Part shown: positions 1 through 64,000 of the stretch, one piece after another
Layout of the letters: the number at the start of each line of letters is the position of its first letter
How positions within the stretch are numbered: position 1 is the stretch's first letter
NCBI RefSeq assembly: GCF_900116515.1
Contig: NZ_FPBA01000004.1
Location: 1-64,000 of the forward strand
Direction: 5' to 3'
DNA from: Geodermatophilus amargosae
Lineage (GTDB): Bacteria; Actinomycetota; Actinomycetes; Mycobacteriales; Geodermatophilaceae
DNA: 64,000 nt
Notes under the pieces: model-generated
Told to the model about the DNA's origin: nothing
What the model saw: only the letters and a program-made list of their open reading frames with translations
Database searches by the model: none
Program-made: the position numbers and the translations under genes

Positions 1-293
1 GCCTCCTACCAGGTGCGGGACTACACCGCCTGGTATCGGCACATCACCCTGGCAATGCTCGCCCACGCCTATCTGAGTGCCACCCGCGCCAGCGCGGAAA
101 AGGGGGGTCTGCAGCCGCAACCGAGCAGCTCATCGCGCTGACCGTGCCCGAGCTCCGCCGCCTGCTCAACACCCTCATCCATACACCGCGGCCCGACCTC
201 GACCACACCGCCGACTGGTCCTGGTGGCGCCGACGACGCCAGGCCCAGGCCCGCGCCGCCCACTACCGAGCCCGCGGACAGGCACCGCCATAA
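1..293 (+). pseudogene. IS701-family transposase, C-terminal part, frameshifted
   Basis: This is the C-terminal end of a DDE transposase; the gene begins left of the window. Frame 1 reads [20 protein letters not shown], typical of the end of IS701-family transposases, and stops at 139-141. The rest of the family C-terminus ([17 protein letters not shown], then an Arg-rich tail) continues in frame 3 to TAA at 291-293. One base is therefore missing, or a -1 shift occurs, near the A4G6 run at 98-107. That run also fits a -1 slippery heptamer (A AAG GGG at 99-105), so programmed frameshifting cannot be excluded. A dead copy is the simpler reading. Confidence 0.75.
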
Positions 294-311
294 CTGCCGT
301 TGCAGTACTAG
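291..311. mobile_element. Right end of the IS701-family element with CTAG target site
   Basis: The transposase stop codon lies inside the likely terminal inverted repeat, 291-307 (TAACTGCCGTTGCAGTA), followed by CTAG at 308-311. IS701-family elements are known to duplicate 4-bp YTAR targets, and CTAG fits. The left end is outside the window, so the repeat partner cannot be checked here. Exact end position is inference. Confidence 0.5.
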
Positions 312-852
312 CCGTGCACCCGGCGTACTGGCCGCAGTCGGTCCACAGTTCTCCGCCGCCTAACGGCTCGGCATCCGGCATCGGGTCGCCGCTGCGGGCG
401 GTCAGCATGATGAGCACGTCCAGCTGCGGACTGGCGGTCGCCCCCTGTGAGCTCCAGGTTCCCCAGCAGCCGATCGACGGGTTGTTCCCCGTGCCCAGGT
501 CGACCCCGGCGACCTGCCCGAGCGCGTTGGTCAAGTCGGGGGTCAGGCCCCCGGCCCACGTTCCCCAGGGCGGCAGGGTGACCGCGGCGGGCGCGGTCCG
601 CTCGACGCTTGCGGCGTCGAGCAGCGGACAGGTCGCGAAGTCCAGCCCCTGCCCGGCAGCGGCGCGTTCGCCGATGGTCTCGAGCAGCTGCTGCGCCGGC
701 CCGGTGTCGAACCGCTCATCGTCGGTGTCGTCGCCGGCGCCGGCGGACGCGCCACAGCCGGTCAGCACCACCCCAGCGGCGGCCGCGGCGACCATGGACC
801 GCTGCGCGCCGCGGCGGAGGTTTCGGCCCGACCCGAAGCGCTGGGAGAACAC
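308..852 (-). pseudogene. Secreted lipoprotein, 3' end cut off by the insertion sequence
   Basis: A lipoprotein signal is visible: an Arg-rich n-region (RNLRRGAQR), a hydrophobic Ala/Val stretch and the lipobox LTGC, followed by a low-complexity Gly/Asp/Thr linker. The mature part has paired Cys residues (TCPLLDAASVE, SIGCWGTW, WTDCGQYAGC) and resembles DUF3558-type actinobacterial lipoproteins, but only loosely. The reading frame runs straight into the IS701-type end at about 308, so the native C-terminus is lost. The start is uncertain: GTG at 852 gives a normal signal peptide, ATG at 795 leaves almost no n-region, and ATG at 903 is also open. Confidence 0.5.
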
Positions 853-1051
853 GGCCAGCAGTGTGCGGAACGGACGTCGCCGACCGGCGGATGACGGCCT
901 CACCGGCGTGACGGGCGGGGTAGAAGTCGCCCGCCGGGCCGCCGGGGGTGGCTGCAGGGGCCGGCATAGCCCGGCGGATGGGGCGCTGGCGCCCTACCGG
1001 TCCAAACCGGCGGGACGTGAGCCGTCGCGGACGGGCGGCCGCGGTCTTCGG

Positions 1052-1309
1052 TCAGTCGCTCTTGAGCTGGTCGGCCGGCAACCAGGCCTCGACCAGGACG
1101 GGGCCGTAGCTGCCCGGCAGGGTGTAGGCGACGCGCCCGTGCCACCCGTCCTCCTGCTGGCGCCACTCCACCAGCAGGCCGGGCCAGATGCCCGGCGCCT
1201 CGGGTGGATCGCGCACCCAGCAGTGTCGGCTGTGGCCGTCACCAGCCGTCCGAGGGTGGTCCTTCGCGCCGGCGGTCGGCCGAGGTGACAGCTGCCCCGA
1301 CGGCCGCAC
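1052..1309 (-). CDS. Small conserved hypothetical protein
   Basis: An 85-aa protein from a GTG start. The C-terminal half looks like a real folded domain, with CWVRDPPEAPG, WPGLLVEWRQQEDGWHGRV and PVLVEAWLPADQL. I recognise this only as a small unnamed protein type seen near mobile and accessory regions of actinobacteria. It has no signal peptide or membrane segment. The N-terminal 20 residues are low in information and the start could be further downstream. Confidence 0.5.
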   Translation of the reverse strand: MRPSGQLSPRPTAGAKDHPRTAGDGHSRHCWVRDPPEAPGIWPGLLVEWRQQEDGWHGRVAYTLPGSYGPVLVEAWLPADQLKSD

Positions 1310-1617
1310 CCCCGGAGGACGCGGCCCGGTCTGCGAGCGACTCGCCCCGCCTGCCCCGGGACATGCCGCCGGCCACCCCGCATGCTTCCACGACATCGAA
1401 CGCGTGTTCGCATGCTGGCGCTGCCGCAGCCGAGCTTGTTCAGCCGACCGCGCCGAGCACCTCGCACCGGATCGGTACTGGCGCGGCGCCGCAGCGCACG
1501 CCCGGTCAGCGGAGAGCTGCCACGGAAAGCGCCTGCGCCTGTCGGACCTCCTCGGCAAGATCGCCGGCATGCTGACCGATCCCGCCGAGCGCGTCGACCT
1601 ATCGATGGTCTGCACCC
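1310..1617. other. Stretch without recognisable gene
   Basis: Open frames exist on both strands but their translations are Arg/Pro/Ala-rich and show no family signature. It may contain decayed sequence of the nuclease relic that follows. Confidence 0.4.
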
Positions 1618-1847
1618 GCGGTGACCGCGCTGCCGCTGGTGAGGCGCTGCACCAACAGGTCGCCGGCTTCGCGTGGCAGGACGACGACCCCGGTGGTCTG
1701 CAGTCCCAGACCTGGTACGACCAGGCACGGGCCGGCGACCCGGCCGCCGAGGCACGACTGCTCGTCTACAACCGGGACGACGTCCGCGCGATGCAGCACC
1801 TTCGCGCCTGGCTCACGGCGGATGCAACAACAGTTGGGGACGTGTGA
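1618..1847 (+). pseudogene. Relic of a TM0106-type RecB-like nuclease (3' end only)
   Basis: The frame ends in FAWQDDDPGGLQSQTWY, then YNRDDVRAMQHLRAWL, which matches the conserved C-terminus of TM0106-family RecB-like putative nucleases (F-W-D-x-DPGG-x-x-S-x-x-WY and YN-x-DDV-x-A-x-x-x-LR-x-WL). Nothing upstream in this frame resembles the PD-(D/E)XK core, so only the last 60 or so residues remain. Probably debris left by transposition or recombination. Confidence 0.6.
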
Positions 1848-1978
1848 TCTGCAGATGGCCGTCAAGCAGCGGCTGGTCGCTGGCGCCCGCCGGTGCATGG
1901 GTGAGCTCGAGATCGGCCACTGCGATCGGAGCGGAACCTAGTGGGTCAGCTCGCATCCCCACACGCTGGTTCTACGGG

Positions 1979-2782
1979 CTACTGCTGAAGCTGCAGCGTG
2001 CCCTCATCATCCCCAACTCGGAGCTGCAGCCCCGCACACGTCCCGGAGGCGAGTACCACCGTCGCAGGTCCGTGCTCTTTGAAGTCCGCCCCCGAAATGA
2101 CGTAGGCGGTCAGGTCGCCGCCTTGGCCGCATCTGGCTGGCAGCCCCCGGTACGCCGCGCCGTCGGGGTCCAACCGGAGAATGACCGCGGGGGCGGGCTG
2201 TAGAGCTGCCGGGACGGGTTCGTCCTCGTCCGTGGGGTCGGCTGGCAGGATGTAGGCGTAGAGCGCAGCGCCCAGGAGCGTCAAGAAGGCGGCCCATACA
2301 AGCCGCCTGCGGGCGCGGAGGAATGCAGCGCGGACGAGAGTGACCCCGTAGCTGTCGACCACTATGCTGCGGTGGAACAGGTAGACGTTTCGAGCGGCCA
2401 TCGTCTTGGCGAGCTCAGCGCCGCAGGTGCCGGCGTCGTTGAGCGCCCCCCCTTCCTGCGTCGCGGCGTCGTCGAGCTTCCTGTTGAGGTCAGCAATCCG
2501 GGTGCTGACGTGACAGAGCCTTCCCGCGTTCCTAACGTCCAGCGGCGTCGCAGCCTTGAGCTCTATAAACTCGGCCCGCAGCGCCTTAAGTTGGTCAGCT
2601 AACACGGCGCGGTGGTCAACCGCGGTCTGCAGTCTGACCGCTCCGGCCTGAGTTCTTTTCAGTCCGTCTAGGCGCTCGTTGTCCAGTTCATTAAGCTTCA
2701 TGAGGCCATTGACGCTGGTGATGTCTGGTCCAAGGTGGGAGGACTTTTCCGACCCGCAGAGGGCCTCCTTCAGCTGTTTCAC
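1979..2782 (-). CDS. Coiled-coil protein with one membrane segment
   Basis: A 267-aa protein of unknown family. Residues about 30-110 are charged and heptad-like (coiled coil), residues 161-179 form one transmembrane helix preceded by RARRR (positive inside), and the last 85 residues form an acidic then mixed domain that would lie outside. The GTG start overlaps the TGA of the upstream gene (GTGA, 2779-2782), so the two are translationally coupled. An AGGGAGGT sits directly against this GTG, which is too close for ideal spacing, and a start a little downstream is possible. With its partner it forms a two-gene membrane module in an accessory region; function unknown. Confidence 0.65.
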   Translation of the reverse strand: MKQLKEALCGSEKSSHLGPDITSVNGLMKLNELDNERLDGLKRTQAGAVRLQTAVDHRAVLADQLKALRAEFIELKAATPLDVRNAGRLCHVSTRIADLNRKLDDAATQEGGALNDAGTCGAELAKTMAARNVYLFHRSIVVDSYGVTLVRAAFLRARRRLVWAAFLTLLGAALYAYILPADPTDEDEPVPAALQPAPAVILRLDPDGAAYRGLPARCGQGGDLTAYVISGADFKEHGPATVVLASGTCAGLQLRVGDDEGTLQLQQ

Positions 2783-3219
2783 CTCCCTTGTGCGGATGGC
2801 ATCGCGGACGGGTGGCCCTGGCGGGGCTGGGTCTCGGCAGCCAGCTCGCCAAGGCTGGCCCTGACGGGCGTCATCGTCGAGGCGACCGCGCTTACGGCGA
2901 GGACGACCCCGAGTCCGACGAAGAACAACCCCAGCCAGACCAATGCGTGCGACAAGAGCGCGGTGTCGGGCAGCCGGGTGACGTTAAAGAAGGGCAGGGT
3001 GCCGAAGATGATGAGCGCGACTGCCGATAAGGCGGCGACGATCCAACGGGCGGTCTTCCGGTAGGCCGCCACGGCGGCGTGCGCGCCGGCGATGTTGGCA
3101 CTTGAGGCAGCGGTGGCGGTGTCAGTCGATTCGCTCTTGCCGGTCAGAGCCGCTAGCAGCGCGATCAGGTTTTTGACCTTGTTCACTGCGGCCGTCGCGG
3201 TGTCCGCAGCATCAGCCAT
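2779..3219 (-). CDS. Membrane protein with two helices, partner of the coiled-coil gene
   Basis: A 146-aa protein, first gene of the two-gene unit. An amphipathic Ala-rich N-terminus is followed by transmembrane helices at residues 59-79 and 91-113 with a short loop, and a polar tail. ATG at 3219 was chosen because GGGGGA lies just upstream; the frame is open further but has no comparable ribosome site. No enzyme motif is seen. The small helical hairpin plus a coupled single-pass coiled-coil protein suggests a hetero-oligomeric membrane complex, but that is inference. Confidence 0.7.
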   Translation of the reverse strand: MADAADTATAAVNKVKNLIALLAALTGKSESTDTATAASSANIAGAHAAVAAYRKTARWIVAALSAVALIIFGTLPFFNVTRLPDTALLSHALVWLGLFFVGLGVVLAVSAVASTMTPVRASLGELAAETQPRQGHPSAMPSAQGR

Positions 3220-3449
3220 AGTTCCCCCGTTGCGCGTCGGCGGCCCGAACAATGGCGAAGCGTAGGGACGCAATGGGATGTTCAACAGGGAGAACGTCCC
3301 CGTCCGGAGCTTGAGCGGCTTGCGCCCGGGCTGCCACGAAGCATGACCTTGGCGATCGCGCCAGGACTCGACAGCGAGCCGGTCTCACGGTCCGCAGTGC
3401 CGGCATCTCGCAGGGTGATCCGTCTCCGTGCAACGTAGACCTCGTGAGC

Positions 3450-3559
3450 GGCGCGGTCGACGAGCGCACCACCGGACGCCCCGCGGCGAGGGCGTTCTCC
3501 ACGACTGGCGTCCCCTGCGTTCCTGTGGCTCCGTGGACGAGCACCCTGGACCTTGACAT
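3450..3559 (-). pseudogene. 5' relic of an NmrA-type NAD(P)-binding reductase
   Basis: From ATG 3559 the frame reads MSRSRVLVHGATGTQGTPVV, the first beta-alpha unit of NmrA/SDR-like enzymes with the G-A-T-G-x-x-G cofactor loop. It then loses similarity after about 36 residues. The region upstream (about 3585-3605) has GTAC half sites, CGGTACTGCCGTACGG, resembling a TetR-type operator, so a whole 5' gene end with its control region may have been carried here and cut. Confidence 0.55.
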
Positions 3560-3886
3560 CCCGCTCCGCCGATGTGACCTAGACCACACGGTACTGCCGT
3601 ACGGGCCCTCTCGAGGAGTCCTCCGCACGGCTTCCGCGCGAACGCTGGTGCTGTCGAGGGCGACCGTGATCAGCTCAGCCGTCGGACTCACTGAGCCGGT
3701 GGTGACGGTTGGGGTGCAGCCGCACACGCCGGTTAAGGATCCACCTCACCGCCACGCCTTCAGCTATGCGCGCTCGGACTGCGTATCCCACCCGATTCCA
3801 ATCGGACTTCGACGCGCGGACGCCTCCGGTGCTCGGCTGCGGACGAGTCGCGGCGCCATCGCGCCCCAGCACCGTGCCGGCCCGAG
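3560..3886. other. Gap between relic and spherulin-like gene
   Basis: It contains the possible operator just above the NmrA relic. I see no convincing coding sequence in the remainder. Confidence 0.4.
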
Positions 3887-4840
3887 TCATGGTGTCCGGA
3901 TGAACGCCACCATCTCATCCCAGTACGGGGGCAGTTCGTCATACACCGAGCCGAGGACCGGATCCTGACGAGCGCGGGTGACCCACACGGTCCTCGCGCT
4001 GCGTTGGATCGCTAGCGCGATCACCTGCCGCATCGTTGGAGCGTCTGGGCAGTCGTTAATGGTGTGCACCCGCCGAGCGCTGTGACCGAAGACGCGCACG
4101 CCCGGCTGCCAGCCCCACAGGGCGGTCCACCACGCCGGCGGAGGAAGCAGGTTTTGCGTGTCACAGAAGTCCAGGGCGCCGTATCGATTGAGGTAGGCGT
4201 CCACCCCCTCCTCCCACAACTGCAAGAAGTCGGGGTCGAGCTGACGCATCCATGGGTCGGAGACCCCGGCAGCGTCGGTGGCGTCGTCGGGCCATTGAGG
4301 GGCTAAGGGATAGACGCGCAGACCCAAGCTGCGGATGTGTTGGGCGTATCCGCGGTAGCTGGCGGCCACGGCCGGACTGCAGGACACCGGCCCCTCGTCC
4401 AGGTAAATGCCTGTCAGCCGTGACCCGAGGTTGGCCTGCCACTGGGTGACCTCAGCCGCGACCTCGGCGAGGGGACGTGTGCCGTTCGTGACCGGCACAT
4501 AGCCGTAGAGCTGCTGCCCGGCTGCTCGGCAGGCGTCCAAGGCGGCGGTCCACTGCCCGTAGGTCGTCCAGTCCGGGCGCAGGCCGCGGACGCTGCCCTC
4601 CACCACAACGACGCGGACGGCGGAACCGGCCTCGGCGATCCGGGCCCATTGGTCGAACAGCCACGCGCGAGTCATCTCCCGGCCGGTCGAATCCACGCGA
4701 CCAGGGCGCTCCACCATGAATGCGGCGACGGCCAGTGCCGGCGTGCCGAGGACCAAACGACTCATCAGCCGAGCCAGCCACTCCGGAGGGCGGACGACTG
4801 GGTTCCTGAGCCTCGCGATGCGCGGAAGAGGACTGGGCAT
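3887..4840 (-). CDS. Spherulation-specific family 4 (spherulin-4-like) protein
   Basis: A 317-aa protein with the hallmarks of the spherulin-4 family, a TIM-barrel fold related to glycoside hydrolases. The core strands are seen as VRVVVVEGS, QLYGYVPVTNGTRPLAEVAA, LTGIYLDEGP and LRVYPLAPQWP. The N-terminal 50 residues include one hydrophobic segment (about 28-43) that could anchor or export it. ATG 4840 is preferred over GTG 4846 because AGGAGG is about 8 bases before the ATG but only 2 before the GTG. Single-gene unit; substrate unknown, perhaps a polysaccharide. The family is often chromosomal, so its place inside an element is notable. Confidence 0.75.
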   Translation of the reverse strand: MPSPLPRIARLRNPVVRPPEWLARLMSRLVLGTPALAVAAFMVERPGRVDSTGREMTRAWLFDQWARIAEAGSAVRVVVVEGSVRGLRPDWTTYGQWTAALDACRAAGQQLYGYVPVTNGTRPLAEVAAEVTQWQANLGSRLTGIYLDEGPVSCSPAVAASYRGYAQHIRSLGLRVYPLAPQWPDDATDAAGVSDPWMRQLDPDFLQLWEEGVDAYLNRYGALDFCDTQNLLPPPAWWTALWGWQPGVRVFGHSARRVHTINDCPDAPTMRQVIALAIQRSARTVWVTRARQDPVLGSVYDELPPYWDEMVAFIRTP

Positions 4841-5122
4841 GGGCACGGCCTCCTCCCCAAAGGTGACCGGCTCAGTGTCGAACCGACCCCACAGCCACTG
4901 TCAAGCGGTTGGTCAGCCGCAAGTGCGGTCGGACGACAGGGCGCCACGGATGGTGGCTGGTCGCGCCCGGTGGCCGGCTGGACCAGGCCGGCCCGCGCCA
5001 TCGACGCACGGTGAAGGGCGAATCGCCGGAGGCTAACGAGTGTGACCGCATCGGGAGGTCGCGCACGGATGCCGTGACGTGCGTCGGTGCACGGTGGGGA
5101 GGCCGCTCGCCGCGCCTTTCCC

Positions 5123-5281
5123 GTGCAGGTCGTGGAGACCACTGACGAATCGAACGCAGTGCCCATCGAGCTGCCCGTCGGCAAGCCGGAGAAGCATGTT
5201 CTCGACGCGTTGGAGAGCTGGCTGACCGATGTCGGTCGGCGCCTATACGCCGTTATCGGGCGGCTAGACGACTCCCGATGA
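5123..5281 (+). CDS. Possible small acidic protein
   Basis: A 52-aa frame from GTG with a plausible amphipathic composition (PVGKPEKHVLDALESWLTDV, then YAVIGRLDD). No family recognised and no clear ribosome site. It could equally be a piece of a decayed gene, since the next 300 bases are decayed. Confidence 0.3.
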   Translation: MQVVETTDESNAVPIELPVGKPEKHVLDALESWLTDVGRRLYAVIGRLDDSR

Positions 5282-5379
5282 GGGCGAGCCCGACGACGCG
5301 GACCCGGAGGACAACCCGGTGTGACGCCCCTGGCGAGGGCTTGCCGGGCTGGCGGTAGCCATACCAAGGCGCGCCCGGC

Positions 5380-5610
5380 TGCGGCGACCCGCTGCCTGCT
5401 CGACGTCGCCCTGCCCGATCTAATCGGGCGGCTGCTTGAGAAGCACGGGGTCCCGACGTCGCTGCTACGCCCCGGAGGTCACAGGAGAGCGCCGTCACGG
5501 GCGACGCGACCCGGTGCCTATTGGTGCTCCAGCGGCCGCACGTCGGGATGCTATCGATCGACGACTTCAGGACCGGCTCCAGTTCGATGGCCTACTTGCG
5601 CCCGGCCTAG
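5380..5610 (+). pseudogene. Relic of an EAL-domain (cyclic-di-GMP phosphodiesterase) gene
   Basis: Two pieces in different frames match successive parts of an EAL domain. Frame 2 (about 5390-5480) gives CLLDVALPDLIGRLLEKHGV, the helix before the EVTES motif. Frame 1 (about 5510-5610) gives CLLVLQ then MLSIDDFRTGSSSMAYLRPA, the D-D-F-G-T-G-Y-S-S signature with changes, and stops at 5608-5610. The catalytic E-x-L start of the domain and the final strands are absent. It is a frameshifted fragment. Confidence 0.7.
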
Positions 5611-6239
5611 TGCAAGGGATTATCGTCAGTGACGAAAGCTGACCACTAACCCAGGGATGTTGACTAAGGGTTCGCTAGTCGCTCGGATGCACTTACAAAC
5701 CTGCCGCAGTTGATCCGGTGTGCCCATGCGCGCAAAAGAAAGCCGGGTCACTCACCCCATCGTCTCTGGGCCACCTTGAGCGTCAAGGCTGCCTTGTGGA
5801 GGGCAGGATGTGTGGTCGCAGGCCTTAACTCGGACGGCCTACCGGTCCCGTCCTGTCAGACCGTGCCGTTACCTTCCTAGTGCTCGGGGGCGAGCGGCTC
5901 CAGCCCCCCTGGCCTGTCGGCGCCTCTGTGGCCGGGGGCGCCGATGGTAGGGGAGTCACGCCGAACCGACTCCCCATGGGCGGCCGCCGTGGAGCGCCTG
6001 CCTGGCTGGTGCTCGGGGCGCTCAAGACCTCGGGCACCAGCCGCCGTCGCATCGGGCCTTGACGCAGCGCCGACGGCTCGTCTGGAGGATGCCCCGCCTA
6101 CGCGCACACGGGATGCGCCAGGGAGGAAAAGTCGGTGGCTGGACCTAGCGTCGGGCTCCTTGACCCGCTCCGGTGTTACCCGGAAGCCAGCAGAGGAGCG
6201 TGCGGCGGAGTGTCCCGGGACCGGCAGGCGGTAGCCAGC
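5611..6239. other. Non-coding stretch with one hairpin
   Basis: No frame here shows a recognisable product. A hairpin with an 8-bp stem GGGGAGTC/GACTCCCC and a 10-base loop lies at 5950-5975. It could be a terminator remnant. Base composition around 5630-5720 is less GC-rich than the surroundings. Confidence 0.4.
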
Positions 6240-6932
6240 ATGCTGGCCATGGCTGGTCGGTTCGACAGTGATGACCGTCAGGTCAGCGTCCGCAGGCTGT
6301 CTCGGCCGTTCAGCGACGGCCGCCAATACATGGCCCGGTGTCGGACCTGCGGCGACAAGCCTTATGTGCCCGATCTACCGCTGTCCTCGAGGAGCAACCT
6401 TGCAGGCCGGCCTGGCTGTCTGCTCCGTCACCAGCACGAGGCCCTGCGCTATCTGGACCTGCACGACCACGGCGCGAGCGCGCTGCTGCTCGACGGCCTT
6501 CTGCAGCCCTACCGCGATCCGACCTCGCAGTCGTCGGTCCGGCTGGGGGATGTGCCGCCTCAGGTGGCGGCGCAAGCGCTCGCGTTGATGCCTGTTGAGG
6601 ACGTGTCGGCGCGGCTGAACTTCGGTCAGCCGCCGATGACGTGGCTGGTCGAGCAGGCCAAGGACCTCAGTGGCTGCCTCGTGGGCGCGCTGCGGCGTGC
6701 GTTCGTGCGTTTCGACGGCATCCGGGTGCCGGCCGGCAACGCAGGCGCGCTGCTCGAGCGGGCAGCGGCGTGGGGTGTGACGGACAACGTCTCGGCAGCA
6801 TTGGACGTCGCATCCGCGCAGGCATGGACCTCGTGGACCGTGCAACAGCCACGCTGGACGGCGCCAGCGGGTGCGCTGCGGGAGGCGGACCTACCGGCGG
6901 GAGTGGCAGTGGTCGGCCTGTGGTGGTCCTGA
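6240..6932 (+). CDS. Hypothetical protein with a possible zinc knuckle
   Basis: A 230-aa protein from ATG 6240 (the open frame extends to 6135 without better support). Near the N-terminus CRTCGDKPYVPD followed by GCLLRHQH could bind a metal. The rest is a coherent helical-looking sequence: ALRYLDLHDHGASALLLDGL, QPPMTWLVEQAKDLSGCLVG, and a Trp-rich end. I do not recognise the family. It stands alone between non-coding stretches. Confidence 0.5.
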   Translation: MLAMAGRFDSDDRQVSVRRLSRPFSDGRQYMARCRTCGDKPYVPDLPLSSRSNLAGRPGCLLRHQHEALRYLDLHDHGASALLLDGLLQPYRDPTSQSSVRLGDVPPQVAAQALALMPVEDVSARLNFGQPPMTWLVEQAKDLSGCLVGALRRAFVRFDGIRVPAGNAGALLERAAAWGVTDNVSAALDVASAQAWTSWTVQQPRWTAPAGALREADLPAGVAVVGLWWS

Positions 6933-7153
6933 CCAGGGGAGACGGTTCAATCTCTGCTGGGAGCCCGCAGGGGCCCTGGCCTACGGCCCTGGTTGGCGCC
7001 TCCGCAACATCACCGTCCGCGGGCGTCGTGGCCATGAGGACCGAGACGTCGCCATGGTGAACCTCGCCGGGGACTGCAACCTCTAGGGGAGGTCGACGAG
7101 CAGGGCGCCTTGGAGCGGTCGGCGTCACCCTCGAGTCGACCGCTTACCGCGCC

Positions 7154-7189
7154 GGCAGCCCCGCTCGCGGCGGCACGAGCGGGGCTGCC
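7154..7189 (-). terminator. Hairpin terminator after the 7200-7790 gene
   Basis: A perfect 14-bp inverted repeat (7154-7167 and 7176-7189, GGCAGCCCCGCTCG and its complement) with an 8-base loop, starting 11 bases past the stop codon of the minus-strand gene. Confidence 0.7.
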
Positions 7190-7199
7190 CGGCCTGCCC

Positions 7200-7790
7200 T
7201 CAGAGCGAGCCGTTCCAGAAGGTGCCGCCTGCCGCGCGGGTGATCCTCGCCTTGCCCGATCCCAGCAACATGACAATCGGACTGCAGCGGGACCGCCAGC
7301 GCAGCAGCGAGACGTGCAACTTGAGGGCAGCGGCGTAGGGCAGCACGACCACCACCTCGATCGGGTCGTCACCGTCTCCTTCGCACTGCTCCGCTGCGCG
7401 GTGCTCCAAGGTGAGGCGGAGCCGGAAGCGGTCGGGTGCTCGGCGTTCTACCTCGAGGGTGGGGCTCACCCAGGTGCCGATGCCCGCCACGAGGACGGTG
7501 CCGTGCGGCCGGATCCGTGCGGACACCGTGATCGGGTGGCCGTGGGGGCCGTAGCGCTTCTCCGAGAGTGCGGCGATCACCGTCTCGACGGCGCTCATCG
7601 GCAGGTGCAAGGTCGTCTGAAGCCGGTGGCCGGCACAGCGGTCCTCGCAGCCCAGGCCGCTGCGGCACCGGACCTGTCCCGACAGCGTCATCAGTACATG
7701 ACTCCTGGCGGGATCGAGGTCAATGCTGACGTCGACCAGGTTCTTCTTCTTGTCTCGAGTCGCAGTTACTGCTGCGTGGGTGTTGGACAC
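7200..7790 (-). CDS. Hypothetical protein
   Basis: A 196-aa protein of unrecognised family. It begins with a Lys-rich patch (TRDKKKN) and alternates beta-like segments: VDVSIDLDPARSHVLMTLSG, a Cys-rich loop (RCRSGLGCEDRCAGH), ITVSARIRPHGTVLVAGI, FRLRLTLEHR, IEVVVVLPYA. This looks like a small beta-rich domain with a possible metal-binding loop. It is followed by a strong terminator. No neighbour on the same strand, so likely monocistronic. Confidence 0.6.
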   Translation of the reverse strand: MSNTHAAVTATRDKKKNLVDVSIDLDPARSHVLMTLSGQVRCRSGLGCEDRCAGHRLQTTLHLPMSAVETVIAALSEKRYGPHGHPITVSARIRPHGTVLVAGIGTWVSPTLEVERRAPDRFRLRLTLEHRAAEQCEGDGDDPIEVVVVLPYAAALKLHVSLLRWRSRCSPIVMLLGSGKARITRAAGGTFWNGSL

Positions 7791-9121
7791 GTCGGTGGTA
7801 TCGGCGGATCACCCAGATGAGTGAACAAAACTGCGGAAGATTTGCTCTGCACATCTGTCTCAGCCGATCTGCTGCAACCACCGGCGAGTCAGGCGGCATG
7901 CTTTCGATCTGCTTCTCGCCCTGTCGGGGGAGTGGGGCCACGCAGGCGGAGGGCGGTTCGACACGACGCAGCGACCCTCACCGACAACCAATCTATGTGC
8001 ACATGACGGATGTCCCGGTGCAGACGCGCAGCGGCGGGCTCCGTCGAATCGTCCCGCTTGCGGACGAATCGCTACCGGGCATGGTCAGCCGGTAAACCGG
8101 CGTCCCGGACGGCGCATTCGACCGCTGCATGACGCCTCATAGCCTCTCGCCGTTCGGCGCCGGCGAGACCGGTGGCGGCCAGGCTGTCGGCAAGAACATG
8201 GCGCGGAATGCGCCCGCATCGGGCAGGGGACCGGGGTCAATCCGAGGCAGGCTCCGGTCGGACGGGGACGACCGTTCCGGAGCGACGACTTCGCACGAGG
8301 AGCCGTACTCCTCGCCCGTAGCCATCCGCTGCACGTGGCGCACGCTGTGAACGGTGAGCGATTGGTCCTTCACCTCCGCCGCTTGATCGATGCTCCCGTG
8401 CCGTCGACGGCACGTTGATACGACACGAGTACGGGCACCGCGGTCATCCCGTGGCCAAGCGAGACCGACCGCGGACACCTCGCTGAGGACGCCGTCACCC
8501 GGTTAGGCGCGTGAGCGGGCATCGCTGCGCAGATGTGGGATCTATCAGCGGGCCGGCGACCGAGTTCGCCCGTCCAAGCATCACAGACGACCTGTCGGAC
8601 TCGTGTCCGACCATTTCTGCCGTGAGCAAGAAACGCACCTGCTGCGCCTACGATCCGGCGACTCCGGGTGTGCGCAGACGGTACTTGCCTCAAGCGACGG
8701 CCGACCCACTAGACCGTGCCAGAGGCCGAGTGGTCGTACACCTCCCCTGGCGCGGAACGCGGTCCGCGGACGACCGCTACGTCCCGTCGACGACTCGGCA
8801 TGCTTGCGATCGTCGTGCAGCACACCCCGTTTTGCCGGGCCACCGCGGGCCGCGCTTTCGCTATTGGACGGGCTATTGGACGGGTGGACGACCTGTCGGA
8901 CCAAGCAGACATCCTCACCCAGCCGCCGGACAACGACCACAACCAGCCAACGCCGCCATGGATGCCCAACCCGCCGAAGCGAACCTGGACGGATGACCTG
9001 TCGGACTAGTGCAAGACACTGCTTCAGGAACGCACAGAAGAGAAAGCGGCACGAACTCCGGCGGCTATGCGAACGCCGCGGATAGCGCGCTCTCTGCCAT
9101 GTCCCAACGAGAGGAGAAAAC
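7791..9121. other. 1.3-kb stretch with short repeats, no clear gene
   Basis: Open frames here have no recognisable products. It holds three copies of ACCTGTCGGAC (8590-8600, 8891-8901, 8996-9006), a perfect inverted repeat GTCGGAC-TCGT-GTCCGAC at 8594-8611, and a 12-bp tandem duplication (GCTATTGGACGG, 8860-8883). A fourth copy of the 11-mer lies just before the second serine recombinase. In one frame the copies translate as DDLSD, so a degenerate coding repeat is also possible. Confidence 0.45.
8590..9006 (+). repeat. Cluster of three ACCTGTCGGAC motifs
   Basis: Exact 11-mers at 8590-8600, 8891-8901 and 8996-9006. The first and third extend to GACCTGTCGGACTnGTG with one difference. A further exact copy is at 16646-16656 and a 10-mer at 1538-1547. 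All copies I found are inside the accessory region. They may be binding sites for an element-encoded protein. Confidence 0.5.
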
Positions 9122-9289
9122 GTGAACGCCCGGACGAACACCACAACCGTCACCCATCAGACCCAAACTCACAGGCTCATCCGCGCCCCGCCGCGGCGGC
9201 GCTATCCGGCCAGTTCCTCGTCCTCATCACCGAGCGGCCGCAGAAGACCACGAAAGCCGCTCGACCCCCCTGCAAGCGACAACTCATAG
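9122..9289 (+). CDS. Small basic Ser/Arg-rich protein upstream of the endonuclease VII-like gene
   Basis: A 55-aa frame from GTG 9122, preceded by GAGAGGAGAAAAC, one of the best ribosome sites in the accessory region. The product is Thr-rich, then RRR, a Ser run, and RRRPRKP. No family recognised. Its stop TAG (9287-9289) lies within the ribosome site of the next gene (start 9298), so it may be a leader peptide coupling translation, or a nucleic-acid-binding partner. Confidence 0.5.
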   Translation: MNARTNTTTVTHQTQTHRLIRAPPRRRYPASSSSSSPSGRRRPRKPLDPPASDNS

Positions 9290-9297
9290 GAGACACC

Positions 9298-10659
9298 GTG
9301 AACGGCACCCCCAACCCCGACCAGCCCCTGTACCGCGCCGACGCCGCACGCCTGGTGCGCGCCCGCCAGCACGGCACCTGCGCCCTCCCCGGCTGCCACG
9401 AGCCCCTCCCGCAGCAGGACCGGTGGGCCACCGACCCGCAGGGCCGCCTCGCAGGACTGGTCTGCTACGGGCACTCCCTCGCCAGGAAGACCGACCCCCG
9501 CTGGCGCAACCTGTGGGACAACCCGACCACCGGTGGCCTGACCATCCTCCCCGCCGGCGCGCACCGCTGGCGCGGTCCCTGGGCCAAGGGCGCAGCCGAC
9601 CTCACCGCGGACCTGACCACAGACCCCACCTACGACCCGCCGCGCACCTGGTCCTACGCCGGCACCCCGGTCGAGGTGCTCCTGGAGTTGCAGCACCGCC
9701 GCTGCGCCATCTGCCTGCACCCGCTTACCTTCCGCACCGACGCCGACGGATCCGCTGGCGGCGTGCACGTCGACCACTTCGACATCTGGAACCCCTCAGC
9801 GGCGGCCTGGGTCCCCACGATCCGCGGCATCCTCTGTCCGTCCTGCAACACCAACCTGCAGCGCAAGGTCCTCGACGAGCACTGGTGGCAGCCGGTGCTC
9901 GACCGCCGCCAGGCCTACCTGGCCAGCCCGCCCGCGCAGTGCTGGGCGGTCACCCGCGGACTGATCTACGGCCGGAGCCGGACCGGGACCGGACGCGGCA
10001 CCTTCACCCCAGCCGCGATCGCCTCGGTGACCGCGAAGTTGCTCCAGATCGCCGGCAACGACCCGGCCAAGCAGAAGGTGGCCCTCGACCGTCGCTGGTT
10101 CGACTGGTACTACGCTGGCACCTGGGTGCACGCACTGCTCGTCGAGCAGGCTGGACGCTGCGCCATCAGCGGCAAGACCCTCCAGCCGCCGCAGCGCCGC
10201 AACACCCGCAAGACCACCAACGCAGCGACCCTCGACCACGCCGGCCCCGACCGCCGGCGCGGCACCGTCCGCGGACTCATCACACCGGCCTGGAACGCCC
10301 GGCTCCGCGAGGACACCGACATCCAGGCCCTGCCCCCGGAGGCCCAGGTCTACCTCAGCAACCCGCCCGCGCAGCGGTCGTGCTCCGCCCGGAACCTGTG
10401 CTACTCCCAGGCCAGCACCGCATGGCTGCTGCCCGGCGTGCGCCCTCTGCCGACCGGATGGACCACTGCGCAGGTGGCCGCCGCCGTCGCCGCCGGTCGC
10501 GCGGTCACCGCGCGGTGGAGGAGCGACCTCTGGCAGGTCGACCGTGAGTGTCAGCCGACGACCTGCCGGCTCCGCAAGCCCACTACCAAGCGGAGGTCGA
10601 CGTCCCGCCGCCGGCGCCCTCAGCCCCCGCGCGGCGCGGCACCCGGATCGACCGACTGA
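9298..10659 (+). CDS. Protein with three endonuclease VII/HNH-like units
   Basis: A 453-aa protein; GTG 9298 follows TAGGAG with good spacing, while the longer open frame has no such site. The middle unit is a canonical endonuclease VII-type beta-beta-alpha-metal nuclease: C136-x2-C139, D159-H160, IRGILCPSCNTNL with C180, C183 and N184. The third unit (from about 281) keeps C288, D313-H314 and N333 but has lost the other three Cys. Both are followed by YL-x-x-PPAQ, showing internal duplication. The first unit (C28-x4-C33, then LVCYGHS) is a weaker relative without the DH pair. The C-terminus is Arg-rich. Likely a structure-specific or nicking nuclease of a mobile element; the target is unknown. 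A terminator follows. Confidence 0.75.
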   Translation: MNGTPNPDQPLYRADAARLVRARQHGTCALPGCHEPLPQQDRWATDPQGRLAGLVCYGHSLARKTDPRWRNLWDNPTTGGLTILPAGAHRWRGPWAKGAADLTADLTTDPTYDPPRTWSYAGTPVEVLLELQHRRCAICLHPLTFRTDADGSAGGVHVDHFDIWNPSAAAWVPTIRGILCPSCNTNLQRKVLDEHWWQPVLDRRQAYLASPPAQCWAVTRGLIYGRSRTGTGRGTFTPAAIASVTAKLLQIAGNDPAKQKVALDRRWFDWYYAGTWVHALLVEQAGRCAISGKTLQPPQRRNTRKTTNAATLDHAGPDRRRGTVRGLITPAWNARLREDTDIQALPPEAQVYLSNPPAQRSCSARNLCYSQASTAWLLPGVRPLPTGWTTAQVAAAVAAGRAVTARWRSDLWQVDRECQPTTCRLRKPTTKRRSTSRRRRPQPPRGAAPGSTD

Positions 10660-10701
10660 GGCAGCCCACGTCTCACGGACCGACCCCGATCGCTGTAGGA
10701 C

Positions 10702-10741
10702 CCAAGGGCCTCGCCTGACCACCGTCAGGCGAGGCCCTTGG
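10702..10741. terminator. Strong hairpin terminator
   Basis: A perfect 17-bp stem, CCAAGGGCCTCGCCTGA (10702-10718) paired with 10725-10741, and a 6-base loop, about 40 bases after the nuclease gene. It may also serve the minus-strand gene ending at 10935. Confidence 0.8.
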
Positions 10742-10934
10742 CCGTTGAACCCCGGTGAGGGCCGGGTCATCGAGGTCGTCGCTGGCCAGCAGGGCCAACA
10801 CCGCGCTCCCACCTACGATCCTGGGCCACCGCACGAAGCGCCCCGTCCTTCCGACAACAGCCGCTTCCGCCCAAGGCTCCACCGTCGCCCACTCCAGATC
10901 ACAAGTCACTGACTGCCCTGGTCCCCGGCGGTCC

Positions 10935-11534
10935 CTACCCCTCCTCCGGGCCTGTACCAGGCACGCCGACGCGGCGACACGCGAGCCACCCATCAGCGCA
11001 GGCCTTGACCGCCTCGAGGAGCGCGGCATCGGTCGCCGAGATGCGCACCTGCCTGAGCCTGCGACCCGCCGCCCGATCGAAGATCGCTTGAACAGCCGAC
11101 TTGCTCAAGCCCAGCAACGACCCGATCGCCTCGTAGTTCAATCCGACCTCCCGCAAGCGACCCAAGGCGCTCAATCGCACTTGAGCGACCCGGCTGGAAG
11201 TTGTGGGCACGCATCGGATCCGCTCCTCATGATCCACAAAAGTGACAGTGGGCTGGTGCGGATTGACAAGTAGCGTCAACAACTGGCTCAGGCGTGCGGC
11301 CGCGCCGTCCTCCTCGCGCTGGACGACCTCCAACGCCTGGCTCATCAGCGCAAGAAGCGCCTCTGCAGCCGCAGTCTCCGCTGCAGTGTGGAAGCGCAGG
11401 AAGAGTTCAGGTCTGGGCTCACGCGACCGCGGCACGGCGACGTCCTCCTCAAGCAGTGGCCGCCACCCTGCGCGAATGCAGTCTGTGTACTCGATGGTCG
11501 GCTCCGGACTTGAGGTGTCGGCGCCGCCGCACAC
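10935..11534 (-). CDS. HTH-containing hypothetical protein
   Basis: A 199-aa protein. Residues 120-158 form a clear helix-turn-helix (LSALGRLREVGLNYEAIGSL, then LGLSKSAVQAIFDRA), of the kind found in sigma-like or resolvase-like DNA-binding tails. The N-terminal 110 residues are helical and of unknown type. Possibly a regulator of the element. It lies opposite to the replication-relaxation gene, with the repeat-rich stretch between them. Confidence 0.6.
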   Translation of the reverse strand: MCGGADTSSPEPTIEYTDCIRAGWRPLLEEDVAVPRSREPRPELFLRFHTAAETAAAEALLALMSQALEVVQREEDGAAARLSQLLTLLVNPHQPTVTFVDHEERIRCVPTTSSRVAQVRLSALGRLREVGLNYEAIGSLLGLSKSAVQAIFDRAAGRRLRQVRISATDAALLEAVKACADGWLACRRVGVPGTGPEEG

Positions 11535-11797
11535 AGTCTGTATGCCCGCCCTTCGCCAACCACGCCCGCAGCCCGACAGAAGCCCTGCATCCGTCGCTTC
11601 ATTGCAGGACAGCGCCCAAAGCGCACCTCCCCGGCAATCCCCTCAACGGGACCGGCCGGTCCACCTCGCGCGGAAGGATCGTGCCGACGGACCCCAGTTC
11701 CACCACACCCGAGCCGTTGTATCGCCGCGACCCGCCGTTTGGCCGGCTGGACGTCCGCCTACAACCGGATCCACGCACGGACCTGACGAACGCGGCG

Positions 11798-12168
11798 CTG
11801 GATGGCGCCGTGGCCGCGGTCTCGCTTCGCTCGCCACGCAGCACGAGCGCCGCCCAGCGGCTGGTGGCGTCGCCAGGCGAGGACGCCCATTTCCACCTGC
11901 CTGCACGGGCCGGGACCCAGGAAGGCCGGGGCCCAGCCGCCAGCGCTGCGCCCACCGAAGCCCTACCACTGGCGTCCGTCCGTCCGCCTGCGGCGGTGCT
12001 GGATGGCGCCGTGGCCGCGGTCTCGCTTCGCTCGCCACGCAGCACGAGCGCCGCCCAGCGGCCGGTAGCGTCATGAACCTGGGTGCAGACCGCCCAGCAC
12101 GGACGGTCGAGGCGCCGTGGCCGCGGTCTCGCTTCATCCACCCCGCAGCACGAGCGCCGCCCACCGGC
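11798..12168 (+). repeat. 75-bp direct repeats with 200-bp period
   Basis: Copy 1 at 11798-11872 and copy 2 at 11998-12072 differ at only a few bases; copy 3 at about 12110-12168 is shorter and diverged. The core on the minus strand includes GCGAGCGAAGCGAGACC. A related GAGCGAAGCGAA stretch occurs at about 12705. Confidence 0.75.
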
Positions 12169-12873
12169 CCAACAGCCTTGCGACCGAACGCCGGTCCCAC
12201 TGCGGTGAAGGCCACCAGGCGCCGCGGCTCAACCTCATCCCACGGCCCCAAGACTCGGCGCCGGACACCCTGGCAAGCGCCCGCCCACCGGCGACCGGCC
12301 TCCCAGCACCAGTGCGCATCCACGTCAGGACACGGGGCCACGTCGTCCCACCCGCGGGCCACTTCACCTCGCCGGACGATGACCGACCCGAGACGCACGG
12401 CCACCGATCACCCCGCGGTCCGCATCCCCCTCGACCGAGACCTGCGATCGCCCGTCCGAAGGCGGACGTGCCCGCCGTCATCACTCACAAGCAGTCACCA
12501 TCGACCCGCACACCCGGTCCCACGGAGGCAGCACACCCGAGCAGCACAGGCGGCATTGCCCAGGGAGGGGGAGGGGAGAGGGCGAGGCCGGGGAGCGAAG
12601 GAACGCAAGCCAGACCGGGTGTCCCGGTTCCCCGGGCTCCCGGGAGCGCCCCCGGGTCCTCCGCTCCCAGGCCGTGACGCGGCGACCCCGGGGGAGGGGC
12701 GAGGTGAGCGAAGCGAACCAGCCCCCACCCCCGGGAAGCGCGCGACCGGCCACCCAGCCACCCACGGACGGCGACCGCCCAGGTGGAGCGCTTCCGGTGG
12801 ACCGCACGACCGGACAAGCCATCTCACCACAGCGGCGGCTCCACGCCTGCGCCCTGAGATGACCCTCGGGACC

Positions 12874-13014
12874 CCTGATGCACATCAGGCCCGACCTCGC
12901 GTTGACCTGCACATTTCGCCGAACGGGGGCACCAGCGGAGGCGTTGTCAGCCTGCAACGGGCGGTGTGAGGGACTCGCGACCTATTCGGCGCGGGAACTT
13001 GTTGCGGCCGCAAC
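12874..13014. promoter_or_regulatory. Two perfect palindromes upstream of the replication-relaxation gene
   Basis: CCTGATG-CA-CATCAGG at 12874-12889 and GTTGCGGCCGCAAC at 13001-13014. Both lie within 210 bases of the start at 13081 and are candidate operators or replication-protein sites. Confidence 0.4.
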
Positions 13015-13080
13015 GTCCAGTCAACGGGTCCGCGCGTCGATGAGGACGGTGATCGCCCGCCCCGACCCCGGAGAGCCCGC

Positions 13081-14280
13081 ATGCCTGACATGGACGTCGA
13101 CGAGTCCGTCTTCGCTGTGCCGAGGCTGGACGACGTGCTCCCGCCTCCCTCAGCAGACGACCGCCTTGGGCAGGACCGCCGCAACCCGGGGGCGCTTCCC
13201 CTCCCGGGGGCAACAGCGCCCCCCCTCCCTCCTCGCCGTGACCAGTTCACTCCGCAGTCAGCACTGGTAGTCCCGGTCGGTCAGCAGTCCGCGTTGCGCA
13301 GGCAGACGACCACAGGGCGGGTGCGACTACAGGCCCGGGACGTCGAGGTCGTCTGCTGGCTGGCTCGGGTCCGGTATGCGACGACTCCCCAGATGATGCG
13401 TCGGCTGTGGCCGGCGCAGGCGATGCCCACTCGGCAGGCCGCGGCCCGGCTGCTCGGTCGGCTCAGGACGCTTGGGCTGGTGGAGATGCAGCAGGTGCTG
13501 AAGGGGGTGCACGTCTACCAGCCGACCCGGCAGGGATACGAGATGGCTGAGAGCGCGGGGGTCGTCACCAAGTACCTACCGCGGCCATCACCGGGGACAC
13601 TGGAACACACATTGTCGCTCAACGACCTCCTCATCTCGTGGGAGATGGGGGAGGGTTGGTTGCCGGACGGCTTTCCCCGGCCGGTCACCGTGGTGACCGA
13701 GCGCGAGATCACGGCCGCAGACAAGGCGCCGGCGACGAATCAGCCCAGTGGCGTGGGACTTCAGTGGTCCGCCAAAGGAAACCTCAAGGCTTCCGCGCGC
13801 GACGAACCGGTCCACGGCTATCTCGACGTCCACGGCAGACGGCGTTATCCGGACGCCCTGATCCTTCCTGTCGGCTGGGAACGCGGCATGTCTGTCCGCG
13901 GCGCGATCGCCGTGGAATACGAGCGTTCTGAGAAGGAAGCACCTGATTACCGCGTGCTGATGAGGGGATACCGGCGGGCCACAATCCGTGGCAAATACGC
14001 CCATGTCCTCTACATCAGCCCGCGGGACGCTCTGCTCAACAAGGTGGCACAGGCCGCCGAGGACGTGAACGCGCCCCCGGGCATGCTGCAGATCCTGCGG
14101 GCGCCAGAGGCGCTGTGGGGTGAGCAACCGCAACGCACCACCCCCGGACAACTCGACCGCGACGGCTCGTGCGCCTCCGTCGTACAGCGGCTGAGTGGAC
14201 TCCCGAAGGACCATCTGATCGCCTATCTCGTTGCTCGCGGTCTCGCCGACGATGCCCTTGAGGACCTCACCGCGACCTGA
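13081..14280 (+). CDS. Replication-relaxation family protein
   Basis: A 399-aa protein from ATG 13081. After a Pro-rich linker of about 80 residues, it has the winged-helix entry typical of Replic_Relax proteins of actinobacterial plasmids and integrative elements: VRLQARDVEVVCWLARVRYA, TTPQMMRRLW, RLLGRLRTLGLVEMQ. The later part (PDALILPVGWERG, AIAVEYERSEK, YRVLMRGYRR) has the D-x-E-x-E spacing of a nuclease-like core also seen in this family. These proteins are thought to act in plasmid replication or nicking. No ordinary coupled partner is present; palindromes lie upstream. Confidence 0.75.
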   Translation: MPDMDVDESVFAVPRLDDVLPPPSADDRLGQDRRNPGALPLPGATAPPLPPRRDQFTPQSALVVPVGQQSALRRQTTTGRVRLQARDVEVVCWLARVRYATTPQMMRRLWPAQAMPTRQAAARLLGRLRTLGLVEMQQVLKGVHVYQPTRQGYEMAESAGVVTKYLPRPSPGTLEHTLSLNDLLISWEMGEGWLPDGFPRPVTVVTEREITAADKAPATNQPSGVGLQWSAKGNLKASARDEPVHGYLDVHGRRRYPDALILPVGWERGMSVRGAIAVEYERSEKEAPDYRVLMRGYRRATIRGKYAHVLYISPRDALLNKVAQAAEDVNAPPGMLQILRAPEALWGEQPQRTTPGQLDRDGSCASVVQRLSGLPKDHLIAYLVARGLADDALEDLTAT

Positions 14281-14689
14281 CGCCCACTCTTCGCACCCAG
14301 GATGGCTGCGTTATCACGCTGACGTGCTTTCGCCGCTGTTGACGACGAGCATCGTGCCACGACGATCCGCCGGTCAATCGGTGTTGCATGGCGGAGGAGT
14401 CGCCCCACCTATCTGCACGGAATGGAAGCCCCTCGCGCCCAGACTTGTGGGCGTAAGGCGTCCGGGAGGACCCGTCCCCTCCATCTGGGAATGGCGCATC
14501 GTCAAGTCGGAAGTTCTCGCACCGTCAGCACTTCGAGGACGTCACGAGCCCACATAGGTCTCGATGTCGCCCACGGTTCGGCCTAAGGCAGTGCGTGTCG
14601 TCCGGTGATCCTCTCAGCACTCCAGCCAGCGTGACGCGGATCACTACAGATCATCGAACTATCGCATCGGGCATCCAAGTAATCGACCG
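14281..14689. other. Gap before the recombinase unit
   Basis: No gene recognised. It probably carries the promoter of the 59-aa gene and the first recombinase. Confidence 0.4.
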
Positions 14690-14869
14690 ATGCAAGAGCG
14701 CGTGAAGAAGCCACTCACCTTTCAATCCAGGGATCACATCACGTTGATCCTGCCGCAGGACGCGCCCCTCCTCACTGCTGAGGCTGCTCGCATCCTCCTC
14801 GACATCCTGAAGACCTCTGCCCCGGACGCCAGCCCTAAGTGCAGCGATGACCTACAGGAGGCGTCATGA
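14690..14869 (+). CDS. Small protein coupled to serine recombinase 1
   Basis: A 59-aa frame from ATG. The central part, ITLILPQDAPLLTAEAARIL, followed by LDILK, is of the type found in short genes directly upstream of large serine recombinases in actinobacterial elements. Its TGA overlaps the recombinase ATG (ATGA at 14866-14869), so the two are translationally coupled. It may act as a recombination directionality factor or simply as a leader; function not known from the sequence. Confidence 0.6.
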   Translation: MQERVKKPLTFQSRDHITLILPQDAPLLTAEAARILLDILKTSAPDASPKCSDDLQEAS

Positions 14870-16536
14870 CTGCGTCCACCTCGCGGGCCGAGTCCGCGAT
14901 ATCGCTGGGCGGGGACGGCCTGTCCTTCGCCTTCTACGGGCGCTGCTCAACGGAGGACATGCAGGATCCGAGGCTCAGTCGAGACTGGCAACTCCGCCTG
15001 GCGGAGCGGACCATCGTCGGTCAGGGAAGCGTCGTCACCGAGTTCTTCGACATCGGACTGAGCCGCTCGCTTCCGTGGCAGCGCCGTCCGCAGGCGAGTC
15101 GACTGCTGCAGGAGATGGCAAACCCCGAACGTGCCTTCGATGCCGTCGTCATCGGCGAACCGCAGCGAGCCTTCTTCGGGAACCAGTTCGGCAACACCTG
15201 GCCGTTGTTCGAGCACCATGGCGTCGCACTGTGGCTGCCTGAGATGGGGGGAGCCTTCAACCCCCGGTCTGAGGCCCACGACCTCATGATGAACGTCTTC
15301 GGCGGCCTCTCCAAAGCCGAACGACAGAGGGTGCGGACGCGAGTGGCGGCGGCGATGGAGGCGGCAACCGTCGAACAGGGACGCTTCTTGGGCGGTCGCC
15401 CACCATATGGCCACCGCCTCGTCGCGAACGGGCGTCACCCCAATCCGCACAAGGCCGCGCAGGGACTACGCCTCCACACCCTGGCACTCGACCCGATCGC
15501 AGCCGCAGTGGTGACCCGGATCTTCGACCTCTACCTCGACGGCACGGGGCTACGCACCATCGCCTCGAGACTCAACCTCGAAGGCGTGCCCTGCCCCTCA
15601 GCGCATGACCCGCTCCGCAACACCCACCGCGCACAGGACGGCTGGCAACCAGCGACCATCCGGGCGATCTTGACCAACCGGCGCTACACCGGCTTCGCGG
15701 AATGGGGGAAGGCCGAGAGGGTCGAGCGGTTGCTCGACCCCAACGACGTGGCCGCCGGCAACGTCGTGAAGTTCCGGCGTAGCGATCCCCAGCGCGTCGT
15801 CGTGAGTCGGGAGCCGGCTCATCCCGTGATCGTCAGCGCGGAGATCTTCGAGCAGGTCCAGTCGAGGCTGGGGTCCCAGGGCAACGGCTCCGAGCAGCGG
15901 CAGCGCAGTCCCCGCACCACAGGTACTCCCTACCTGCTGCGCGGGCGCCTCATCTGCGGCACATGTGGTCGCCGCCTGCAAGGCAACACCAACCACGGCA
16001 AGACCTACTACCGGTGCCGGGCGAACGACCAGACGCCGGGCGCCTCGCGCACGGAACACCCCACCACCATCTATCTCCGGGAGTCGGCCCTCGTACCCGC
16101 CCTCGACAACTGGATCACCCAACTCTTCACCCCGGAACGACTCGAGGAGTCGGTCGGCGCGCTCCTGTCGGCGGAAGGCCCTTCCTTGGCCGAGGCCTCG
16201 CAGTCCAGCGTCCTCACCGCCCGCATCGCGGACGGGGAGGCGAGACTCGACCAGTACAAGGAGGCGCTCGGCGCCGGAGCCGAACCTGCCCTGGTGGTGA
16301 AGTGGATCAACGAGGCTCTGCAGGACATCGCGCTCGCCAGGACCGAACTGCAGGAACTGGGCATCGACACCCGCCAGCGACTCACCGCCGACACCATCCG
16401 CGCGATGGTCGAGGACGTGGACGTCGTGCGCCACCGCCTGGCCACCGCCGACCCGGAGAAAAAGGCTGCCCTCTACGAGGCCCTCCACCTGCGCCTCGTC
16501 TACCGCCACGACCACGCCTCCGTGGAACTGCAGTGA
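14866..16536 (+). CDS. Large serine recombinase 1
   Basis: A 556-aa site-specific recombinase. The catalytic N-terminal domain has the nucleophile Ser28 in FYGRCSTEDMQDP, then R residues in LPWQRRPQASRL and the GEPQRAFFG strand. The recombinase domain follows (GRFLGGRPPYGHRL, LRTIASRLNLEGVPCPS, TIRAILTNRRYTG). A zinc ribbon has C364-x2-C367 and YYRC with Cys384, and a coiled coil ends the protein. Length is normal for integrases that catalyse element integration and excision. It starts inside the stop of the 59-aa gene. Strongly similar along its whole length to the next recombinase, so the pair arose by duplication or they act together. Confidence 0.92.
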   Translation: MTASTSRAESAISLGGDGLSFAFYGRCSTEDMQDPRLSRDWQLRLAERTIVGQGSVVTEFFDIGLSRSLPWQRRPQASRLLQEMANPERAFDAVVIGEPQRAFFGNQFGNTWPLFEHHGVALWLPEMGGAFNPRSEAHDLMMNVFGGLSKAERQRVRTRVAAAMEAATVEQGRFLGGRPPYGHRLVANGRHPNPHKAAQGLRLHTLALDPIAAAVVTRIFDLYLDGTGLRTIASRLNLEGVPCPSAHDPLRNTHRAQDGWQPATIRAILTNRRYTGFAEWGKAERVERLLDPNDVAAGNVVKFRRSDPQRVVVSREPAHPVIVSAEIFEQVQSRLGSQGNGSEQRQRSPRTTGTPYLLRGRLICGTCGRRLQGNTNHGKTYYRCRANDQTPGASRTEHPTTIYLRESALVPALDNWITQLFTPERLEESVGALLSAEGPSLAEASQSSVLTARIADGEARLDQYKEALGAGAEPALVVKWINEALQDIALARTELQELGIDTRQRLTADTIRAMVEDVDVVRHRLATADPEKKAALYEALHLRLVYRHDHASVELQ

Positions 16537-16645
16537 CCAGCGACCACGAGCAGCGCAGCAGCAGCGCCTGCTCGCCGACCGCCCGCACGGCTGATGACCG
16601 AACGCTCCACGGCCCGCCGACTGGAGCCGGCTCGGACGGGCGACC

Positions 16646-16656
16646 ACCTGTCGGAC
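16646..16656 (+). repeat. ACCTGTCGGAC motif upstream of serine recombinase 2
   Basis: The fourth exact copy of the motif found three times near 8.6-9.0 kb, here 44 bases before the start of recombinase 2 and in the same orientation. Confidence 0.5.
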
Positions 16657-16699
16657 GTCGACGCGATCATTCCGGTCCCAGACGCCAACAGGAGGTCAG

Positions 16700-18403
16700 A
16701 TGAACCGCAGGTCCAACCCCGGAGGGTCGGAGAACCCACAGCAGCGCTTCGCCTTCTACGGCCGCTGCTCCACCGAGGACCTCCAGGATCCCCAGACCAG
16801 CCTCGGCTGGCAGCGCCGTGCTGCATCACTCCTGACGGAGCCGCACGGCCTGATCGTCGAGGAGTACTTCGACGTGGGCTACAGCCGGTCGCTGCCCTGG
16901 CGGCGCCGCCCGGAAGCGACGCGGCTACTGGAGGCGGTAGCCGACCCTGGCCGCACCTTCGACGCGATCGTCATCGGAGAACCGCAGCGCGCCTTCTACG
17001 GCTCCCAGTTCAGCGACACCTTCCCGGTCCTCCAGCACTTCGGTGTCGACTTGTGGGTACCGGACGTCGGCGGCCGCATCGACCCGGACTCCGACGTCCA
17101 CGAGTTGATGATGACCATCTTCGGCGGCATCTCCAAGGGAGAGCGGCGACGCATCCAGCGGCGAGTCGTCGGCGCCATGGAGGCAGCGACCATCAACCAG
17201 GGCCGCTTCCTCGGTGGCCGGCCGCCCTACGGCTACCGGATCGCCAGCGCCGGACCACACCCCAACCCCAGCAAGGCCGCGGACGGCATCATGCTGCACG
17301 CCCTCGAGGCCGATCCTGCGACCGGACCCGTGGTGCAGAGGATCTTCGACCTGTACCTGTCCGGCGCCGGCCTCCGCGCGGTGGCAGCCCAACTTAACAG
17401 CGACGGCATCCCCTGCCCCTCCGCGCATGACCCCGGCCGCAATACCCACCGGCTGCAGGATGGTTGGCAGCCCTCGGCCGTCCGCGCCATCCTCACCAAT
17501 CCGAGATACCTCGGACACCAGGTCTGGGGCCGCTGGCACCGGGTCGAGCGACTACTCGACCCCAAGGACGTGGCCGCCGGCACCGTGACCGTCTTCCGCC
17601 GCAGCACAGCGGAGCGGGTCGTCACCAGCAACGAGCAGTCCCACGTCCCACTCGTCTCACTCGATGCGTTCACACGCGTCCAGGGACTACTGGACGGCGG
17701 CCCCCGGACCGCGTCCGAGCGACCACGAACGGTGCGAGCCGCCAGCAGCCCCTACCAACTCCGAGGACACCTGCACTGCGGCCTCTGCCGACGCCGGATG
17801 GCCGGCCACCGCAGGGGCTCGACGCTGTACTACCGGTGCCGCGCCGCGGACCTCATCCCGTCCCGCCAGGCCGGTCACCCCAGCACCGTCTACCTACGCG
17901 AAGACACCCTCGTCGAGACCCTGGACCGGTGGCTCGACAGTGTCCTCGGCCCCGACGCCGTGCACGCGACAGTCGAGAACCTCACCGCCAACGGCCACCA
18001 CGCCACGGCCGACGACAGCCGCCGAACAGCCATCGACGGGCGCATCGCCGAGGCACAACAGCGACTCACCCGCTTCAAGGCAGCTTTGGCACAAGGAGCC
18101 GACCCGGCAGTGGTCAGCGCGTGGATCAACGAGGCACAAGCGGACCTCGCCCGCGCTCGAACCGACCTCGGCCTGCTCAACAACGAGATCCCCGCCGAGA
18201 TGACCGCGACCGACCTGAGCAAGGTCGTCGAGGACATGTCTGCCCTGGTCAGCGGCCTGCCGACGGCCCCACCGGTGGCCAAGGCCGCTCTGTACGGCGG
18301 GCTGGCGTTACGCCTGACGTACCACCCGACTAGCGGCGACGTGGACGCTGAGGTGAGCACGGCCAAGGCGTGTGCAAAACGTGGTGTCCGAGGGGGGACT
18401 TGA
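16700..18403 (+). CDS. Large serine recombinase 2, reading into the tRNA gene
   Basis: A 567-aa paralogue of the previous recombinase. Ser24 sits in FYGRCSTEDLQDP; GEPQRAFYG, GRFLGGRPPYGYRI and AILTNPRYLG follow. The zinc ribbon has C360 and C363 and YYRCR, and a coiled coil ends the protein. ATG 16700 follows AGGAGG with good spacing. The last codons (VRGGT) and the stop lie within the 3' part of the tRNA-Leu gene on the other strand. This places the crossover site at the recombinase end and marks the tRNA 3' end as the attachment site. The last residues are thus set by the integration event. Confidence 0.92.
   Translation: MNRRSNPGGSENPQQRFAFYGRCSTEDLQDPQTSLGWQRRAASLLTEPHGLIVEEYFDVGYSRSLPWRRRPEATRLLEAVADPGRTFDAIVIGEPQRAFYGSQFSDTFPVLQHFGVDLWVPDVGGRIDPDSDVHELMMTIFGGISKGERRRIQRRVVGAMEAATINQGRFLGGRPPYGYRIASAGPHPNPSKAADGIMLHALEADPATGPVVQRIFDLYLSGAGLRAVAAQLNSDGIPCPSAHDPGRNTHRLQDGWQPSAVRAILTNPRYLGHQVWGRWHRVERLLDPKDVAAGTVTVFRRSTAERVVTSNEQSHVPLVSLDAFTRVQGLLDGGPRTASERPRTVRAASSPYQLRGHLHCGLCRRRMAGHRRGSTLYYRCRAADLIPSRQAGHPSTVYLREDTLVETLDRWLDSVLGPDAVHATVENLTANGHHATADDSRRTAIDGRIAEAQQRLTRFKAALAQGADPAVVSAWINEAQADLARARTDLGLLNNEIPAEMTATDLSKVVEDMSALVSGLPTAPPVAKAALYGGLALRLTYHPTSGDVDAEVSTAKACAKRGVRGGT
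18385..18403. other. Probable attachment site (tRNA 3' end shared with recombinase 2)
   Basis: The overlap of the recombinase 3' end with the acceptor and T-arm side of the tRNA is the expected layout of one att site. A second copy of this tRNA end was looked for in 1-18384 and not found. Its exact extent is unknown. Confidence 0.5.
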
Positions 18404-18469
18404 ACCCCCACGCCCGATAAAGGGCACTAGCACCTCAAGCTAGCGCGTCTGCCATTCCGCCACCCGGAC
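18385..18469 (-). tRNA. tRNA-Leu (GAG)
   Basis: An 85-nt tRNA with a 7-bp acceptor stem (GTCCGGG with CTCGGAC), D-arm GGCGGAATGGCAGACGC, anticodon stem CTAGC/GCTAG with loop TTGAGGT (anticodon GAG), a long variable arm (TGCCCTTTATCGGGCG) and T-arm GGGGGTTCAAGTCCCCC. The long variable arm and anticodon fit leucine. CCA is not encoded. It marks the border between the element and the core chromosome. Confidence 0.95.
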
Positions 18470-18643
18470 GAGTGCGCTGCCCAGACTACCCGACACCGAT
18501 CGCGGCCCGGCACGGGTACCCCGCCGTGTCGGGACGCCGCGCAGGTCACCGCAGCGCTGCGTCCACCCCTGGCCTGCCGCCGTGCCCGGACCCCAGGACC
18601 CGCCCGTTGGACCGCCCGCCGCGTCACCGGCACCGCCGCCACG

Positions 18644-19249
18644 TTGCTCTCTGGGATGATGCGCGCGGTCACCGCCGTCGGCGGGTCCTGCGCCGACGGC
18701 GGCCCCCACGTCTCCGCCCAGCCCTGCCTCGACGGCACGGGCGCCGTCATCGGGCTGCCGTTCGTCCTCGTCCCGCTCCTCCTCGGTGGCACGTGGTGGG
18801 GAGCGCACACGGCCGGCGCCCCCAACCCGGTGCTGCTGGGCTGGCCGGCGCTCTTCCTCACGCTCGGGTGGCACTTCCTCGTCGACGGCTTCGACCCGCC
18901 GCCGGGCGCCGAGGGCATCAGCGTGGGCTACGTCGTCTGCGGCGTCGTCTCCGTGCTCATGGGCGCCGCGCCGCTGCTGCTCCTGCTCGCCGCCTGGCGC
19001 CGAGGACGCACGACCCGGGCCGCGCAGGCCGGCCCGCCGCCCGTCGTCACCCCGTACCCGCACCTGCGCGACCGGCCGCCGCCGTCGCGGGAGAGCAGCG
19101 AGCCCGACCTCCCCGGCGGGGACGACCCCGGGGCCTCGGTGGCCGGCCGACTGGAGCGGCTGGCCCGCCTGCACGCCTCCGGTGCGCTCGCCGGCGAGGA
19201 GTTCCGCGCGGCCGAGGCGGCCACCCTGCGCGAGGGGGCCGGCCGGTGA
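18644..19249 (+). CDS. Membrane protein with C-terminal SHOCT domain
   Basis: About 201 aa. GTAATLLSGMMRAVTAVGGS opens the first helix, the conserved CADGGPHVSAQPC follows, and helices lie at IGLPFVLVPLLLGGTWWG, LGWPALFLTLGWHFLV and VVCGVVSVLMGAAPLLLLLA. The tail has a SHOCT short oligomerisation motif (RLERLARLHASGALAGEEF). The family usually begins about 15 residues further up, and the frame here is open upstream but lacks ATG, GTG or TTG before TTG 18644, so the true start is uncertain. GTGA overlap with the next tiny gene. Confidence 0.75.
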   Translation: MLSGMMRAVTAVGGSCADGGPHVSAQPCLDGTGAVIGLPFVLVPLLLGGTWWGAHTAGAPNPVLLGWPALFLTLGWHFLVDGFDPPPGAEGISVGYVVCGVVSVLMGAAPLLLLLAAWRRGRTTRAAQAGPPPVVTPYPHLRDRPPPSRESSEPDLPGGDDPGASVAGRLERLARLHASGALAGEEFRAAEAATLREGAGR

Positions 19250-19341
19250 CCCGCCGGGCGTGGTGGTGGGCCGGCTACGCGGTCTGCGCGGCCGGCGGGG
19301 TCCTCGGCGGCAGCCGGCTGTTCGACCTGATCAGCCGCTGA
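19246..19341 (+). CDS. Tiny membrane protein
   Basis: A 31-aa frame starting in the stop of the SHOCT gene (GTGA, 19246-19249). The sequence is TRRA, then a single hydrophobic segment WWWAGYAVCAAGGVLGG, then RLFDLISR. Positive N-terminus and one helix; coupling suggests it is translated with the membrane protein upstream. Confidence 0.5.
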   Translation: MTRRAWWWAGYAVCAAGGVLGGSRLFDLISR

Positions 19342-19363
19342 GCCGCCCCGTACGCTCGCGAGG

Positions 19364-20683
19364 GTGGAGAACCCAGGTGCCGTCCAGGCCCAGGCCGAGG
19401 TCGCCGAGCTGCTCAGCGAGCTGATCCGGATCGACACGACCAACACCGGCGACACCGCCACGAGTGCCGGTGAGCGGGGCGCCGCCGAGTGGGTGGCCGG
19501 CAAGCTCGACGAGGTCGGCATCGGCTCGCGGGTCCTCGAGTCCGAGCGCGGCCGGGCCAGCCTCGTCGCCCGGATCCCCGGCAGCGACTCCAGCCGTCCC
19601 GCGCTGCTCGTCCACGGGCACCTCGACGTCGTCCCGGCCGACCCCGCCGAGTGGAGCGTGCACCCGTTCTCCGGCGAGGAGCGCGACGGCTACGTCTGGG
19701 GCCGCGGCGCCGTCGACATGAAGGACATGGACGCGATGGTCCTGGCGCTGGTGCGCGAGTGGGCCCGCACCGGCGTGCAGCCGCCGCGGGACATCGTGCT
19801 GGCCTACGTCGCCGACGAGGAGGCCGGCGGCAAGCTCGGCGCCCGCTGGATGGTCGACGAGCACCCCGACCTGTTCGCCGACTGCTCCGAGGCGATCAGC
19901 GAGGTCGGCGGCTTCAGCATCACCGTCCGCGACGACCTGCGCCTCTACCTCGTCCAGACGGCGGAGAAGGGCCTGGCCTGGATGCGGCTCACCGCCGGCG
20001 GCAGGCCCGGGCACGGCTCGTTCGTCCACGACGACAACGCCGTCACCCGCCTGTGCCAGGCCGTCGCGCGCCTCGGCTCGGCCCGGCTGCCCACCGTGCT
20101 CACCCCGCCGATGCGGCAGTTCCTCGCCGCCGTCGAGGAGGCCTACGGCATCGAGATCGACCCCGACGAGCCGGAGGAGGCGCTCGCCCGGCTGGGCAGC
20201 ATCAGCCGGATGCTCGGCGCGGCCCTGCGCAACACGGCCAACCCCACGATGCTCCAGGCCGGTTACAAGACCAACGTCATCCCCGGCACGGCCAGCGCCA
20301 CCGTCGACGGCCGCTTCCTGCACGGGCAGGCCGAGGAGTTCGAGCGGCAGCTCGCCTCGCTGATCGGCGAGGGCATCCAGCGCGAGTGGATCGTCCACGA
20401 CCAGGCCGTGGAGACGACGTTCGACGGCCCGCTGGTCGACCAGATGGTCGCCGCCCTGAAGAGCGAGGACGACGGCGCCCGCCCGGTGCCGTTCACCATG
20501 AGCGGCGGCACCGACGCGAAGAGCTTCGAGCGCCTGGGCATCCGGTGCTTCGGGTTCTCACCGCTGCGGCTGCCGGCCGACCTCGACTTCGCCTCGCTGT
20601 TCCACGGCATCGACGAGCGGGTGCCGGTGGAGTCGCTGCGCTTCGGCGTCCGGGTGCTCGACCGGTTCCTCCGCGCGGTCTGA
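19364..20683 (+). CDS. M20 family metallopeptidase
   Basis: A 439-aa cytosolic peptidase of the M20/M28 zinc hydrolase group (ArgE/DapE/CPG2-like). Metal-site motifs are present in order: HGHLDVVPAD, WGRGAVDMKDM, VADEEAGGKLGA with the E-E pair, the dimerisation lid domain (GLAWMRLTAGGRPGHGS), and a C-terminal histidine in LFHGIDERV. GTG 19364 gives the usual N-terminus (AEVAELLSELIRIDTTNTG). Substrate not assignable. Followed by an SDR 21 bases later in the same direction. Confidence 0.88.
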   Translation: MENPGAVQAQAEVAELLSELIRIDTTNTGDTATSAGERGAAEWVAGKLDEVGIGSRVLESERGRASLVARIPGSDSSRPALLVHGHLDVVPADPAEWSVHPFSGEERDGYVWGRGAVDMKDMDAMVLALVREWARTGVQPPRDIVLAYVADEEAGGKLGARWMVDEHPDLFADCSEAISEVGGFSITVRDDLRLYLVQTAEKGLAWMRLTAGGRPGHGSFVHDDNAVTRLCQAVARLGSARLPTVLTPPMRQFLAAVEEAYGIEIDPDEPEEALARLGSISRMLGAALRNTANPTMLQAGYKTNVIPGTASATVDGRFLHGQAEEFERQLASLIGEGIQREWIVHDQAVETTFDGPLVDQMVAALKSEDDGARPVPFTMSGGTDAKSFERLGIRCFGFSPLRLPADLDFASLFHGIDERVPVESLRFGVRVLDRFLRAV

Positions 20684-20704
20684 CCCGCATGGTGTGATGC
20701 CGGG

Positions 20705-21511
20705 GTGACCTCTCCCACACCTCCCGGCCCCGGTTCCGTCGCGCTGATCACCGGAGGGACCGGCGGCTTCGGCCGCGCCCTCACGCAGAAGCTCCGCGAG
20801 CGGGACGTCACCGTCGTCGCCGCCGACCGCGACAGCGAGCGCAACCGGTCGGTCGCCGACGAGCTCGGCGCGCACTTCGTCGCCCTCGACGTCGCCGACC
20901 GCGCCGCGAACGAGGCCGTCGTCGCGCAGGTGGAGGCCGAGCACGGCCGGCTCGACGCCGCCTACCTCAACGCCGGCATCTCCGCGGCCAAGAGTGACGA
21001 CGCCCTCGACCTCGACGAGTTCATGCGCGTGGTCGACATCGACCTGTTCGGCGTCGTCTACGGCGTCGCGGCGGCCCGCCCGGCGATCGCGCGGGCCGGC
21101 GGGGGAGCGATCGTGGTGACGGCGTCGCTGGCGGGCCTGTCGCCCATGCCGTCGGACCCGGGCTACAGCGTGGCCAAGGGCGGCGCGATCGCGTTCGTCC
21201 GCTCGATGGCGCCGCGGCTGAGCCGCGAGGGCATCACGATCTCCGCGATCTGCCCCGGCTTCGCCGACACCGCGATCATCGACCGCATCCGGCACGAGTT
21301 CGAGGCGGCGAGCTTCCCGGTCATCCCGGCCGCCGAGGTCGCCGACGCGATGGTCATGGCCTGGACGTCGGGCGAGCCGGGTGCGGCGTACGTCATCCAG
21401 CCCGGCATCGGCACCGTGCCCTACAAGTTCAAGGGCGTGCCCAGCGCGAGGACGGCGACCGGCGAGACCGCCGTCGTCCCCGAGGCGCTGCGCCCGCCGT
21501 CGATGCGCTGA
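20705..21511 (+). CDS. Short-chain dehydrogenase/reductase
   Basis: A 268-aa classical SDR. The cofactor loop TGGTGGFGRAL is at the N-terminus, the acidic residue ADRDSER after strand 2 suggests NAD(H), and YLNAGISAAK is the N-A-G motif. The active site shows Ser in VTASLAGLSP and the Y-x-x-x-K of GYSVAKGGAIAF. GTG start, same direction as the M20 peptidase and followed 63 bases later by the quinone oxidoreductase. Substrate unknown. Confidence 0.88.
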   Translation: MTSPTPPGPGSVALITGGTGGFGRALTQKLRERDVTVVAADRDSERNRSVADELGAHFVALDVADRAANEAVVAQVEAEHGRLDAAYLNAGISAAKSDDALDLDEFMRVVDIDLFGVVYGVAAARPAIARAGGGAIVVTASLAGLSPMPSDPGYSVAKGGAIAFVRSMAPRLSREGITISAICPGFADTAIIDRIRHEFEAASFPVIPAAEVADAMVMAWTSGEPGAAYVIQPGIGTVPYKFKGVPSARTATGETAVVPEALRPPSMR

Positions 21512-21574
21512 CGCGGCCGCACCGACCGGAGCCCCGGTGACGCCGGTCACCAGCGCTCTGGCAGGGTCGGGCGC

Positions 21575-22528
21575 ATGCGCGCATGGCGGGTCCACGTGCT
21601 CGGCGACCCCTCGGAGGTCATGAGGCTGGAGGACGTCGAGGAGCCGACGCCGGCCGAGGGCCAGATCAAGGTCCGCGTGCGGGCGGCGGCGCTCAACTTC
21701 CCCGACGTGCTCATGGCGCAGGGGAAGTACCAGGAGCGCCCGCCGCTGCCCTTCACCCCCGGCGTCGAGCTGTGCGGGGAGACCGAGGACGGCCGCCGGG
21801 TGATCGGCGGGCCGGCCGGCGGTCCCGGCGCGTTCGCCGAGTACGCGCTGATGAACGCCCGCGACGCCTGGCCGGTGCCGGACACGCTGTCCGACGAGAA
21901 GGCCGCCGCCCTCCACCTGACGTACCAGACCGGCCACGTCGGCCTGCACCGCCGCGCGCACCTGCAGGCGGGGGAGTGGCTGCTGGTGCACGCGGGTGCC
22001 GGCGGCGTCGGCTCGGCGGCCATCCAGCTCGGCAAGGCGGCCGGCGCCAGGGTCATCGCCACGGCCGGCGGCGCGCACAAGACCGAGGTCTGCCGCCAGC
22101 TCGGCGCCGACCACGTGATCGACTACACGGCCGAGGACTTCGTGCCGGTCGTCAAGGAGCTCACCGGCGGCGAGGGTGCCGACGTCGTCTACGACCCGGT
22201 CGGGGGCGACGTCTTCGACAGGTCGCGCAGGTGCATCGCCTTCGAGGGCCGGCTGGTGGTCGTCGGCTTCACCAGCGGGCGCATCCCGGAGGCGCCGGCG
22301 AACCACGCGCTGGTCAAGAACTACAGCGTCGTCGGCCTGCACTGGGGGCTGTACAAGAAGAAGGACCCCGCCGTGATCGGCCAGACCCACGACGAGCTCG
22401 TCCGGCTGGTCACCGCCGGGCAGGTCGACCCGCTGGTCGGCCAGGTGCTGCCACTGGACCAGGCACCGCGGGCGCTGGCCGCGCTGGCCGACCGCGGCAC
22501 GGTCGGCAAGGTCGTGCTCGTTCCCTAG
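21575..22528 (+). CDS. NADPH:quinone oxidoreductase, zinc-independent MDR family
   Basis: A 317-aa medium-chain reductase. It has the GroES-like N-terminus (ALNFPDVLMAQGKYQERPPL, then FTPGVELCG), no structural or catalytic zinc Cys set, and the Rossmann loop VHAGAGGVGSAAIQL followed by IDYTAEDF and YDPVGGDVFDRS. This pattern fits quinone oxidoreductase or zeta-crystallin-like enzymes. ATG start 21575. A hairpin with the dispersed 27-bp repeat follows. Confidence 0.85.
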   Translation: MRAWRVHVLGDPSEVMRLEDVEEPTPAEGQIKVRVRAAALNFPDVLMAQGKYQERPPLPFTPGVELCGETEDGRRVIGGPAGGPGAFAEYALMNARDAWPVPDTLSDEKAAALHLTYQTGHVGLHRRAHLQAGEWLLVHAGAGGVGSAAIQLGKAAGARVIATAGGAHKTEVCRQLGADHVIDYTAEDFVPVVKELTGGEGADVVYDPVGGDVFDRSRRCIAFEGRLVVVGFTSGRIPEAPANHALVKNYSVVGLHWGLYKKKDPAVIGQTHDELVRLVTAGQVDPLVGQVLPLDQAPRALAALADRGTVGKVVLVP

Positions 22529-22584
22529 GCCCCCTGCAGGCGCCCGCCCCGAGCGTGCGAGGGGTGGGGCAGGGTCTCCTTGCC
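22528..22584. terminator. Hairpin terminator carrying dispersed repeat, copy 1
   Basis: It lies between the convergent oxidoreductase and DUF5703 genes. The outer stem is CCCTGC/GCAGGG and the inside holds the 27-bp sequence at 22543-22569 that recurs inverted at 38640-38666. It probably terminates both genes. Confidence 0.6.
22543..22569 (+). repeat. 27-bp dispersed repeat, copy 1
   Basis: It starts CCCGCCCCGAGC and ends GAGGGGTGGGG; identical over 27 bp to the reverse complement of 38640-38666. Confidence 0.75.
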
Positions 22585-22788
22585 TCAGGTGACGGGCATC
22601 GGGAGGTAGGACAGCCGCGCGCGGCGGCGGAGGATCGCCTTGCGGGTGCCGTCGGCGTGCAGCTGGAGGCGCGCGAGCTCCCAGCCGCCGACGTCGACCT
22701 GCAGGCTCAGCATGGTCGCCGCTGCGGTCCGGGACGTGCCCGGCGGGATCCGCAGCGGCGCGTACTCGTAGTCGTCGGCCGTGCTCAC
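22585..22788 (-). CDS. DUF5703 family protein
   Basis: A 67-aa protein whose conserved features, YEYAPLRIPPGTSRTAA, GGWELARLQLHADGTRK and a basic C-terminus, match the small actinobacterial DUF5703 family. GTG 22788 was chosen because the family begins right before the YEY motif. Function unknown. Convergent with the quinone oxidoreductase. Confidence 0.8.
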   Translation of the reverse strand: MSTADDYEYAPLRIPPGTSRTAAATMLSLQVDVGGWELARLQLHADGTRKAILRRRARLSYLPMPVT

Positions 22789-22911
22789 CGGACCGATGTT
22801 GCCACGGCCGACACCTGCCGGACACCCGCCCGACGCTTGCGGGGCTGCCGCTCCGGAGCCCGGACGGCAGGATGGGCGGCGATCCGCCAGCCGCACCCGA
22901 GGGAGGACGAC

Positions 22912-23172
22912 GTGACCGATCCCGGTTCCGCCAGCGAGGCCGACCGCGCCGAGCAGGAGGCCCTCCTCGAGCCGGCCGCGCCCGCGGTCGCCGGGGACGC
23001 CGGCCCGATCGCCGACGGCGCGAACGAGGCGGACGCGCTCGAGCAGCAGCTGGCCGCCGCGCCGGGCTCGGCTGGTCCGCTGCGGCCGATCGGCGACGTC
23101 GACGCCAACGAGGCCGACGTCCTCGAGCAGGAGGTCGACGTCCCCTTCGACGAGGACGACCGCACCTCCTGA
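22912..23172 (+). CDS. Small acidic repeat protein
   Basis: An 86-aa protein, strongly acidic, with three related segments: EADRAEQEALLE, NEADALEQQL and NEADVLEQEV, the last two preceded by short Gly/Asp or Gly/Pro runs. Proteins with the NEAD-x-LEQ repeat are recurrent small proteins of actinobacteria without known function. GTG 22912 is preceded by GGGAGGACGAC. Confidence 0.65.
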   Translation: MTDPGSASEADRAEQEALLEPAAPAVAGDAGPIADGANEADALEQQLAAAPGSAGPLRPIGDVDANEADVLEQEVDVPFDEDDRTS

Positions 23173-23242
23173 CACTGCAGCACGGCACCCGATCGGGGGA
23201 GCGCCTCGCGCAGGGTGACCGTGCACCCCGACGATCCCCGGC

Positions 23243-23725
23243 GTGACCGCCGCCGTCGTCTCGATCGTCCTGCTGCTCGTCGGCCTTCCCCTGCTGGCGT
23301 TCTGGCTCGGCGGACGGCGTTCCTGGTCGCGGCTGCGTCCCGGCCGCGGCGCCGACCCGTGGGGTGACCTGGTCCGGGCGCACGGCCTCAGCGCCGGGGA
23401 GGCCGCCGCGGTGAGCACCGCGGTGGCGCGCGGGCGGAGGCTCGACGACGAGCGGCTGCGGCGGGCGGCGGTCGCGCACGCGCGGCAGGCGCTGTCCGGG
23501 CTGCAGTGGCGGGAGGCGACGAGGGGCCAGCGGGTGCTCCTGGTCCTGGTGGCGGTCTGGCTCCTCCTGCAGGTCGTGGGGATCGCGGTCCGGCTGGTCG
23601 CGGGGGAGCCCGAGGACGTCTCGTGGGGCGTCGTCGCAGTCCTCGCCGTGGCCGTCGGGGCCACCGTGGTCTTCCGGCGCCGGCTGCACCGGGCCGTCGC
23701 GCTGAACAGCGGGCCGCCCGCCTGA
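23243..23725 (+). CDS. Small membrane protein
   Basis: 160 aa: one helix at the N-terminus (VVSIVLLLVGLPLLAFWLGG), a basic cytoplasmic part with helices, and two more helices (LLVLVAVWLLLQVVGIAV and VVAVLAVAVGATVV), ending in RRRLHR. No family recognised. Confidence 0.65.
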   Translation: MTAAVVSIVLLLVGLPLLAFWLGGRRSWSRLRPGRGADPWGDLVRAHGLSAGEAAAVSTAVARGRRLDDERLRRAAVAHARQALSGLQWREATRGQRVLLVLVAVWLLLQVVGIAVRLVAGEPEDVSWGVVAVLAVAVGATVVFRRRLHRAVALNSGPPA

Positions 23726-23755
23726 CCTGTCGGTGGGGGCCGGTAGACCTCGGGC

Positions 23756-24640
23756 ATGACGATCGTGGTGACCACGCCCACCGGGAACGTCGGCTCGCGC
23801 GTGACGCGGTTGCTCGTGCAGGCCGGGGTCCGCCCGCGGCTCCTGCTGCGCGACCCCGCACGGCTCCAGCCCGGCCTGCACGGGCACGTCGACGCCGTCC
23901 CCGTCGACCTCACCGACCGCGACGCCGTGCTGCGCGCGACCGAGGGCGCCACCGCCCTGTACTGGGTCTGCCCGCCCACCGGCGCCGACGACCCGGTCGC
24001 CGCGGCGGCCGCGCTGGGGGAGACCGCCACCTGCGCGGTCACCACGCACGGCATCGGGCACACGGTGTTCCAGAGCAGCGTCGGGGCCGAGAAGCGCTCG
24101 GGCGCCGGCGACATCGACGGGCTGGCGCGCACCGAGGAGGCGCTCGACGCGGCGTCCGGCACGACCGGCGCCGCCGTCTGCCACCTCCGCTGCGGCTGAT
24201 TCACGACCAACCTGCTCATGGACGTCGACGACCTGCGCGCCGGCGTGCTGCGCACCCCCTGGCACCTCGACGCCCCGATGCCGTGGGTCGACCCGCGCGA
24301 CGTCGGCGACGTCGCCGCCGCCCGGCTGCTCGCGGCCGACTGGACCGGCCGGCAGGTGCAGGGCGTGCACGGCCCGGCCGACCTCACCTGGCACGAGGTC
24401 GCCGAGGTCGTCTCCACGGCCACCGGGCACCCGGTCCGGGCGGAACGGATCAGCGACGACGACCTGCGCGCCGGGCTGACGGCGGTCGGCCTGACCGGAC
24501 GGCAGGTCGAGGCGGTCGTCGGCATGGCCGCCGGCCTGCGCGACCTCGAGCCCGCGGACCCGCGCACGGTGCTGACCACCACGCCGACGACGCTCGCGGC
24601 CTGGGCGCACGAGCACCTGCGCCCGCTGCTGGCCGCCTGA
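23756..24640 (+). pseudogene. NmrA-type NAD(P)-binding protein broken by one in-frame stop
   Basis: One continuous frame holds MTIVVTTPTGNVGSRVTRLL at the N-terminus (cofactor loop TPTGNVG), the middle FQSSVGAEKRSG, then LRCG-TGA-FTTNLL, and the C-terminal PWVDPRDVGDVAAARLL. Family members read LRxxxFMENLL here, so the TGA at 24197-24199 replaces a sense codon, most simply TGG to TGA. No other lesion is seen, so the mutation is recent or a base-call error. A restart at ATG 24218 would make only the substrate half. Confidence 0.8.
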
Positions 24641-24740
24641 CCCGGCGCGTCCGCAGGCGAGCCCGCGCCGGCCGTGCTCGGGCGTCGCCCCTCGTGCTCG
24701 TCCTGCTGCTCCTCCGCTTCCCCGGTGGCGACGAGTGTGG

Positions 24741-24754
24741 TTAGGCTGGCCTAA
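24741..24754. promoter_or_regulatory. Iron box (DtxR/IdeR-type) before the DUF2470 gene
   Basis: TTAGGCTGGCCTAA resembles the IdeR/DtxR half-site pair TTAGG...CCTAA, placed 23 bases before the TTG start, where a bound repressor would block transcription. It is shorter than the classical 19-bp box. Confidence 0.6.
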
Positions 24755-24776
24755 GTCGTCGTCCCGAGGGGGAGCC

Positions 24777-25547
24777 TTGACCACCTGCCCTGGTCCGTCC
24801 GCGCTCTCCGTCGCCGGTGCCCCCGAGCGCGCCCGCACCGCGGCCACCCGCACCGCCGCCGCGCTGTGCGTGGCCGGCCGCGAGCCGAGCCGCCCGCTGA
24901 CGCACGCGACCACCGCCGCCGGGCAGGTCCTCGTGCTGGTGCCCGCCGACGGCGAGGTCGCCGGCGCCCTGGGCGCCGCTCCCGACCGGGACGTGTCGGC
25001 GCTGCTCATGGTCAGCGACCGCGCGCCGGTGCCGCTGCGCGACCCGGTGCGCGCCACCCTGTGGCTGTCCGGCTGGCTGACCCCGGTGCCCGAGGCCGAC
25101 CGGCGCCCGGCCGCGGTGGCCTTCGCCGAGGTCCGCCCCGAGGGCGCGCTGCTCGACGTCGGCACGAGCGCCCTGCTGCTGCGCCTGGACCTGGCCGAGG
25201 TGGTGCTGCGCGAGGGCGCCGACTGCGCCGAGGTCTCGCCGGCCGACTTCGCCGCTGCCCGGCCCGACCCGGTCGCCGCCGTCGAGGAGCGGATGCTGCA
25301 GCACCTCGACCGCGACCACCCCGACGTGCTCGCGGTCCTCCGCAGCCGGGTACCGGTCGGCCCGGGGGAGACGGTGCGGCCGCTCGGCATCGACCGCTTC
25401 GGCTACCGGCTGCGCGTCGAGCGGCCGGGCGGGCACCGCGACGTCCGGGTGCCCTTCCCGAGCCCGCTCAGCTGCCCCGGCCAGCTCCGCGCGGCGACGT
25501 CCCAGCTGCTCTGCGCCCTGCGCGCCGGTCTCACCCGCCGCGACTGA
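24777..25547 (+). CDS. DUF2470 domain protein, likely iron-regulated
   Basis: A 256-aa protein from TTG, which follows GAGGGGGAG. The N-terminal part resembles the split-barrel pyridoxamine-oxidase-like fold (VLVLVPADGEVAGAL, ALLMVSDRAPVPLRDPVRAT). The C-terminus is a DUF2470 helical unit with AVEERMLQHLDRDHPDVLAV and GIDRFGYRLRVE. The arrangement recalls HugZ-like heme-binding or heme-degrading proteins. With the iron box this points to a role in iron or heme use. The catalytic residues cannot be confirmed from sequence alone. Confidence 0.75.
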   Translation: MTTCPGPSALSVAGAPERARTAATRTAAALCVAGREPSRPLTHATTAAGQVLVLVPADGEVAGALGAAPDRDVSALLMVSDRAPVPLRDPVRATLWLSGWLTPVPEADRRPAAVAFAEVRPEGALLDVGTSALLLRLDLAEVVLREGADCAEVSPADFAAARPDPVAAVEERMLQHLDRDHPDVLAVLRSRVPVGPGETVRPLGIDRFGYRLRVERPGGHRDVRVPFPSPLSCPGQLRAATSQLLCALRAGLTRRD

Positions 25548-25556
25548 ACGCGGCAA

Positions 25557-25605
25557 AGGAAGCTCTCCGCACGTCCCGGCTCCCGAGACGTGCGGAGAGC
25601 TTCCT
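25557..25605. terminator. Bidirectional hairpin terminator
   Basis: A perfect 19-bp stem, AGGAAGCTCTCCGCACGTC (25557-25575) paired with 25587-25605, and an 11-base loop, between the convergent DUF2470 and helicase genes. It overlaps the helicase stop codon by two bases. Confidence 0.85.
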
Positions 25606-27586
25606 ATGCCTGCGACAGGTTCTCGCGGAGGAGCTGGGCCAGGCGGGTACGCCGCGGGCGGACGTCGACCTCCCGCACCGCCCGCGCCAGCGCCGCGCCC
25701 GACGCGTGCACGATCGACAGGTGCTGCTGCGCGCGCGTGAGCGCGGTGTAGACCAGCGGCCGCGACAGCATCCCGCCGGCCTCCGGCGGCAGCACCACGA
25801 CGACGCCCGGCCACTCCGACCCCTGCGCGCGGTGCACCGTGATCGCCCAGCCGTGCTTGAGGTCGGGCAGCGCGTCACCGGGCACCGTGACCGGCCCGGA
25901 GGCGAAGGCGACGTCGAGGGTGCCCTCGCCGGTGCCGGTGACCACGCCGACCTCGCCGTTGGCGAACCCGATCGGCTCGAGGTCGAGGTGGTTGGCGGTG
26001 GCCACCACCCGGTCGCCGACGTCGAAGCCGAACACCGTGCCGTCGCCGGGGTTGAGCTCCTCCTTGAGCGCCTTGTTGAGCTCGATCGTGCCGGCCGGCC
26101 CGCGGTGCACCGGCGTCACCACCTGCACGTTGCGCGGCTCGATCCCCAGCGCCCGCGGGATCGAGTCGGTGACCAGCTGCACCACCCGGCGGGCGGCCTC
26201 GCCGCTGCCGGACGCCGGGACGACGACGACCTCGCGGTCGGGGGAGTCGACCGGGGGCAGCTCACCGGTGCGCACCGCGCTCGCCAGCCGGGCGATGGCG
26301 CCGCCCTCGGCCTGCCGGTACAGCGTGCTCAGCTCGGTCACCGGGACGGCTCCGGAGTCGATGAGGTCGCCGAGCACGTGCCCGGGGCCGATCGAGGGCA
26401 GCTGCGCGGGGTCGCCCACCAGCAGCAGGTGGGTGCCGTCGGGACAGGCCTCGATCAGCGCCGAGGTGAGCTCGACGTCGAGCATCGAGGCCTCGTCCAC
26501 CACGACGACGTCGGCGTCGAGCGGCCACTCCTCGTTGCGGGCGAACCCGCCGCCGAAACCCTGCGCCTGCAGCAGCCGGTGCACGGTGACCGCCGGGTGG
26601 TCGGTGAGCTCCTCCAGGCGCTTGGCCGCCCGGCCGGTGGGCGCGGCGAGCGCCACCTCGGTGCCCTTGGCCTTGAGCAGCCGGACGACGGCGGCCACGG
26701 TGCGGCTCTTGCCGGTGCCCGGTCCGCCGGTCAGCAACGAGACGCCGGCGCCCAGCACCTGGGCGACGGCCTGCTTCTGCGCCTCGTCGAGGCCCTTGGA
26801 CACCGACCGGACGGCGGCTGGGTCGGCGATCCGCTCGGCGGTGGCCGCCAGCCGGGCCACGCCCTCGGCGACCTCCTCCTCGGCCATGCCGTAGCGGGCC
26901 AGGGACAGCGTCCGCAGCGCGGGGTCGGGCTCGGGCGGCTCCTCGCCGGAGTCCTCGTCCCACTCGGGCTCCGGCGGCTCGTGGGCGAGCACGTCGGCGG
27001 ACTCGACCGCCGCGGTGATCGCCGCCGCCGCGTCGGCCACGCCCTCGGCGCGCAGCGCGGCGACGACCAGGTCGGCCGGCAGCACGGTGTGCCCGTCGCG
27101 GGCGGCGGTCCGCAGCGTCATGACGACGATCGCGCGGCCGCGGCGGGAGTCCTGACGGTCGGCGCCGGGGAGCAGCGAGATCGCCAGCCGGTCGGCGTCG
27201 CCGAGCCTGACGTTGGTGAGCCCGAGCAGCGCCCACGGGTCGTCGCGCAGCCGCCGCGCCGCGTCGTCGCCGAGCGAGTCGGCGGCCGAGGACGCCAGCT
27301 TGGCCTCCAGCCCGGCCTTGACCAGCAGCTCGACCACCTCGTAGGTGGGCGCCGCGGACAGGAACGAGGAGAACAGCCGCTCGGCGCGCTGCTTGCCGAC
27401 CCGCGGCATCTTCAGCAGCTTCGCCGCGGTGACGTCGTCGGGGGTGGTGATCCCGGCGCCGGGCAGCTCGGCGACGGCCCGCTTGCCCAGGCCCGGCCAC
27501 AGCCCGGCGGTGCAGAAGGCGCCGAAGACCGGGTCCGGCCAGACCGGCGCGGGGGTCGGTGCGGTGCGGGTGGAGGGAGAGGTCAT
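25604..27586 (-). CDS. RecD-like SF1 DNA helicase
   Basis: A 660-aa helicase of the RecD2/TraA group. The N-terminus has a helix-hairpin-helix-like stretch (LLKMPRVGKQRAERLFSSF). Walker A is LLTGGPGTGKS with Lys293, Walker B DVVVVDEASMLD, motif III LLVGDPAQLPSIGPG, and the C-terminal motifs AITVHRAQGSEWPGVVVV and YTALTRAQQHL. RecD2 acts as a 5'-3' helicase in DNA repair without RecBC. It is shorter than the 720-750 aa of typical RecD2 proteins. Its ATG overlaps the stop of the upstream reductase (ATGA), so the two are co-translated. Confidence 0.88.
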   Translation of the reverse strand: MTSPSTRTAPTPAPVWPDPVFGAFCTAGLWPGLGKRAVAELPGAGITTPDDVTAAKLLKMPRVGKQRAERLFSSFLSAAPTYEVVELLVKAGLEAKLASSAADSLGDDAARRLRDDPWALLGLTNVRLGDADRLAISLLPGADRQDSRRGRAIVVMTLRTAARDGHTVLPADLVVAALRAEGVADAAAAITAAVESADVLAHEPPEPEWDEDSGEEPPEPDPALRTLSLARYGMAEEEVAEGVARLAATAERIADPAAVRSVSKGLDEAQKQAVAQVLGAGVSLLTGGPGTGKSRTVAAVVRLLKAKGTEVALAAPTGRAAKRLEELTDHPAVTVHRLLQAQGFGGGFARNEEWPLDADVVVVDEASMLDVELTSALIEACPDGTHLLLVGDPAQLPSIGPGHVLGDLIDSGAVPVTELSTLYRQAEGGAIARLASAVRTGELPPVDSPDREVVVVPASGSGEAARRVVQLVTDSIPRALGIEPRNVQVVTPVHRGPAGTIELNKALKEELNPGDGTVFGFDVGDRVVATANHLDLEPIGFANGEVGVVTGTGEGTLDVAFASGPVTVPGDALPDLKHGWAITVHRAQGSEWPGVVVVLPPEAGGMLSRPLVYTALTRAQQHLSIVHASGAALARAVREVDVRPRRTRLAQLLRENLSQA

Positions 27587-28563
27587 CGGGCGGTCCGCTG
27601 GTCGGGGTAGGAGAAGTGCGGCGCCGAGACGTCCTCGAGCGCGGTGCGGATGGCCGCGGGCAGCCGGACGGCGTCGGCGTCGAGGGAGGCCTGCAGCTGC
27701 GCGGCGGTGCGCGCGCCGACGACGGGGGCGACCACGCCGGGGCGGTCGCGGACCCAGGCCAGCGCTACGGCCAGCGGCGAGGTGCCCAGGCCGCCGGCGG
27801 CGGTGGCGACCGCCTCGACGATCCGGTCGGCGGTCGCCGAGCGCAGGTCGTCGACGAAGCCGGCCCACTGCGGCGAGGCGCCACGGGACTCCGGCGGGGT
27901 GCCGGTGCGGTACTTGCCGGTGAGCAACCCGCGGCCCAGCGGCGACCACGCCAGCACGCCGAGCCCGAGCGCCTCCGCGGCCGGCACGACCTCCCGCTCG
28001 ACGCCGCGCTGCAGCAGCGAGTACTCGACCTGCGTGCTCACCAGCGGGATGCGGCCGGGCCAGGCGCGCTGCCAGGTGGCGGCCTGCGCGGTCTGCCAGC
28101 CGGTGTAGTTGCTCACACCGACGTAGCGCACCCGGCCGGTGGCGACGGCGATGTCGCAGGCGGCGAGGGTCTCCTCGACCGGGGTGTGCTCGTCCCAGGC
28201 GTGCAGCTGCCACAGGTCGACGTGGTCGACGCCCAGCCGCGCCAGCGAGGCGTCGAGCGCGGCCAGCAGGTGCCCGCGGGAGGCGCCCCGGCCCAGTGGC
28301 CCGGGGCCGGTGCGGCCCACGGCCTTGGTGGCGACGAGCACCTCCGACCGCGGGACGACGTCGGCGAGCAGCCGGCCCAGCGTCCGCTCGCTGTCGCCGT
28401 CGCAGTAGACGTCGGCGGTGTCGACGAGGGTGCCCCCGGCGTCGACGAAGGCGGTGAGCTGCAGTGCCGCCTCGTCCTCGTCGGTGTCCCGGCCCCAGGT
28501 CATGGTGCCCAGCGCCAGCCGGGAGACGACCAGGCCACTGCGCCCCAGCGCCCGTTGTTCCAC
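27583..28563 (-). CDS. Aldo/keto reductase
   Basis: A 326-aa NADPH-dependent reductase with the AKR barrel. DTADVYCDG holds the catalytic Asp and Tyr, VLVATKAVG the Lys, and WQLHAWD the His. GVSNY follows, then the cofactor motif LAWSPLGRGLLTGKY. The GTG start 28563 gives the standard MEQRALGRSGLVVSRLALGT opening. First gene of a unit with the RecD-like helicase, a pairing whose sense is not obvious. Confidence 0.88.
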   Translation of the reverse strand: MEQRALGRSGLVVSRLALGTMTWGRDTDEDEAALQLTAFVDAGGTLVDTADVYCDGDSERTLGRLLADVVPRSEVLVATKAVGRTGPGPLGRGASRGHLLAALDASLARLGVDHVDLWQLHAWDEHTPVEETLAACDIAVATGRVRYVGVSNYTGWQTAQAATWQRAWPGRIPLVSTQVEYSLLQRGVEREVVPAAEALGLGVLAWSPLGRGLLTGKYRTGTPPESRGASPQWAGFVDDLRSATADRIVEAVATAAGGLGTSPLAVALAWVRDRPGVVAPVVGARTAAQLQASLDADAVRLPAAIRTALEDVSAPHFSYPDQRTAR

Positions 28564-28740
28564 GACCGGCCAACCTACCGCCGCGGGACGACACCGGCCG
28601 GTGGGCGCGGCGGGTCGGCGACGGCGCGCCGGTGTGGCTCCGGCCGCACCGCGGGGTCCGACCTAGGCTGTCCCCCCGTGCTCCCGTTCCGCCCGTGCCC
28701 GCCCGCCCGCCCGACGACGGACCGGCGGGGCTGAGCGGCC

Positions 28741-29574
28741 GTGGGGTGGTTCGAGGCGGTCGTCCTGGGGCTGGTGCAGGGGCTGACGGAGTTCCTGCCG
28801 ATCTCCTCCAGCGCGCACCTGCGGGTGGTCGGCGAGGCCGCCGGCTGGGGTGACCCGGGCGCGGCCTTCACCGCGATCACGCAGATCGGCACCGAGGCCG
28901 CGGTGCTCCTCTACTTCCGCAGGGACATCGCGCGGATCGTCGTCGCCTGGGTGCGGGCGCTGTCCGACCGCGCGAAGCGGTCCGACCCCGACGCCCGCAT
29001 GGGCTGGCTGATCATCGTCGGCAGCATCCCGATCGTCGTCCTCGGCCTGCTGTTCCAGGACGACATCGAGACGACGCTGCGCGACCTGCGGATCGTGGCC
29101 ATCTCGCTCGTGGCGTTCTCGCTGGTCCTCTACTGGGCCGACCGGGTGGGGCGCAAGGAGCGGGAGCTGCGGCACCTCACCGTCCGCGACGGGCTGCTGT
29201 TCGGACTCGCGCAGGCGATGGCGCTGGTGCCCGGTGTGTCCCGCTCGGGCGGCACGATCACCATGGGGCTGTTCCTCGGCTACACCCGCGCCGCCGCGGC
29301 CCGGTACTCGTTCCTACTGGCCATCCCGGCGGTGCTCGGCTCGGGTGCGTTCCAGGTCTACGAGGTGCTCACCGGCGGCGTCGAGGGGGAGACGGTCTCC
29401 TGGGGTCCGACGGCCCTCGCCACGGTCATCGCCTTCGCCGTGGGCCTGTCCGTGATCGCCTGGCTGCTGCGCTACCTCGACCGCGGCACGTTCACGCCGT
29501 TCGTCGTCTACCGCGTGGTGCTGGGGCTCGCGCTGCTCGCGCTGGTCGGCGTGGGGGTCCTCGCCTCGCAGTAG
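28741..29574 (+). CDS. uppP: Undecaprenyl-diphosphatase
   Basis: A 277-aa integral membrane enzyme that recycles undecaprenyl diphosphate for cell-wall lipid carriers. The two active-site segments are present: GLTEFLPISSSAHL near the N-terminus and PGVSRSGGTITMGLFLG in the middle. About eight hydrophobic helices fit the BacA/UppP family, and length is normal. GTG start. Its stop lies only 4 bases from the stop of the convergent GPP34 gene. Confidence 0.95.
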   Translation: MGWFEAVVLGLVQGLTEFLPISSSAHLRVVGEAAGWGDPGAAFTAITQIGTEAAVLLYFRRDIARIVVAWVRALSDRAKRSDPDARMGWLIIVGSIPIVVLGLLFQDDIETTLRDLRIVAISLVAFSLVLYWADRVGRKERELRHLTVRDGLLFGLAQAMALVPGVSRSGGTITMGLFLGYTRAAAARYSFLLAIPAVLGSGAFQVYEVLTGGVEGETVSWGPTALATVIAFAVGLSVIAWLLRYLDRGTFTPFVVYRVVLGLALLALVGVGVLASQ

Positions 29575-29578
29575 CGGC

Positions 29579-30244
29579 TCACCACGGCGTCCCCAGGTCG
29601 GCGATGGTCGTGCGGCCGAGGGAGTCGTGCCACCGGCGTGACGTCGTGATGACCTCGGCGGCCGTGCGCGTCACCCACTCCGCCGGTCCGCAGGCGGCCA
29701 GCAGGCGCTCGTCGGCGTCGGCGTAGCGGCCGTCGACCAGGCCCGCGACCGTGGCGAGGACCGCGGTGGCAGCCCGGTCCGGAGCCGGGGCGGCTCCCTC
29801 CGTGGAGACGGCGGCGACCGCCGGCGCCAGGGCCGTCCGGGCCAGCGACGGGTCGGCCGGCCGGTAGCGGTCCGGGCGCCACGGCAGCAGCGACGCCCGC
29901 GCTCCCCAGAGCCCGCGGCCCACCAGCTCGCCGGCCGCCTCGGCCAGGCCCGTCCGGCCGCGCTCGACGAGGTCGGCGAGCGGCCGTCCCGGGTCGGCGT
30001 CGACCTCCGCCACGAGCCCCTCGGCGACCGGGCCCGCACCCGGCCCGGGCAGGAGGTCGACGGCGTCGGCCTCCTCGACCAGACGCCCGGCCAGGACCAG
30101 GTCGACCAGGCCGCCCGCGCGCACGGCCTGCCCGGCCGCACGGGACGGCGTCAGGCGCCCGTCGCCCTGCAGGCACAGCAGCGCCAGTCGAGCAGCCACG
30201 CGCATCCCGTCCAGGGCCGCGCCGCCACCGGTTCCCTCGCCCAC
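29579..30244 (-). CDS. GPP34 (GOLPH3-like) family phosphoprotein
   Basis: 221 aa. The opening MRVAARLALLCLQGDGRLTP, then AAGQAVRAGGLVDLVLAGRL, is the signature of the GPP34 family, bacterial relatives of phosphoinositide-binding GOLPH3/VPS74; in actinobacteria their role is unknown. GTG 30244 was chosen because GGAGGG precedes it; ATG 30206 is an alternative giving the bare domain. Confidence 0.85.
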   Translation of the reverse strand: MGEGTGGGAALDGMRVAARLALLCLQGDGRLTPSRAAGQAVRAGGLVDLVLAGRLVEEADAVDLLPGPGAGPVAEGLVAEVDADPGRPLADLVERGRTGLAEAAGELVGRGLWGARASLLPWRPDRYRPADPSLARTALAPAVAAVSTEGAAPAPDRAATAVLATVAGLVDGRYADADERLLAACGPAEWVTRTAAEVITTSRRWHDSLGRTTIADLGTPW

Positions 30245-30322
30245 GTGCTGCCCTCCGCATCGCTCGACCCCGGTGATCACCGCGGACGGCGTCGCCCGGG
30301 ACGCCCGCCTACGCTCGGCCGC

Positions 30323-31027
30323 GTGACCACCGTCATCCTCCTGCGCCACGGTCGGACGACGGCGAACGCCGGTGGCGTGCTGGCCGGCTGGACCCCGGGC
30401 GTGCAGCTCGACGAGACCGGGCAGGCGCAGGTGGACGCGGTGGCGGCCCGCCTCGCGCCGGTGCCGCTGGCCGCGGTGGTGAGCAGCCCGCTGGAGCGCT
30501 GCCGGCAGACCGCCGGCGCCGTCCTGGGCGGCCGTGACCTGGAGCTGGCGACCGACGACCGCCTCGGCGAGGCCCGCTACGGCGACTGGACCGGCCGGCC
30601 GCTCAAGGAACTGGTCAAGGACCCGATGTGGAAGGTCGTGCAGCAGCACCCCTCCGCGGCGGTGTTCCCCGGCGCCGAGGGTGAGGGGCTGGCACAGACC
30701 CAGGCCCGCGCGGTGGCCGCCGTCCGCGAGTGGAACGCCCGGCTGGGGCCCGACGCGGTGTGGCTCGCGTGCAGCCACGGCGACGTCATCAAGGCCGTCC
30801 TCGCCGACGCCCTCGGCCTGCACCTGGACGCCTTCCAGCGGATCGTCGTCGACCCGGCGTCGATCTCGGTGGTCACCTACACCGAGACCCGCCCGTTCGT
30901 CGTCCGCATGAACGACTCCGGCGGCGACGTCTCCGCGCTGGTCCCGCCGAAGAAGAAGGGCCGCCGGCGGAGCCGAGCCGACTCCGACGCCGTCGTGGGC
31001 GGCGGGGCCGGGGCGGCCGCGACCTGA
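30323..31027 (+). CDS. Histidine phosphatase (phosphoglycerate mutase-like, MSMEG_4193 family)
   Basis: A 234-aa protein of the histidine phosphatase superfamily. LLRHGRTTANAGG holds the R-H-G phosphohistidine motif, SSPLERCRQTA the Arg, EARYGDWTGRPLKEL the Glu, and SHGDVIKAVLAD the second His. The C-terminal tail is Lys/Arg-rich. It opens the conserved actinobacterial set phosphatase-DUF3090-SCO1664; the substrate is unknown. Confidence 0.88.
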   Translation: MTTVILLRHGRTTANAGGVLAGWTPGVQLDETGQAQVDAVAARLAPVPLAAVVSSPLERCRQTAGAVLGGRDLELATDDRLGEARYGDWTGRPLKELVKDPMWKVVQQHPSAAVFPGAEGEGLAQTQARAVAAVREWNARLGPDAVWLACSHGDVIKAVLADALGLHLDAFQRIVVDPASISVVTYTETRPFVVRMNDSGGDVSALVPPKKKGRRRSRADSDAVVGGGAGAAAT

Positions 31028-31062
31028 ACGCGGCGGTCCGGACGCCCGCGTAACCTGGGCGC

Positions 31063-31614
31063 GTGCCCCGCCAGGTCCATCACTTCGACCGCCCGTCCCG
31101 GTTCGTCGCCGGCACGGTGGGCCAGCCCGGGGACCGCACCTTCTACCTGCAGGCCTCCGACGGCGACGGCCGGGTGGTCAGCGTCGCGCTGGAGAAGTCG
31201 CAGGTGCAGGTCCTCGCCGAGCGCATGGACGAGCTGCTCGACGAGATCGCCACGCGCCCCGGCACGGCCGTCCCCACCACCGCCGACGTCGACGACCTCG
31301 ACCCGCTCACCCCGCCCGTCGACGAGGAGTTCCGCGTCGCCGCCATGGGCCTGGCCTGGGACGGCGAGGCGCAGGCCGTCGTCGTCGAGGCCGTGGCCGC
31401 CACCGACGAGCCGGTCGACGAGGACGCCATCCTCTCCGACGCCGAGGAGGGCCCCGACGCGCTGCGGGTGACCATCACCCCCGGCGCGGCCCGCTCGTTC
31501 GTGGCCCGCGCCCGCCGCGTCGTCGCCGCCGGACGGCCGTCGTGCCCGCTGTGCTCACTGCCGCTGGACCCGACCGGGCACGTCTGCCCGCGGCAGAACG
31601 GCTACCGCCGCTGA
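31063..31614 (+). CDS. DUF3090 family protein
   Basis: 183 aa with the family pattern: FDRPSRFVAGTVGQPGDRTF, the central VSVALEKSQVQVLAERMDEL, then RSFVARARRVVAAGRP and a C-terminal zinc-knuckle-like CPLCSLPLDPTGHVCPR. Second gene of the conserved trio; cytoplasmic; function unknown. Confidence 0.92.
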   Translation: MPRQVHHFDRPSRFVAGTVGQPGDRTFYLQASDGDGRVVSVALEKSQVQVLAERMDELLDEIATRPGTAVPTTADVDDLDPLTPPVDEEFRVAAMGLAWDGEAQAVVVEAVAATDEPVDEDAILSDAEEGPDALRVTITPGAARSFVARARRVVAAGRPSCPLCSLPLDPTGHVCPRQNGYRR

Positions 31615-31630
31615 TCCGCGGGGCCCGGTG

Positions 31631-32374
31631 ATGAGCGACCCCGTGGAGGAGCTGCGCGCCCCGGCCGGCGACGCCGAGGCGCGGACCCTGCTGCTCGAGG
31701 GCGAGATCGACCTCGAGGGCCGGATGATCGACGCCAGCAACGTGACGCTGTTCGGCACGCTGCGCACCGGCACGCTCGAGGCGGAGTGCGTCTACAAGCC
31801 GGTCGCCGGGGAGCGCCCGCTGTGGGACTTCCCCGACGGCACGCTCGCCGGCCGTGAGGTCTCCGCCGCGCTGGTCAGCGAGGCCACCGGCTGGTCGGTC
31901 GTGCCGCCCACCGTGCTGCGCGAGGGGCCGTTCGGGCCGGGCATGGTACAGCTGTGGATCGACAGCGACCCCGACGTCGACCTGGCCGCCTTCGTGCGCT
32001 CCAACGACCCCGGTCTGCGCCGCATGGCGGTGTTCGACGCCGTCGTGAACAACGCCGACCGCAAGGGCGGGCACATCATCCCGACGACCTCGGGGCACGT
32101 GTACGGCGTCGACCACGGCATCTGCTTCTCACCGGACCCGAAGCTGCGCACACTGCTGTGGCGCTGGGCGGGCAAGCCGCTGCCGCTGGAGGCCCTGGCC
32201 GTGCTCGAGCGGCTGGCCGAGGACCTGCGCGGCGACCTCGGCGAGGCGCTGCACGAGCACCTCACCCGCCGCGAGGTCCGCTGCACCCAGCAGCGGGTGG
32301 CCGAGCTGCTGCGCACCCAGCTGCACCCGGAGCCGTCGGGGGACTGGCCCGCCCTGCCCTGGCCGCCCTTCTGA
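31631..32374 (+). CDS. SCO1664 family protein
   Basis: 247 aa, third gene of the trio. SCO1664-family proteins carry a PI3/PI4-kinase-like fold; here AECVYKPVAGERPLWDFPDG could be the nucleotide-binding segment and DAVVNNADRKGGHI, then VYGVDHGICF, the catalytic and metal parts. Activity not proven for the family. ATG 31631 is preferred to the adjacent GTG 31628. Confidence 0.88.
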   Translation: MSDPVEELRAPAGDAEARTLLLEGEIDLEGRMIDASNVTLFGTLRTGTLEAECVYKPVAGERPLWDFPDGTLAGREVSAALVSEATGWSVVPPTVLREGPFGPGMVQLWIDSDPDVDLAAFVRSNDPGLRRMAVFDAVVNNADRKGGHIIPTTSGHVYGVDHGICFSPDPKLRTLLWRWAGKPLPLEALAVLERLAEDLRGDLGEALHEHLTRREVRCTQQRVAELLRTQLHPEPSGDWPALPWPPF

Positions 32375-32447
32375 GCACACCGTCGGCCACCGGCCGACAC
32401 CGCGGCCAGGTGCCGTCCCGGGCGCCGCTGGGCCCCACCCGACGAGG

Positions 32448-32498
32448 GTGTGCGCTGACGCAGCACTCCGGGTCCCGGAACCCGGCGTCGGCGCACAC
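32448..32498. terminator. Nested hairpin between convergent genes
   Basis: A 14-bp outer stem (32448-32461 with 32485-32498, one G-T pair) and an inner stem CCGGGT/ACCCGG (32468-32473 with 32480-32485; the two compete for one base). It separates SCO1664 and the mycothiol-dependent isomerase gene. Confidence 0.7.
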
Positions 32499-32533
32499 AC
32501 TGCCCGGCATGCCGCACCTGGCCCTGAGGCGGC

Positions 32534-33250
32534 TCAGGACAGGTCGACGGCGGCGATCATCGCCGCGGCCTGCAACCCGTCGCCGTCGACGGTGAGCACC
32601 TCCAGCGGCACCCGCCGCCAGCAGGCGAGCAGCAGGTCCCCGGCGGTGCCCCGCAGCGTGGCCACCGGCTGCGGACGGGAGCCCGCGAACAGCGTGCGCT
32701 CGACCCCGGCGTCGATCGCGTGCAGCACCACCGGGTGCGCGCCCTCGGGCGGACCGTCGGGCAGCGCGCCGGGCACCATGACCTCCAGCCACTCGTCGAG
32801 GCCGTCGAGGCCCACGTCGGCGGGGATCGGCCGCACGTCGCCGAGGACCTGCTCGACGTCGACGGTGTGTACCACGGCCTCCTGGACCTGCCGGCGCAGG
32901 ACGAAGGCGACGTCCTTCTGCGGCGCCCACGTCCACACCCGCGCGGCCGGGTCGGCGGAGACCAGCACGGTCTCCAGCTCCGCGGACTGCGCGGCCGCCC
33001 ATGCCAGCAGCTCGTCGTCGGGACGGCGGGCTGGTTCGACGTATGCACCCGGGTCGGCGGCGCGGGTGCGCACGACGAACGCCCAGAAGTGCTGCACCTC
33101 GCCCAGGTGTGCGACCAGGTCGGCCAGCGTCCAGCCCGGGCAGCCGGGCACCGGGGCCGCCCATCCGCGGGCCAGCACGGCCTCGGCGGCGGCGTCGGCG
33201 AAGCGGGCGTCGACCCGGCGCAGCTCCGGCAGGTAGCCCGACAGTTCCAT
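32534..33250 (-). CDS. Maleylpyruvate isomerase family, mycothiol-dependent enzyme
   Basis: A 238-aa protein of the DinB-like four-helix type. PGCPGWTLADLVAHLGEVQH carries the first metal His, FVLRRQVQEAVVHTVDVEQV the second set, and the C-terminal GTAGDLLLACWRR is typical for MDMPI domains. Such enzymes use mycothiol as thiol cofactor; substrate unknown. ATG 33250 is chosen over GTG 33271 because GAGGAGG is properly spaced before it. Fits an organism that makes mycothiol, as mshC shows. Confidence 0.88.
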   Translation of the reverse strand: MELSGYLPELRRVDARFADAAAEAVLARGWAAPVPGCPGWTLADLVAHLGEVQHFWAFVVRTRAADPGAYVEPARRPDDELLAWAAAQSAELETVLVSADPAARVWTWAPQKDVAFVLRRQVQEAVVHTVDVEQVLGDVRPIPADVGLDGLDEWLEVMVPGALPDGPPEGAHPVVLHAIDAGVERTLFAGSRPQPVATLRGTAGDLLLACWRRVPLEVLTVDGDGLQAAAMIAAVDLS

Positions 33251-33286
33251 CTCGGCCTCCTCGCGCAGCACGGGTGCGGGCCGACG

Positions 33287-34270
33287 CTAGCGGCTCCAGA
33301 GCGCCGGGACGGGGCGCGGCGCGGTGCGGCGCAGCAGGAGTGCGGAGGCGGTGCGCTCGTCGAGCACCAGGTCGGTGACCAGCCCGCCGGCCAGCGCCGC
33401 GGCCAGCGCCGTGACCTTGTTGACGCCGGACACCGCGCACACCCGCCGCGGGATGCGGCGCAGCGCCGGCGGGACCAACCCGCTGGTGCGCGCGTTGATC
33501 GGGATGCCCTCCCACGACCCGTCGGCGCGCAGGAACACGGTGCACACGTCGCCGACCACCGAGGCGGCGGCGAGGTCGGCGCGGTCGGCGTGGGTCAGGT
33601 ACCCCTCGGCCCACACCCGGCTCGGGACGGCGCCGGCCACCGCGCCGACGCCGAACAGCGCGACGTCGGCGGACTGCTGGATGCCGAGCACCCGCCGCAC
33701 GCTGCGCTCCCGCCACATGGCCTGGCGGGTCTCGGGCCGGTCGAAGAACGCCGGCACCGGGAAGTGGTGCACCTGCGCGTCCCAGGCGGTGCCGAACCGG
33801 CCGAGGACGTCGCTGCCGTACCCCACGCCGCTGCTGTGGGTGTTCATCGCGCCGTTGAGCTGGACGACGTGCGCGTCGCGCAGCGGCCGCGCCCGCAGGT
33901 GCTGCCCGACCGCGCTGGTGGTGGTACCCCAGGCCAGTCCGAGGGTCATCCCGTCGCCCATCGCCTCGTCCAGGACCGCCGCGGTGCGGTCGGCCACGAG
34001 CTGCAACCGGGCGACGTCGGAGGCGTCGTCGGGCACCGCCACGACACGCGCGGTCACGCCGTACCGGTGCCCGAGCTCGCTCGCCATCGACGCTGCACGT
34101 CCGTGCACGGCGTTCACCGACACGGTGACGATGCCCAGCGCCCGCGCGGCGTCGAGCATCCGGGACACCGTGGAGCGGGAGATCCCCTCCTCGGTGGCGA
34201 TGTCATCCATCCGCACGCGATCCAGCCAGTACCGCCTGGCCACCCGCTCCAGGTCCTGGTCGGCCGCCAT
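33287..34270 (-). CDS. SorC/DeoR-type sugar-binding transcriptional regulator, probable glycerol regulator
   Basis: A 327-aa regulator with an N-terminal HTH (VRMDDIATEEGISRSTVSRM) and a C-terminal sugar-phosphate-binding domain (GLAWGTTTSAVGQHL, GVGAVAGAVPS, AVSGVNKVTALAAAL). ATG 34270 follows a GGAGGG site. It is divergent from glpD-glpF-glpK and shares the 174-base gap containing a perfect palindrome. It most likely responds to glycerol 3-phosphate or a related effector, in place of the unrelated GlpR or IclR types used elsewhere. Target assignment is inferred from position. Confidence 0.85.
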   Translation of the reverse strand: MAADQDLERVARRYWLDRVRMDDIATEEGISRSTVSRMLDAARALGIVTVSVNAVHGRAASMASELGHRYGVTARVVAVPDDASDVARLQLVADRTAAVLDEAMGDGMTLGLAWGTTTSAVGQHLRARPLRDAHVVQLNGAMNTHSSGVGYGSDVLGRFGTAWDAQVHHFPVPAFFDRPETRQAMWRERSVRRVLGIQQSADVALFGVGAVAGAVPSRVWAEGYLTHADRADLAAASVVGDVCTVFLRADGSWEGIPINARTSGLVPPALRRIPRRVCAVSGVNKVTALAAALAGGLVTDLVLDERTASALLLRRTAPRPVPALWSR

Positions 34271-34366
34271 GCCCCACCCCCTCCCCGCCAGGGAGGCCCC
34301 GCGCGCGGGCTCCACACTAGCCCCGGCGTGCACGGATGTGCAGACGGTTGCCCCGGGAGCCGAGTA

Positions 34367-34381
34367 GGTGCAAGTTGCACC
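34367..34381. promoter_or_regulatory. Palindromic operator candidate for the glp regulator
   Basis: GGTGCAA-G-TTGCACC, a perfect 7-1-7 palindrome, lies between the divergent regulator and glpD, 63 bases before the glpD start. Related TGTGCAG and GTGCAC elements are nearby (34328-34342). Confidence 0.6.
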
Positions 34382-34444
34382 CTGTCCCCGGGTGGCGGCA
34401 CGCCCGCCGTCGCCCCGCACCACCCGCACCACCCAGGAGTCCCG

Positions 34445-36190
34445 GTGTCCACAGCCCTCTCACCCGAGGTCCGCACCTCCGCCCTCGAGCGCATGTCCCG
34501 CGAGGTCCTCGACGTCCTGGTCATCGGCGGCGGCGTCACCGGTGCCGGCGCGGCCCTCGACGCCGCCAGCCGCGGCCTGTCGGTCGGCCTGCTCGAGCAG
34601 CGCGACTGGGCCTCGGGCACCTCCAGCCGGGCCAGCAAGCTCGTGCACGGCGGCCTTCGCTACCTGGAGATGCTCGACTTCGCCCTCGTCCGCGAGGCGT
34701 TGCACGAGCGCGGCCTGCTCGTCGGCCGGCTCGCGCCCCACCTGGTCCACCCGGTGCCGTTCCTGTACCCGCTGCGCCACCGCGTCTGGGAGCGGGTCTA
34801 CACCGGCGCCGGCATCGCCCTCTACGACGCCCTCGGCGGCCTGCTCGGCCGGGTGGGCGGCCGCGGCGTCCCGCTGCACCGCCACCTGTCGAAGAAGGCG
34901 CTGCGCCGGGTCGCCCCCTCGCTGAGCGACGACGTCGCCATCGGCGCCATCCGCTACTGGGACGCCAAGGTCGACGACGCCCGCCTCGTGCAGGTGCTCG
35001 TGCGCACCGCCGTCGGCCACGGCGCGCTGGCCGCCAGCCGCACCCAGGTCACCGGCTACCACGAGGAGGACGGCCGGGTCGCCGGCGTGCGCGCCGTGGA
35101 CCTCGAGACCGGCCGGGAGCTCACCATCCGCGCCCGCCACGTCGTCGGTGCCACCGGTGTGTGGACCGATCAGGTGCAGGAGCTCTTCGCCGCCCAGGGC
35201 CTGACCGTGCGGGCCTCCAAGGGCGTGCACATCGCCGTCCCGCGCGACGTCATCGCCGGCGACGACGGCTTCATCCTGCGCACCGAGAAGAGCGTGCTGT
35301 TCATCATCCCGTGGCCGACGCACTGGGTGATCGGCACGACCGACACCCCGTGGGACCTCGCCAAGGACCACCCGGTCGCCTCGGCCGCCGACGTCGACTA
35401 CCTGCTCGAGCACGCCAACGCGGTCCTCACCCGGCCGCTCACCCGCGAGGACGTCCTCGGCGTCTACACCGGCCTGCGCCCGCTGCTGCAGCCGATCGAC
35501 GAGGAGGCCGGCGGGACGACGCGGGTCTCCCGCGAGCACACCGTGGCCACCGTCCGGCCGGGCCTGACGATGATCGCCGGCGGCAAGTACACGACCTACC
35601 GCGTCATGGCCCGCGACGTCGTCGACATGGCCCTGAAGGACCGGGCGCCCGGCGAGGACCCCGTGGCGCCCATCCCCGCCTCGCTCACCGAGGAGCTGCC
35701 GCTGGCCGGCGCCGACGGCTACCGGGTCCGCTGGAACCGCAAGGCCCACCTGGCCACCGCCCACGGCTGGACCGAGACCCGCGTGGAGCACCTGCTCGAC
35801 CGCTACGGCAGCCTCGTCGACGAGGTCCTCGCGCTGGTCGACGCCGACCCCGACCTCGGTCGCCCGCTCGAGGGCGCGCCGGACTACCTGCGGGCGGAGG
35901 TCGTCTACGCCGTGACCGCCGAGGGCGCCCTGCACCTGGAGGACGTGCTCACCCGCCGCACCCGGCTGTCCTACGAGCAGGCCGACCGCGGGACGGCGTC
36001 GGCCCGCCCGGCCGCCGAGCTCATGGCCGGGCTGCTGGGCTGGGACGACGCGCAGCTCGAGCGGGAGATCTCCACGTACCTCGCTCGCGTGGAGGCCGAG
36101 CACGCCGCCGAGGCGATGCCCGACGACACCTCCGCCGAGCGGGCGCGGCTGCAGGCGCCGGAGATCCGGCCCTTCGCCAGCGCCTCCTGA
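34445..36190 (+). CDS. glpD: Glycerol-3-phosphate dehydrogenase (FAD)
   Basis: A 581-aa flavoprotein oxidising glycerol 3-phosphate to dihydroxyacetone phosphate at the membrane. The FAD loop VLVIGGGVTGAGAALDAASRG is at residues about 19-39; GTSSRASKLVHGGLRYLE, WPTHWVIGTTDTPW and GLTMIAGGKYTTYRVMA follow. The C-terminal GlpD cap domain is complete. GTG 34445 is preceded by AGGAG at 34435-34439. First gene of glpD-glpF-glpK; a strong hairpin follows it, before glpF. Confidence 0.95.
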   Translation: MSTALSPEVRTSALERMSREVLDVLVIGGGVTGAGAALDAASRGLSVGLLEQRDWASGTSSRASKLVHGGLRYLEMLDFALVREALHERGLLVGRLAPHLVHPVPFLYPLRHRVWERVYTGAGIALYDALGGLLGRVGGRGVPLHRHLSKKALRRVAPSLSDDVAIGAIRYWDAKVDDARLVQVLVRTAVGHGALAASRTQVTGYHEEDGRVAGVRAVDLETGRELTIRARHVVGATGVWTDQVQELFAAQGLTVRASKGVHIAVPRDVIAGDDGFILRTEKSVLFIIPWPTHWVIGTTDTPWDLAKDHPVASAADVDYLLEHANAVLTRPLTREDVLGVYTGLRPLLQPIDEEAGGTTRVSREHTVATVRPGLTMIAGGKYTTYRVMARDVVDMALKDRAPGEDPVAPIPASLTEELPLAGADGYRVRWNRKAHLATAHGWTETRVEHLLDRYGSLVDEVLALVDADPDLGRPLEGAPDYLRAEVVYAVTAEGALHLEDVLTRRTRLSYEQADRGTASARPAAELMAGLLGWDDAQLEREISTYLARVEAEHAAEAMPDDTSAERARLQAPEIRPFASAS

Positions 36191-36194
36191 ACCC

Positions 36195-36224
36195 CCGGGC
36201 CGGCGGGGAGCCCCGCCGGCCCGG
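36195..36224 (+). terminator. Intra-operon hairpin between glpD and glpF
   Basis: A perfect 14-bp GC stem CCGGGCCGGCGGGG (36195-36208) with 36211-36224 and a 2-base centre, 5 bases after the glpD stop and 110 before glpF. It could partly terminate transcription or protect the upstream message, giving unequal glpD and glpFK expression. Confidence 0.6.
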
Positions 36225-36334
36225 ATCCCCACGACGATCCCCGCGAGAGGAGGACTGGACAGGGATCCCGCACGACCCGCCCGAGCCGGGCGGGACCCCC
36301 ATCCCGGCACAACCGGACACAGAGAGGTGTCTAC

Positions 36335-37060
36335 GTGTCACTGGTCTCCGTCTTCTTCTCCGAGGTGCTCGGCACCGGACTGCTGCTCCTCCTCGGCGTC
36401 GGCGTGGTCGCCAACGTGCTGCTCACCGACTCGAAGGGTCGCGGCGCGGACTGGCTGCTGATCAACTTCGGCTGGGGGCTGGCGGTCTTCGTCGGCGTCT
36501 ACGCCGCCTACCGCAGCGGTGCGCACCTCAACCCGGCCGTCACCGTCGGTCTGTGGGCGTCAGGGGCCGACGAGTACGCCCCCGGCGTCGACATCACCAT
36601 CGGCAGCACCCTGGTCTACTTCGCCGGCGAGTTCGTCGGCGCCTTCCTCGGCGCCGTGGTCGCCTGGCTGGCCTACCGCGAGCACTACGCCGCCCACCCC
36701 GACCCCGGCGAGATCCTGGGGACCTTCTCCACCGGCCCGGCGATCCGGGCGCTCCCCTGGAACGTCGTCACCGAGCTGATCGGCACCTTCGTGCTGGTCT
36801 ACGTGATCCTGAAGTTCGGCAACACCCCCTCCCAGATCGGCCCGCTCGCCGTGGCGCTGCTCGTCGTGTCGATCGGCGCGTCGCTCGGTGGACCCACCGG
36901 GTACGCCATCAACCCCGCCCGTGACCTCGGGCCTCGCATCGCGCACGCGGTGCTGCCCATCCGCGGCAAGGGCGGCAGCGACTGGGGCTACTCGTGGGTC
37001 CCGGTCGTCGGACCGATCGTCGGCGCCGTCCTGGCCGGCCTGCTCTCCCGGGTCTTCTGA
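36335..37060 (+). CDS. glpF: Glycerol facilitator (MIP/aquaporin family)
   Basis: A 241-aa channel with six membrane helices and the two half-helix motifs HLNPAVT (Asn66) and AINPARD (Asn193). The extended loop after helix 5 and the Asp after the second NPAR favour glycerol over water. It brings glycerol in for the kinase encoded 40 bases downstream. GTG start, AGAGAGG upstream. Confidence 0.93.
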
Positions 37061-37100
37061 CCCGCCCCACCCCTCTGCAACGACGCACCAGGAGGAAGCA

Positions 37101-38621
37101 GTGACCACCTACATCGCCGCCATCGACCAGGGCACGACCAGCACCCGCTGCATGGTCTTCGACCACGCCGGGGCCGTCGTGGCCGTGGCCCAGAAGGAGC
37201 ACCGCCAGATCTTCCCGCGCGCCGGGTGGGTCGAGCACGACGCGCAGGAGATCTGGACCAACGTCCGCGAGGTCGTCGGCCAGGCACTCGCCCGCGCCGA
37301 CCTCGTCGCCACCGACCTCGCCGCCGTCGGGCTCACCAACCAGCGCGAGACCACCGTCGTGTGGGACAAGAACACCGGCGAGCCGGTGTACAACGCCATC
37401 GTCTGGCAGGACACCCGCACCGACCGGATCGTCACCGAGCTCGGCGAGCTCGGCGGGGGAGCCGAGCGCTATAAGGAGAAGGTCGGCCTGCCCCTGGCCA
37501 CCTACTTCGCCGGGCCCAAGGTCACCTGGATCCTCGACAACGTCGAGGGCGCCCGCGACCGCGCCGAGCGCGGCGACCTGCTCATGGGCACGATCGACAG
37601 CTGGATGCTGTGGAACATGACCGGCGGCACCGACGGCGGCCAGCACATCACCGACGTCAGCAACGCCTCACGCACGATGCTCATGGACTACAAGACGCTC
37701 ACGTGGGACGAGTCCATCGCCGCCGACATGCGCATCCCGATGTCGATGCTCCCGGAGATCCGCTCCAACTCCGAGGTCTACGGCGAGGGCCGCAAGGCCG
37801 GTGCGCTGGCCGGCGTGAAGATCGCCGGCTCGCTCGGTGACCAGCAGGCGGCCACCTTCGGGCAGGTCTGCTTCTCGCCGGGCATGGCCAAGAACACCTA
37901 CGGCACCGGCAACTTCCTGCTGCTCAACACCGGCGAGGAGGCGGTGTCGTCGAAGAACGGCCTGCTGACGACGGTCTGCTACAAGATCGGCGACCGCAAG
38001 CCCGTCTACGCGCTCGAGGGCTCGATCGCCGTCACCGGCTCGCTGGTGCAGTGGGTGCGCGACAACCTGCGGCTCATCGGCGGGGCGGCGGAGATCGAGG
38101 CGGTGGCCCGGTCGGTCGACGACAACGGCGGCGCCTACTTCGTGCCGGCGTTCTCCGGCCTGTTCGCCCCGCACTGGCGCTCCGACGCCCGCGGCGCGCT
38201 GGTCGGGCTGACCCGCTACGTCAACCGCGGGCACCTGGCACGGGCGGTGCTGGAGGCCACGGCCTACCAGACGCGCGAGGTCGTCGAGGCCATGAACGCC
38301 GACTCCGGCGTCGACCTCACCGAGCTGCGGGTCGACGGCGGCATGGTGGGCAACGAGCTGCTCATGCAGTTCCAGGCCGACATCCTCGGCGTCGACGTCG
38401 TCCGGCCCCAGATCGCCGAGACGACGGCGCTCGGCGCGGCGTACGCGGCGGGCCTGGCGGTCGGCTTCTGGGCCGACGAGGACGAGCTGACCAGCCAGTG
38501 GGCCGAGGACAAGCGGTGGAGCCCGGCGATGGAGTCGGCCGACCGCGACCGGTACTACCGCAAGTGGCAGAAGGCGGTCCAGCGCACCCTCGACTGGGTG
38601 GACGACGACGACGCCGAGTGA
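37101..38621 (+). CDS. glpK: Glycerol kinase
   Basis: A 506-aa FGGY-family kinase. The N-terminal phosphate loop is [27 protein letters not shown] and [11 protein letters not shown] lie in the substrate domain, [14 protein letters not shown] and [11 protein letters not shown] follow, and the C-terminal half has [29 protein letters not shown] and [15 protein letters not shown]. All expected regions are present at family length. GTG 37101 after AGGAGG. It ends the glp operon; a hairpin with the dispersed repeat follows. Confidence 0.96.
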
Positions 38622-38629
38622 GTGAGGGA

Positions 38630-38680
38630 CCCCTCTGCCCCCCACCCCTCGCACGCTCGGGGCGGGACCCTGCAGAGGGG
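38630..38680 (+). terminator. Hairpin terminator of the glp operon, dispersed repeat copy 2
   Basis: The stem CCCCTCTGC/GCAGAGGGG (38630-38638 and 38672-38680) encloses the inverted copy of the 27-bp repeat (38640-38666). It begins 9 bases after the glpK stop. Confidence 0.7.
38640..38666 (-). repeat. 27-bp dispersed repeat, copy 2 (inverted)
   Basis: Exact reverse complement of 22543-22569, 16 kb away; both copies sit inside terminator hairpins after a gene. Confidence 0.75.
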
Positions 38681-38754
38681 CCGTGCGCGGGCGCCGTCCC
38701 CAGGCGGGGACGGCGTCCGCGGGCGTGTCGGACCGCGACACTAGGCTCGCTGCC

Positions 38755-40020
38755 GTGCTCGCCTGGCCCGCTCCGCTCCTGCCGACCCTCCCGGGCCCCG
38801 GTCCGGTCCTGCGGCTGTTCGACACCGCGCGCGGCCAGGTGGTCGACACCGAGCCGGGACCGGTGGCCCGGATGTACGTCTGCGGGATCACCCCCTACGA
38901 CGCCACCCACCTCGGACACGCCGCCACCTACCTGGCCTTCGACCTGGTCAACCGGCTGTGGCGGGACGCCGGGCACGCCGTCCACTACGTGCAGAACGTG
39001 ACCGACGTCGACGACCCGCTGCTCGAGCGGGCCGAGCGCGACGGCGAGGACTGGGTGGTGCTCGCCATGCGCGAGACCGCGCTGTTCCGCGAGGACATGA
39101 CCGCGCTGCGCGTGCTGCCGCCCGAGGACTACGTGGGCGCGGTCGCGACCATCCCGCGGATCGTGGCGCACGTGGAGACGCTGCTCGACGAGGGCCTGGC
39201 CTACGTCCTCGACGACGGCACGGGCGACGTCTACCACGACGTCGCCCAGGCGCCCGGCTTCGGCGAGGAGTCCGGCTACGACGAGGCCACCATGCTGGCC
39301 CTGTCGGCCGAGCGCGGCGGCGACCCCGACCGCCCGGGCAAGCGCAACCGCCTCGACCCGCTGCTGTGGCGCGGCCGGCGCGAGGGCGAGCCGTCCTGGC
39401 CCGGCCCCCGCGGGATCGAGGGCCGGCCGGGCTGGCACATCGAGTGCGCGGCCATCGCCCTGGACACCATCGGCATGGGCTTCGACGTGCAGGGCGGCGG
39501 CAGCGACCTGGTGTTCCCGCACCACGAGTACTCCGCCGTGCACGCCGAGGCGCTCACCGCCATCACGGCGGGGGAGAAGGGACCCTTCGCGCAGGCCTAC
39601 GTGCACGCGGCGATGATCGGCCTCGACGGCGAGAAGATGAGCAAGAGCCGGGGCAACTTGGTGTTCGTCTCCAAGCTGCGCGGCGAGGGCGTCGACCCGA
39701 TGGCGATCCGGCTGGCGCTGCTGTCGGGCCACTACCGCACCGACCGTGCCTGGACGCCGGACCTGCTGACCGCCGCCGAGGAGCGGCTGGCCACCTGGCG
39801 GCGCGCCGCGGCCCTCGACGCCGGCGCCCCGGCCGCACCGGTGCTCGCGGCGCTGCGCGAGCGGCTCTCCGACGACCTCGACAGCCCGGGTGCCATCGCC
39901 GCCGTCGACGCGTGGGCGGCGGCGACGCTGGCCGGCGACGGGGACCCCGAGGACGGGGCGCCGGCCGTGGTCGCCGACGCCGTCGACGCGCTGCTGGGCG
40001 TCGGCCTCCAGGAGGCCTGA
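38755..40020 (+). CDS. mshC: Cysteine:1-D-myo-inositol 2-amino-2-deoxy-glucopyranoside ligase (mycothiol synthesis)
   Basis: A 421-aa CysS-like ligase that joins cysteine to GlcN-inositol in mycothiol biosynthesis. The nucleotide motifs are HLGH at residues 52-55 and KMSKS from Lys294; the zinc/cysteine site is seen in [16 protein letters not shown] and [12 protein letters not shown]. MshC rather than cysteinyl-tRNA synthetase is indicated by the opening [20 protein letters not shown], the internal [10 protein letters not shown] and the lack of a tRNA-binding tail. GTG 38755. The TGA overlaps the ATG of dgt. Confidence 0.93.
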
Positions 40021-41054
40021 TGGCCGGTGCGGGCTTCCGGTCCACCGACCGCGCCGCCCGGGAGCGGGAGGAGGAGGCGCTCGCCCCGGCCGCCACGCGC
40101 GCGGCGGCCACCCGCGGCCGCGCCGTCGCCGAGCCCGAGGACCCGCTGCGCACCGCCTTCGAGCGCGACCGGGACCGGATCCTGCACGCCAAGGCGTTCC
40201 GCCGGCTCAAGCACAAGACGCAGGTCTTCCTGAACCCCGACGGCGACCACTTCGTCACCCGGCTCACCCACACGCTGCAGGTCACCCAGGTCGCGCGCGC
40301 CATCGCCCGGGCCCTGGGGCTCAACGAGACGCTGGCCGAGGCGATCGCGCTGGGCCACGACGTCGGCCACTCGCCGTTCGGCCACATCGGCGAGGACGCC
40401 TTCGACCCCTACGTCCCCGGCGGCTGGCACCACGCCGCGCAGGGCGTGCGGATCGTGGAGGTGCTCGAGCACCTCAACCTGACCTGGGAGGTGCGCGACG
40501 GCATCCGCGCGCACAGCTGGAAGATCACGCCGCCGCCGGCCACGCGCGAGGGGGAGTGCGTCCGCTACGCCGACCGGATCGCCTACCTCTCCCACGACGC
40601 GCTCGACGCCGTCCGGGCCGGGGTGCTGCGGGCCGGAGACCTGCCCGCCCGCGCGCGCGAGGTGTTCGGCGAGCCCGGCAGCGCGATGGTCGGCGCGATG
40701 GTCGGCGCCGTCGTCGAGGGCTCGCTGGCCGACGGTGGCGCCGTGGTCATGGCGCCCCGGCCGCTGGCCGCGATGCACGAGCTGCGGGCGTTCATGTTCC
40801 AGCGCGTCTACCTGTCGGAGACGGCCGCGGGGCAGAAGCAGCTCGCCGTCGACGTCATCCGCCGGCTGGTCGATCACCACCTCGCGCACCCCGAGCTCAT
40901 CCCGGCGACCTACCGCGACACCGCGGCCGACCCGGTCACGCAGGTCGTCGACCACGTCTCGGGCATGACCGACCGCTTCGCGCTGGCCACCCACGACCGG
41001 CTCTTCGGCGACGACGCCGCCGCCCGCATGACCCCGCTCCTGCGCCGGGGCTGA
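40020..41054 (+). CDS. dgt: Deoxyguanosinetriphosphate triphosphohydrolase (HD domain)
   Basis: A 344-aa HD-domain enzyme that removes triphosphate from dGTP. Substrate and metal residues are in KTQVFLNPDGDHFVTRLTHT (H of the HD set), AIALGHDVGHSPFGHIGED and YADRIAYLSHDALDAVRAG. The ATG overlaps the mshC stop (TGATG), so the two are coupled, a placement seen in other actinobacteria. Length fits the short Dgt type. Confidence 0.92.
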   Translation: MAGAGFRSTDRAAREREEEALAPAATRAAATRGRAVAEPEDPLRTAFERDRDRILHAKAFRRLKHKTQVFLNPDGDHFVTRLTHTLQVTQVARAIARALGLNETLAEAIALGHDVGHSPFGHIGEDAFDPYVPGGWHHAAQGVRIVEVLEHLNLTWEVRDGIRAHSWKITPPPATREGECVRYADRIAYLSHDALDAVRAGVLRAGDLPARAREVFGEPGSAMVGAMVGAVVEGSLADGGAVVMAPRPLAAMHELRAFMFQRVYLSETAAGQKQLAVDVIRRLVDHHLAHPELIPATYRDTAADPVTQVVDHVSGMTDRFALATHDRLFGDDAAARMTPLLRRG

Positions 41055-41214
41055 GCCGGTCGGGAGGCCGCACTGCCGGCGTTGCTCGCGCGGTGCGGGT
41101 GCGGCAGGACCGGCAACGCACGGACGACGCCCGCAACGCGGTGTCGGCCAGCCGTTACCCCCAACCCATCCGCGAGGAACCCGCCCGCCGCCGGAGCGGC
41201 GGACGGGGGACCGG

Positions 41215-42078
41215 CTAGTTGGGGGAGGACCCGCGGCGGCGGAGGTAGCGCTCGAACTCGCGGGCGATCTGGTCGCCGTTGGCCTCGGACAGGTCGGTCT
41301 CGGCGGCGCGCTCCTCGAGCGAGCGCACGTACTCGACGACCTCGGCGTCCTCCTGGGCCATCTCGTCGACGGTCTTGACCCACTCGTCGGCCTGCTGGGG
41401 GAGCCCGCCGAGCGGCACGGTCACCTCCAGCACCTCCTCGACGCGCTGCAGCAGCGCGACGGTGGCCCGTGGCGACGGCGGCTGGGAGACGTAGTGCGGC
41501 ACCGCCGCCCAGAAGCTCACCGCCGGGAGACCGGCCTGCACGCAGGCGTCCTGGAAGACGCCGAGGATGCCCGTCGAGCCCTCGTACCGGGAGGTCTCCA
41601 GCCCCCACGCCCGCGCGGACTCCTCGTCGTAGGCCGAGCCGGTCACCGGCGTGGGCCGGGTGTGCGGGGTGTCGGCGAGCAGGGCGCCGAGCGCGACGAC
41701 GGTCTGGACCTCGAGCTCCTCGCACAGCTCGATGAGCTCCTGGCAGAAGCCCCGCCAGCGCATGTTCGGCTCGATCCCGCGGATCAGGACGACGTCGCGG
41801 TCGCTGCCCGGCGGGCGCGCCACGGAGATGCGCGTCGTCGGCCACTCGATGCGCCGGCTCACCCCGCCGACGAGGGAGACGGTGGGCCGGTTGACCTGGA
41901 AGTCGTAGTAGTCCTCGGGGTCGAGCGCCGCCAGCGGCGTGGCGTCCCAGATCAGCTCGAGGTGCTCGAGCGCCCCGGTGGCGGCGTCCCCCGCGTCGTT
42001 CCAGCCCTCGAAGGCGACCACCGCCACCGGCTGGTTCAGCTGGGGCAGTTCCTCGGGAGCGGACTTCGGGTCGATCAC
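41215..42078 (-). CDS. PAC2 family protein (proteasome assembly chaperone-like)
   Basis: A 287-aa protein with the PAC2 pattern: [56 protein letters not shown] and [16 protein letters not shown]. Related to archaeal/eukaryal proteasome-assembling proteins; in actinobacteria conserved but not experimentally placed here. GTG 42078. Divergent from metH with a shared 140-base gap. Confidence 0.9.
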
Positions 42079-42218
42079 CCCTGCGAGCCTACGTCGGTCG
42101 CGCCGCCCCACCAGGGGAACGCGGGATGGGAGGATGGGCGCCGCCGTGGAATGCGGCCGGGTCCGCGGCCGCTGCTGGTGCTACGCGCACCTCCACCCAC
42201 CGACCCCCGAGGACGCCC

Positions 42219-46037
<3,819 letters not shown>

Positions 46038-46083
46038 CGAACTGCGGGCCCGTGCACCGGGGCCGCTCCGACACGCCGCCTGC

Positions 46084-47556
<1,473 letters not shown>

Positions 47557-47616
47557 GGGCACCTCCCGGCTGTGGCCTGTGTCACGGCAATGTACGCGGA
47601 GGAGGAGCGGTGCGGC

Positions 47617-47631
47617 GTCTCAAAGTGGGAC
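47617..47631. promoter_or_regulatory. Operator candidate for the GAF/Fis regulator
   Basis: GTCTCAAAGTGGGAC, an imperfect palindrome (one mismatch), in the divergent gap 93 bases before the amidohydrolase. It resembles TGTCTCA-n-TGAGACA sites I associate with AcoR-like activators. Confidence 0.45.
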
Positions 47632-47723
47632 AGCCGGGCCGTGGGCGGCGGCCCCGTCCCGACCTAGCGTCACGGGTGGAGACGTGATCCAGCTCACGCC
47701 CCGGAGCCGACGGAGGCCGACGG

Positions 47724-48767
47724 ATGTACACCAAGGACGGCGAGCAGTACTACGTCGTGGACGCGCACATCGCCCTGTGGGACGCCCGCCCCGAGAACCA
47801 GCGCAACGTGCACGGCAAGCAGTTCATCGACTGCTTCTACGACTACCACCGCAACCTCAGCCCGGAGGCCGAGGTGTGGGACTACGAGGAGTACCTGTAC
47901 CAGGGCGGCGAGCGCCTGATGCGCGACGTCTTCGTGGACGGGATCGTCGACCACGCGATCTTCCAGCCGGCGCGGCTCGCGGAGTTCTACCACCGCGGGT
48001 TCGGGCAGACCGAGGAGGCGTTCGCCCTCGCGCAGGCGCACCCGGAGAAGCTGACCTACAACCACTACTGGGACCCGCGCGACGGCGAGAACGGCCTGGA
48101 CGCGCTGCGCGCCGCCGCCGAGCGGATGCACCTCAAGGGCGTGAAGCTCTACACCGCCGACTGGCACGGGGAGTCCCGCGGCTGGAAGCTCACCGACCCG
48201 ATGGCCTACCGCTACCTCGAGCTGTGCCGCGAGCTGGGCATCCGGAACATCCACGTCCACAAGGGCCCGACGATCCGGCCGCTGGACCGCGACGCCTTCG
48301 ACGTCGCCGACGTCGACCACGTGGCCACCGACTTCACCGACCTGACGTTCGTGGTGGAGCACTGCGGGCTGCCGCGGCTGGAGGACTTCTGCTGGATCGC
48401 CACCCAGGAGCCCAACGTGGTCGCGGGCCTGGCCGTGGCCATCCCGTTCATCCACACCCGCCCGCGCTACTTCGCGCAGATCATGGGCGAGCTCGTCTAC
48501 TGGCTCGGTGAGGACCGGATCCTGTTCTCCAGCGACTACGCGCTCTGGACGCCCAAGTGGCTGGTGGAGCGGTTCGTCGACTTCCAGATCCCCGAGGACC
48601 TGACCGAGTACGCGCCGCTGACCACCGAGCTCAAGAAGAAGGTCCTCGGGCTCAACGCCGCCCGCCTCTACGACCTCCCCGTCCCCGAGCACCTGCGGCT
48701 GCCCGAGGCCGACGAGACCCGGACCGGCCCGCGCGAGCCGGCCGCGGCCGACCTGGCGTCGGTGTGA
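47724..48767 (+). CDS. Amidohydrolase of the propane monooxygenase accessory type
   Basis: A 347-aa metal-dependent hydrolase of the amidohydro_2 fold. VVDAHIALWDARPENQRNVH, FIDCFYDYHRNLSPEAEVWD, LKGVKLYTADWHGESRG, NIHVHKGPTIRPLDRDAFDV, FVVEHCGLPRLEDFCWIATQ and FSSDYALWTPKWL match the amidohydrolase encoded next to propane and acetone monooxygenase genes. In this copy the usual first H-x-H is HIA, with the second His missing. It starts with a good GGAGG. Its product is thought to help mature or use the iron centre, but that is unproven. Confidence 0.85.
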   Translation: MYTKDGEQYYVVDAHIALWDARPENQRNVHGKQFIDCFYDYHRNLSPEAEVWDYEEYLYQGGERLMRDVFVDGIVDHAIFQPARLAEFYHRGFGQTEEAFALAQAHPEKLTYNHYWDPRDGENGLDALRAAAERMHLKGVKLYTADWHGESRGWKLTDPMAYRYLELCRELGIRNIHVHKGPTIRPLDRDAFDVADVDHVATDFTDLTFVVEHCGLPRLEDFCWIATQEPNVVAGLAVAIPFIHTRPRYFAQIMGELVYWLGEDRILFSSDYALWTPKWLVERFVDFQIPEDLTEYAPLTTELKKKVLGLNAARLYDLPVPEHLRLPEADETRTGPREPAAADLASV

Positions 48768-48768
48768 G

Positions 48769-49524
48769 GTGACGGCCGTCCTGTCCGACCTCGCCACCGG
48801 GGTCACCGAGCAGCAGGTCCGCGCCGCCCTGGGCACCGTCGTCGACCCCGAGCTGGACGAGCCGGTCACCGACCTCGGCTTCGTCCGCTCGGTCGCCGTC
48901 GACGGCGGGGCGGTGGAGGTGCACCTGCGGCTGCCCACCTCGTTCTGCGCGCCCAACTTCGCCTGGCTGATGGTGTCCGACGCGCACGACGCGGTCTGCG
49001 CCGTCCCCGGGGTCGAGCGGGTGGTCGTCGAGCTCGACGACCACTCCGACTCCGACCTCATCAACCGCGGCCTGGCCGCCGGGCTCGGCTACCGGGGCAC
49101 GTTCGGCACCGAGGCCGAGGACTCCCTCGACGAGCTGCGGGCCACCTTCACCCGCAAGGCGCACACCGCCGCGATGGAGCGGGCGCTCACCGCCCTGCTC
49201 CGGGCCGACCCGTCGGTCGACCTCGGGGCGGTCACCCTCGGCGACCTCCCCGGCGACGCCGCCGCGGCCCTGCGGCGCCGGCGGGCCGCCGTCGGCCTGC
49301 CGGTCGACGACGGCGCCGCTGTGCTCGTCCACGACGACGGCACCCGCCCCGGCCCCGCCGACGCGGCGATGGTCCTGCGCCGCGCCCGGTCGGTGCGGAT
49401 CTCCGTCGACGGCAACGCCCACTTCTGCCGCGGGCTGCTCACCACCCGCTACCCGGGGGCCGAGGCCGACCAGGTGCCCCGCCCCGACGACCGTCCCGTC
49501 CTGCCCCTGGAGGTCCTGCCATGA
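48769..49524 (+). CDS. DUF59/MIP18-like iron-sulfur assembly-type protein
   Basis: A 251-aa protein with an N-terminal DUF59 domain (VRAALGTVVDPELDEPVTDL, GFVRSV, LPTSFCAPNFAWLM, the Cys typical of metal-sulfur assembly factors) and a C-terminal extension ending DGNAHFCRGLLTTRYPGAEAD. In propane monooxygenase operons the same gene lies between amidohydrolase and ADH. It starts one base after the amidohydrolase stop and overlaps the ADH start (ATGA). Confidence 0.85.
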   Translation: MTAVLSDLATGVTEQQVRAALGTVVDPELDEPVTDLGFVRSVAVDGGAVEVHLRLPTSFCAPNFAWLMVSDAHDAVCAVPGVERVVVELDDHSDSDLINRGLAAGLGYRGTFGTEAEDSLDELRATFTRKAHTAAMERALTALLRADPSVDLGAVTLGDLPGDAAAALRRRRAAVGLPVDDGAAVLVHDDGTRPGPADAAMVLRRARSVRISVDGNAHFCRGLLTTRYPGAEADQVPRPDDRPVLPLEVLP

Positions 49525-50546
49525 AGGCCGTCCGCGTGCACGAGTACCACGCCGACCCCGCGATCGACGACGTCCCCGAACCGGAGCTCCGGGGTCCCCT
49601 CGACGTCATCGTCAAGATCGGCGGCGCCGGGGTCTGCCGGACCGACCTGCACATCCTCGAGGGCCAGTGGGCCGACCTGCAGAACCCGGACCTGCCCTAC
49701 GTGATCGGGCACGAGAACGCCGGGTGGGTGCACGCGGTCGGGGAGGGCGTCACCAACGTCGCCGTCGGTGACACGGTGATCCTGCACCCGCAGCCCAGCT
49801 GCGGCCTCTGCAGGGCCTGTCGCGCCGGCCGGGACATGCAGTGCGAGAACGCCTTCTTCCCCGGGCTGTCGAACGACGACGGGGGCATGGCCGAGTACCT
49901 GCGCACCACCGCCCGCGCCTGCGTGAAGCTCGACCCGTCGACCGACCCCGCCGACGTCGCCGCGCTCGCCGACGCCGGCATCACCGCCTACCACGCCGTA
50001 CGCAAGGCCCTGCCGCTGCTGCACCCGGGCACCACGGCGGTCGTACAGGGTGCCGGCGGCCTCGGCCACATCGGCGTCCAGTGCCTGGCCGCGCTCTCCG
50101 GCACCCGGGTGGTCGTCGTCGACCGCAACCCCGACGCGCTGGAGCTCGCCCGGCAGATCGGCGCGGACGAGACCGTGGTGGCCGACGGCAACCAGGTGCG
50201 GGCGGTGCAGGACCTGACCGGCGGGGGCGCGGACGTCGTCTTCGACTTCGTCGCCGAGCAGGGCGCGGAGATGGACGGCTGGCGCATGACCGGCCCGGCC
50301 GGCTCGCTCTACGTCATCGGCTACGGCGGCGAGCTGCGCATCCCGACGCTGGAGTTCGTCGCCGGGGAGAAGAACATCGTCGGCAACATCGTCGGCACCT
50401 ACACCGACCTGGCCGAGCTGATGGTGCTCGCCCAGGCCGGGAAGGTCACCCTGCACACCCAGCAGTACCCGCTCGACCGGGCCGTGGACGCGATCCGCGA
50501 CCTCGACGCCGGGAAGGTCCGCGGGCGCGCGATCCTCGTGCCGTGA
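49521..50546 (+). CDS. NAD(P)-dependent zinc alcohol dehydrogenase
   Basis: A 341-aa MDR alcohol dehydrogenase. The catalytic zinc ligands are Cys39 (VCRTDLH) and His64 (GHENAGWV). The structural zinc set is CGLCRACRAGRDMQC, the Rossmann loop GAGGLGHIGVQC, and the end VRGRAILVP. In propane monooxygenase operons the homologous enzyme oxidises the propanol product. Third gene of the coupled unit. Confidence 0.92.
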   Translation: MKAVRVHEYHADPAIDDVPEPELRGPLDVIVKIGGAGVCRTDLHILEGQWADLQNPDLPYVIGHENAGWVHAVGEGVTNVAVGDTVILHPQPSCGLCRACRAGRDMQCENAFFPGLSNDDGGMAEYLRTTARACVKLDPSTDPADVAALADAGITAYHAVRKALPLLHPGTTAVVQGAGGLGHIGVQCLAALSGTRVVVVDRNPDALELARQIGADETVVADGNQVRAVQDLTGGGADVVFDFVAEQGAEMDGWRMTGPAGSLYVIGYGGELRIPTLEFVAGEKNIVGNIVGTYTDLAELMVLAQAGKVTLHTQQYPLDRAVDAIRDLDAGKVRGRAILVP

Positions 50547-50551
50547 CCGGT

Positions 50552-50581
50552 GGCGCCCCCGGCTCCCGGGCCGGGGGCGCC
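50552..50581. terminator. Hairpin terminator between convergent genes
   Basis: A perfect 12-bp stem GGCGCCCCCGGC (50552-50563) with 50570-50581, loop 6, just after the ADH stop and touching the stop of the SnoaL-like gene. Confidence 0.75.
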
Positions 50582-50934
50582 TACCGCTCGACGTCCATCC
50601 GCTGCACGAGGTCGCCGTCGAACCGGTACACGTGGCGGACGGTCTCCCGCGACAGCACCGTGCCGCCCGGGTCGCGGACGGTCATGGCCACGGTGACGGC
50701 GACCGAGCCGTCGGGGCGGTCGGCGAACCCGGTGGGCCGGACCAGCGGGCGGATCTCGGCCCACTGGCGCTCCCAGTAGCCGCGCACCTCCTCGTGCCCG
50801 GAGAGGCGCCCGCCCTCCCAGCCGTTGGGCCAGTCGACGTCGGGGGCCATGGCGGCGAGCACCGCGTCGACGTTGTGGGCGGTGAAGGCCTGGTAGAGCG
50901 CGCGCAGCCGATCGGCGCGGTCCGGTGCGGTCAT
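50581..50934 (-). CDS. SnoaL-like / NTF2-fold protein
   Basis: A 117-aa protein with the NTF2 cone fold: LRALYQAFTAHNVDAVLAAM, VDWPNGWEGGRLSGHEEVRG, then YWERQWAEIRP and VAVTVAMTVRD, and the end VRHVYRFDGDLVQRMDV. Such proteins are isomerases, hydratases or binding folds; activity unknown. ATG 50934 gives the domain start, without a clear ribosome site; GTG 50952 is open too. Confidence 0.8.
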   Translation of the reverse strand: MTAPDRADRLRALYQAFTAHNVDAVLAAMAPDVDWPNGWEGGRLSGHEEVRGYWERQWAEIRPLVRPTGFADRPDGSVAVTVAMTVRDPGGTVLSRETVRHVYRFDGDLVQRMDVER

Positions 50935-51032
50935 GGCCGCGCACGGTGGCACACGGCACCTCGTCGCGGGGTGCCGGCGGGCACGCGCGATCCTGGTGCC
51001 TGCGATCCCGCCGCCGTCCCGACAGGAGACCC

Positions 51033-53357
51033 ATGACGCTCGCCGCCCCGCGGCCGCCCGCCACCGGTGCCGACGACGCCGCGCTGCGCGAGATCGAGCA
51101 GCGCGTCCTGTGGCTGGCCACGGCGGTCGTCGACCACGCCAACCGGGTGCGCCCCGACCCGAGCGGGCTCAAGGTCGGCGGCCACCAGGCCTCCAGCGCC
51201 TCGATGGTCACGATCATGACGGCGCTGTGGCTCGAGCAGCTGCGGGCCGACGACCGGGTGTCGGTGAAGCCACACGCCTCGCCGGTGCTGCACGCGCTGG
51301 AGTTCCTGCTCGGGCAGCTCGACGCCTCCTGGCTGACCACGCTGCGCGAGTTCGGCGGCCTGCAGTCCTATCCCTCGCGGCTCAAGGACCCCGTCCCGGC
51401 GGACTACTCGACGGGGTCGGTCGGCATCGGTGCGACCGCACCGATCTGGGGCGCGCTGGCCCGCCGCTACGTCAACACCCAGTTCGGCACCGGCGGCACC
51501 GGCCGGCAGTGGTCGCTGGTCGGCGACGCCGAGCTCGACGAGGGCGCGGTGTGGGAGGCCGTGCTCGACCCGATGGTCGCCGAGCTCGGCGAGGTGAACT
51601 GGATCGTCGACCTCAACCGGCAGTCGCTGGACCGCGTGGTCCCGACCATGGGCGGCACCCGGCTGCAGGGGATGTTCACCGCGGCCGGCTGGCAGGTGCT
51701 CACCGTCAAGTACGGCGCCCTGCTGGAGGAGCTGTTCACCCGGCCCGGCGGCGCCGAGCTGCGCGACCGCATCGACGGCATGAGCAACGCCGAGTACCAG
51801 CGGCTGCTGCGGCGCCCGGCGGAGGACGTGCGCCGCGAGCTGCCGGGGGAGGGGCCGGCGGCCGGTGCGATCGCCGGGCTGGTGGCCGGGGTCTCCGACG
51901 CCGACCTGCTCGCCGCGGTGCGCAACCTCGGCGGGCACGACCTGAGCGCGCTGCGCGAGGCGTTCGCGCGGATCGACGACACCCGCCCGACGGTGGTCAT
52001 CGCCTACACGCTCAAGGGCTACGGCCTGGCCACCGAGGGGCACCCGCAGAACCACTCCGCGCTGCTCACCGAGGCCCAGCTGGGCGAGCTGGCCGCGCGG
52101 GTCGGCGTCGACCCGGCGCAGCCCTGGGCCGGCTTCCCCGACGGCAGCCGCCCGGCGCAGCTGCTGGCGGCGGCCGCCCGGCGGCTGCGCCGCCCGGCGC
52201 CCGAGGACCGCCCCGCCCCGGAGGTGCCGGCCGACCTCGGCCGGACGCCGTCGGGCACCGCCACGACGCAGGCGGCGCTGGGCCGCACGCTGCTCGACCT
52301 CAACCGGGCCGCGCCCGAGGTGGGCCGCCGGGTGGTCACCGTCAGCCCCGACGTGTCGAGCTCGACCAACCTCGGCGGCTGGGTGAACAAGGTCGGCGTC
52401 TGGTCGCACGAGGACCGCCGCGACTGGTTCGCCGACGACGCCGAGACGATCCTGCACTGGCGCGAGCGGCCCTCGGGCCAGCACGTGGAGCTGGGCATCG
52501 CCGAGACCAACCTGGTCGGCGCCATCGGCGAGCTGGGCGCCACCTGGTCGCGGTGGGGCCAGCCGCTGCTGCCGGTCGGCGTCCTCTACGACCCCTTCGT
52601 GGAGCGGGCGCTGGAGCCCTGGTCGTTCACCATCTACGCCGGCGGGCAGTCGCTGCTGGTCGGGACGCCGTCGGGTGTGACGCTGGCGCCCGAGGGCGGG
52701 GCGCACCAGTCGATCACCACGCCGTCGGTCGGACTGGAGCAGCCCGGCTGCCTGTCCTACGAGCCGGCGTTCACCCTCGACACCGAGTGGGTGCTGCTCG
52801 CCGCGCTCGGGCAGATGGGCCGCCCCGGCGGGCAGTCGGCCTACGTGCGGCTGTCCACCCGGCCGGTCGACCAGGCGCTGGCCGCCGTCCCCGCCGACCG
52901 GGCCGCCCGCGAGCGGCGCCGCCGCCAGGTGGTGGCCGGCGCCTACCCGCTGCGCCGGGCGCCGCGCCCGGCGGTCACCCTCGCCGCGATGGGCGCAGTC
53001 GTCCCCGAGGCACTGGCCGCCGCCGAGCGGCTCGACGGGCTCGGGTTCCCCGCCGACGTCGTCGTCGTGACCAGCCCGGGGCTGCTGTTCCGGGCGGTGC
53101 AGTCCCGGCGCGGTCTCGACGAGACCTCGCCGTGGGTGCTCGACGCCGTGCTGCCCGCCGACCGGGCCACGCCGCTGGTCACCGTCCTCGACGGGCACCC
53201 GCACACGCTGGCCTTCCTCGCCGGCGTCCGCGGCGTGCCGGCCGCGCACCTGGGCGTCACCCGCTTCGGGCAGTCCGGCGACCTCGACAGCGTGTACCGG
53301 TACCACGGCCTCGACGTCGACTCGCTGGTCGGCGCGGCGCTCGACCTCGTCGACTAG
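51033..53357 (+). CDS. Transketolase-like / pyruvate dehydrogenase E1-type enzyme
   Basis: A 774-aa thiamine diphosphate enzyme. The N-terminal half has HQASSASMVTIMTALWLEQL and STGSVGIGATAPIWGALARR, and the TPP motif SLVGDAELDEGAVWEAVLDP followed by NWIVDLNRQSLDRVVP. The middle has GQHVELGIAETNLVGAIGEL and the C-terminal AGGQSLLVGTPSGVTLAPEG, followed by a transketolase C-terminal fold. It resembles homodimeric AceE-type E1 but is about 100 residues shorter, a type often annotated as transketolase. Substrate not fixed. The next gene starts 3 bases on. Confidence 0.85.
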   Translation: MTLAAPRPPATGADDAALREIEQRVLWLATAVVDHANRVRPDPSGLKVGGHQASSASMVTIMTALWLEQLRADDRVSVKPHASPVLHALEFLLGQLDASWLTTLREFGGLQSYPSRLKDPVPADYSTGSVGIGATAPIWGALARRYVNTQFGTGGTGRQWSLVGDAELDEGAVWEAVLDPMVAELGEVNWIVDLNRQSLDRVVPTMGGTRLQGMFTAAGWQVLTVKYGALLEELFTRPGGAELRDRIDGMSNAEYQRLLRRPAEDVRRELPGEGPAAGAIAGLVAGVSDADLLAAVRNLGGHDLSALREAFARIDDTRPTVVIAYTLKGYGLATEGHPQNHSALLTEAQLGELAARVGVDPAQPWAGFPDGSRPAQLLAAAARRLRRPAPEDRPAPEVPADLGRTPSGTATTQAALGRTLLDLNRAAPEVGRRVVTVSPDVSSSTNLGGWVNKVGVWSHEDRRDWFADDAETILHWRERPSGQHVELGIAETNLVGAIGELGATWSRWGQPLLPVGVLYDPFVERALEPWSFTIYAGGQSLLVGTPSGVTLAPEGGAHQSITTPSVGLEQPGCLSYEPAFTLDTEWVLLAALGQMGRPGGQSAYVRLSTRPVDQALAAVPADRAARERRRRQVVAGAYPLRRAPRPAVTLAAMGAVVPEALAAAERLDGLGFPADVVVVTSPGLLFRAVQSRRGLDETSPWVLDAVLPADRATPLVTVLDGHPHTLAFLAGVRGVPAAHLGVTRFGQSGDLDSVYRYHGLDVDSLVGAALDLVD

Positions 53358-53359
53358 GC

Positions 53360-54364
53360 GTGCGCGCGTTCGTCGTCACCGGGCCGGGGCAGGGCGGGGT
53401 GCAGGAGGTGCCCGACCCTGTCGCGGCCCCGGGCGAGGTGGTCGTCGACGTCGAGCGGGCCGGCGTCTGCGGCACCGACGTCGAGTTCTGGACCGGCGAG
53501 ATGGCCTACCTGCACCAGGGGCACGCCGCGTACCCGATGCGGCTCGGCCACGAGTGGGCGGGCACGGTGTCCGCGGTGGGGGAGGGCGTGGACCCGGGCT
53601 GGGCCGGCCGCCGGGTCACCGGCGACACGATGCTGGGCGAGGGCACCTGCCGGCGCTGCCGCCGCGGGCAGCAGCACGTCTGCGCGCAGCGGCAGGAGGT
53701 CGGCATCCGCGGCGCCCGGCCCGGGGCGCTGGCCGACCGGCTCGCGGTGCCGGCGCGGTCGCTGCACGCGCTGCCCGACGCCGTCGACCCGGTCCTGGGT
53801 GCGCTGGTCGAGCCCGGCGGCAACGCGCTGCGCGCGGCGCGGGCCACCGGCGCCGGCCCGGGCGACCGGGTGCTCGTGGTCGGTCCCGGCACGATCGGCC
53901 TGCTGACGGCGATGTTCCTGCGGGCCGCCGGCGCCGAGGTGCACCTGCTGGGGGTGACCGCGCCGTCGCTGGAGTTCGCCCGGAGCCTCGGGTTCGCCGC
54001 CTCCGCTGCTGCGCCGGACCTGCCGCTGGACGCCGTCGTCGACGCCTCCAGCGACCCCGCCGTCCCGGCGCGGGCGCTGGACCTGGTCGAGCCGGGCGGC
54101 CGGGTCGTGTACATCGGCCTGGCCGGGGTCCCGAGCACCGTGGACACCCGGGCGCTGGTGCTCGGCGACGTCACGGCGGTCGGCGTCCTGTCGGCCTCGC
54201 CCGGGCTCGCCGACACGGTGGCCGCCTACGCCGCCGGCGACGTCGACCCGCGGCCGCTGGTGGCCGCGACCGTGGGCCTGGAGCAGGTGGGAGCCGTGCT
54301 CGGCGGACGGCGGCCCCGGGGAGCCGGACCGGGCCCCAAGATCCTGGTCGACATGACGACCTGA
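53360..54364 (+). CDS. Zinc-binding alcohol dehydrogenase family protein
   Basis: A 334-aa MDR enzyme. Cys37 (GVCGTDVEFW) and His64 (RLGHEWAG) form the catalytic zinc site. CRRCRRGQQHVC gives a structural zinc set, and VLVVGPGTIGLLTAMFL the cofactor loop. It lies 3 bases after the E1-type gene, so the two form one unit. The pair could act on a sugar-derived ketone or polyol; not determinable here. Confidence 0.85.
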   Translation: MRAFVVTGPGQGGVQEVPDPVAAPGEVVVDVERAGVCGTDVEFWTGEMAYLHQGHAAYPMRLGHEWAGTVSAVGEGVDPGWAGRRVTGDTMLGEGTCRRCRRGQQHVCAQRQEVGIRGARPGALADRLAVPARSLHALPDAVDPVLGALVEPGGNALRAARATGAGPGDRVLVVGPGTIGLLTAMFLRAAGAEVHLLGVTAPSLEFARSLGFAASAAAPDLPLDAVVDASSDPAVPARALDLVEPGGRVVYIGLAGVPSTVDTRALVLGDVTAVGVLSASPGLADTVAAYAAGDVDPRPLVAATVGLEQVGAVLGGRRPRGAGPGPKILVDMTT

Positions 54365-54417
54365 CGACCGGGGTGCCGCGCGCAGTGGCGGGGTGCCGGT
54401 GTGGGAGCGTTCTCCCC

Positions 54418-55740
54418 GTGATCGGACACGAGGACCTCGCCGTGCGGACGCTGGGGCCCTGCCGCATCGACTCGCCGCTGGCCGAACGGCTGGCCGCCCG
54501 GGAGACGACGCAGCACTCGGTGGTGGAGGACGACCGCATCCTCTTCGACGACACGATCTCGATGGCCGGGGTCCGCGGCGTCCCGGTCGAGCAGCTGCCC
54601 AGCCTCGAGCCCGGCGGCCCGCGCAAGCGCATCTACTTCGACCCGGCCAAGACCCGCGTCGGCATCGTCACCTGCGGCGGGCTGTGCCCGGGCCTCAACG
54701 ACGTCATCCGCGGGCTGGTCCTCGAGCTGTGCCGGCACTACGGGGTCCGCCGCATCGTCGGGTTCCGCAACGGCTACCGCGGCTTCATCCCGCACTACGG
54801 CGAGGACGTCGTCGACCTCTCGCCCGAGGTGGTGCAGCACATCGACGACGAGGGCGGCACCATCCTCGGCACCTCGCGGGGGATGCAGGACCCGGAGGAC
54901 ATCGTCGACGCCCTGGAGCGGCTGGCGATCAACATCCTGTTCGTCGTCGGCGGCGACGGGACGATCCGCGGCGCGATGGAGGTCGTGCGGGTCATCGGGG
55001 AGCGCGGCCTGAAGATCGCCGTCGTCGGCATCCCGAAGACGATCGACAACGACATCCCCTACATCGACCAGAGCTTCGGCTTCCAGACGGCGATGTCGGA
55101 GGCGACCAAGTCCATCCACGCCGCCAGCGTCGAGGCGCGCTCCGCGCCCGGCGGTGTCGGCCTGGTCAAGCTCATGGGCCGGCACTCGGGCTTCATCGCC
55201 TGCTACTCGGTGCTGGCCAAGGACGACGCCGACTACGTGCTCATCCCCGAGGTGCCCTTCGCGCTGCACGGCGAGCGCGGCTTCCTCGAGCACCTGCGCC
55301 GCCGCGTGGAGGACCGCGGGCACGCCGTCGTCGTGGTGGCCGAGGGCGCCGGGCAGGAGCACATCGACGAGCACGAGCCCGGCCGCGACGCCTCGGGCAA
55401 CGTCCGTCTCGGCGACGTCGGCCGGCTGCTGCGCCGGCTGATCACCGAGCACCTCGACGACGCGAAGGTCGAGAACAACGTCCGCTACTTCGACCCGAGC
55501 TACGCCATCCGCAGCGTCCCGGCCAACCCCTACGACAGCGCGTACTGCCTCCGGCTGGCGCACGCCGCGGTGCACGCGGCCATGGCCGGGCGCACCGAGG
55601 TGATCGTGGCGCGCCGGCGCCGGCGGTTCGTGCACATCCCGATGGCGCTGGCGGTCAGCCGCCGCAACCACGTCGACCCGCTGGGCGACCTGTGGATGTC
55701 GGTGCTCGAGGCGACCGGGCAGCCCGTCCGCTTCGAGTAG
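54418..55740 (+). CDS. pfkA: 6-phosphofructokinase
   Basis: A 440-aa phosphofructokinase of the long clade with an N-terminal extension of about 80 residues. VGIVTCGGLCPGLNDVIRGL opens the core, Gly178-Gly179-Asp180-Gly181-Thr182 marks ATP rather than pyrophosphate use, and PKTIDND at 206-212 with Lys207 is the active-site segment, followed by MGRHSGFIA. A member of the group seen in actinobacteria and plants. GTG 54418, where the family begins. Confidence 0.9.
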   Translation: MIGHEDLAVRTLGPCRIDSPLAERLAARETTQHSVVEDDRILFDDTISMAGVRGVPVEQLPSLEPGGPRKRIYFDPAKTRVGIVTCGGLCPGLNDVIRGLVLELCRHYGVRRIVGFRNGYRGFIPHYGEDVVDLSPEVVQHIDDEGGTILGTSRGMQDPEDIVDALERLAINILFVVGGDGTIRGAMEVVRVIGERGLKIAVVGIPKTIDNDIPYIDQSFGFQTAMSEATKSIHAASVEARSAPGGVGLVKLMGRHSGFIACYSVLAKDDADYVLIPEVPFALHGERGFLEHLRRRVEDRGHAVVVVAEGAGQEHIDEHEPGRDASGNVRLGDVGRLLRRLITEHLDDAKVENNVRYFDPSYAIRSVPANPYDSAYCLRLAHAAVHAAMAGRTEVIVARRRRRFVHIPMALAVSRRNHVDPLGDLWMSVLEATGQPVRFE

Positions 55741-55758
55741 GCACCGCCCCCGCAGGGA

Positions 55759-55899
55759 TCAGTGCTTCTTGTCGGCGGTGGTGGTCAGGCGCTCCATCTG
55801 CGACCGGTCGTCGACCTTGGCCTTGCGCTCGCTGCGCTTCTCCTTGAGCGACTTGCCGGACTTCTTCGACATCGAGTGGCGCGGCGACTTGTCGGCCAT
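55759..55899 (-). CDS. Small Lys-rich protein
   Basis: A 46-aa protein, MADKSPRHSMSKKSGKSLKE at the start, then a basic helix KRSERKAKVDD and the tail ADKKH. It is a recurrent small conserved actinobacterial protein of unknown function, probably nucleic-acid-binding by charge. AGGAGAG lies before the ATG. Convergent with phosphofructokinase, 18 bases away. Confidence 0.8.
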   Translation of the reverse strand: MADKSPRHSMSKKSGKSLKEKRSERKAKVDDRSQMERLTTTADKKH

Positions 55900-55983
55900 G
55901 GGGCTCTCCTCGGGTGGGCCGGCCGGTCGGCCGGCGGCTGCCCGGGGCCGACGGCGGCCGCCCCGGGATCGAGCTGACCGGGG

Positions 55984-56487
55984 TCAGCGGGCAGGCTGCC
56001 CGCTGTCGGGTTCCGGGGCGTCGAGATCGTGCAGCAGGACGGTGGGCTCGGCGGAGTTGGCGCGGTCGGTGGCCGCGGCGAAGGCGCGCCGTGCGTCGGC
56101 CTTCGTCGTGTCCGGCGGCACGACGAGCAGGTCCACCCGGCCGCGCCTGAGGTCGCCGGTGAGGTTGAGCAGCTGCGGGTCGAGGTGGCGGAACCAGCCC
56201 AGCCGGACGGTCCGGTCGCCGACCTGCAGCCGGCGGGGTGCCGCCGCCCAGGAGCCGGGGTTGAACGCCACCCGGGTCGCCCGGATCCCGCGACGGGACA
56301 GCTCCTCGAGCAACGGGGCCAGCTCGGTGGTCAGGTCCGACGACCGGGGCCGCCAGGCGCCGTCCAGGGTGGTGCGGGCCGACACCGGGTCGATGAGCTC
56401 GAGCCGGACCGCACCGGGACGAACGGCGGGGGTCTCGGCGTCCCCACTGCCGGCGGAGGAGCGGCGGGTGACCCGGATGGTGGTCAC
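55984..56487 (-). CDS. DUF5994 family protein
   Basis: A 167-aa protein with the family pattern RLELIDPVSARTTLDGAWRP, then SSDLTTELAPLLEELSRRG, RVAFNPGSWA, VRLGWFRHLDP, QLLNLTGD and VDLLVVPPDT. Conserved in actinobacteria, cytoplasmic, function unknown. GTG 56487. Divergent from the methyltransferase gene. Confidence 0.85.
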   Translation of the reverse strand: MTTIRVTRRSSAGSGDAETPAVRPGAVRLELIDPVSARTTLDGAWRPRSSDLTTELAPLLEELSRRGIRATRVAFNPGSWAAAPRRLQVGDRTVRLGWFRHLDPQLLNLTGDLRRGRVDLLVVPPDTTKADARRAFAAATDRANSAEPTVLLHDLDAPEPDSGQPAR

Positions 56488-56652
56488 GACCGGCTCGCGG
56501 TCGGACGACGGGAGGATGCGTGCGTGGTGAGTCCCATGACAGGGACCGCCGATCTCCCTCCGGGAGCGGAGGGGCTGAGCGCCGCAGTGGCGCCGTGGGC
56601 TGAACCTACACCCGCCGGGTCGTCGGCCGGGTGCTCCGAGGAGGGGGAGGGC

Positions 56653-57324
56653 GTGGGCACGAACGGGTACTGGGGAGCGGGTCGCGGCCCGATCGCACCC
56701 GACGGCTGCCCCGTCGAGGTGTACGCGCGCCTGCCGCTCATGGGGGAGCCCGAGGTCGTGCACGCCGCGATCCCGGCCGGCGCCTCGGTGCTCGAACTGG
56801 GCTGCGGCACCGGCCGGCTGATCCGCGCACTGGCGCGACTGGGGCACCCCGTCCACGGGGTCGACGAGTCGCCGGAGATGCTCGCCCACGCCGTCGACCT
56901 CCCGACGACGCTGTCGAGCATCGAGGCGGTCGACCTCGGGCGGACCTTCGACGCCGTGCTGCTGGCCAGCACGCTGGTCAACGGGCCGCCCGGCCTGCGG
57001 CACCGCTTCCTCGCGGCCTGCCGCCGCCACGTCGCGCCGCACGGCGTGGTCGTGCTGCAGCAGTCCGCGCCGGCCTGGTTCGGCTCCGTCGCGCCCGGCG
57101 AGCGGGAGGAGGCCGGCATCCGGCGGGTGCTGCGGTCGGTGCGGCGCTCCGGCGACCGGGTGGAGGTGGTCGTCGACTACCACGCCGACGGCCAGACGTG
57201 GACGCACGCCTTCGACCGCTGGCGCCTGCACGACCTCGACCGGGACCTCGCCGCCGCCGGCCTGCGCGCCGACCGGCGGCTGACCGACGACGGCGTCTGG
57301 TCCACGGCCGTGCCGCTGCCCTGA
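56653..57324 (+). CDS. Class I SAM-dependent methyltransferase
   Basis: 223 aa with the SAM motif SVLELGCGTGRLIRAL, the acidic residue in HGVDESPEML, and FDAVLLASTLVNGP for motif II. The C-terminal half (TWTHAFDRWRLHDLDRDLAA) resembles small-molecule methyltransferases. GTG 56653 after GAGGGGGAGG. Substrate unknown. Confidence 0.85.
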   Translation: MGTNGYWGAGRGPIAPDGCPVEVYARLPLMGEPEVVHAAIPAGASVLELGCGTGRLIRALARLGHPVHGVDESPEMLAHAVDLPTTLSSIEAVDLGRTFDAVLLASTLVNGPPGLRHRFLAACRRHVAPHGVVVLQQSAPAWFGSVAPGEREEAGIRRVLRSVRRSGDRVEVVVDYHADGQTWTHAFDRWRLHDLDRDLAAAGLRADRRLTDDGVWSTAVPLP

Positions 57325-57358
57325 CGTCGCCCTCCCGTCCCTCGTACCGTGCCCGGCC

Positions 57359-57769
57359 ATCGACCCGGTCCTGACCGACGCGTGCGGCTTCGACGTGAGG
57401 AGTGCCTCCCGAGGTCACTTCCGGGCCACGGTGCACGTCGACGAGTCCGGCGAGATCACACGGATCGTCGCCCACCCCGGTTTCACGACCACGTCGACCG
57501 GCCCCTCGGGGGCCCCCTGACCACGTCCGACCGCGGCATGGACCGGATCACCTTCAACGCGGACGGGACGGTCACCGTCGTCGGGACCGGGATCCACCTG
57601 AAGGTCAAGGGCGCTGAAGGTCAAGGGCGGAGCCCATGCCATCGGACTGTGGGTGCTGACCATCGACGGCGAGACCGGGGAACTGCTCGACGCCGAGTAC
57701 CACGGACGCTTCGACTTGGAGGAGCCGGAGATCGTCGACCACATCTGCGCCAGCCTCGAGCCAGCCTGA
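57359..57769 (+). pseudogene. Conserved hypothetical gene broken by a 16-bp tandem duplication and a second frameshift
   Basis: Three frame segments make one product. Frame 2 reads DACGFDVRSASRGHFRATVH to about 57500, frame 1 LTTSDRGMDRITFNADGTVT up to HLKVKG, and frame 2 again IGLWVLTIDGETGELLDAEY then CASLEPA to the stop at 57767-57769. The second shift is caused by CTGAAGGTCAAGGGCG present twice in tandem (57598-57613 and 57614-57629). The first lies near the G/C runs at 57506-57517. The family (SSDRG...F-N-x-DG-T-V) is a common unnamed actinobacterial protein. Confidence 0.7.
57598..57629 (+). repeat. 16-bp tandem duplication
   Basis: Two exact adjacent copies of CTGAAGGTCAAGGGCG; removing one restores the reading frame of the gene around it. 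Confidence 0.9.
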
Positions 57770-57804
57770 GTCCACGAGCCTGTCCTTCCGCAGCTCGCTG
57801 AGTC

Positions 57805-58100
57805 ATGGTCCGACCGGCGAGTCCTCCCCGCCCGGGCGGTGTCCGGCCGCTGCCCGCGCACCGTCGCCTCCCCGTCCCGCCGCACTCCCGGCGGCACGTC
57901 GGTGCGAGCCTCGTCTCACCCGGGCTGTCCGGCGTCGCCGTCTCGCGCAGGCTGGGACACTCGGGACCGGAGATCACCGACCGCGTGTCCGCTATCCGGA
58001 GCCCGACGACGAGCTCACGACGCGTGCGGCGATGGCCGAGATCCTGTCCACGGACGTTCCTGACGTGTACCCGTCGTGTACCCGGGAGCCGAGCGCGTAG
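57805..58100 (+). pseudogene. 3' relic of a phage-type tyrosine integrase
   Basis: Frame 1 shows SRRHVGASLVSPGLSGVAVS then RRLGHSGPEITDRV, matching the R-H-T-H...LGHSS-x-x-T stretch of tyrosine integrases. After a shift near 57985-57993 frame 3 continues with EPDDELTTRAAMAEILSTDV and a Cys-rich tail to TAG 58098-58100. The catalytic Arg box and the Tyr are degraded. A leftover of an old prophage or element. Confidence 0.5.
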
Positions 58101-58117
58101 GGAAGACCGCAGTCCTG

Positions 58118-58822
58118 ATGCCGAAGAACCTCGCCGCCGTCCTGTTCGACATGGACGGCACCCTGGTCGAGTCCGAGCAGCACTGGGGCGAGGCGCTGTT
58201 CGGCCTGGCCCGGCGCCTCGGCGGGAACCTGCGCGCGGCCGCGCGCGGGTCCACCGTCGGCACGAGCATGGCGACCTCGATGCAGATCCTCCAGGCCGAC
58301 CTCGGCCTCGAGCGCAGCCCCGAGGACACCCGTGCCGACATCGCCTGGGTGGAGGACGCGGTGGCAGGCCTGCTCGCCGGCGGGCTGCACTGGCGGCCCG
58401 GTGCGCGGGAGCTGCTCGCCGGGGTCCGCACGGCCGCGCTGCCCACGGCCCTGGTGACGACGACGCCGCGCCGGCTCGCCGACCTGGTCATCGGGCAGGT
58501 CGAGCGGGCGTTCCCCGACGTGCCGCCGTTCGACCTGACCGTCTGCGGCGACGAGGTGCCCGCCCGCAAGCCCGACCCCGCGCCGTACCTGCAGGCCACC
58601 GCGGCCCTCGGCGTCGACCCGGCGGACTGCGTGGTGGTCGAGGACTCCGCGGCCGGGGTCGCGGCAGGCCTGGCCGCCGGGTGCGCCGTCCTCGGCGTGC
58701 CGTCGCTGCAGCCGCTGGCCCCCGCGCCGGGACTGGTGCTGCGCGACACCCTCGCCGGGATCGGCGTCGCCGACCTCGAGCGGTTGCTGCTCGACCGGGA
58801 GACGGCCGCGCCGCGCGCCTGA
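58118..58822 (+). CDS. HAD-superfamily hydrolase (phosphatase)
   Basis: 234 aa with all four HAD motifs: FDMDGTLVESEQ (nucleophile Asp), LVTTTPRR (Thr), ARKPDPAPYL (Lys) and VVVEDSAAGVAAG (acidic pair). The cap is the helical C1 type, as in beta-phosphoglucomutase or phosphoglycolate phosphatase-like proteins. ATG 58118 is at the usual position. Convergent with the amidohydrolase gene. Confidence 0.88.
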   Translation: MPKNLAAVLFDMDGTLVESEQHWGEALFGLARRLGGNLRAAARGSTVGTSMATSMQILQADLGLERSPEDTRADIAWVEDAVAGLLAGGLHWRPGARELLAGVRTAALPTALVTTTPRRLADLVIGQVERAFPDVPPFDLTVCGDEVPARKPDPAPYLQATAALGVDPADCVVVEDSAAGVAAGLAAGCAVLGVPSLQPLAPAPGLVLRDTLAGIGVADLERLLLDRETAAPRA

Positions 58823-58826
58823 CCGC

Positions 58827-59999
58827 TCAGGTCCCGACCTCCTGACCACGGGACACGACCAGGCGCACGCGCGCCAGCGCCGAGACGTCGGTCGTGGCGT
58901 CGCCGTCGACGAGCAGCAGGTCGGCGTCGAGTCCCGGCGCCAGCCGGCCGGTGCCTCCCGCCAGGCCGCACGCGTCGGCCGCTGCACCGGTCGCCGTCCG
59001 GAGGGCGTCGGCCGCGGGCACACCGCCGTCCACGAGCGATCCGACGGCTCGCGGCAGGAGCCCGTGCGGCTTGCCCGGGGCGATGCCGGCGTCGACACCG
59101 CTGACCAGCCGCACGCCGGCGCGGTGCAGCCGGGCGGCCTCCTCGGCTCGCGCCTGCTCGGTGAGGCCCAGCCGGTCGATGAGCTCCTGCACCCGCGGCG
59201 GCGGCACGGCGTCCGGGGCGAGGCCCAGCGTCGGGCAGACGGCGGTGCCCGCGCGGGCGAGCTGCCCGGCCAGCGACGGCGGGAGGCCCCAGCCGGTCGC
59301 GGTCAGGCCGGTGCAGTGCTCGATGCCGTCGACGCCCGCGGCCAGCACCTGCCGGACGGCGCCGAGGGCGTGCGCGTGCGCGGTCACCGGCAGGCCGAGC
59401 CGGTGGGCCTCCTCGACCACGGCCCGCACCTCGGCCGAGGTGAACTGGCAGGCGGCCATGTCCGTGCCGGGCGTCATGGCCCCGCCGCTGGCCATGAGCT
59501 TGACGAGGGCGGCGCCCCGCTCGGCGCGCTCGCGTACGGCGGCCCGCAGGGCGTCGACGCCCCGGGCCTCCCCGCCCATCGACGCGCAGTGGCCGCCAGG
59601 GGAGGTGATCGGCGGCCCGGCGGCGACCACGGTGGGGCCGGTCGCCGGCGCCCGGTCGACGACCGCCCACCCCACGTCGCCGAGGTCGCGGACGGCGGTG
59701 ACCCCGGCGGCCAGGTGCTGCCGCAGGCTCCTCGCCACGATCCGGTCGACCTCGTCGGGATCCAGCTCGGGCAGCTGGTCCAGCGCGCGGGGGCTGCTGT
59801 CCCCGCAGAGGTGCACGTGCGCGTCGACCAGTCCGGGGAGCAGCGTCGTCCCGGGCAGCGAGGTGACCGGCACTCCTGCGGGCGGCGCGGCGGCGGCCGG
59901 CTCGACGGCGAGGACGCGGCCGTCCTCGACGAGGACGAGGGCGCCGGAGGGCAGGACGCGGTCCCCGTCGAAGGCGCGGTCGGCGCGGTAGGCCCGCAT
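58827..59999 (-). CDS. Amidohydrolase (imidazolonepropionase-like)
   Basis: A 390-aa metal hydrolase. LPGLVDAHVHLCGDSS holds the metal H-x-H, ALVKLMASGGAMTPGTDMAA, PVTAHAHALGAVRQVLAAG and GIEHCTGL the barrel His residues, and LVSGVDAGIAPGKPHG the final Asp. The C-terminal ADADLLLVDGD-like strand (GLDADLLLVDGDATTDVSAL) is typical of prolidase/imidazolonepropionase-like enzymes. ATG 59999 after GAGGAGG. Substrate unknown. Confidence 0.88.
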   Translation of the reverse strand: MRAYRADRAFDGDRVLPSGALVLVEDGRVLAVEPAAAAPPAGVPVTSLPGTTLLPGLVDAHVHLCGDSSPRALDQLPELDPDEVDRIVARSLRQHLAAGVTAVRDLGDVGWAVVDRAPATGPTVVAAGPPITSPGGHCASMGGEARGVDALRAAVRERAERGAALVKLMASGGAMTPGTDMAACQFTSAEVRAVVEEAHRLGLPVTAHAHALGAVRQVLAAGVDGIEHCTGLTATGWGLPPSLAGQLARAGTAVCPTLGLAPDAVPPPRVQELIDRLGLTEQARAEEAARLHRAGVRLVSGVDAGIAPGKPHGLLPRAVGSLVDGGVPAADALRTATGAAADACGLAGGTGRLAPGLDADLLLVDGDATTDVSALARVRLVVSRGQEVGT

Positions 60000-60087
60000 G
60001 TCGGCCTCCTCGGGGTGCACGGCGGGAGGTCCGCGATGCTGGGGCCCGGAGGCCGCCCGGTCGAGGGGACCCGGCGCGTACCGGTGG

Positions 60088-60546
60088 TCAGCCGGTCGCC
60101 GCGGGCAGGTCGGCGAGCACCCGGGCGCCGGCGGGGGAGACGACCAGCGCACGGGGGAGTGCCTCCACGCGGGACACCCAGCCCTCGGCCAGGGCCGTCC
60201 GCAGCAGCGCCGCGCCCAGCGCGCCGCCGAGGTGACTGCGCCGCTCGGTCCAGTCCAGGCAGGTCCGGACCAGGGGACGGCGGCCGGGGAGCACGTCGCC
60301 GCACACGTCGGTGAACCAGCGCCGCCCGGCGGCGGTGACGGTGAGCCCGTCGCCGGTGGCCAGCAGGCCACGGGCGACGAGCGTGTCGTGGACCGTCACG
60401 CCCCGGCGACCGGCGAGGTGGTCGTAGCAGGTGCGCGCCTCGGCCAGCCGCGCCTCGGCCCGCGCCGTCCGCAGCGACGTCGGCCGGACCCGTTCGCCGG
60501 CGAGCACCCCGGCGAACCGGGCGAACGAGTCGGCGGTCAGGGGCAC
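60088..60546 (-). CDS. ArsR-like regulator, apparently lacking its DNA-binding half
   Basis: 152 aa matching only the C-terminal half of ArsR-type regulators with the conserved ARTCYDHLAGRRGVTVHDTL, DGLTVTAAGRRWF, LVRTCLDWTERRSHLGGALG and GWVSRVEALPRALVVSPAG. The family's N-terminal winged helix (about 80 residues) is not found in any frame upstream. GTG 60546 is the best start. Either a decayed gene or a stand-alone effector domain. Confidence 0.6.
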   Translation of the reverse strand: MPLTADSFARFAGVLAGERVRPTSLRTARAEARLAEARTCYDHLAGRRGVTVHDTLVARGLLATGDGLTVTAAGRRWFTDVCGDVLPGRRPLVRTCLDWTERRSHLGGALGAALLRTALAEGWVSRVEALPRALVVSPAGARVLADLPAATG

Positions 60547-60609
60547 CGCGCCATCCTGGTGCAGCCGCCCGACGGTTCGGTCCCCGCCGGACGCGGCCAG
60601 GCTGGGCGC

Positions 60610-61185
60610 ATGCCGCTGCTGCCCACCGCCGTCCTCGAGGACCCGCGCTACCGGGTGCCCGCCGCTCCGCCCGCCGGCGCCGGGCTGACCTGGCTGCGGT
60701 CGCAGGTGCCCCGTTTCTGCGACGGCCCCGAGCACCTCCGTCGCCGGGCGAGGGTCGACCGCGTCCCGTCCTCGGCCGTTATCCCCAACTTAATTGCCGA
60801 CCCAACCACTGCGCTGCTGGAGGCCTTCGGCCTCCCGGCGGGTTGCCTGGACGACGTCGCCCTCGTGGCGGCGGCGTACCAGCCGCACGCGCCGCAGTCG
60901 CCGGGTGCCGACGCCGCGCTCGAGCGGCTGGTCGACGCCTGCGGCGGGCGCAGCGAGGAGACGGCGGCGCGACTGTGCCTGCTCGTGCAGGCGCACACGG
61001 CGATGCGCGCGCTGATCGGGCAGCGACGGACGGGAGCGGCCGGACCACCGGTGCCGGTGACCCGGCGGGTGGCGCCGGACGGGACGACGGTGGAGGTGGA
61101 CCTGACCGACGCGCCGTTCGGGCGGGGATCGCACGGCCGCCCGGGCCGGGCGCTGGCCGAGGCGTGGGCGGAGGTGCTCCGGTGA
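60610..61185 (+). CDS. Short P450-like protein without the heme-binding Cys
   Basis: 191 aa. The end FGRGSHGRPGRALAEAWAEV copies the P450 heme loop F-G-x-G-x-H-x-C-x-G but with Arg for the Cys, and LCLLVQAHTAMRALIG resembles the I helix. The N-terminal part (LPTAVLEDPRYRVPAAP) is normal for this unnamed group, but the middle is much shorter than a P450. A low-GC patch at about 60778-60812 inside the gene looks foreign. It overlaps the next start (GTGA). Confidence 0.55.
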   Translation: MPLLPTAVLEDPRYRVPAAPPAGAGLTWLRSQVPRFCDGPEHLRRRARVDRVPSSAVIPNLIADPTTALLEAFGLPAGCLDDVALVAAAYQPHAPQSPGADAALERLVDACGGRSEETAARLCLLVQAHTAMRALIGQRRTGAAGPPVPVTRRVAPDGTTVEVDLTDAPFGRGSHGRPGRALAEAWAEVLR

Positions 61186-61961
61186 GTGCCGCCGCTGCCT
61201 TCGCCGCCCTGCACGACGGCCCGGCGCCGCTGCTGCTGCCCAACGCCTGGGACGTCGCCTCGGCGCTGGCGCTGGCCGCCGACGGCCATCCCGCCGTCGG
61301 GACGACGAGTCTCGGCGTGGCCGCGGCCGCGGGGATCCCGGACACCTCCCGCGCGGGACGCCAGGCCACCGTCGACCTGGCGCGCTCGCTGGCGCGGCTG
61401 CCGGTGCCGGTCACCGTCGACCTCGCCGACGGTTTCGCCGACGACCCCGCCGAGGTGGCCGCGCTCGTGGCTGGCCTGCCGGCGGCGGGGGTCAACCTGG
61501 AGGACAGCACCGGCGGGCGCCTGGTCGACCCGGGGCTGCACGCGGCGAAGGTGGCCGCCGTCGCCGAGGCCGCGCCCGGGGTCTTCCTCAACGCCCGGGT
61601 GGACACGTACTGGCTGGGGGAGCACGCCGACCTCGCGACCACCCTCGACCGGGCACGGCGCTACGTGGCCGCCGGTGCCGACGGCGTCTTCGTGCCCGGC
61701 CGGCTGGGCGAGGCGGAGATCGCCGTCCTGACCTCGGAGCTGGCGGTGCCGGTCAACGTGCTGGCCGGGGCGCACCCGCTGCCGCGCCTGGCCGAGCTGG
61801 GCGTGCGCCGGGTGAGCACCGGCTCGCTGCTGTTCCGGGCGGCCCTGGACGCCGCGGTCGCGGTGGCCGCCCGCCTGCGCGACGGCGAGGCCGCTCCGCC
61901 CGCCACGCCCTACGCGGAGGTGGAGGCACGCACGGCGGCGTACGGCGGAGGACCTCCGTGA
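61182..61961 (+). CDS. Isocitrate lyase / PEP mutase family protein
   Basis: A 259-aa alpha/beta barrel. PLLLPNAWDVASALALAADG, VGTTSLGVAAAAGIPD, VTVDLADGFADDPAEVAALV (the metal-binding D-x-D/E), GVNLEDSTGGRLVDP and FLNARVDTYWLGE are the PEP mutase/isocitrate lyase superfamily signatures. The usual lyase Cys loop (KKCGH) is absent, as in the oxaloacetate hydrolase/methylisocitrate lyase-like side. Overlaps the preceding gene by 4 bases. Confidence 0.88.
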   Translation: MSAAAAFAALHDGPAPLLLPNAWDVASALALAADGHPAVGTTSLGVAAAAGIPDTSRAGRQATVDLARSLARLPVPVTVDLADGFADDPAEVAALVAGLPAAGVNLEDSTGGRLVDPGLHAAKVAAVAEAAPGVFLNARVDTYWLGEHADLATTLDRARRYVAAGADGVFVPGRLGEAEIAVLTSELAVPVNVLAGAHPLPRLAELGVRRVSTGSLLFRAALDAAVAVAARLRDGEAAPPATPYAEVEARTAAYGGGPP

Positions 61962-62042
61962 TTGCCCCGGGCGTCGGACTCGCCGGTGCCAGGCGACGGA
62001 CCGCGGGCGACGGCGGGTGGCCCGTGCCGCCCGCCCGGGGCG

Positions 62043-62966
62043 TCAGTCCCGCTCGACGATGGGCAGCGTCGCCCAGCCGGCCGCGGCGGCCGCCTCGGCG
62101 GGGAACGGCGGGGGAGTGCCGCCGAAGGACGGGCACAGCGCCTGGTGGTCGCACCAGTCGCACAGCCGGGTGCGGTTGGGCCGGAAGTCGCCGGTGGCCA
62201 CGGCCCGCTCGATCGCCGCCCAGATGGCCAGCAGCGTCCGCTCGAAACGGACCAGCTCGCCCTCCTCGGGGGCGTAGGTCAGCGCGTCACCGTCGCCGAG
62301 GTAGATGAGCTTGAGCTGGCTGGCCACGACGCCGCGGGTGCGCCACAGCACCAGCGCGTAGAACTTCATCTGGAACAGCGCCTTGGACTCGAACGCCTCG
62401 CGCGGCATCGAGCCGGTCTTGTAGTCGACCACCCGCAGCGCGCCGTTGCGGGCGACGTCGAGCCGGTCGACGTACCCGCGCAGCAGCAGCCCGTCGGGCA
62501 GCGTCACCTCGACCAGCTGCTCGCGGCCCTCCGGCTGGATGCGGGTCGGGTCCTCCAGGCGGAAGTAGGTCTCCACCAGCTTCCCGGCCGAGGCCAGCCA
62601 GGACTCCAGCGACGGCGGCTCCTGCCCCTCCTCGGCCGCGGTGAACAGCGCCTCGACCTCGGGGTCGGCGCGCAGCTCGTCCCACGCCGGGGCCACCAGC
62701 TCGCGGGCCGCCTCGACCGTGCGCTCGGCCGGCGGGAGGTCGTAGAGGCGCTCCAGGACGGAGTGCACCAGCGTGCCCCGCACCGCGGCGGCGCTCTTCT
62801 TCTCCGGCAGCCGGTCGATGGTGCGGAAGCGGTAGAGCAGCGGGCAGGTCTTGAAGTCGGCCGCCCGGCTCGGGGACAGCGAGGGCCGGCGAGGTGCCCT
62901 CGCGCCCTCCCCGGGAGCCTGCTCGCCGCCGCCGGACGCCGTGTCGGGGAGGACCACTGCCGTCAT
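62043..62966 (-). CDS. RecB-type exonuclease, PD-(D/E)XK with iron-sulfur cluster
   Basis: A 307-aa stand-alone nuclease. LSPSRAADFKTCPLLYRFR supplies the first cluster Cys, RGTLVHSVLERL the His, LRVVDYKTGSMP the D...D-Y-K core, and CDWCDHQALCPSF the other three Cys, as in AddB/Cas4-like nucleases. Such genes stand next to trmI and the proteasome genes in actinobacteria; divergent from trmI here. Confidence 0.9.
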   Translation of the reverse strand: MTAVVLPDTASGGGEQAPGEGARAPRRPSLSPSRAADFKTCPLLYRFRTIDRLPEKKSAAAVRGTLVHSVLERLYDLPPAERTVEAARELVAPAWDELRADPEVEALFTAAEEGQEPPSLESWLASAGKLVETYFRLEDPTRIQPEGREQLVEVTLPDGLLLRGYVDRLDVARNGALRVVDYKTGSMPREAFESKALFQMKFYALVLWRTRGVVASQLKLIYLGDGDALTYAPEEGELVRFERTLLAIWAAIERAVATGDFRPNRTRLCDWCDHQALCPSFGGTPPPFPAEAAAAAGWATLPIVERD

Positions 62967-62980
62967 GAGTCCGAGGGTAG

Positions 62981-63982
<1,002 letters not shown>

Positions 63983-64000
63983 CGGGAGGGCTCCCTCCCG

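Follow-up and report, generated by a model that had tools for sequence, protein, structure and literature searches.

Why two large serine recombinases should stand side by side at the end of a tRNA gene, and what each would do there, is the question raised by a 64,000-nucleotide stretch of Geodermatophilus amargosae DNA (contig NZ_FPBA01000004.1, positions 1 to 64,000; the window). On its forward strand, a 59-aa gene (14690..14869) is joined by an ATGA overlap to rec1 (14866..16536, 556 aa). After a gap of 163 bp, rec2 (16700..18403, 567 aa) follows in the same direction and runs for 22 bases, CCA counted, into the 3′ end of a tRNA-Leu(gag) gene on the reverse strand (18382..18469), the sole tRNA that ARAGORN finds in the window. 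For its last codons, VRGGT-stop, rec2 reads the tRNA gene in antisense. The first-pass annotation had described tandem serine recombinases at a tRNA-Leu end, with the second stopping within the tRNA and the first overlapped by the 59-aa gene, and the ORFs, the domains, and the ARAGORN call all agree with it. The G+C content, taken per 1000 bases, is 0.64–0.74 to the left of this border versus 0.69–0.80 to the right. Upstream of the integrase module lie an ORF with weak, sub-cut-off matches to MobC-family and replication-relaxation proteins (13081..14280, forward strand) and, inside a lower-GC element, an ORF with a Pfam Endonuclease VII domain (9067..10659, forward strand). A scan for promoters and terminators detected none and was taken as uninformative.

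Both proteins are intact large serine recombinases. The Resolvase, Recombinase, and zinc-ribbon domains score above the Pfam cut-offs in each, the PHROG 95 integrase profile matches rec1 and rec2 at E 3e-55 and 4e-56, and the family-invariant residues, RxS motif included, are present in both, the two sequences being about 52% identical. R22, S24, E148, R149, and R155 (rec2 numbering) fall in invariant columns of an alignment of 23 sequences, and we take them to hold the catalytic serine and arginines. Further support was provided by a structure model, made for rec2 only, for which all 20 PDB matches at E ≤ 0.001 are serine recombinases, the top ones being serine integrase–att complexes; the TM-scores by query length are low, 0.16–0.41, because the domains move. 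A sequence search with rec2 for solved structures gave no match, unlike the structure search.

The relatives of rec2 place it in a family of tRNA-Leu(GAG) integrases. A tRNA is faced within 330 bp by 43 of 63 recombinase genes, and in all 43 cases it is tRNA-Leu(gag). The overlap of gene and tRNA exceeds chance, because 32 of the 63 genes, rec2 included, end on one shared base of the core, 31 at the tRNA and one (L074) at a joint. Of the 20 genes for which the fetched DNA showed no facing tRNA, eight belong to a second clade, four stand at core-to-core joints (one joint degenerate), and two (L076 and L082) have frames that run past the tRNA; for the remaining six, which include rec1, neither applies. 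These counts derive from 62 listed places, two of them the window's own; DNA was fetched for 59 of the 60 outside it (a G284 fragment was left out). The 63 genes at 59 loci are those of the fetched places plus the two genes of the window, a Nocardia locus (L053), and the L099 fragment, with L054 (a duplicate of L088) and L072/L073 (not recombinase loci) left out and neighboring fragments less than 300 bp apart merged.

Serine relatives are found in 5 of 112 genomes of the bacterial family; outside it, in other families of the same order, the serine gene ends in the tRNA on the same base. A scan of named genomes with rec1 returned one locus, in Nocardia pseudovaccinii. Two plasmid records carry a relative 45–47% identical, and at E ≤ 1e-20 rec2 has no relative among 50,697 phage records. 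The use of tRNA-Leu by serine integrases has been published before: according to the available text of Ghinet et al. (PMC3218068), eight serine recombinases of Mycobacterium AICEs, reported in 2011, use one tRNA-Leu gene, and the use of tRNA genes by serine integrases is termed rare there. The opening premise that such sites are mostly left to tyrosine integrases should be tempered to that extent.

The attachment site can be followed from the rec2 end. A 15-bp core, GTGTCCGAGGGGGGA (18384..18398, forward strand), is common to the far ends of related elements, and a putative left arm, GCGTGTGCAAAACGTG (18368..18383, forward strand), whose final two bases are part of the CCA of the tRNA, recurs identical or nearly so in the genomes G018 and G011. 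In G011, the arms read GCGTGTGCGAAACGTG on the left and, reversed, GCGTGTGCGGAAGTATC on the right. Against a left-arm profile of other families, built from 31 non-redundant of 45 serine-integrase arms with its own family excluded, the rec2 arm reaches p 0.18 only, in our opinion perhaps because it lies one base closer to the core.

No second exact core occurs in the window, nor between rec1 and rec2, and the eight hits with up to three mismatches fall below the shuffle mean of 15.5. The window lacks the far end of the element because the contig starts at base 1, inside an IS-like repeat, and no second core is present. The genome itself has four more exact cores, every one on another contig; the tRNA-end duplicate that had been anticipated therefore exists, and in relatives it forms direct repeats. 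Of 49 genomes, 47 contain an exact core, against 0 for a reversed-pattern control, and 16 have at least two on one contig in the same orientation. The core-to-core distance is 8.5 kb in G011, 8.8 kb in G212, and 15.3 kb in G161, and 40–69 kb in G220, G230, G248, G298, and G244; the recombinase is located at the tRNA end of these elements, and in G161 and G169 two elements abut core to core. By sequence, the best left-end candidate for the rec2 element is the serine-type core C23:53987, which is not linked, and its assignment is unsure because its contig reaches a further core (86177) and a tyrosine integrase before any rec2-type end. Two other cores, C61:10567 and C64:419033, were rejected as the far end, since the sequence to the left of each is a right end of the tyrosine type. 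A tyrosine integrase lies to the left of C64:419033, and the first 20 kb of C61 yielded none of this kind. C61 continues into the left-end type with 22 bp, C64 into a different type.

The reading that we prefer, with a probability of roughly 0.7, is that rec2 is the integrase for the tRNA-Leu(GAG) 3′ end, that the rec1 module accreted from a second element, and that the tRNA is a shared dock. It builds on what is observed: the domains, the specificity for this tRNA, the overlap conserved among relatives, the direct repeats of related elements, and the conserved small gene. How recombination proceeds, how the tandem arose, and what rec1 and the 59-aa protein do would be as follows. The attB of the rec2 element would be the 3′ end of the tRNA gene, and the attP of the circle would span the 3′ end of rec2, with an arm GCGTGTGC..., the 15-bp core, which copies the 3′ end of the tRNA, and another arm in inverted orientation. 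Crossover within the core would keep the tRNA intact and place its TGA behind rec2, so that the stop codon of the integrated gene would be host DNA. On the free circle, the rec2 frame would extend by 11–18 codons, as judged from nine elements related to it together with one candidate, unlinked, in the window's genome. In this set, of which five rows are close relatives (two identical), all 10 frames stop after 16–23 residues counted from V, compared with 32% of random starts stopping at or before 23 and 10% within 15–23, the residue range having been chosen after the data were seen. Furthermore, rec1 and its 59-aa partner would have come with a second element from the same element family, as its integrase module; that element would have accreted here and lost its own att end.

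The 59-aa protein is a member of an unnamed conserved family that partners tRNA-Leu serine integrases. Counting L054 alongside L088, 33 of 61 integrase starts have a relative of it just 5′, or 32 of 60 without L054, according to a profile seeded with 20 of its own hits; the other ORFs of the integrase loci gave no match to the family at E ≤ 0.01 (6,081 ORFs in all). The 28 starts without a match include rec2 itself and 14 second-clade genes, as well as L098 and L105–L108, which have a visibly similar ORF below the profile threshold, and L076, whose similar ORF is over the length limit. The protein has no match in Pfam, PHROGs, or NCBIfam, its profile matched no PDB chain, and its structure model consists of one helix (residues 30–43; mean pLDDT 73, pTM 0.37). 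From its sequence context, it may possibly be a directionality factor.

As for the tandem, it is not a family trait: an intact side-by-side pair occurs at 1 of 59 loci. At L059, a recombinase fragment directly 5′ of a whole gene, counted together with that gene, possibly represents the remains of a second recombinase, and at L099 a fragment lies 3.5 kb upstream. In a tree of rows of at least 380 aa (shorter ones, G011 among them, were left out), rec2 joins G018 first and then G169 and G318, each with one recombinase match, and rec1 branches outside at starred forks. A recent duplication is ruled out by this tree, in which rec1 and rec2 are not sister proteins. Furthermore, rec1 has no VRGGT tail encoded by the tRNA, its end lies 1.85 kb from the tRNA, and by the core search of the window it adjoins no att site. 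The suggestion in the first-pass annotation of a division of labor or heteromeric action is hard to maintain on these grounds. A working pair, acting as a heteromer or splitting integration and excision in the way of CcrA/CcrB of SCC or DsiA/DsiB, would accord with two intact, codirectional genes 163 bp apart and with the published RNA-gene islands bearing serine recombinase pairs (PMC3146451, in its available text); nevertheless, we consider it improbable, given the single intact adjacent pair among 59 loci, the non-sister relationship, the solitary closest relatives of rec2, and the similar size and domains of rec1 and rec2 versus the large DsiB and small DsiA. The conserved recombinase pair of the Ccr and DsiAB systems is not seen here, and CcrC and CcrB models score far below cut-off (24.3, 33.4, and 16 bits versus 900).

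Accretion of two elements fits best as the origin of the tandem, and the rec1/rec2 pair would be its by-product rather than a two-subunit machine. Whether rec1 has any present role is a separate matter. It might simply be a decaying gene with no current role, and the 59-aa gene a relic along with it, as the missing tail and att site would allow and as the rec2 relatives of G018 and G011, of the same genus and apparently broken with the N-terminal part gone, would illustrate; this appears rather unlikely for a full-length frame that retains its invariant residues, its ribosome site, and the ATGA coupling. Accretion alone does not require rec1 to be intact, which counts against the best explanation.

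The att site reaches well beyond this locus. A 33-bp relative of it recurs in 51 of 108 genomes of the bacterial family, forming arrays with exact cassette borders behind tRNA-Leu(GAG). Counted by hand in 17 genomes with the tRNA and repeats placed on one contig, 38 of 38 repeat copies lie downstream of the tRNA in one orientation; these are the same-contig cases among the places listed, which leaves out genomes with split contigs, the window's own included, or with the tRNA not located. The cassettes between the repeats carry toxin–antitoxin genes, Wadjet, and enzymes, and one of 4.5 kb is 99% identical, core to core, in two genera. The repeat is absent from IMG/VR by exact match. No published description of the array was found in the literature searched (subscription papers and preprints lay outside its scope). 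The arms make it likely that the serine integrase and the repeats are linked: the serine left-arm profile matches the right arm of 82 of 87 repeats at p < 0.01 and 61 at p < 0.001, the scores being non-independent since the arms are copies of one motif, but it fails to recognize the left arms (3 of 87 at p < 0.001). The serine integrase would then act on the cassettes, and non-autonomous cassettes with like ends would stack behind the shared dock in one orientation.

A competing mover of the elements and cassettes would be a tyrosine integrase that uses the same tRNA and core, with the serine genes as passengers of one element type; cassettes may also be moved by both kinds of enzyme. At E ≤ 1e-110, 27 of 104 family genomes have this tyrosine integrase, compared with 5 of 112 for the scarce serine relatives. 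Its gene lies some 100 bp away from the core, either at the tRNA or at array sites; its remnants lie inside some cassettes, and in G005 and the window's genome (C23:62465 to 86177) an array-type repeat is the nearest site to the left of an intact copy. The core, GTGTC-CGAGGGGC-GACAC, is an inverted repeat, and one of such size would suit a tyrosine recombinase. We nonetheless judge this a minority possibility, as the serine gene in other families of the order ends in the tRNA on the same base, the tyrosine elements of G009, G018, and G169 (111 kb) have a different left end (22 shared bases), and G007 and G014 bear repeats with neither a PF07508 gene nor this tyrosine integrase at the cut-offs used.

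Returning to the serine integrases, a wider reading is put forward tentatively, namely that the tRNA-Leu(GAG) dock, two-armed cassette sites of 33–50 bp, and transient serine integrases (rec2, perhaps rec1 with its 59-aa partner) form one system. The odds seem to us to be against its full extent, in which the integrases would load and shuffle small cassettes in trans family-wide, as a counterpart of the integron. Equally doubtful is the further step that the integrase would in this way sense its own state, docking supplying the tRNA stop and removing an 11–18-residue tail encoded by the free circle only. If the cassettes are serine-integrase substrates, integron-like capture would have evolved with a second, mechanistically distinct enzyme class on a tRNA platform. 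One integrase, a small partner, and a tRNA offer a compact, testable model for serine integrases at tRNA genes, and the family arrays a large natural collection of att sites and cassettes.

Integrons consist of rows of small cassettes, rich in toxin–antitoxin genes and set in one orientation between recombination sites, with the integrase acting in trans. The array resembles them in its oriented small cassettes, rich in toxin–antitoxin genes, between recombination sites; unlike them, it is anchored by a tRNA gene and many of its cassettes measure 2–30 kb. By eye, and with no model, no intI or attC-like site was noticed in the gene lists of four arrays. The Mycobacterium AICEs likewise integrate by a serine recombinase into one actinobacterial tRNA-Leu gene, and the available text on them mentions no tandem pair, coupled small gene, tRNA-supplied stop, or cassette arrays (PMC3218068). 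AICEs are defined by int, replication, and FtsK-type transfer genes, whereas the gene check found only weak MobC/Replic_Relax matches among the ORFs scanned, in an element cut by the contig start. The ssrA islands of Dehalococcoides (McMurdie et al. 2011, PMC3146451), as far as the available text goes, also stand in tandem behind an RNA gene whose 3′ end recurs as direct repeats, and share serine recombinases, and islands without an integration module are read there as cis-mobilizable. They differ in using the ssrA tmRNA, a 20-bp repeat, and a six-gene module, in contrast to the tRNA-Leu and 33-bp inverted-arm site described here, with its small one- or two-gene cassettes, near-identical cassettes across two genera, and tyrosine integrases on the same core. 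Finally, CIMEs (a term used in PMC3146451) and tandem accretion are alike in having integrase-less elements between att sites that are mobilized with their neighbors; the arrays are unlike CIMEs in the number of sites per genome and in their spread across a whole bacterial family.

The border lies within the window, which takes up the opening 64 kb of contig C36 in a genome of 5.87 Mb, and its layout is correct as the first-pass annotation described it: a 59-aa gene (14690-14869) is followed by two large serine recombinase genes, rec1 (14866-16536) and rec2 (16700-18403), all on the strand opposite to that of a tRNA-Leu(gag) gene (18382-18469). The 59-aa gene is coupled to rec1 by an ATGA overlap and contains the ribosome site. 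The G+C content per 1000 bases is 0.64-0.74 to the left of 18.4 kb versus 0.69-0.80 to the right, and the lower-GC region also encodes a Spherulin4-family protein (Pfam PF12138; 3887-4846). Further features of the window are an 18-bp perfect inverted repeat with a 4-bp loop behind an Endonuclease VII gene (10702-10741) and an 80-bp repeat in three direct copies (11792-12178; 96% and 69% to copy one). By eye, a nearly identical reading frame opens both the window (1-350) and another contig of the same genome (C61:1-390), and this is probably an IS-like repeat that broke the assembly.

Both recombinases possess all three large serine integrase domains, integrase is the top PHROG for each, and the structure model of rec2 (mean pLDDT 82, pTM 0.43) matches solved serine integrases. 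Relatives of rec2 were found at E <= 1e-60 in 48/298 genomes of the order Mycobacteriales; of the 60 sites located beyond the window, 59 were retrieved, and the set examined consists of 63 recombinase genes in 59 loci. A facing tRNA is present within 330 bp of 43 of the 63 genes, and it is tRNA-Leu(gag) in all 43. Moreover, 32/63 genes place their stop codon on the identical base of the 15-bp att core, with a C-terminal VRGGT-stop read from the antisense strand of the tRNA end (two rows, L053 and L096, have VRRGT instead). The recombinase tree contains a second clade of 14 rows, in which six genes stop 1-28 bases short of the core of tRNA-Leu(gag). Some of the genes with no facing tRNA (in L074, L087 and L088) lie at joints that lead from the recombinase end through the core into another element.

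The core, GTGTCCGAGGGGGGA, was detected in 47/49 genomes tested, and the reversed control gave 0 matches. At least two cores occur on one contig in one orientation in 16 genomes; opposite-orientation cores on a shared contig number three (G168, G169, G259), all >450 kb away. The distance between the far core and the recombinase at the tRNA is 8.5-69 kb in the relatives. The 8.5-kb element of genome G011 contains a complete Wadjet set (JetA-D) and a truncated recombinase, and the arms flanking its core are inverted copies of each other (left, GCGTGTGCG; right, CGCACACGC). Thus, attP would lie across the 3' end of the integrase gene, whose stop codon in the integrated state is tRNA sequence. In the predicted free circle, the frame would continue for 11-18 codons past VRGG(T) (nine related elements and one candidate of G000, the genome of the window).

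Tracing the att left end led to a 33-bp relative of the att site, GTGTCCGAGGGG(C/G)GACACGCTACATACGCACAC, which bounds an array of cassettes. With at most 3 mismatches, this repeat occurs in 51/108 genomes of the Geodermatophilaceae (control matches, 0) and in 3/394 genomes across the class, two of them in the same family. Among the matches listed, every repeat placed on one contig with tRNA-Leu(gag) lies downstream of it in the same orientation (38/38, 17 genomes). The stretches read contain 77 intervals bounded by repeats, with a median of 3.8 kb; 27 are below 2.6 kb, one is just 63 bp, and two of these 27 hold recombinase fragments (by eye). Ten proteins from small cassettes were scanned, of which two had no match; the other eight form the pairs VapB-PIN (VapB below cut-off), Phd-ParE (two instances) and HTH-Gp49. 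A VapBC-like cassette of 780-805 bp recurs in G185, G320, G325 and G349 with a protein identity of 84-92%, and Wadjet is found inside larger cassettes in G349 and G011. Two different complete JetA-D sets are present at this tRNA in two genomes (L132:2882-10007 vs L193:3663-10522).

G000 itself carries 10 array repeats on a single strand of contigs C23 and C65; the family-wide array was noticed at C23, C65 and C61 of this genome (L164-L172, L182) and at L183-L202. A 25.7-kb interval of C23 has 20 genes in common with an interval of G215, but the DNA match leaves 2.6 and 1.7 kb uncovered at the interval borders. A 4.5-kb cassette is 99.1% identical in G318 and G307, which belong to different genera; the match starts 3 bases ahead of the left core and runs through the right core to its last base, and flanks of up to 3 kb have no match of >=120 bases outside the cassette. 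Its neighbour is the tRNA in G307 and another cassette in G318. G320 has a copy (89%) whose right border is again the core and whose left border lies 17 bases beyond the left core. Thus, at least some cassette borders are exchange points.

As for the enzyme that moves the cassettes, a serine integrase is favored by the right arm of the repeat, which mirrors the integrase arm and is fitted by an arm profile from other families in 82/87 repeats (p < 0.01), although this profile fails on the left arms and barely recognises rec2's own. Also in its favor, ACACG stands at a constant core distance in G011, G161 and the G212/G220/G230/G244/G248 group, but this spacing is not kept in G169 and G298 (by eye). 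Evidence against a serine integrase is that relatives of rec1/rec2 occur in just 5/112 family genomes, and that five genomes bear repeats with no PF07508 gene listed at E <= 1e-5 (G005, G006, G007, G014, G036). A tyrosine integrase that shares this core and tRNA is present in 27/104 family genomes, is located at array repeats in G000, and has an array-type repeat as nearest left neighbour in G000 and G005. In G009, G018 and G169, however, the left end of its element is of a different type, with 22 bases in common. Either enzyme may move the cassettes, the serine integrase being slightly ahead for two-armed sites.

The tyrosine integrase family on this tRNA and core was seen at L135:4877-6076, L147, L073 and L115, where the gene ends ~100 bp away from the core, following a conserved hairpin, ccccgggctcctgacctgcaggaacaccggggc. 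The left-end type with 22 shared bases (L074, L115, L121, L189, C61:10567) is carried by tyrosine-type elements of G009, G018 and G169, and is followed by sequence resembling a decayed tRNA-Leu (by eye).

Among the 59 loci, an intact side-by-side recombinase pair is found in the window alone. In L059, a recombinase fragment immediately precedes a whole gene, whereas L088 and L112 contain two recombinases each at a spacing of 10-14 kb, which resembles stacked elements. In the tree, rec2 pairs with the single gene of G018, then joined by those of G169 and G318, and rec1 branches outside this group (starred forks). Rec1 lacks VRGGT, stops where other recombinases run on into the att arm, and has relatives at E <= 1e-20 in 5/112 family genomes, G000 included. 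We infer that the tandem consists of two accreted elements and that rec1 lost its att end.

The 59-aa gene is present at rec1 and absent at rec2; ahead of rec2 (16594-16699), a short frame reading ...DAIIPVPDAN... was noticed by eye, perhaps the remnant of a small partner gene. The 59-aa protein had 0 matches to Pfam, PHROGs and NCBIfam, and 0 outside G000 when searched against 112 family genomes (E <= 0.01), so its family is visible by profile only. A first regular expression hit 20/61 integrase starts vs 9/1,260 random places. Twenty of these ORFs were used to seed a profile, which was searched against 6,081 ORFs in all and matched just upstream of 33/61 integrase starts (E <= 0.01); the other ORFs of those loci gave 0 matches at E <= 0.01, with 4 elsewhere at E <= 1. 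The common part is V..P..PP.L.P.AA..LL..L, and database profiles gave two matches for five relatives of the protein, both below cut-off.

In the literature searched, we did not meet this coupled small-protein family, a stop codon supplied by the tRNA as the rule for an integrase family, or a family-wide cassette array at tRNA-Leu(gag). However, tRNA-Leu is already known as a serine integrase site (PMC3218068), and tandem islands with serine recombinases behind an RNA gene are likewise known (PMC3146451).
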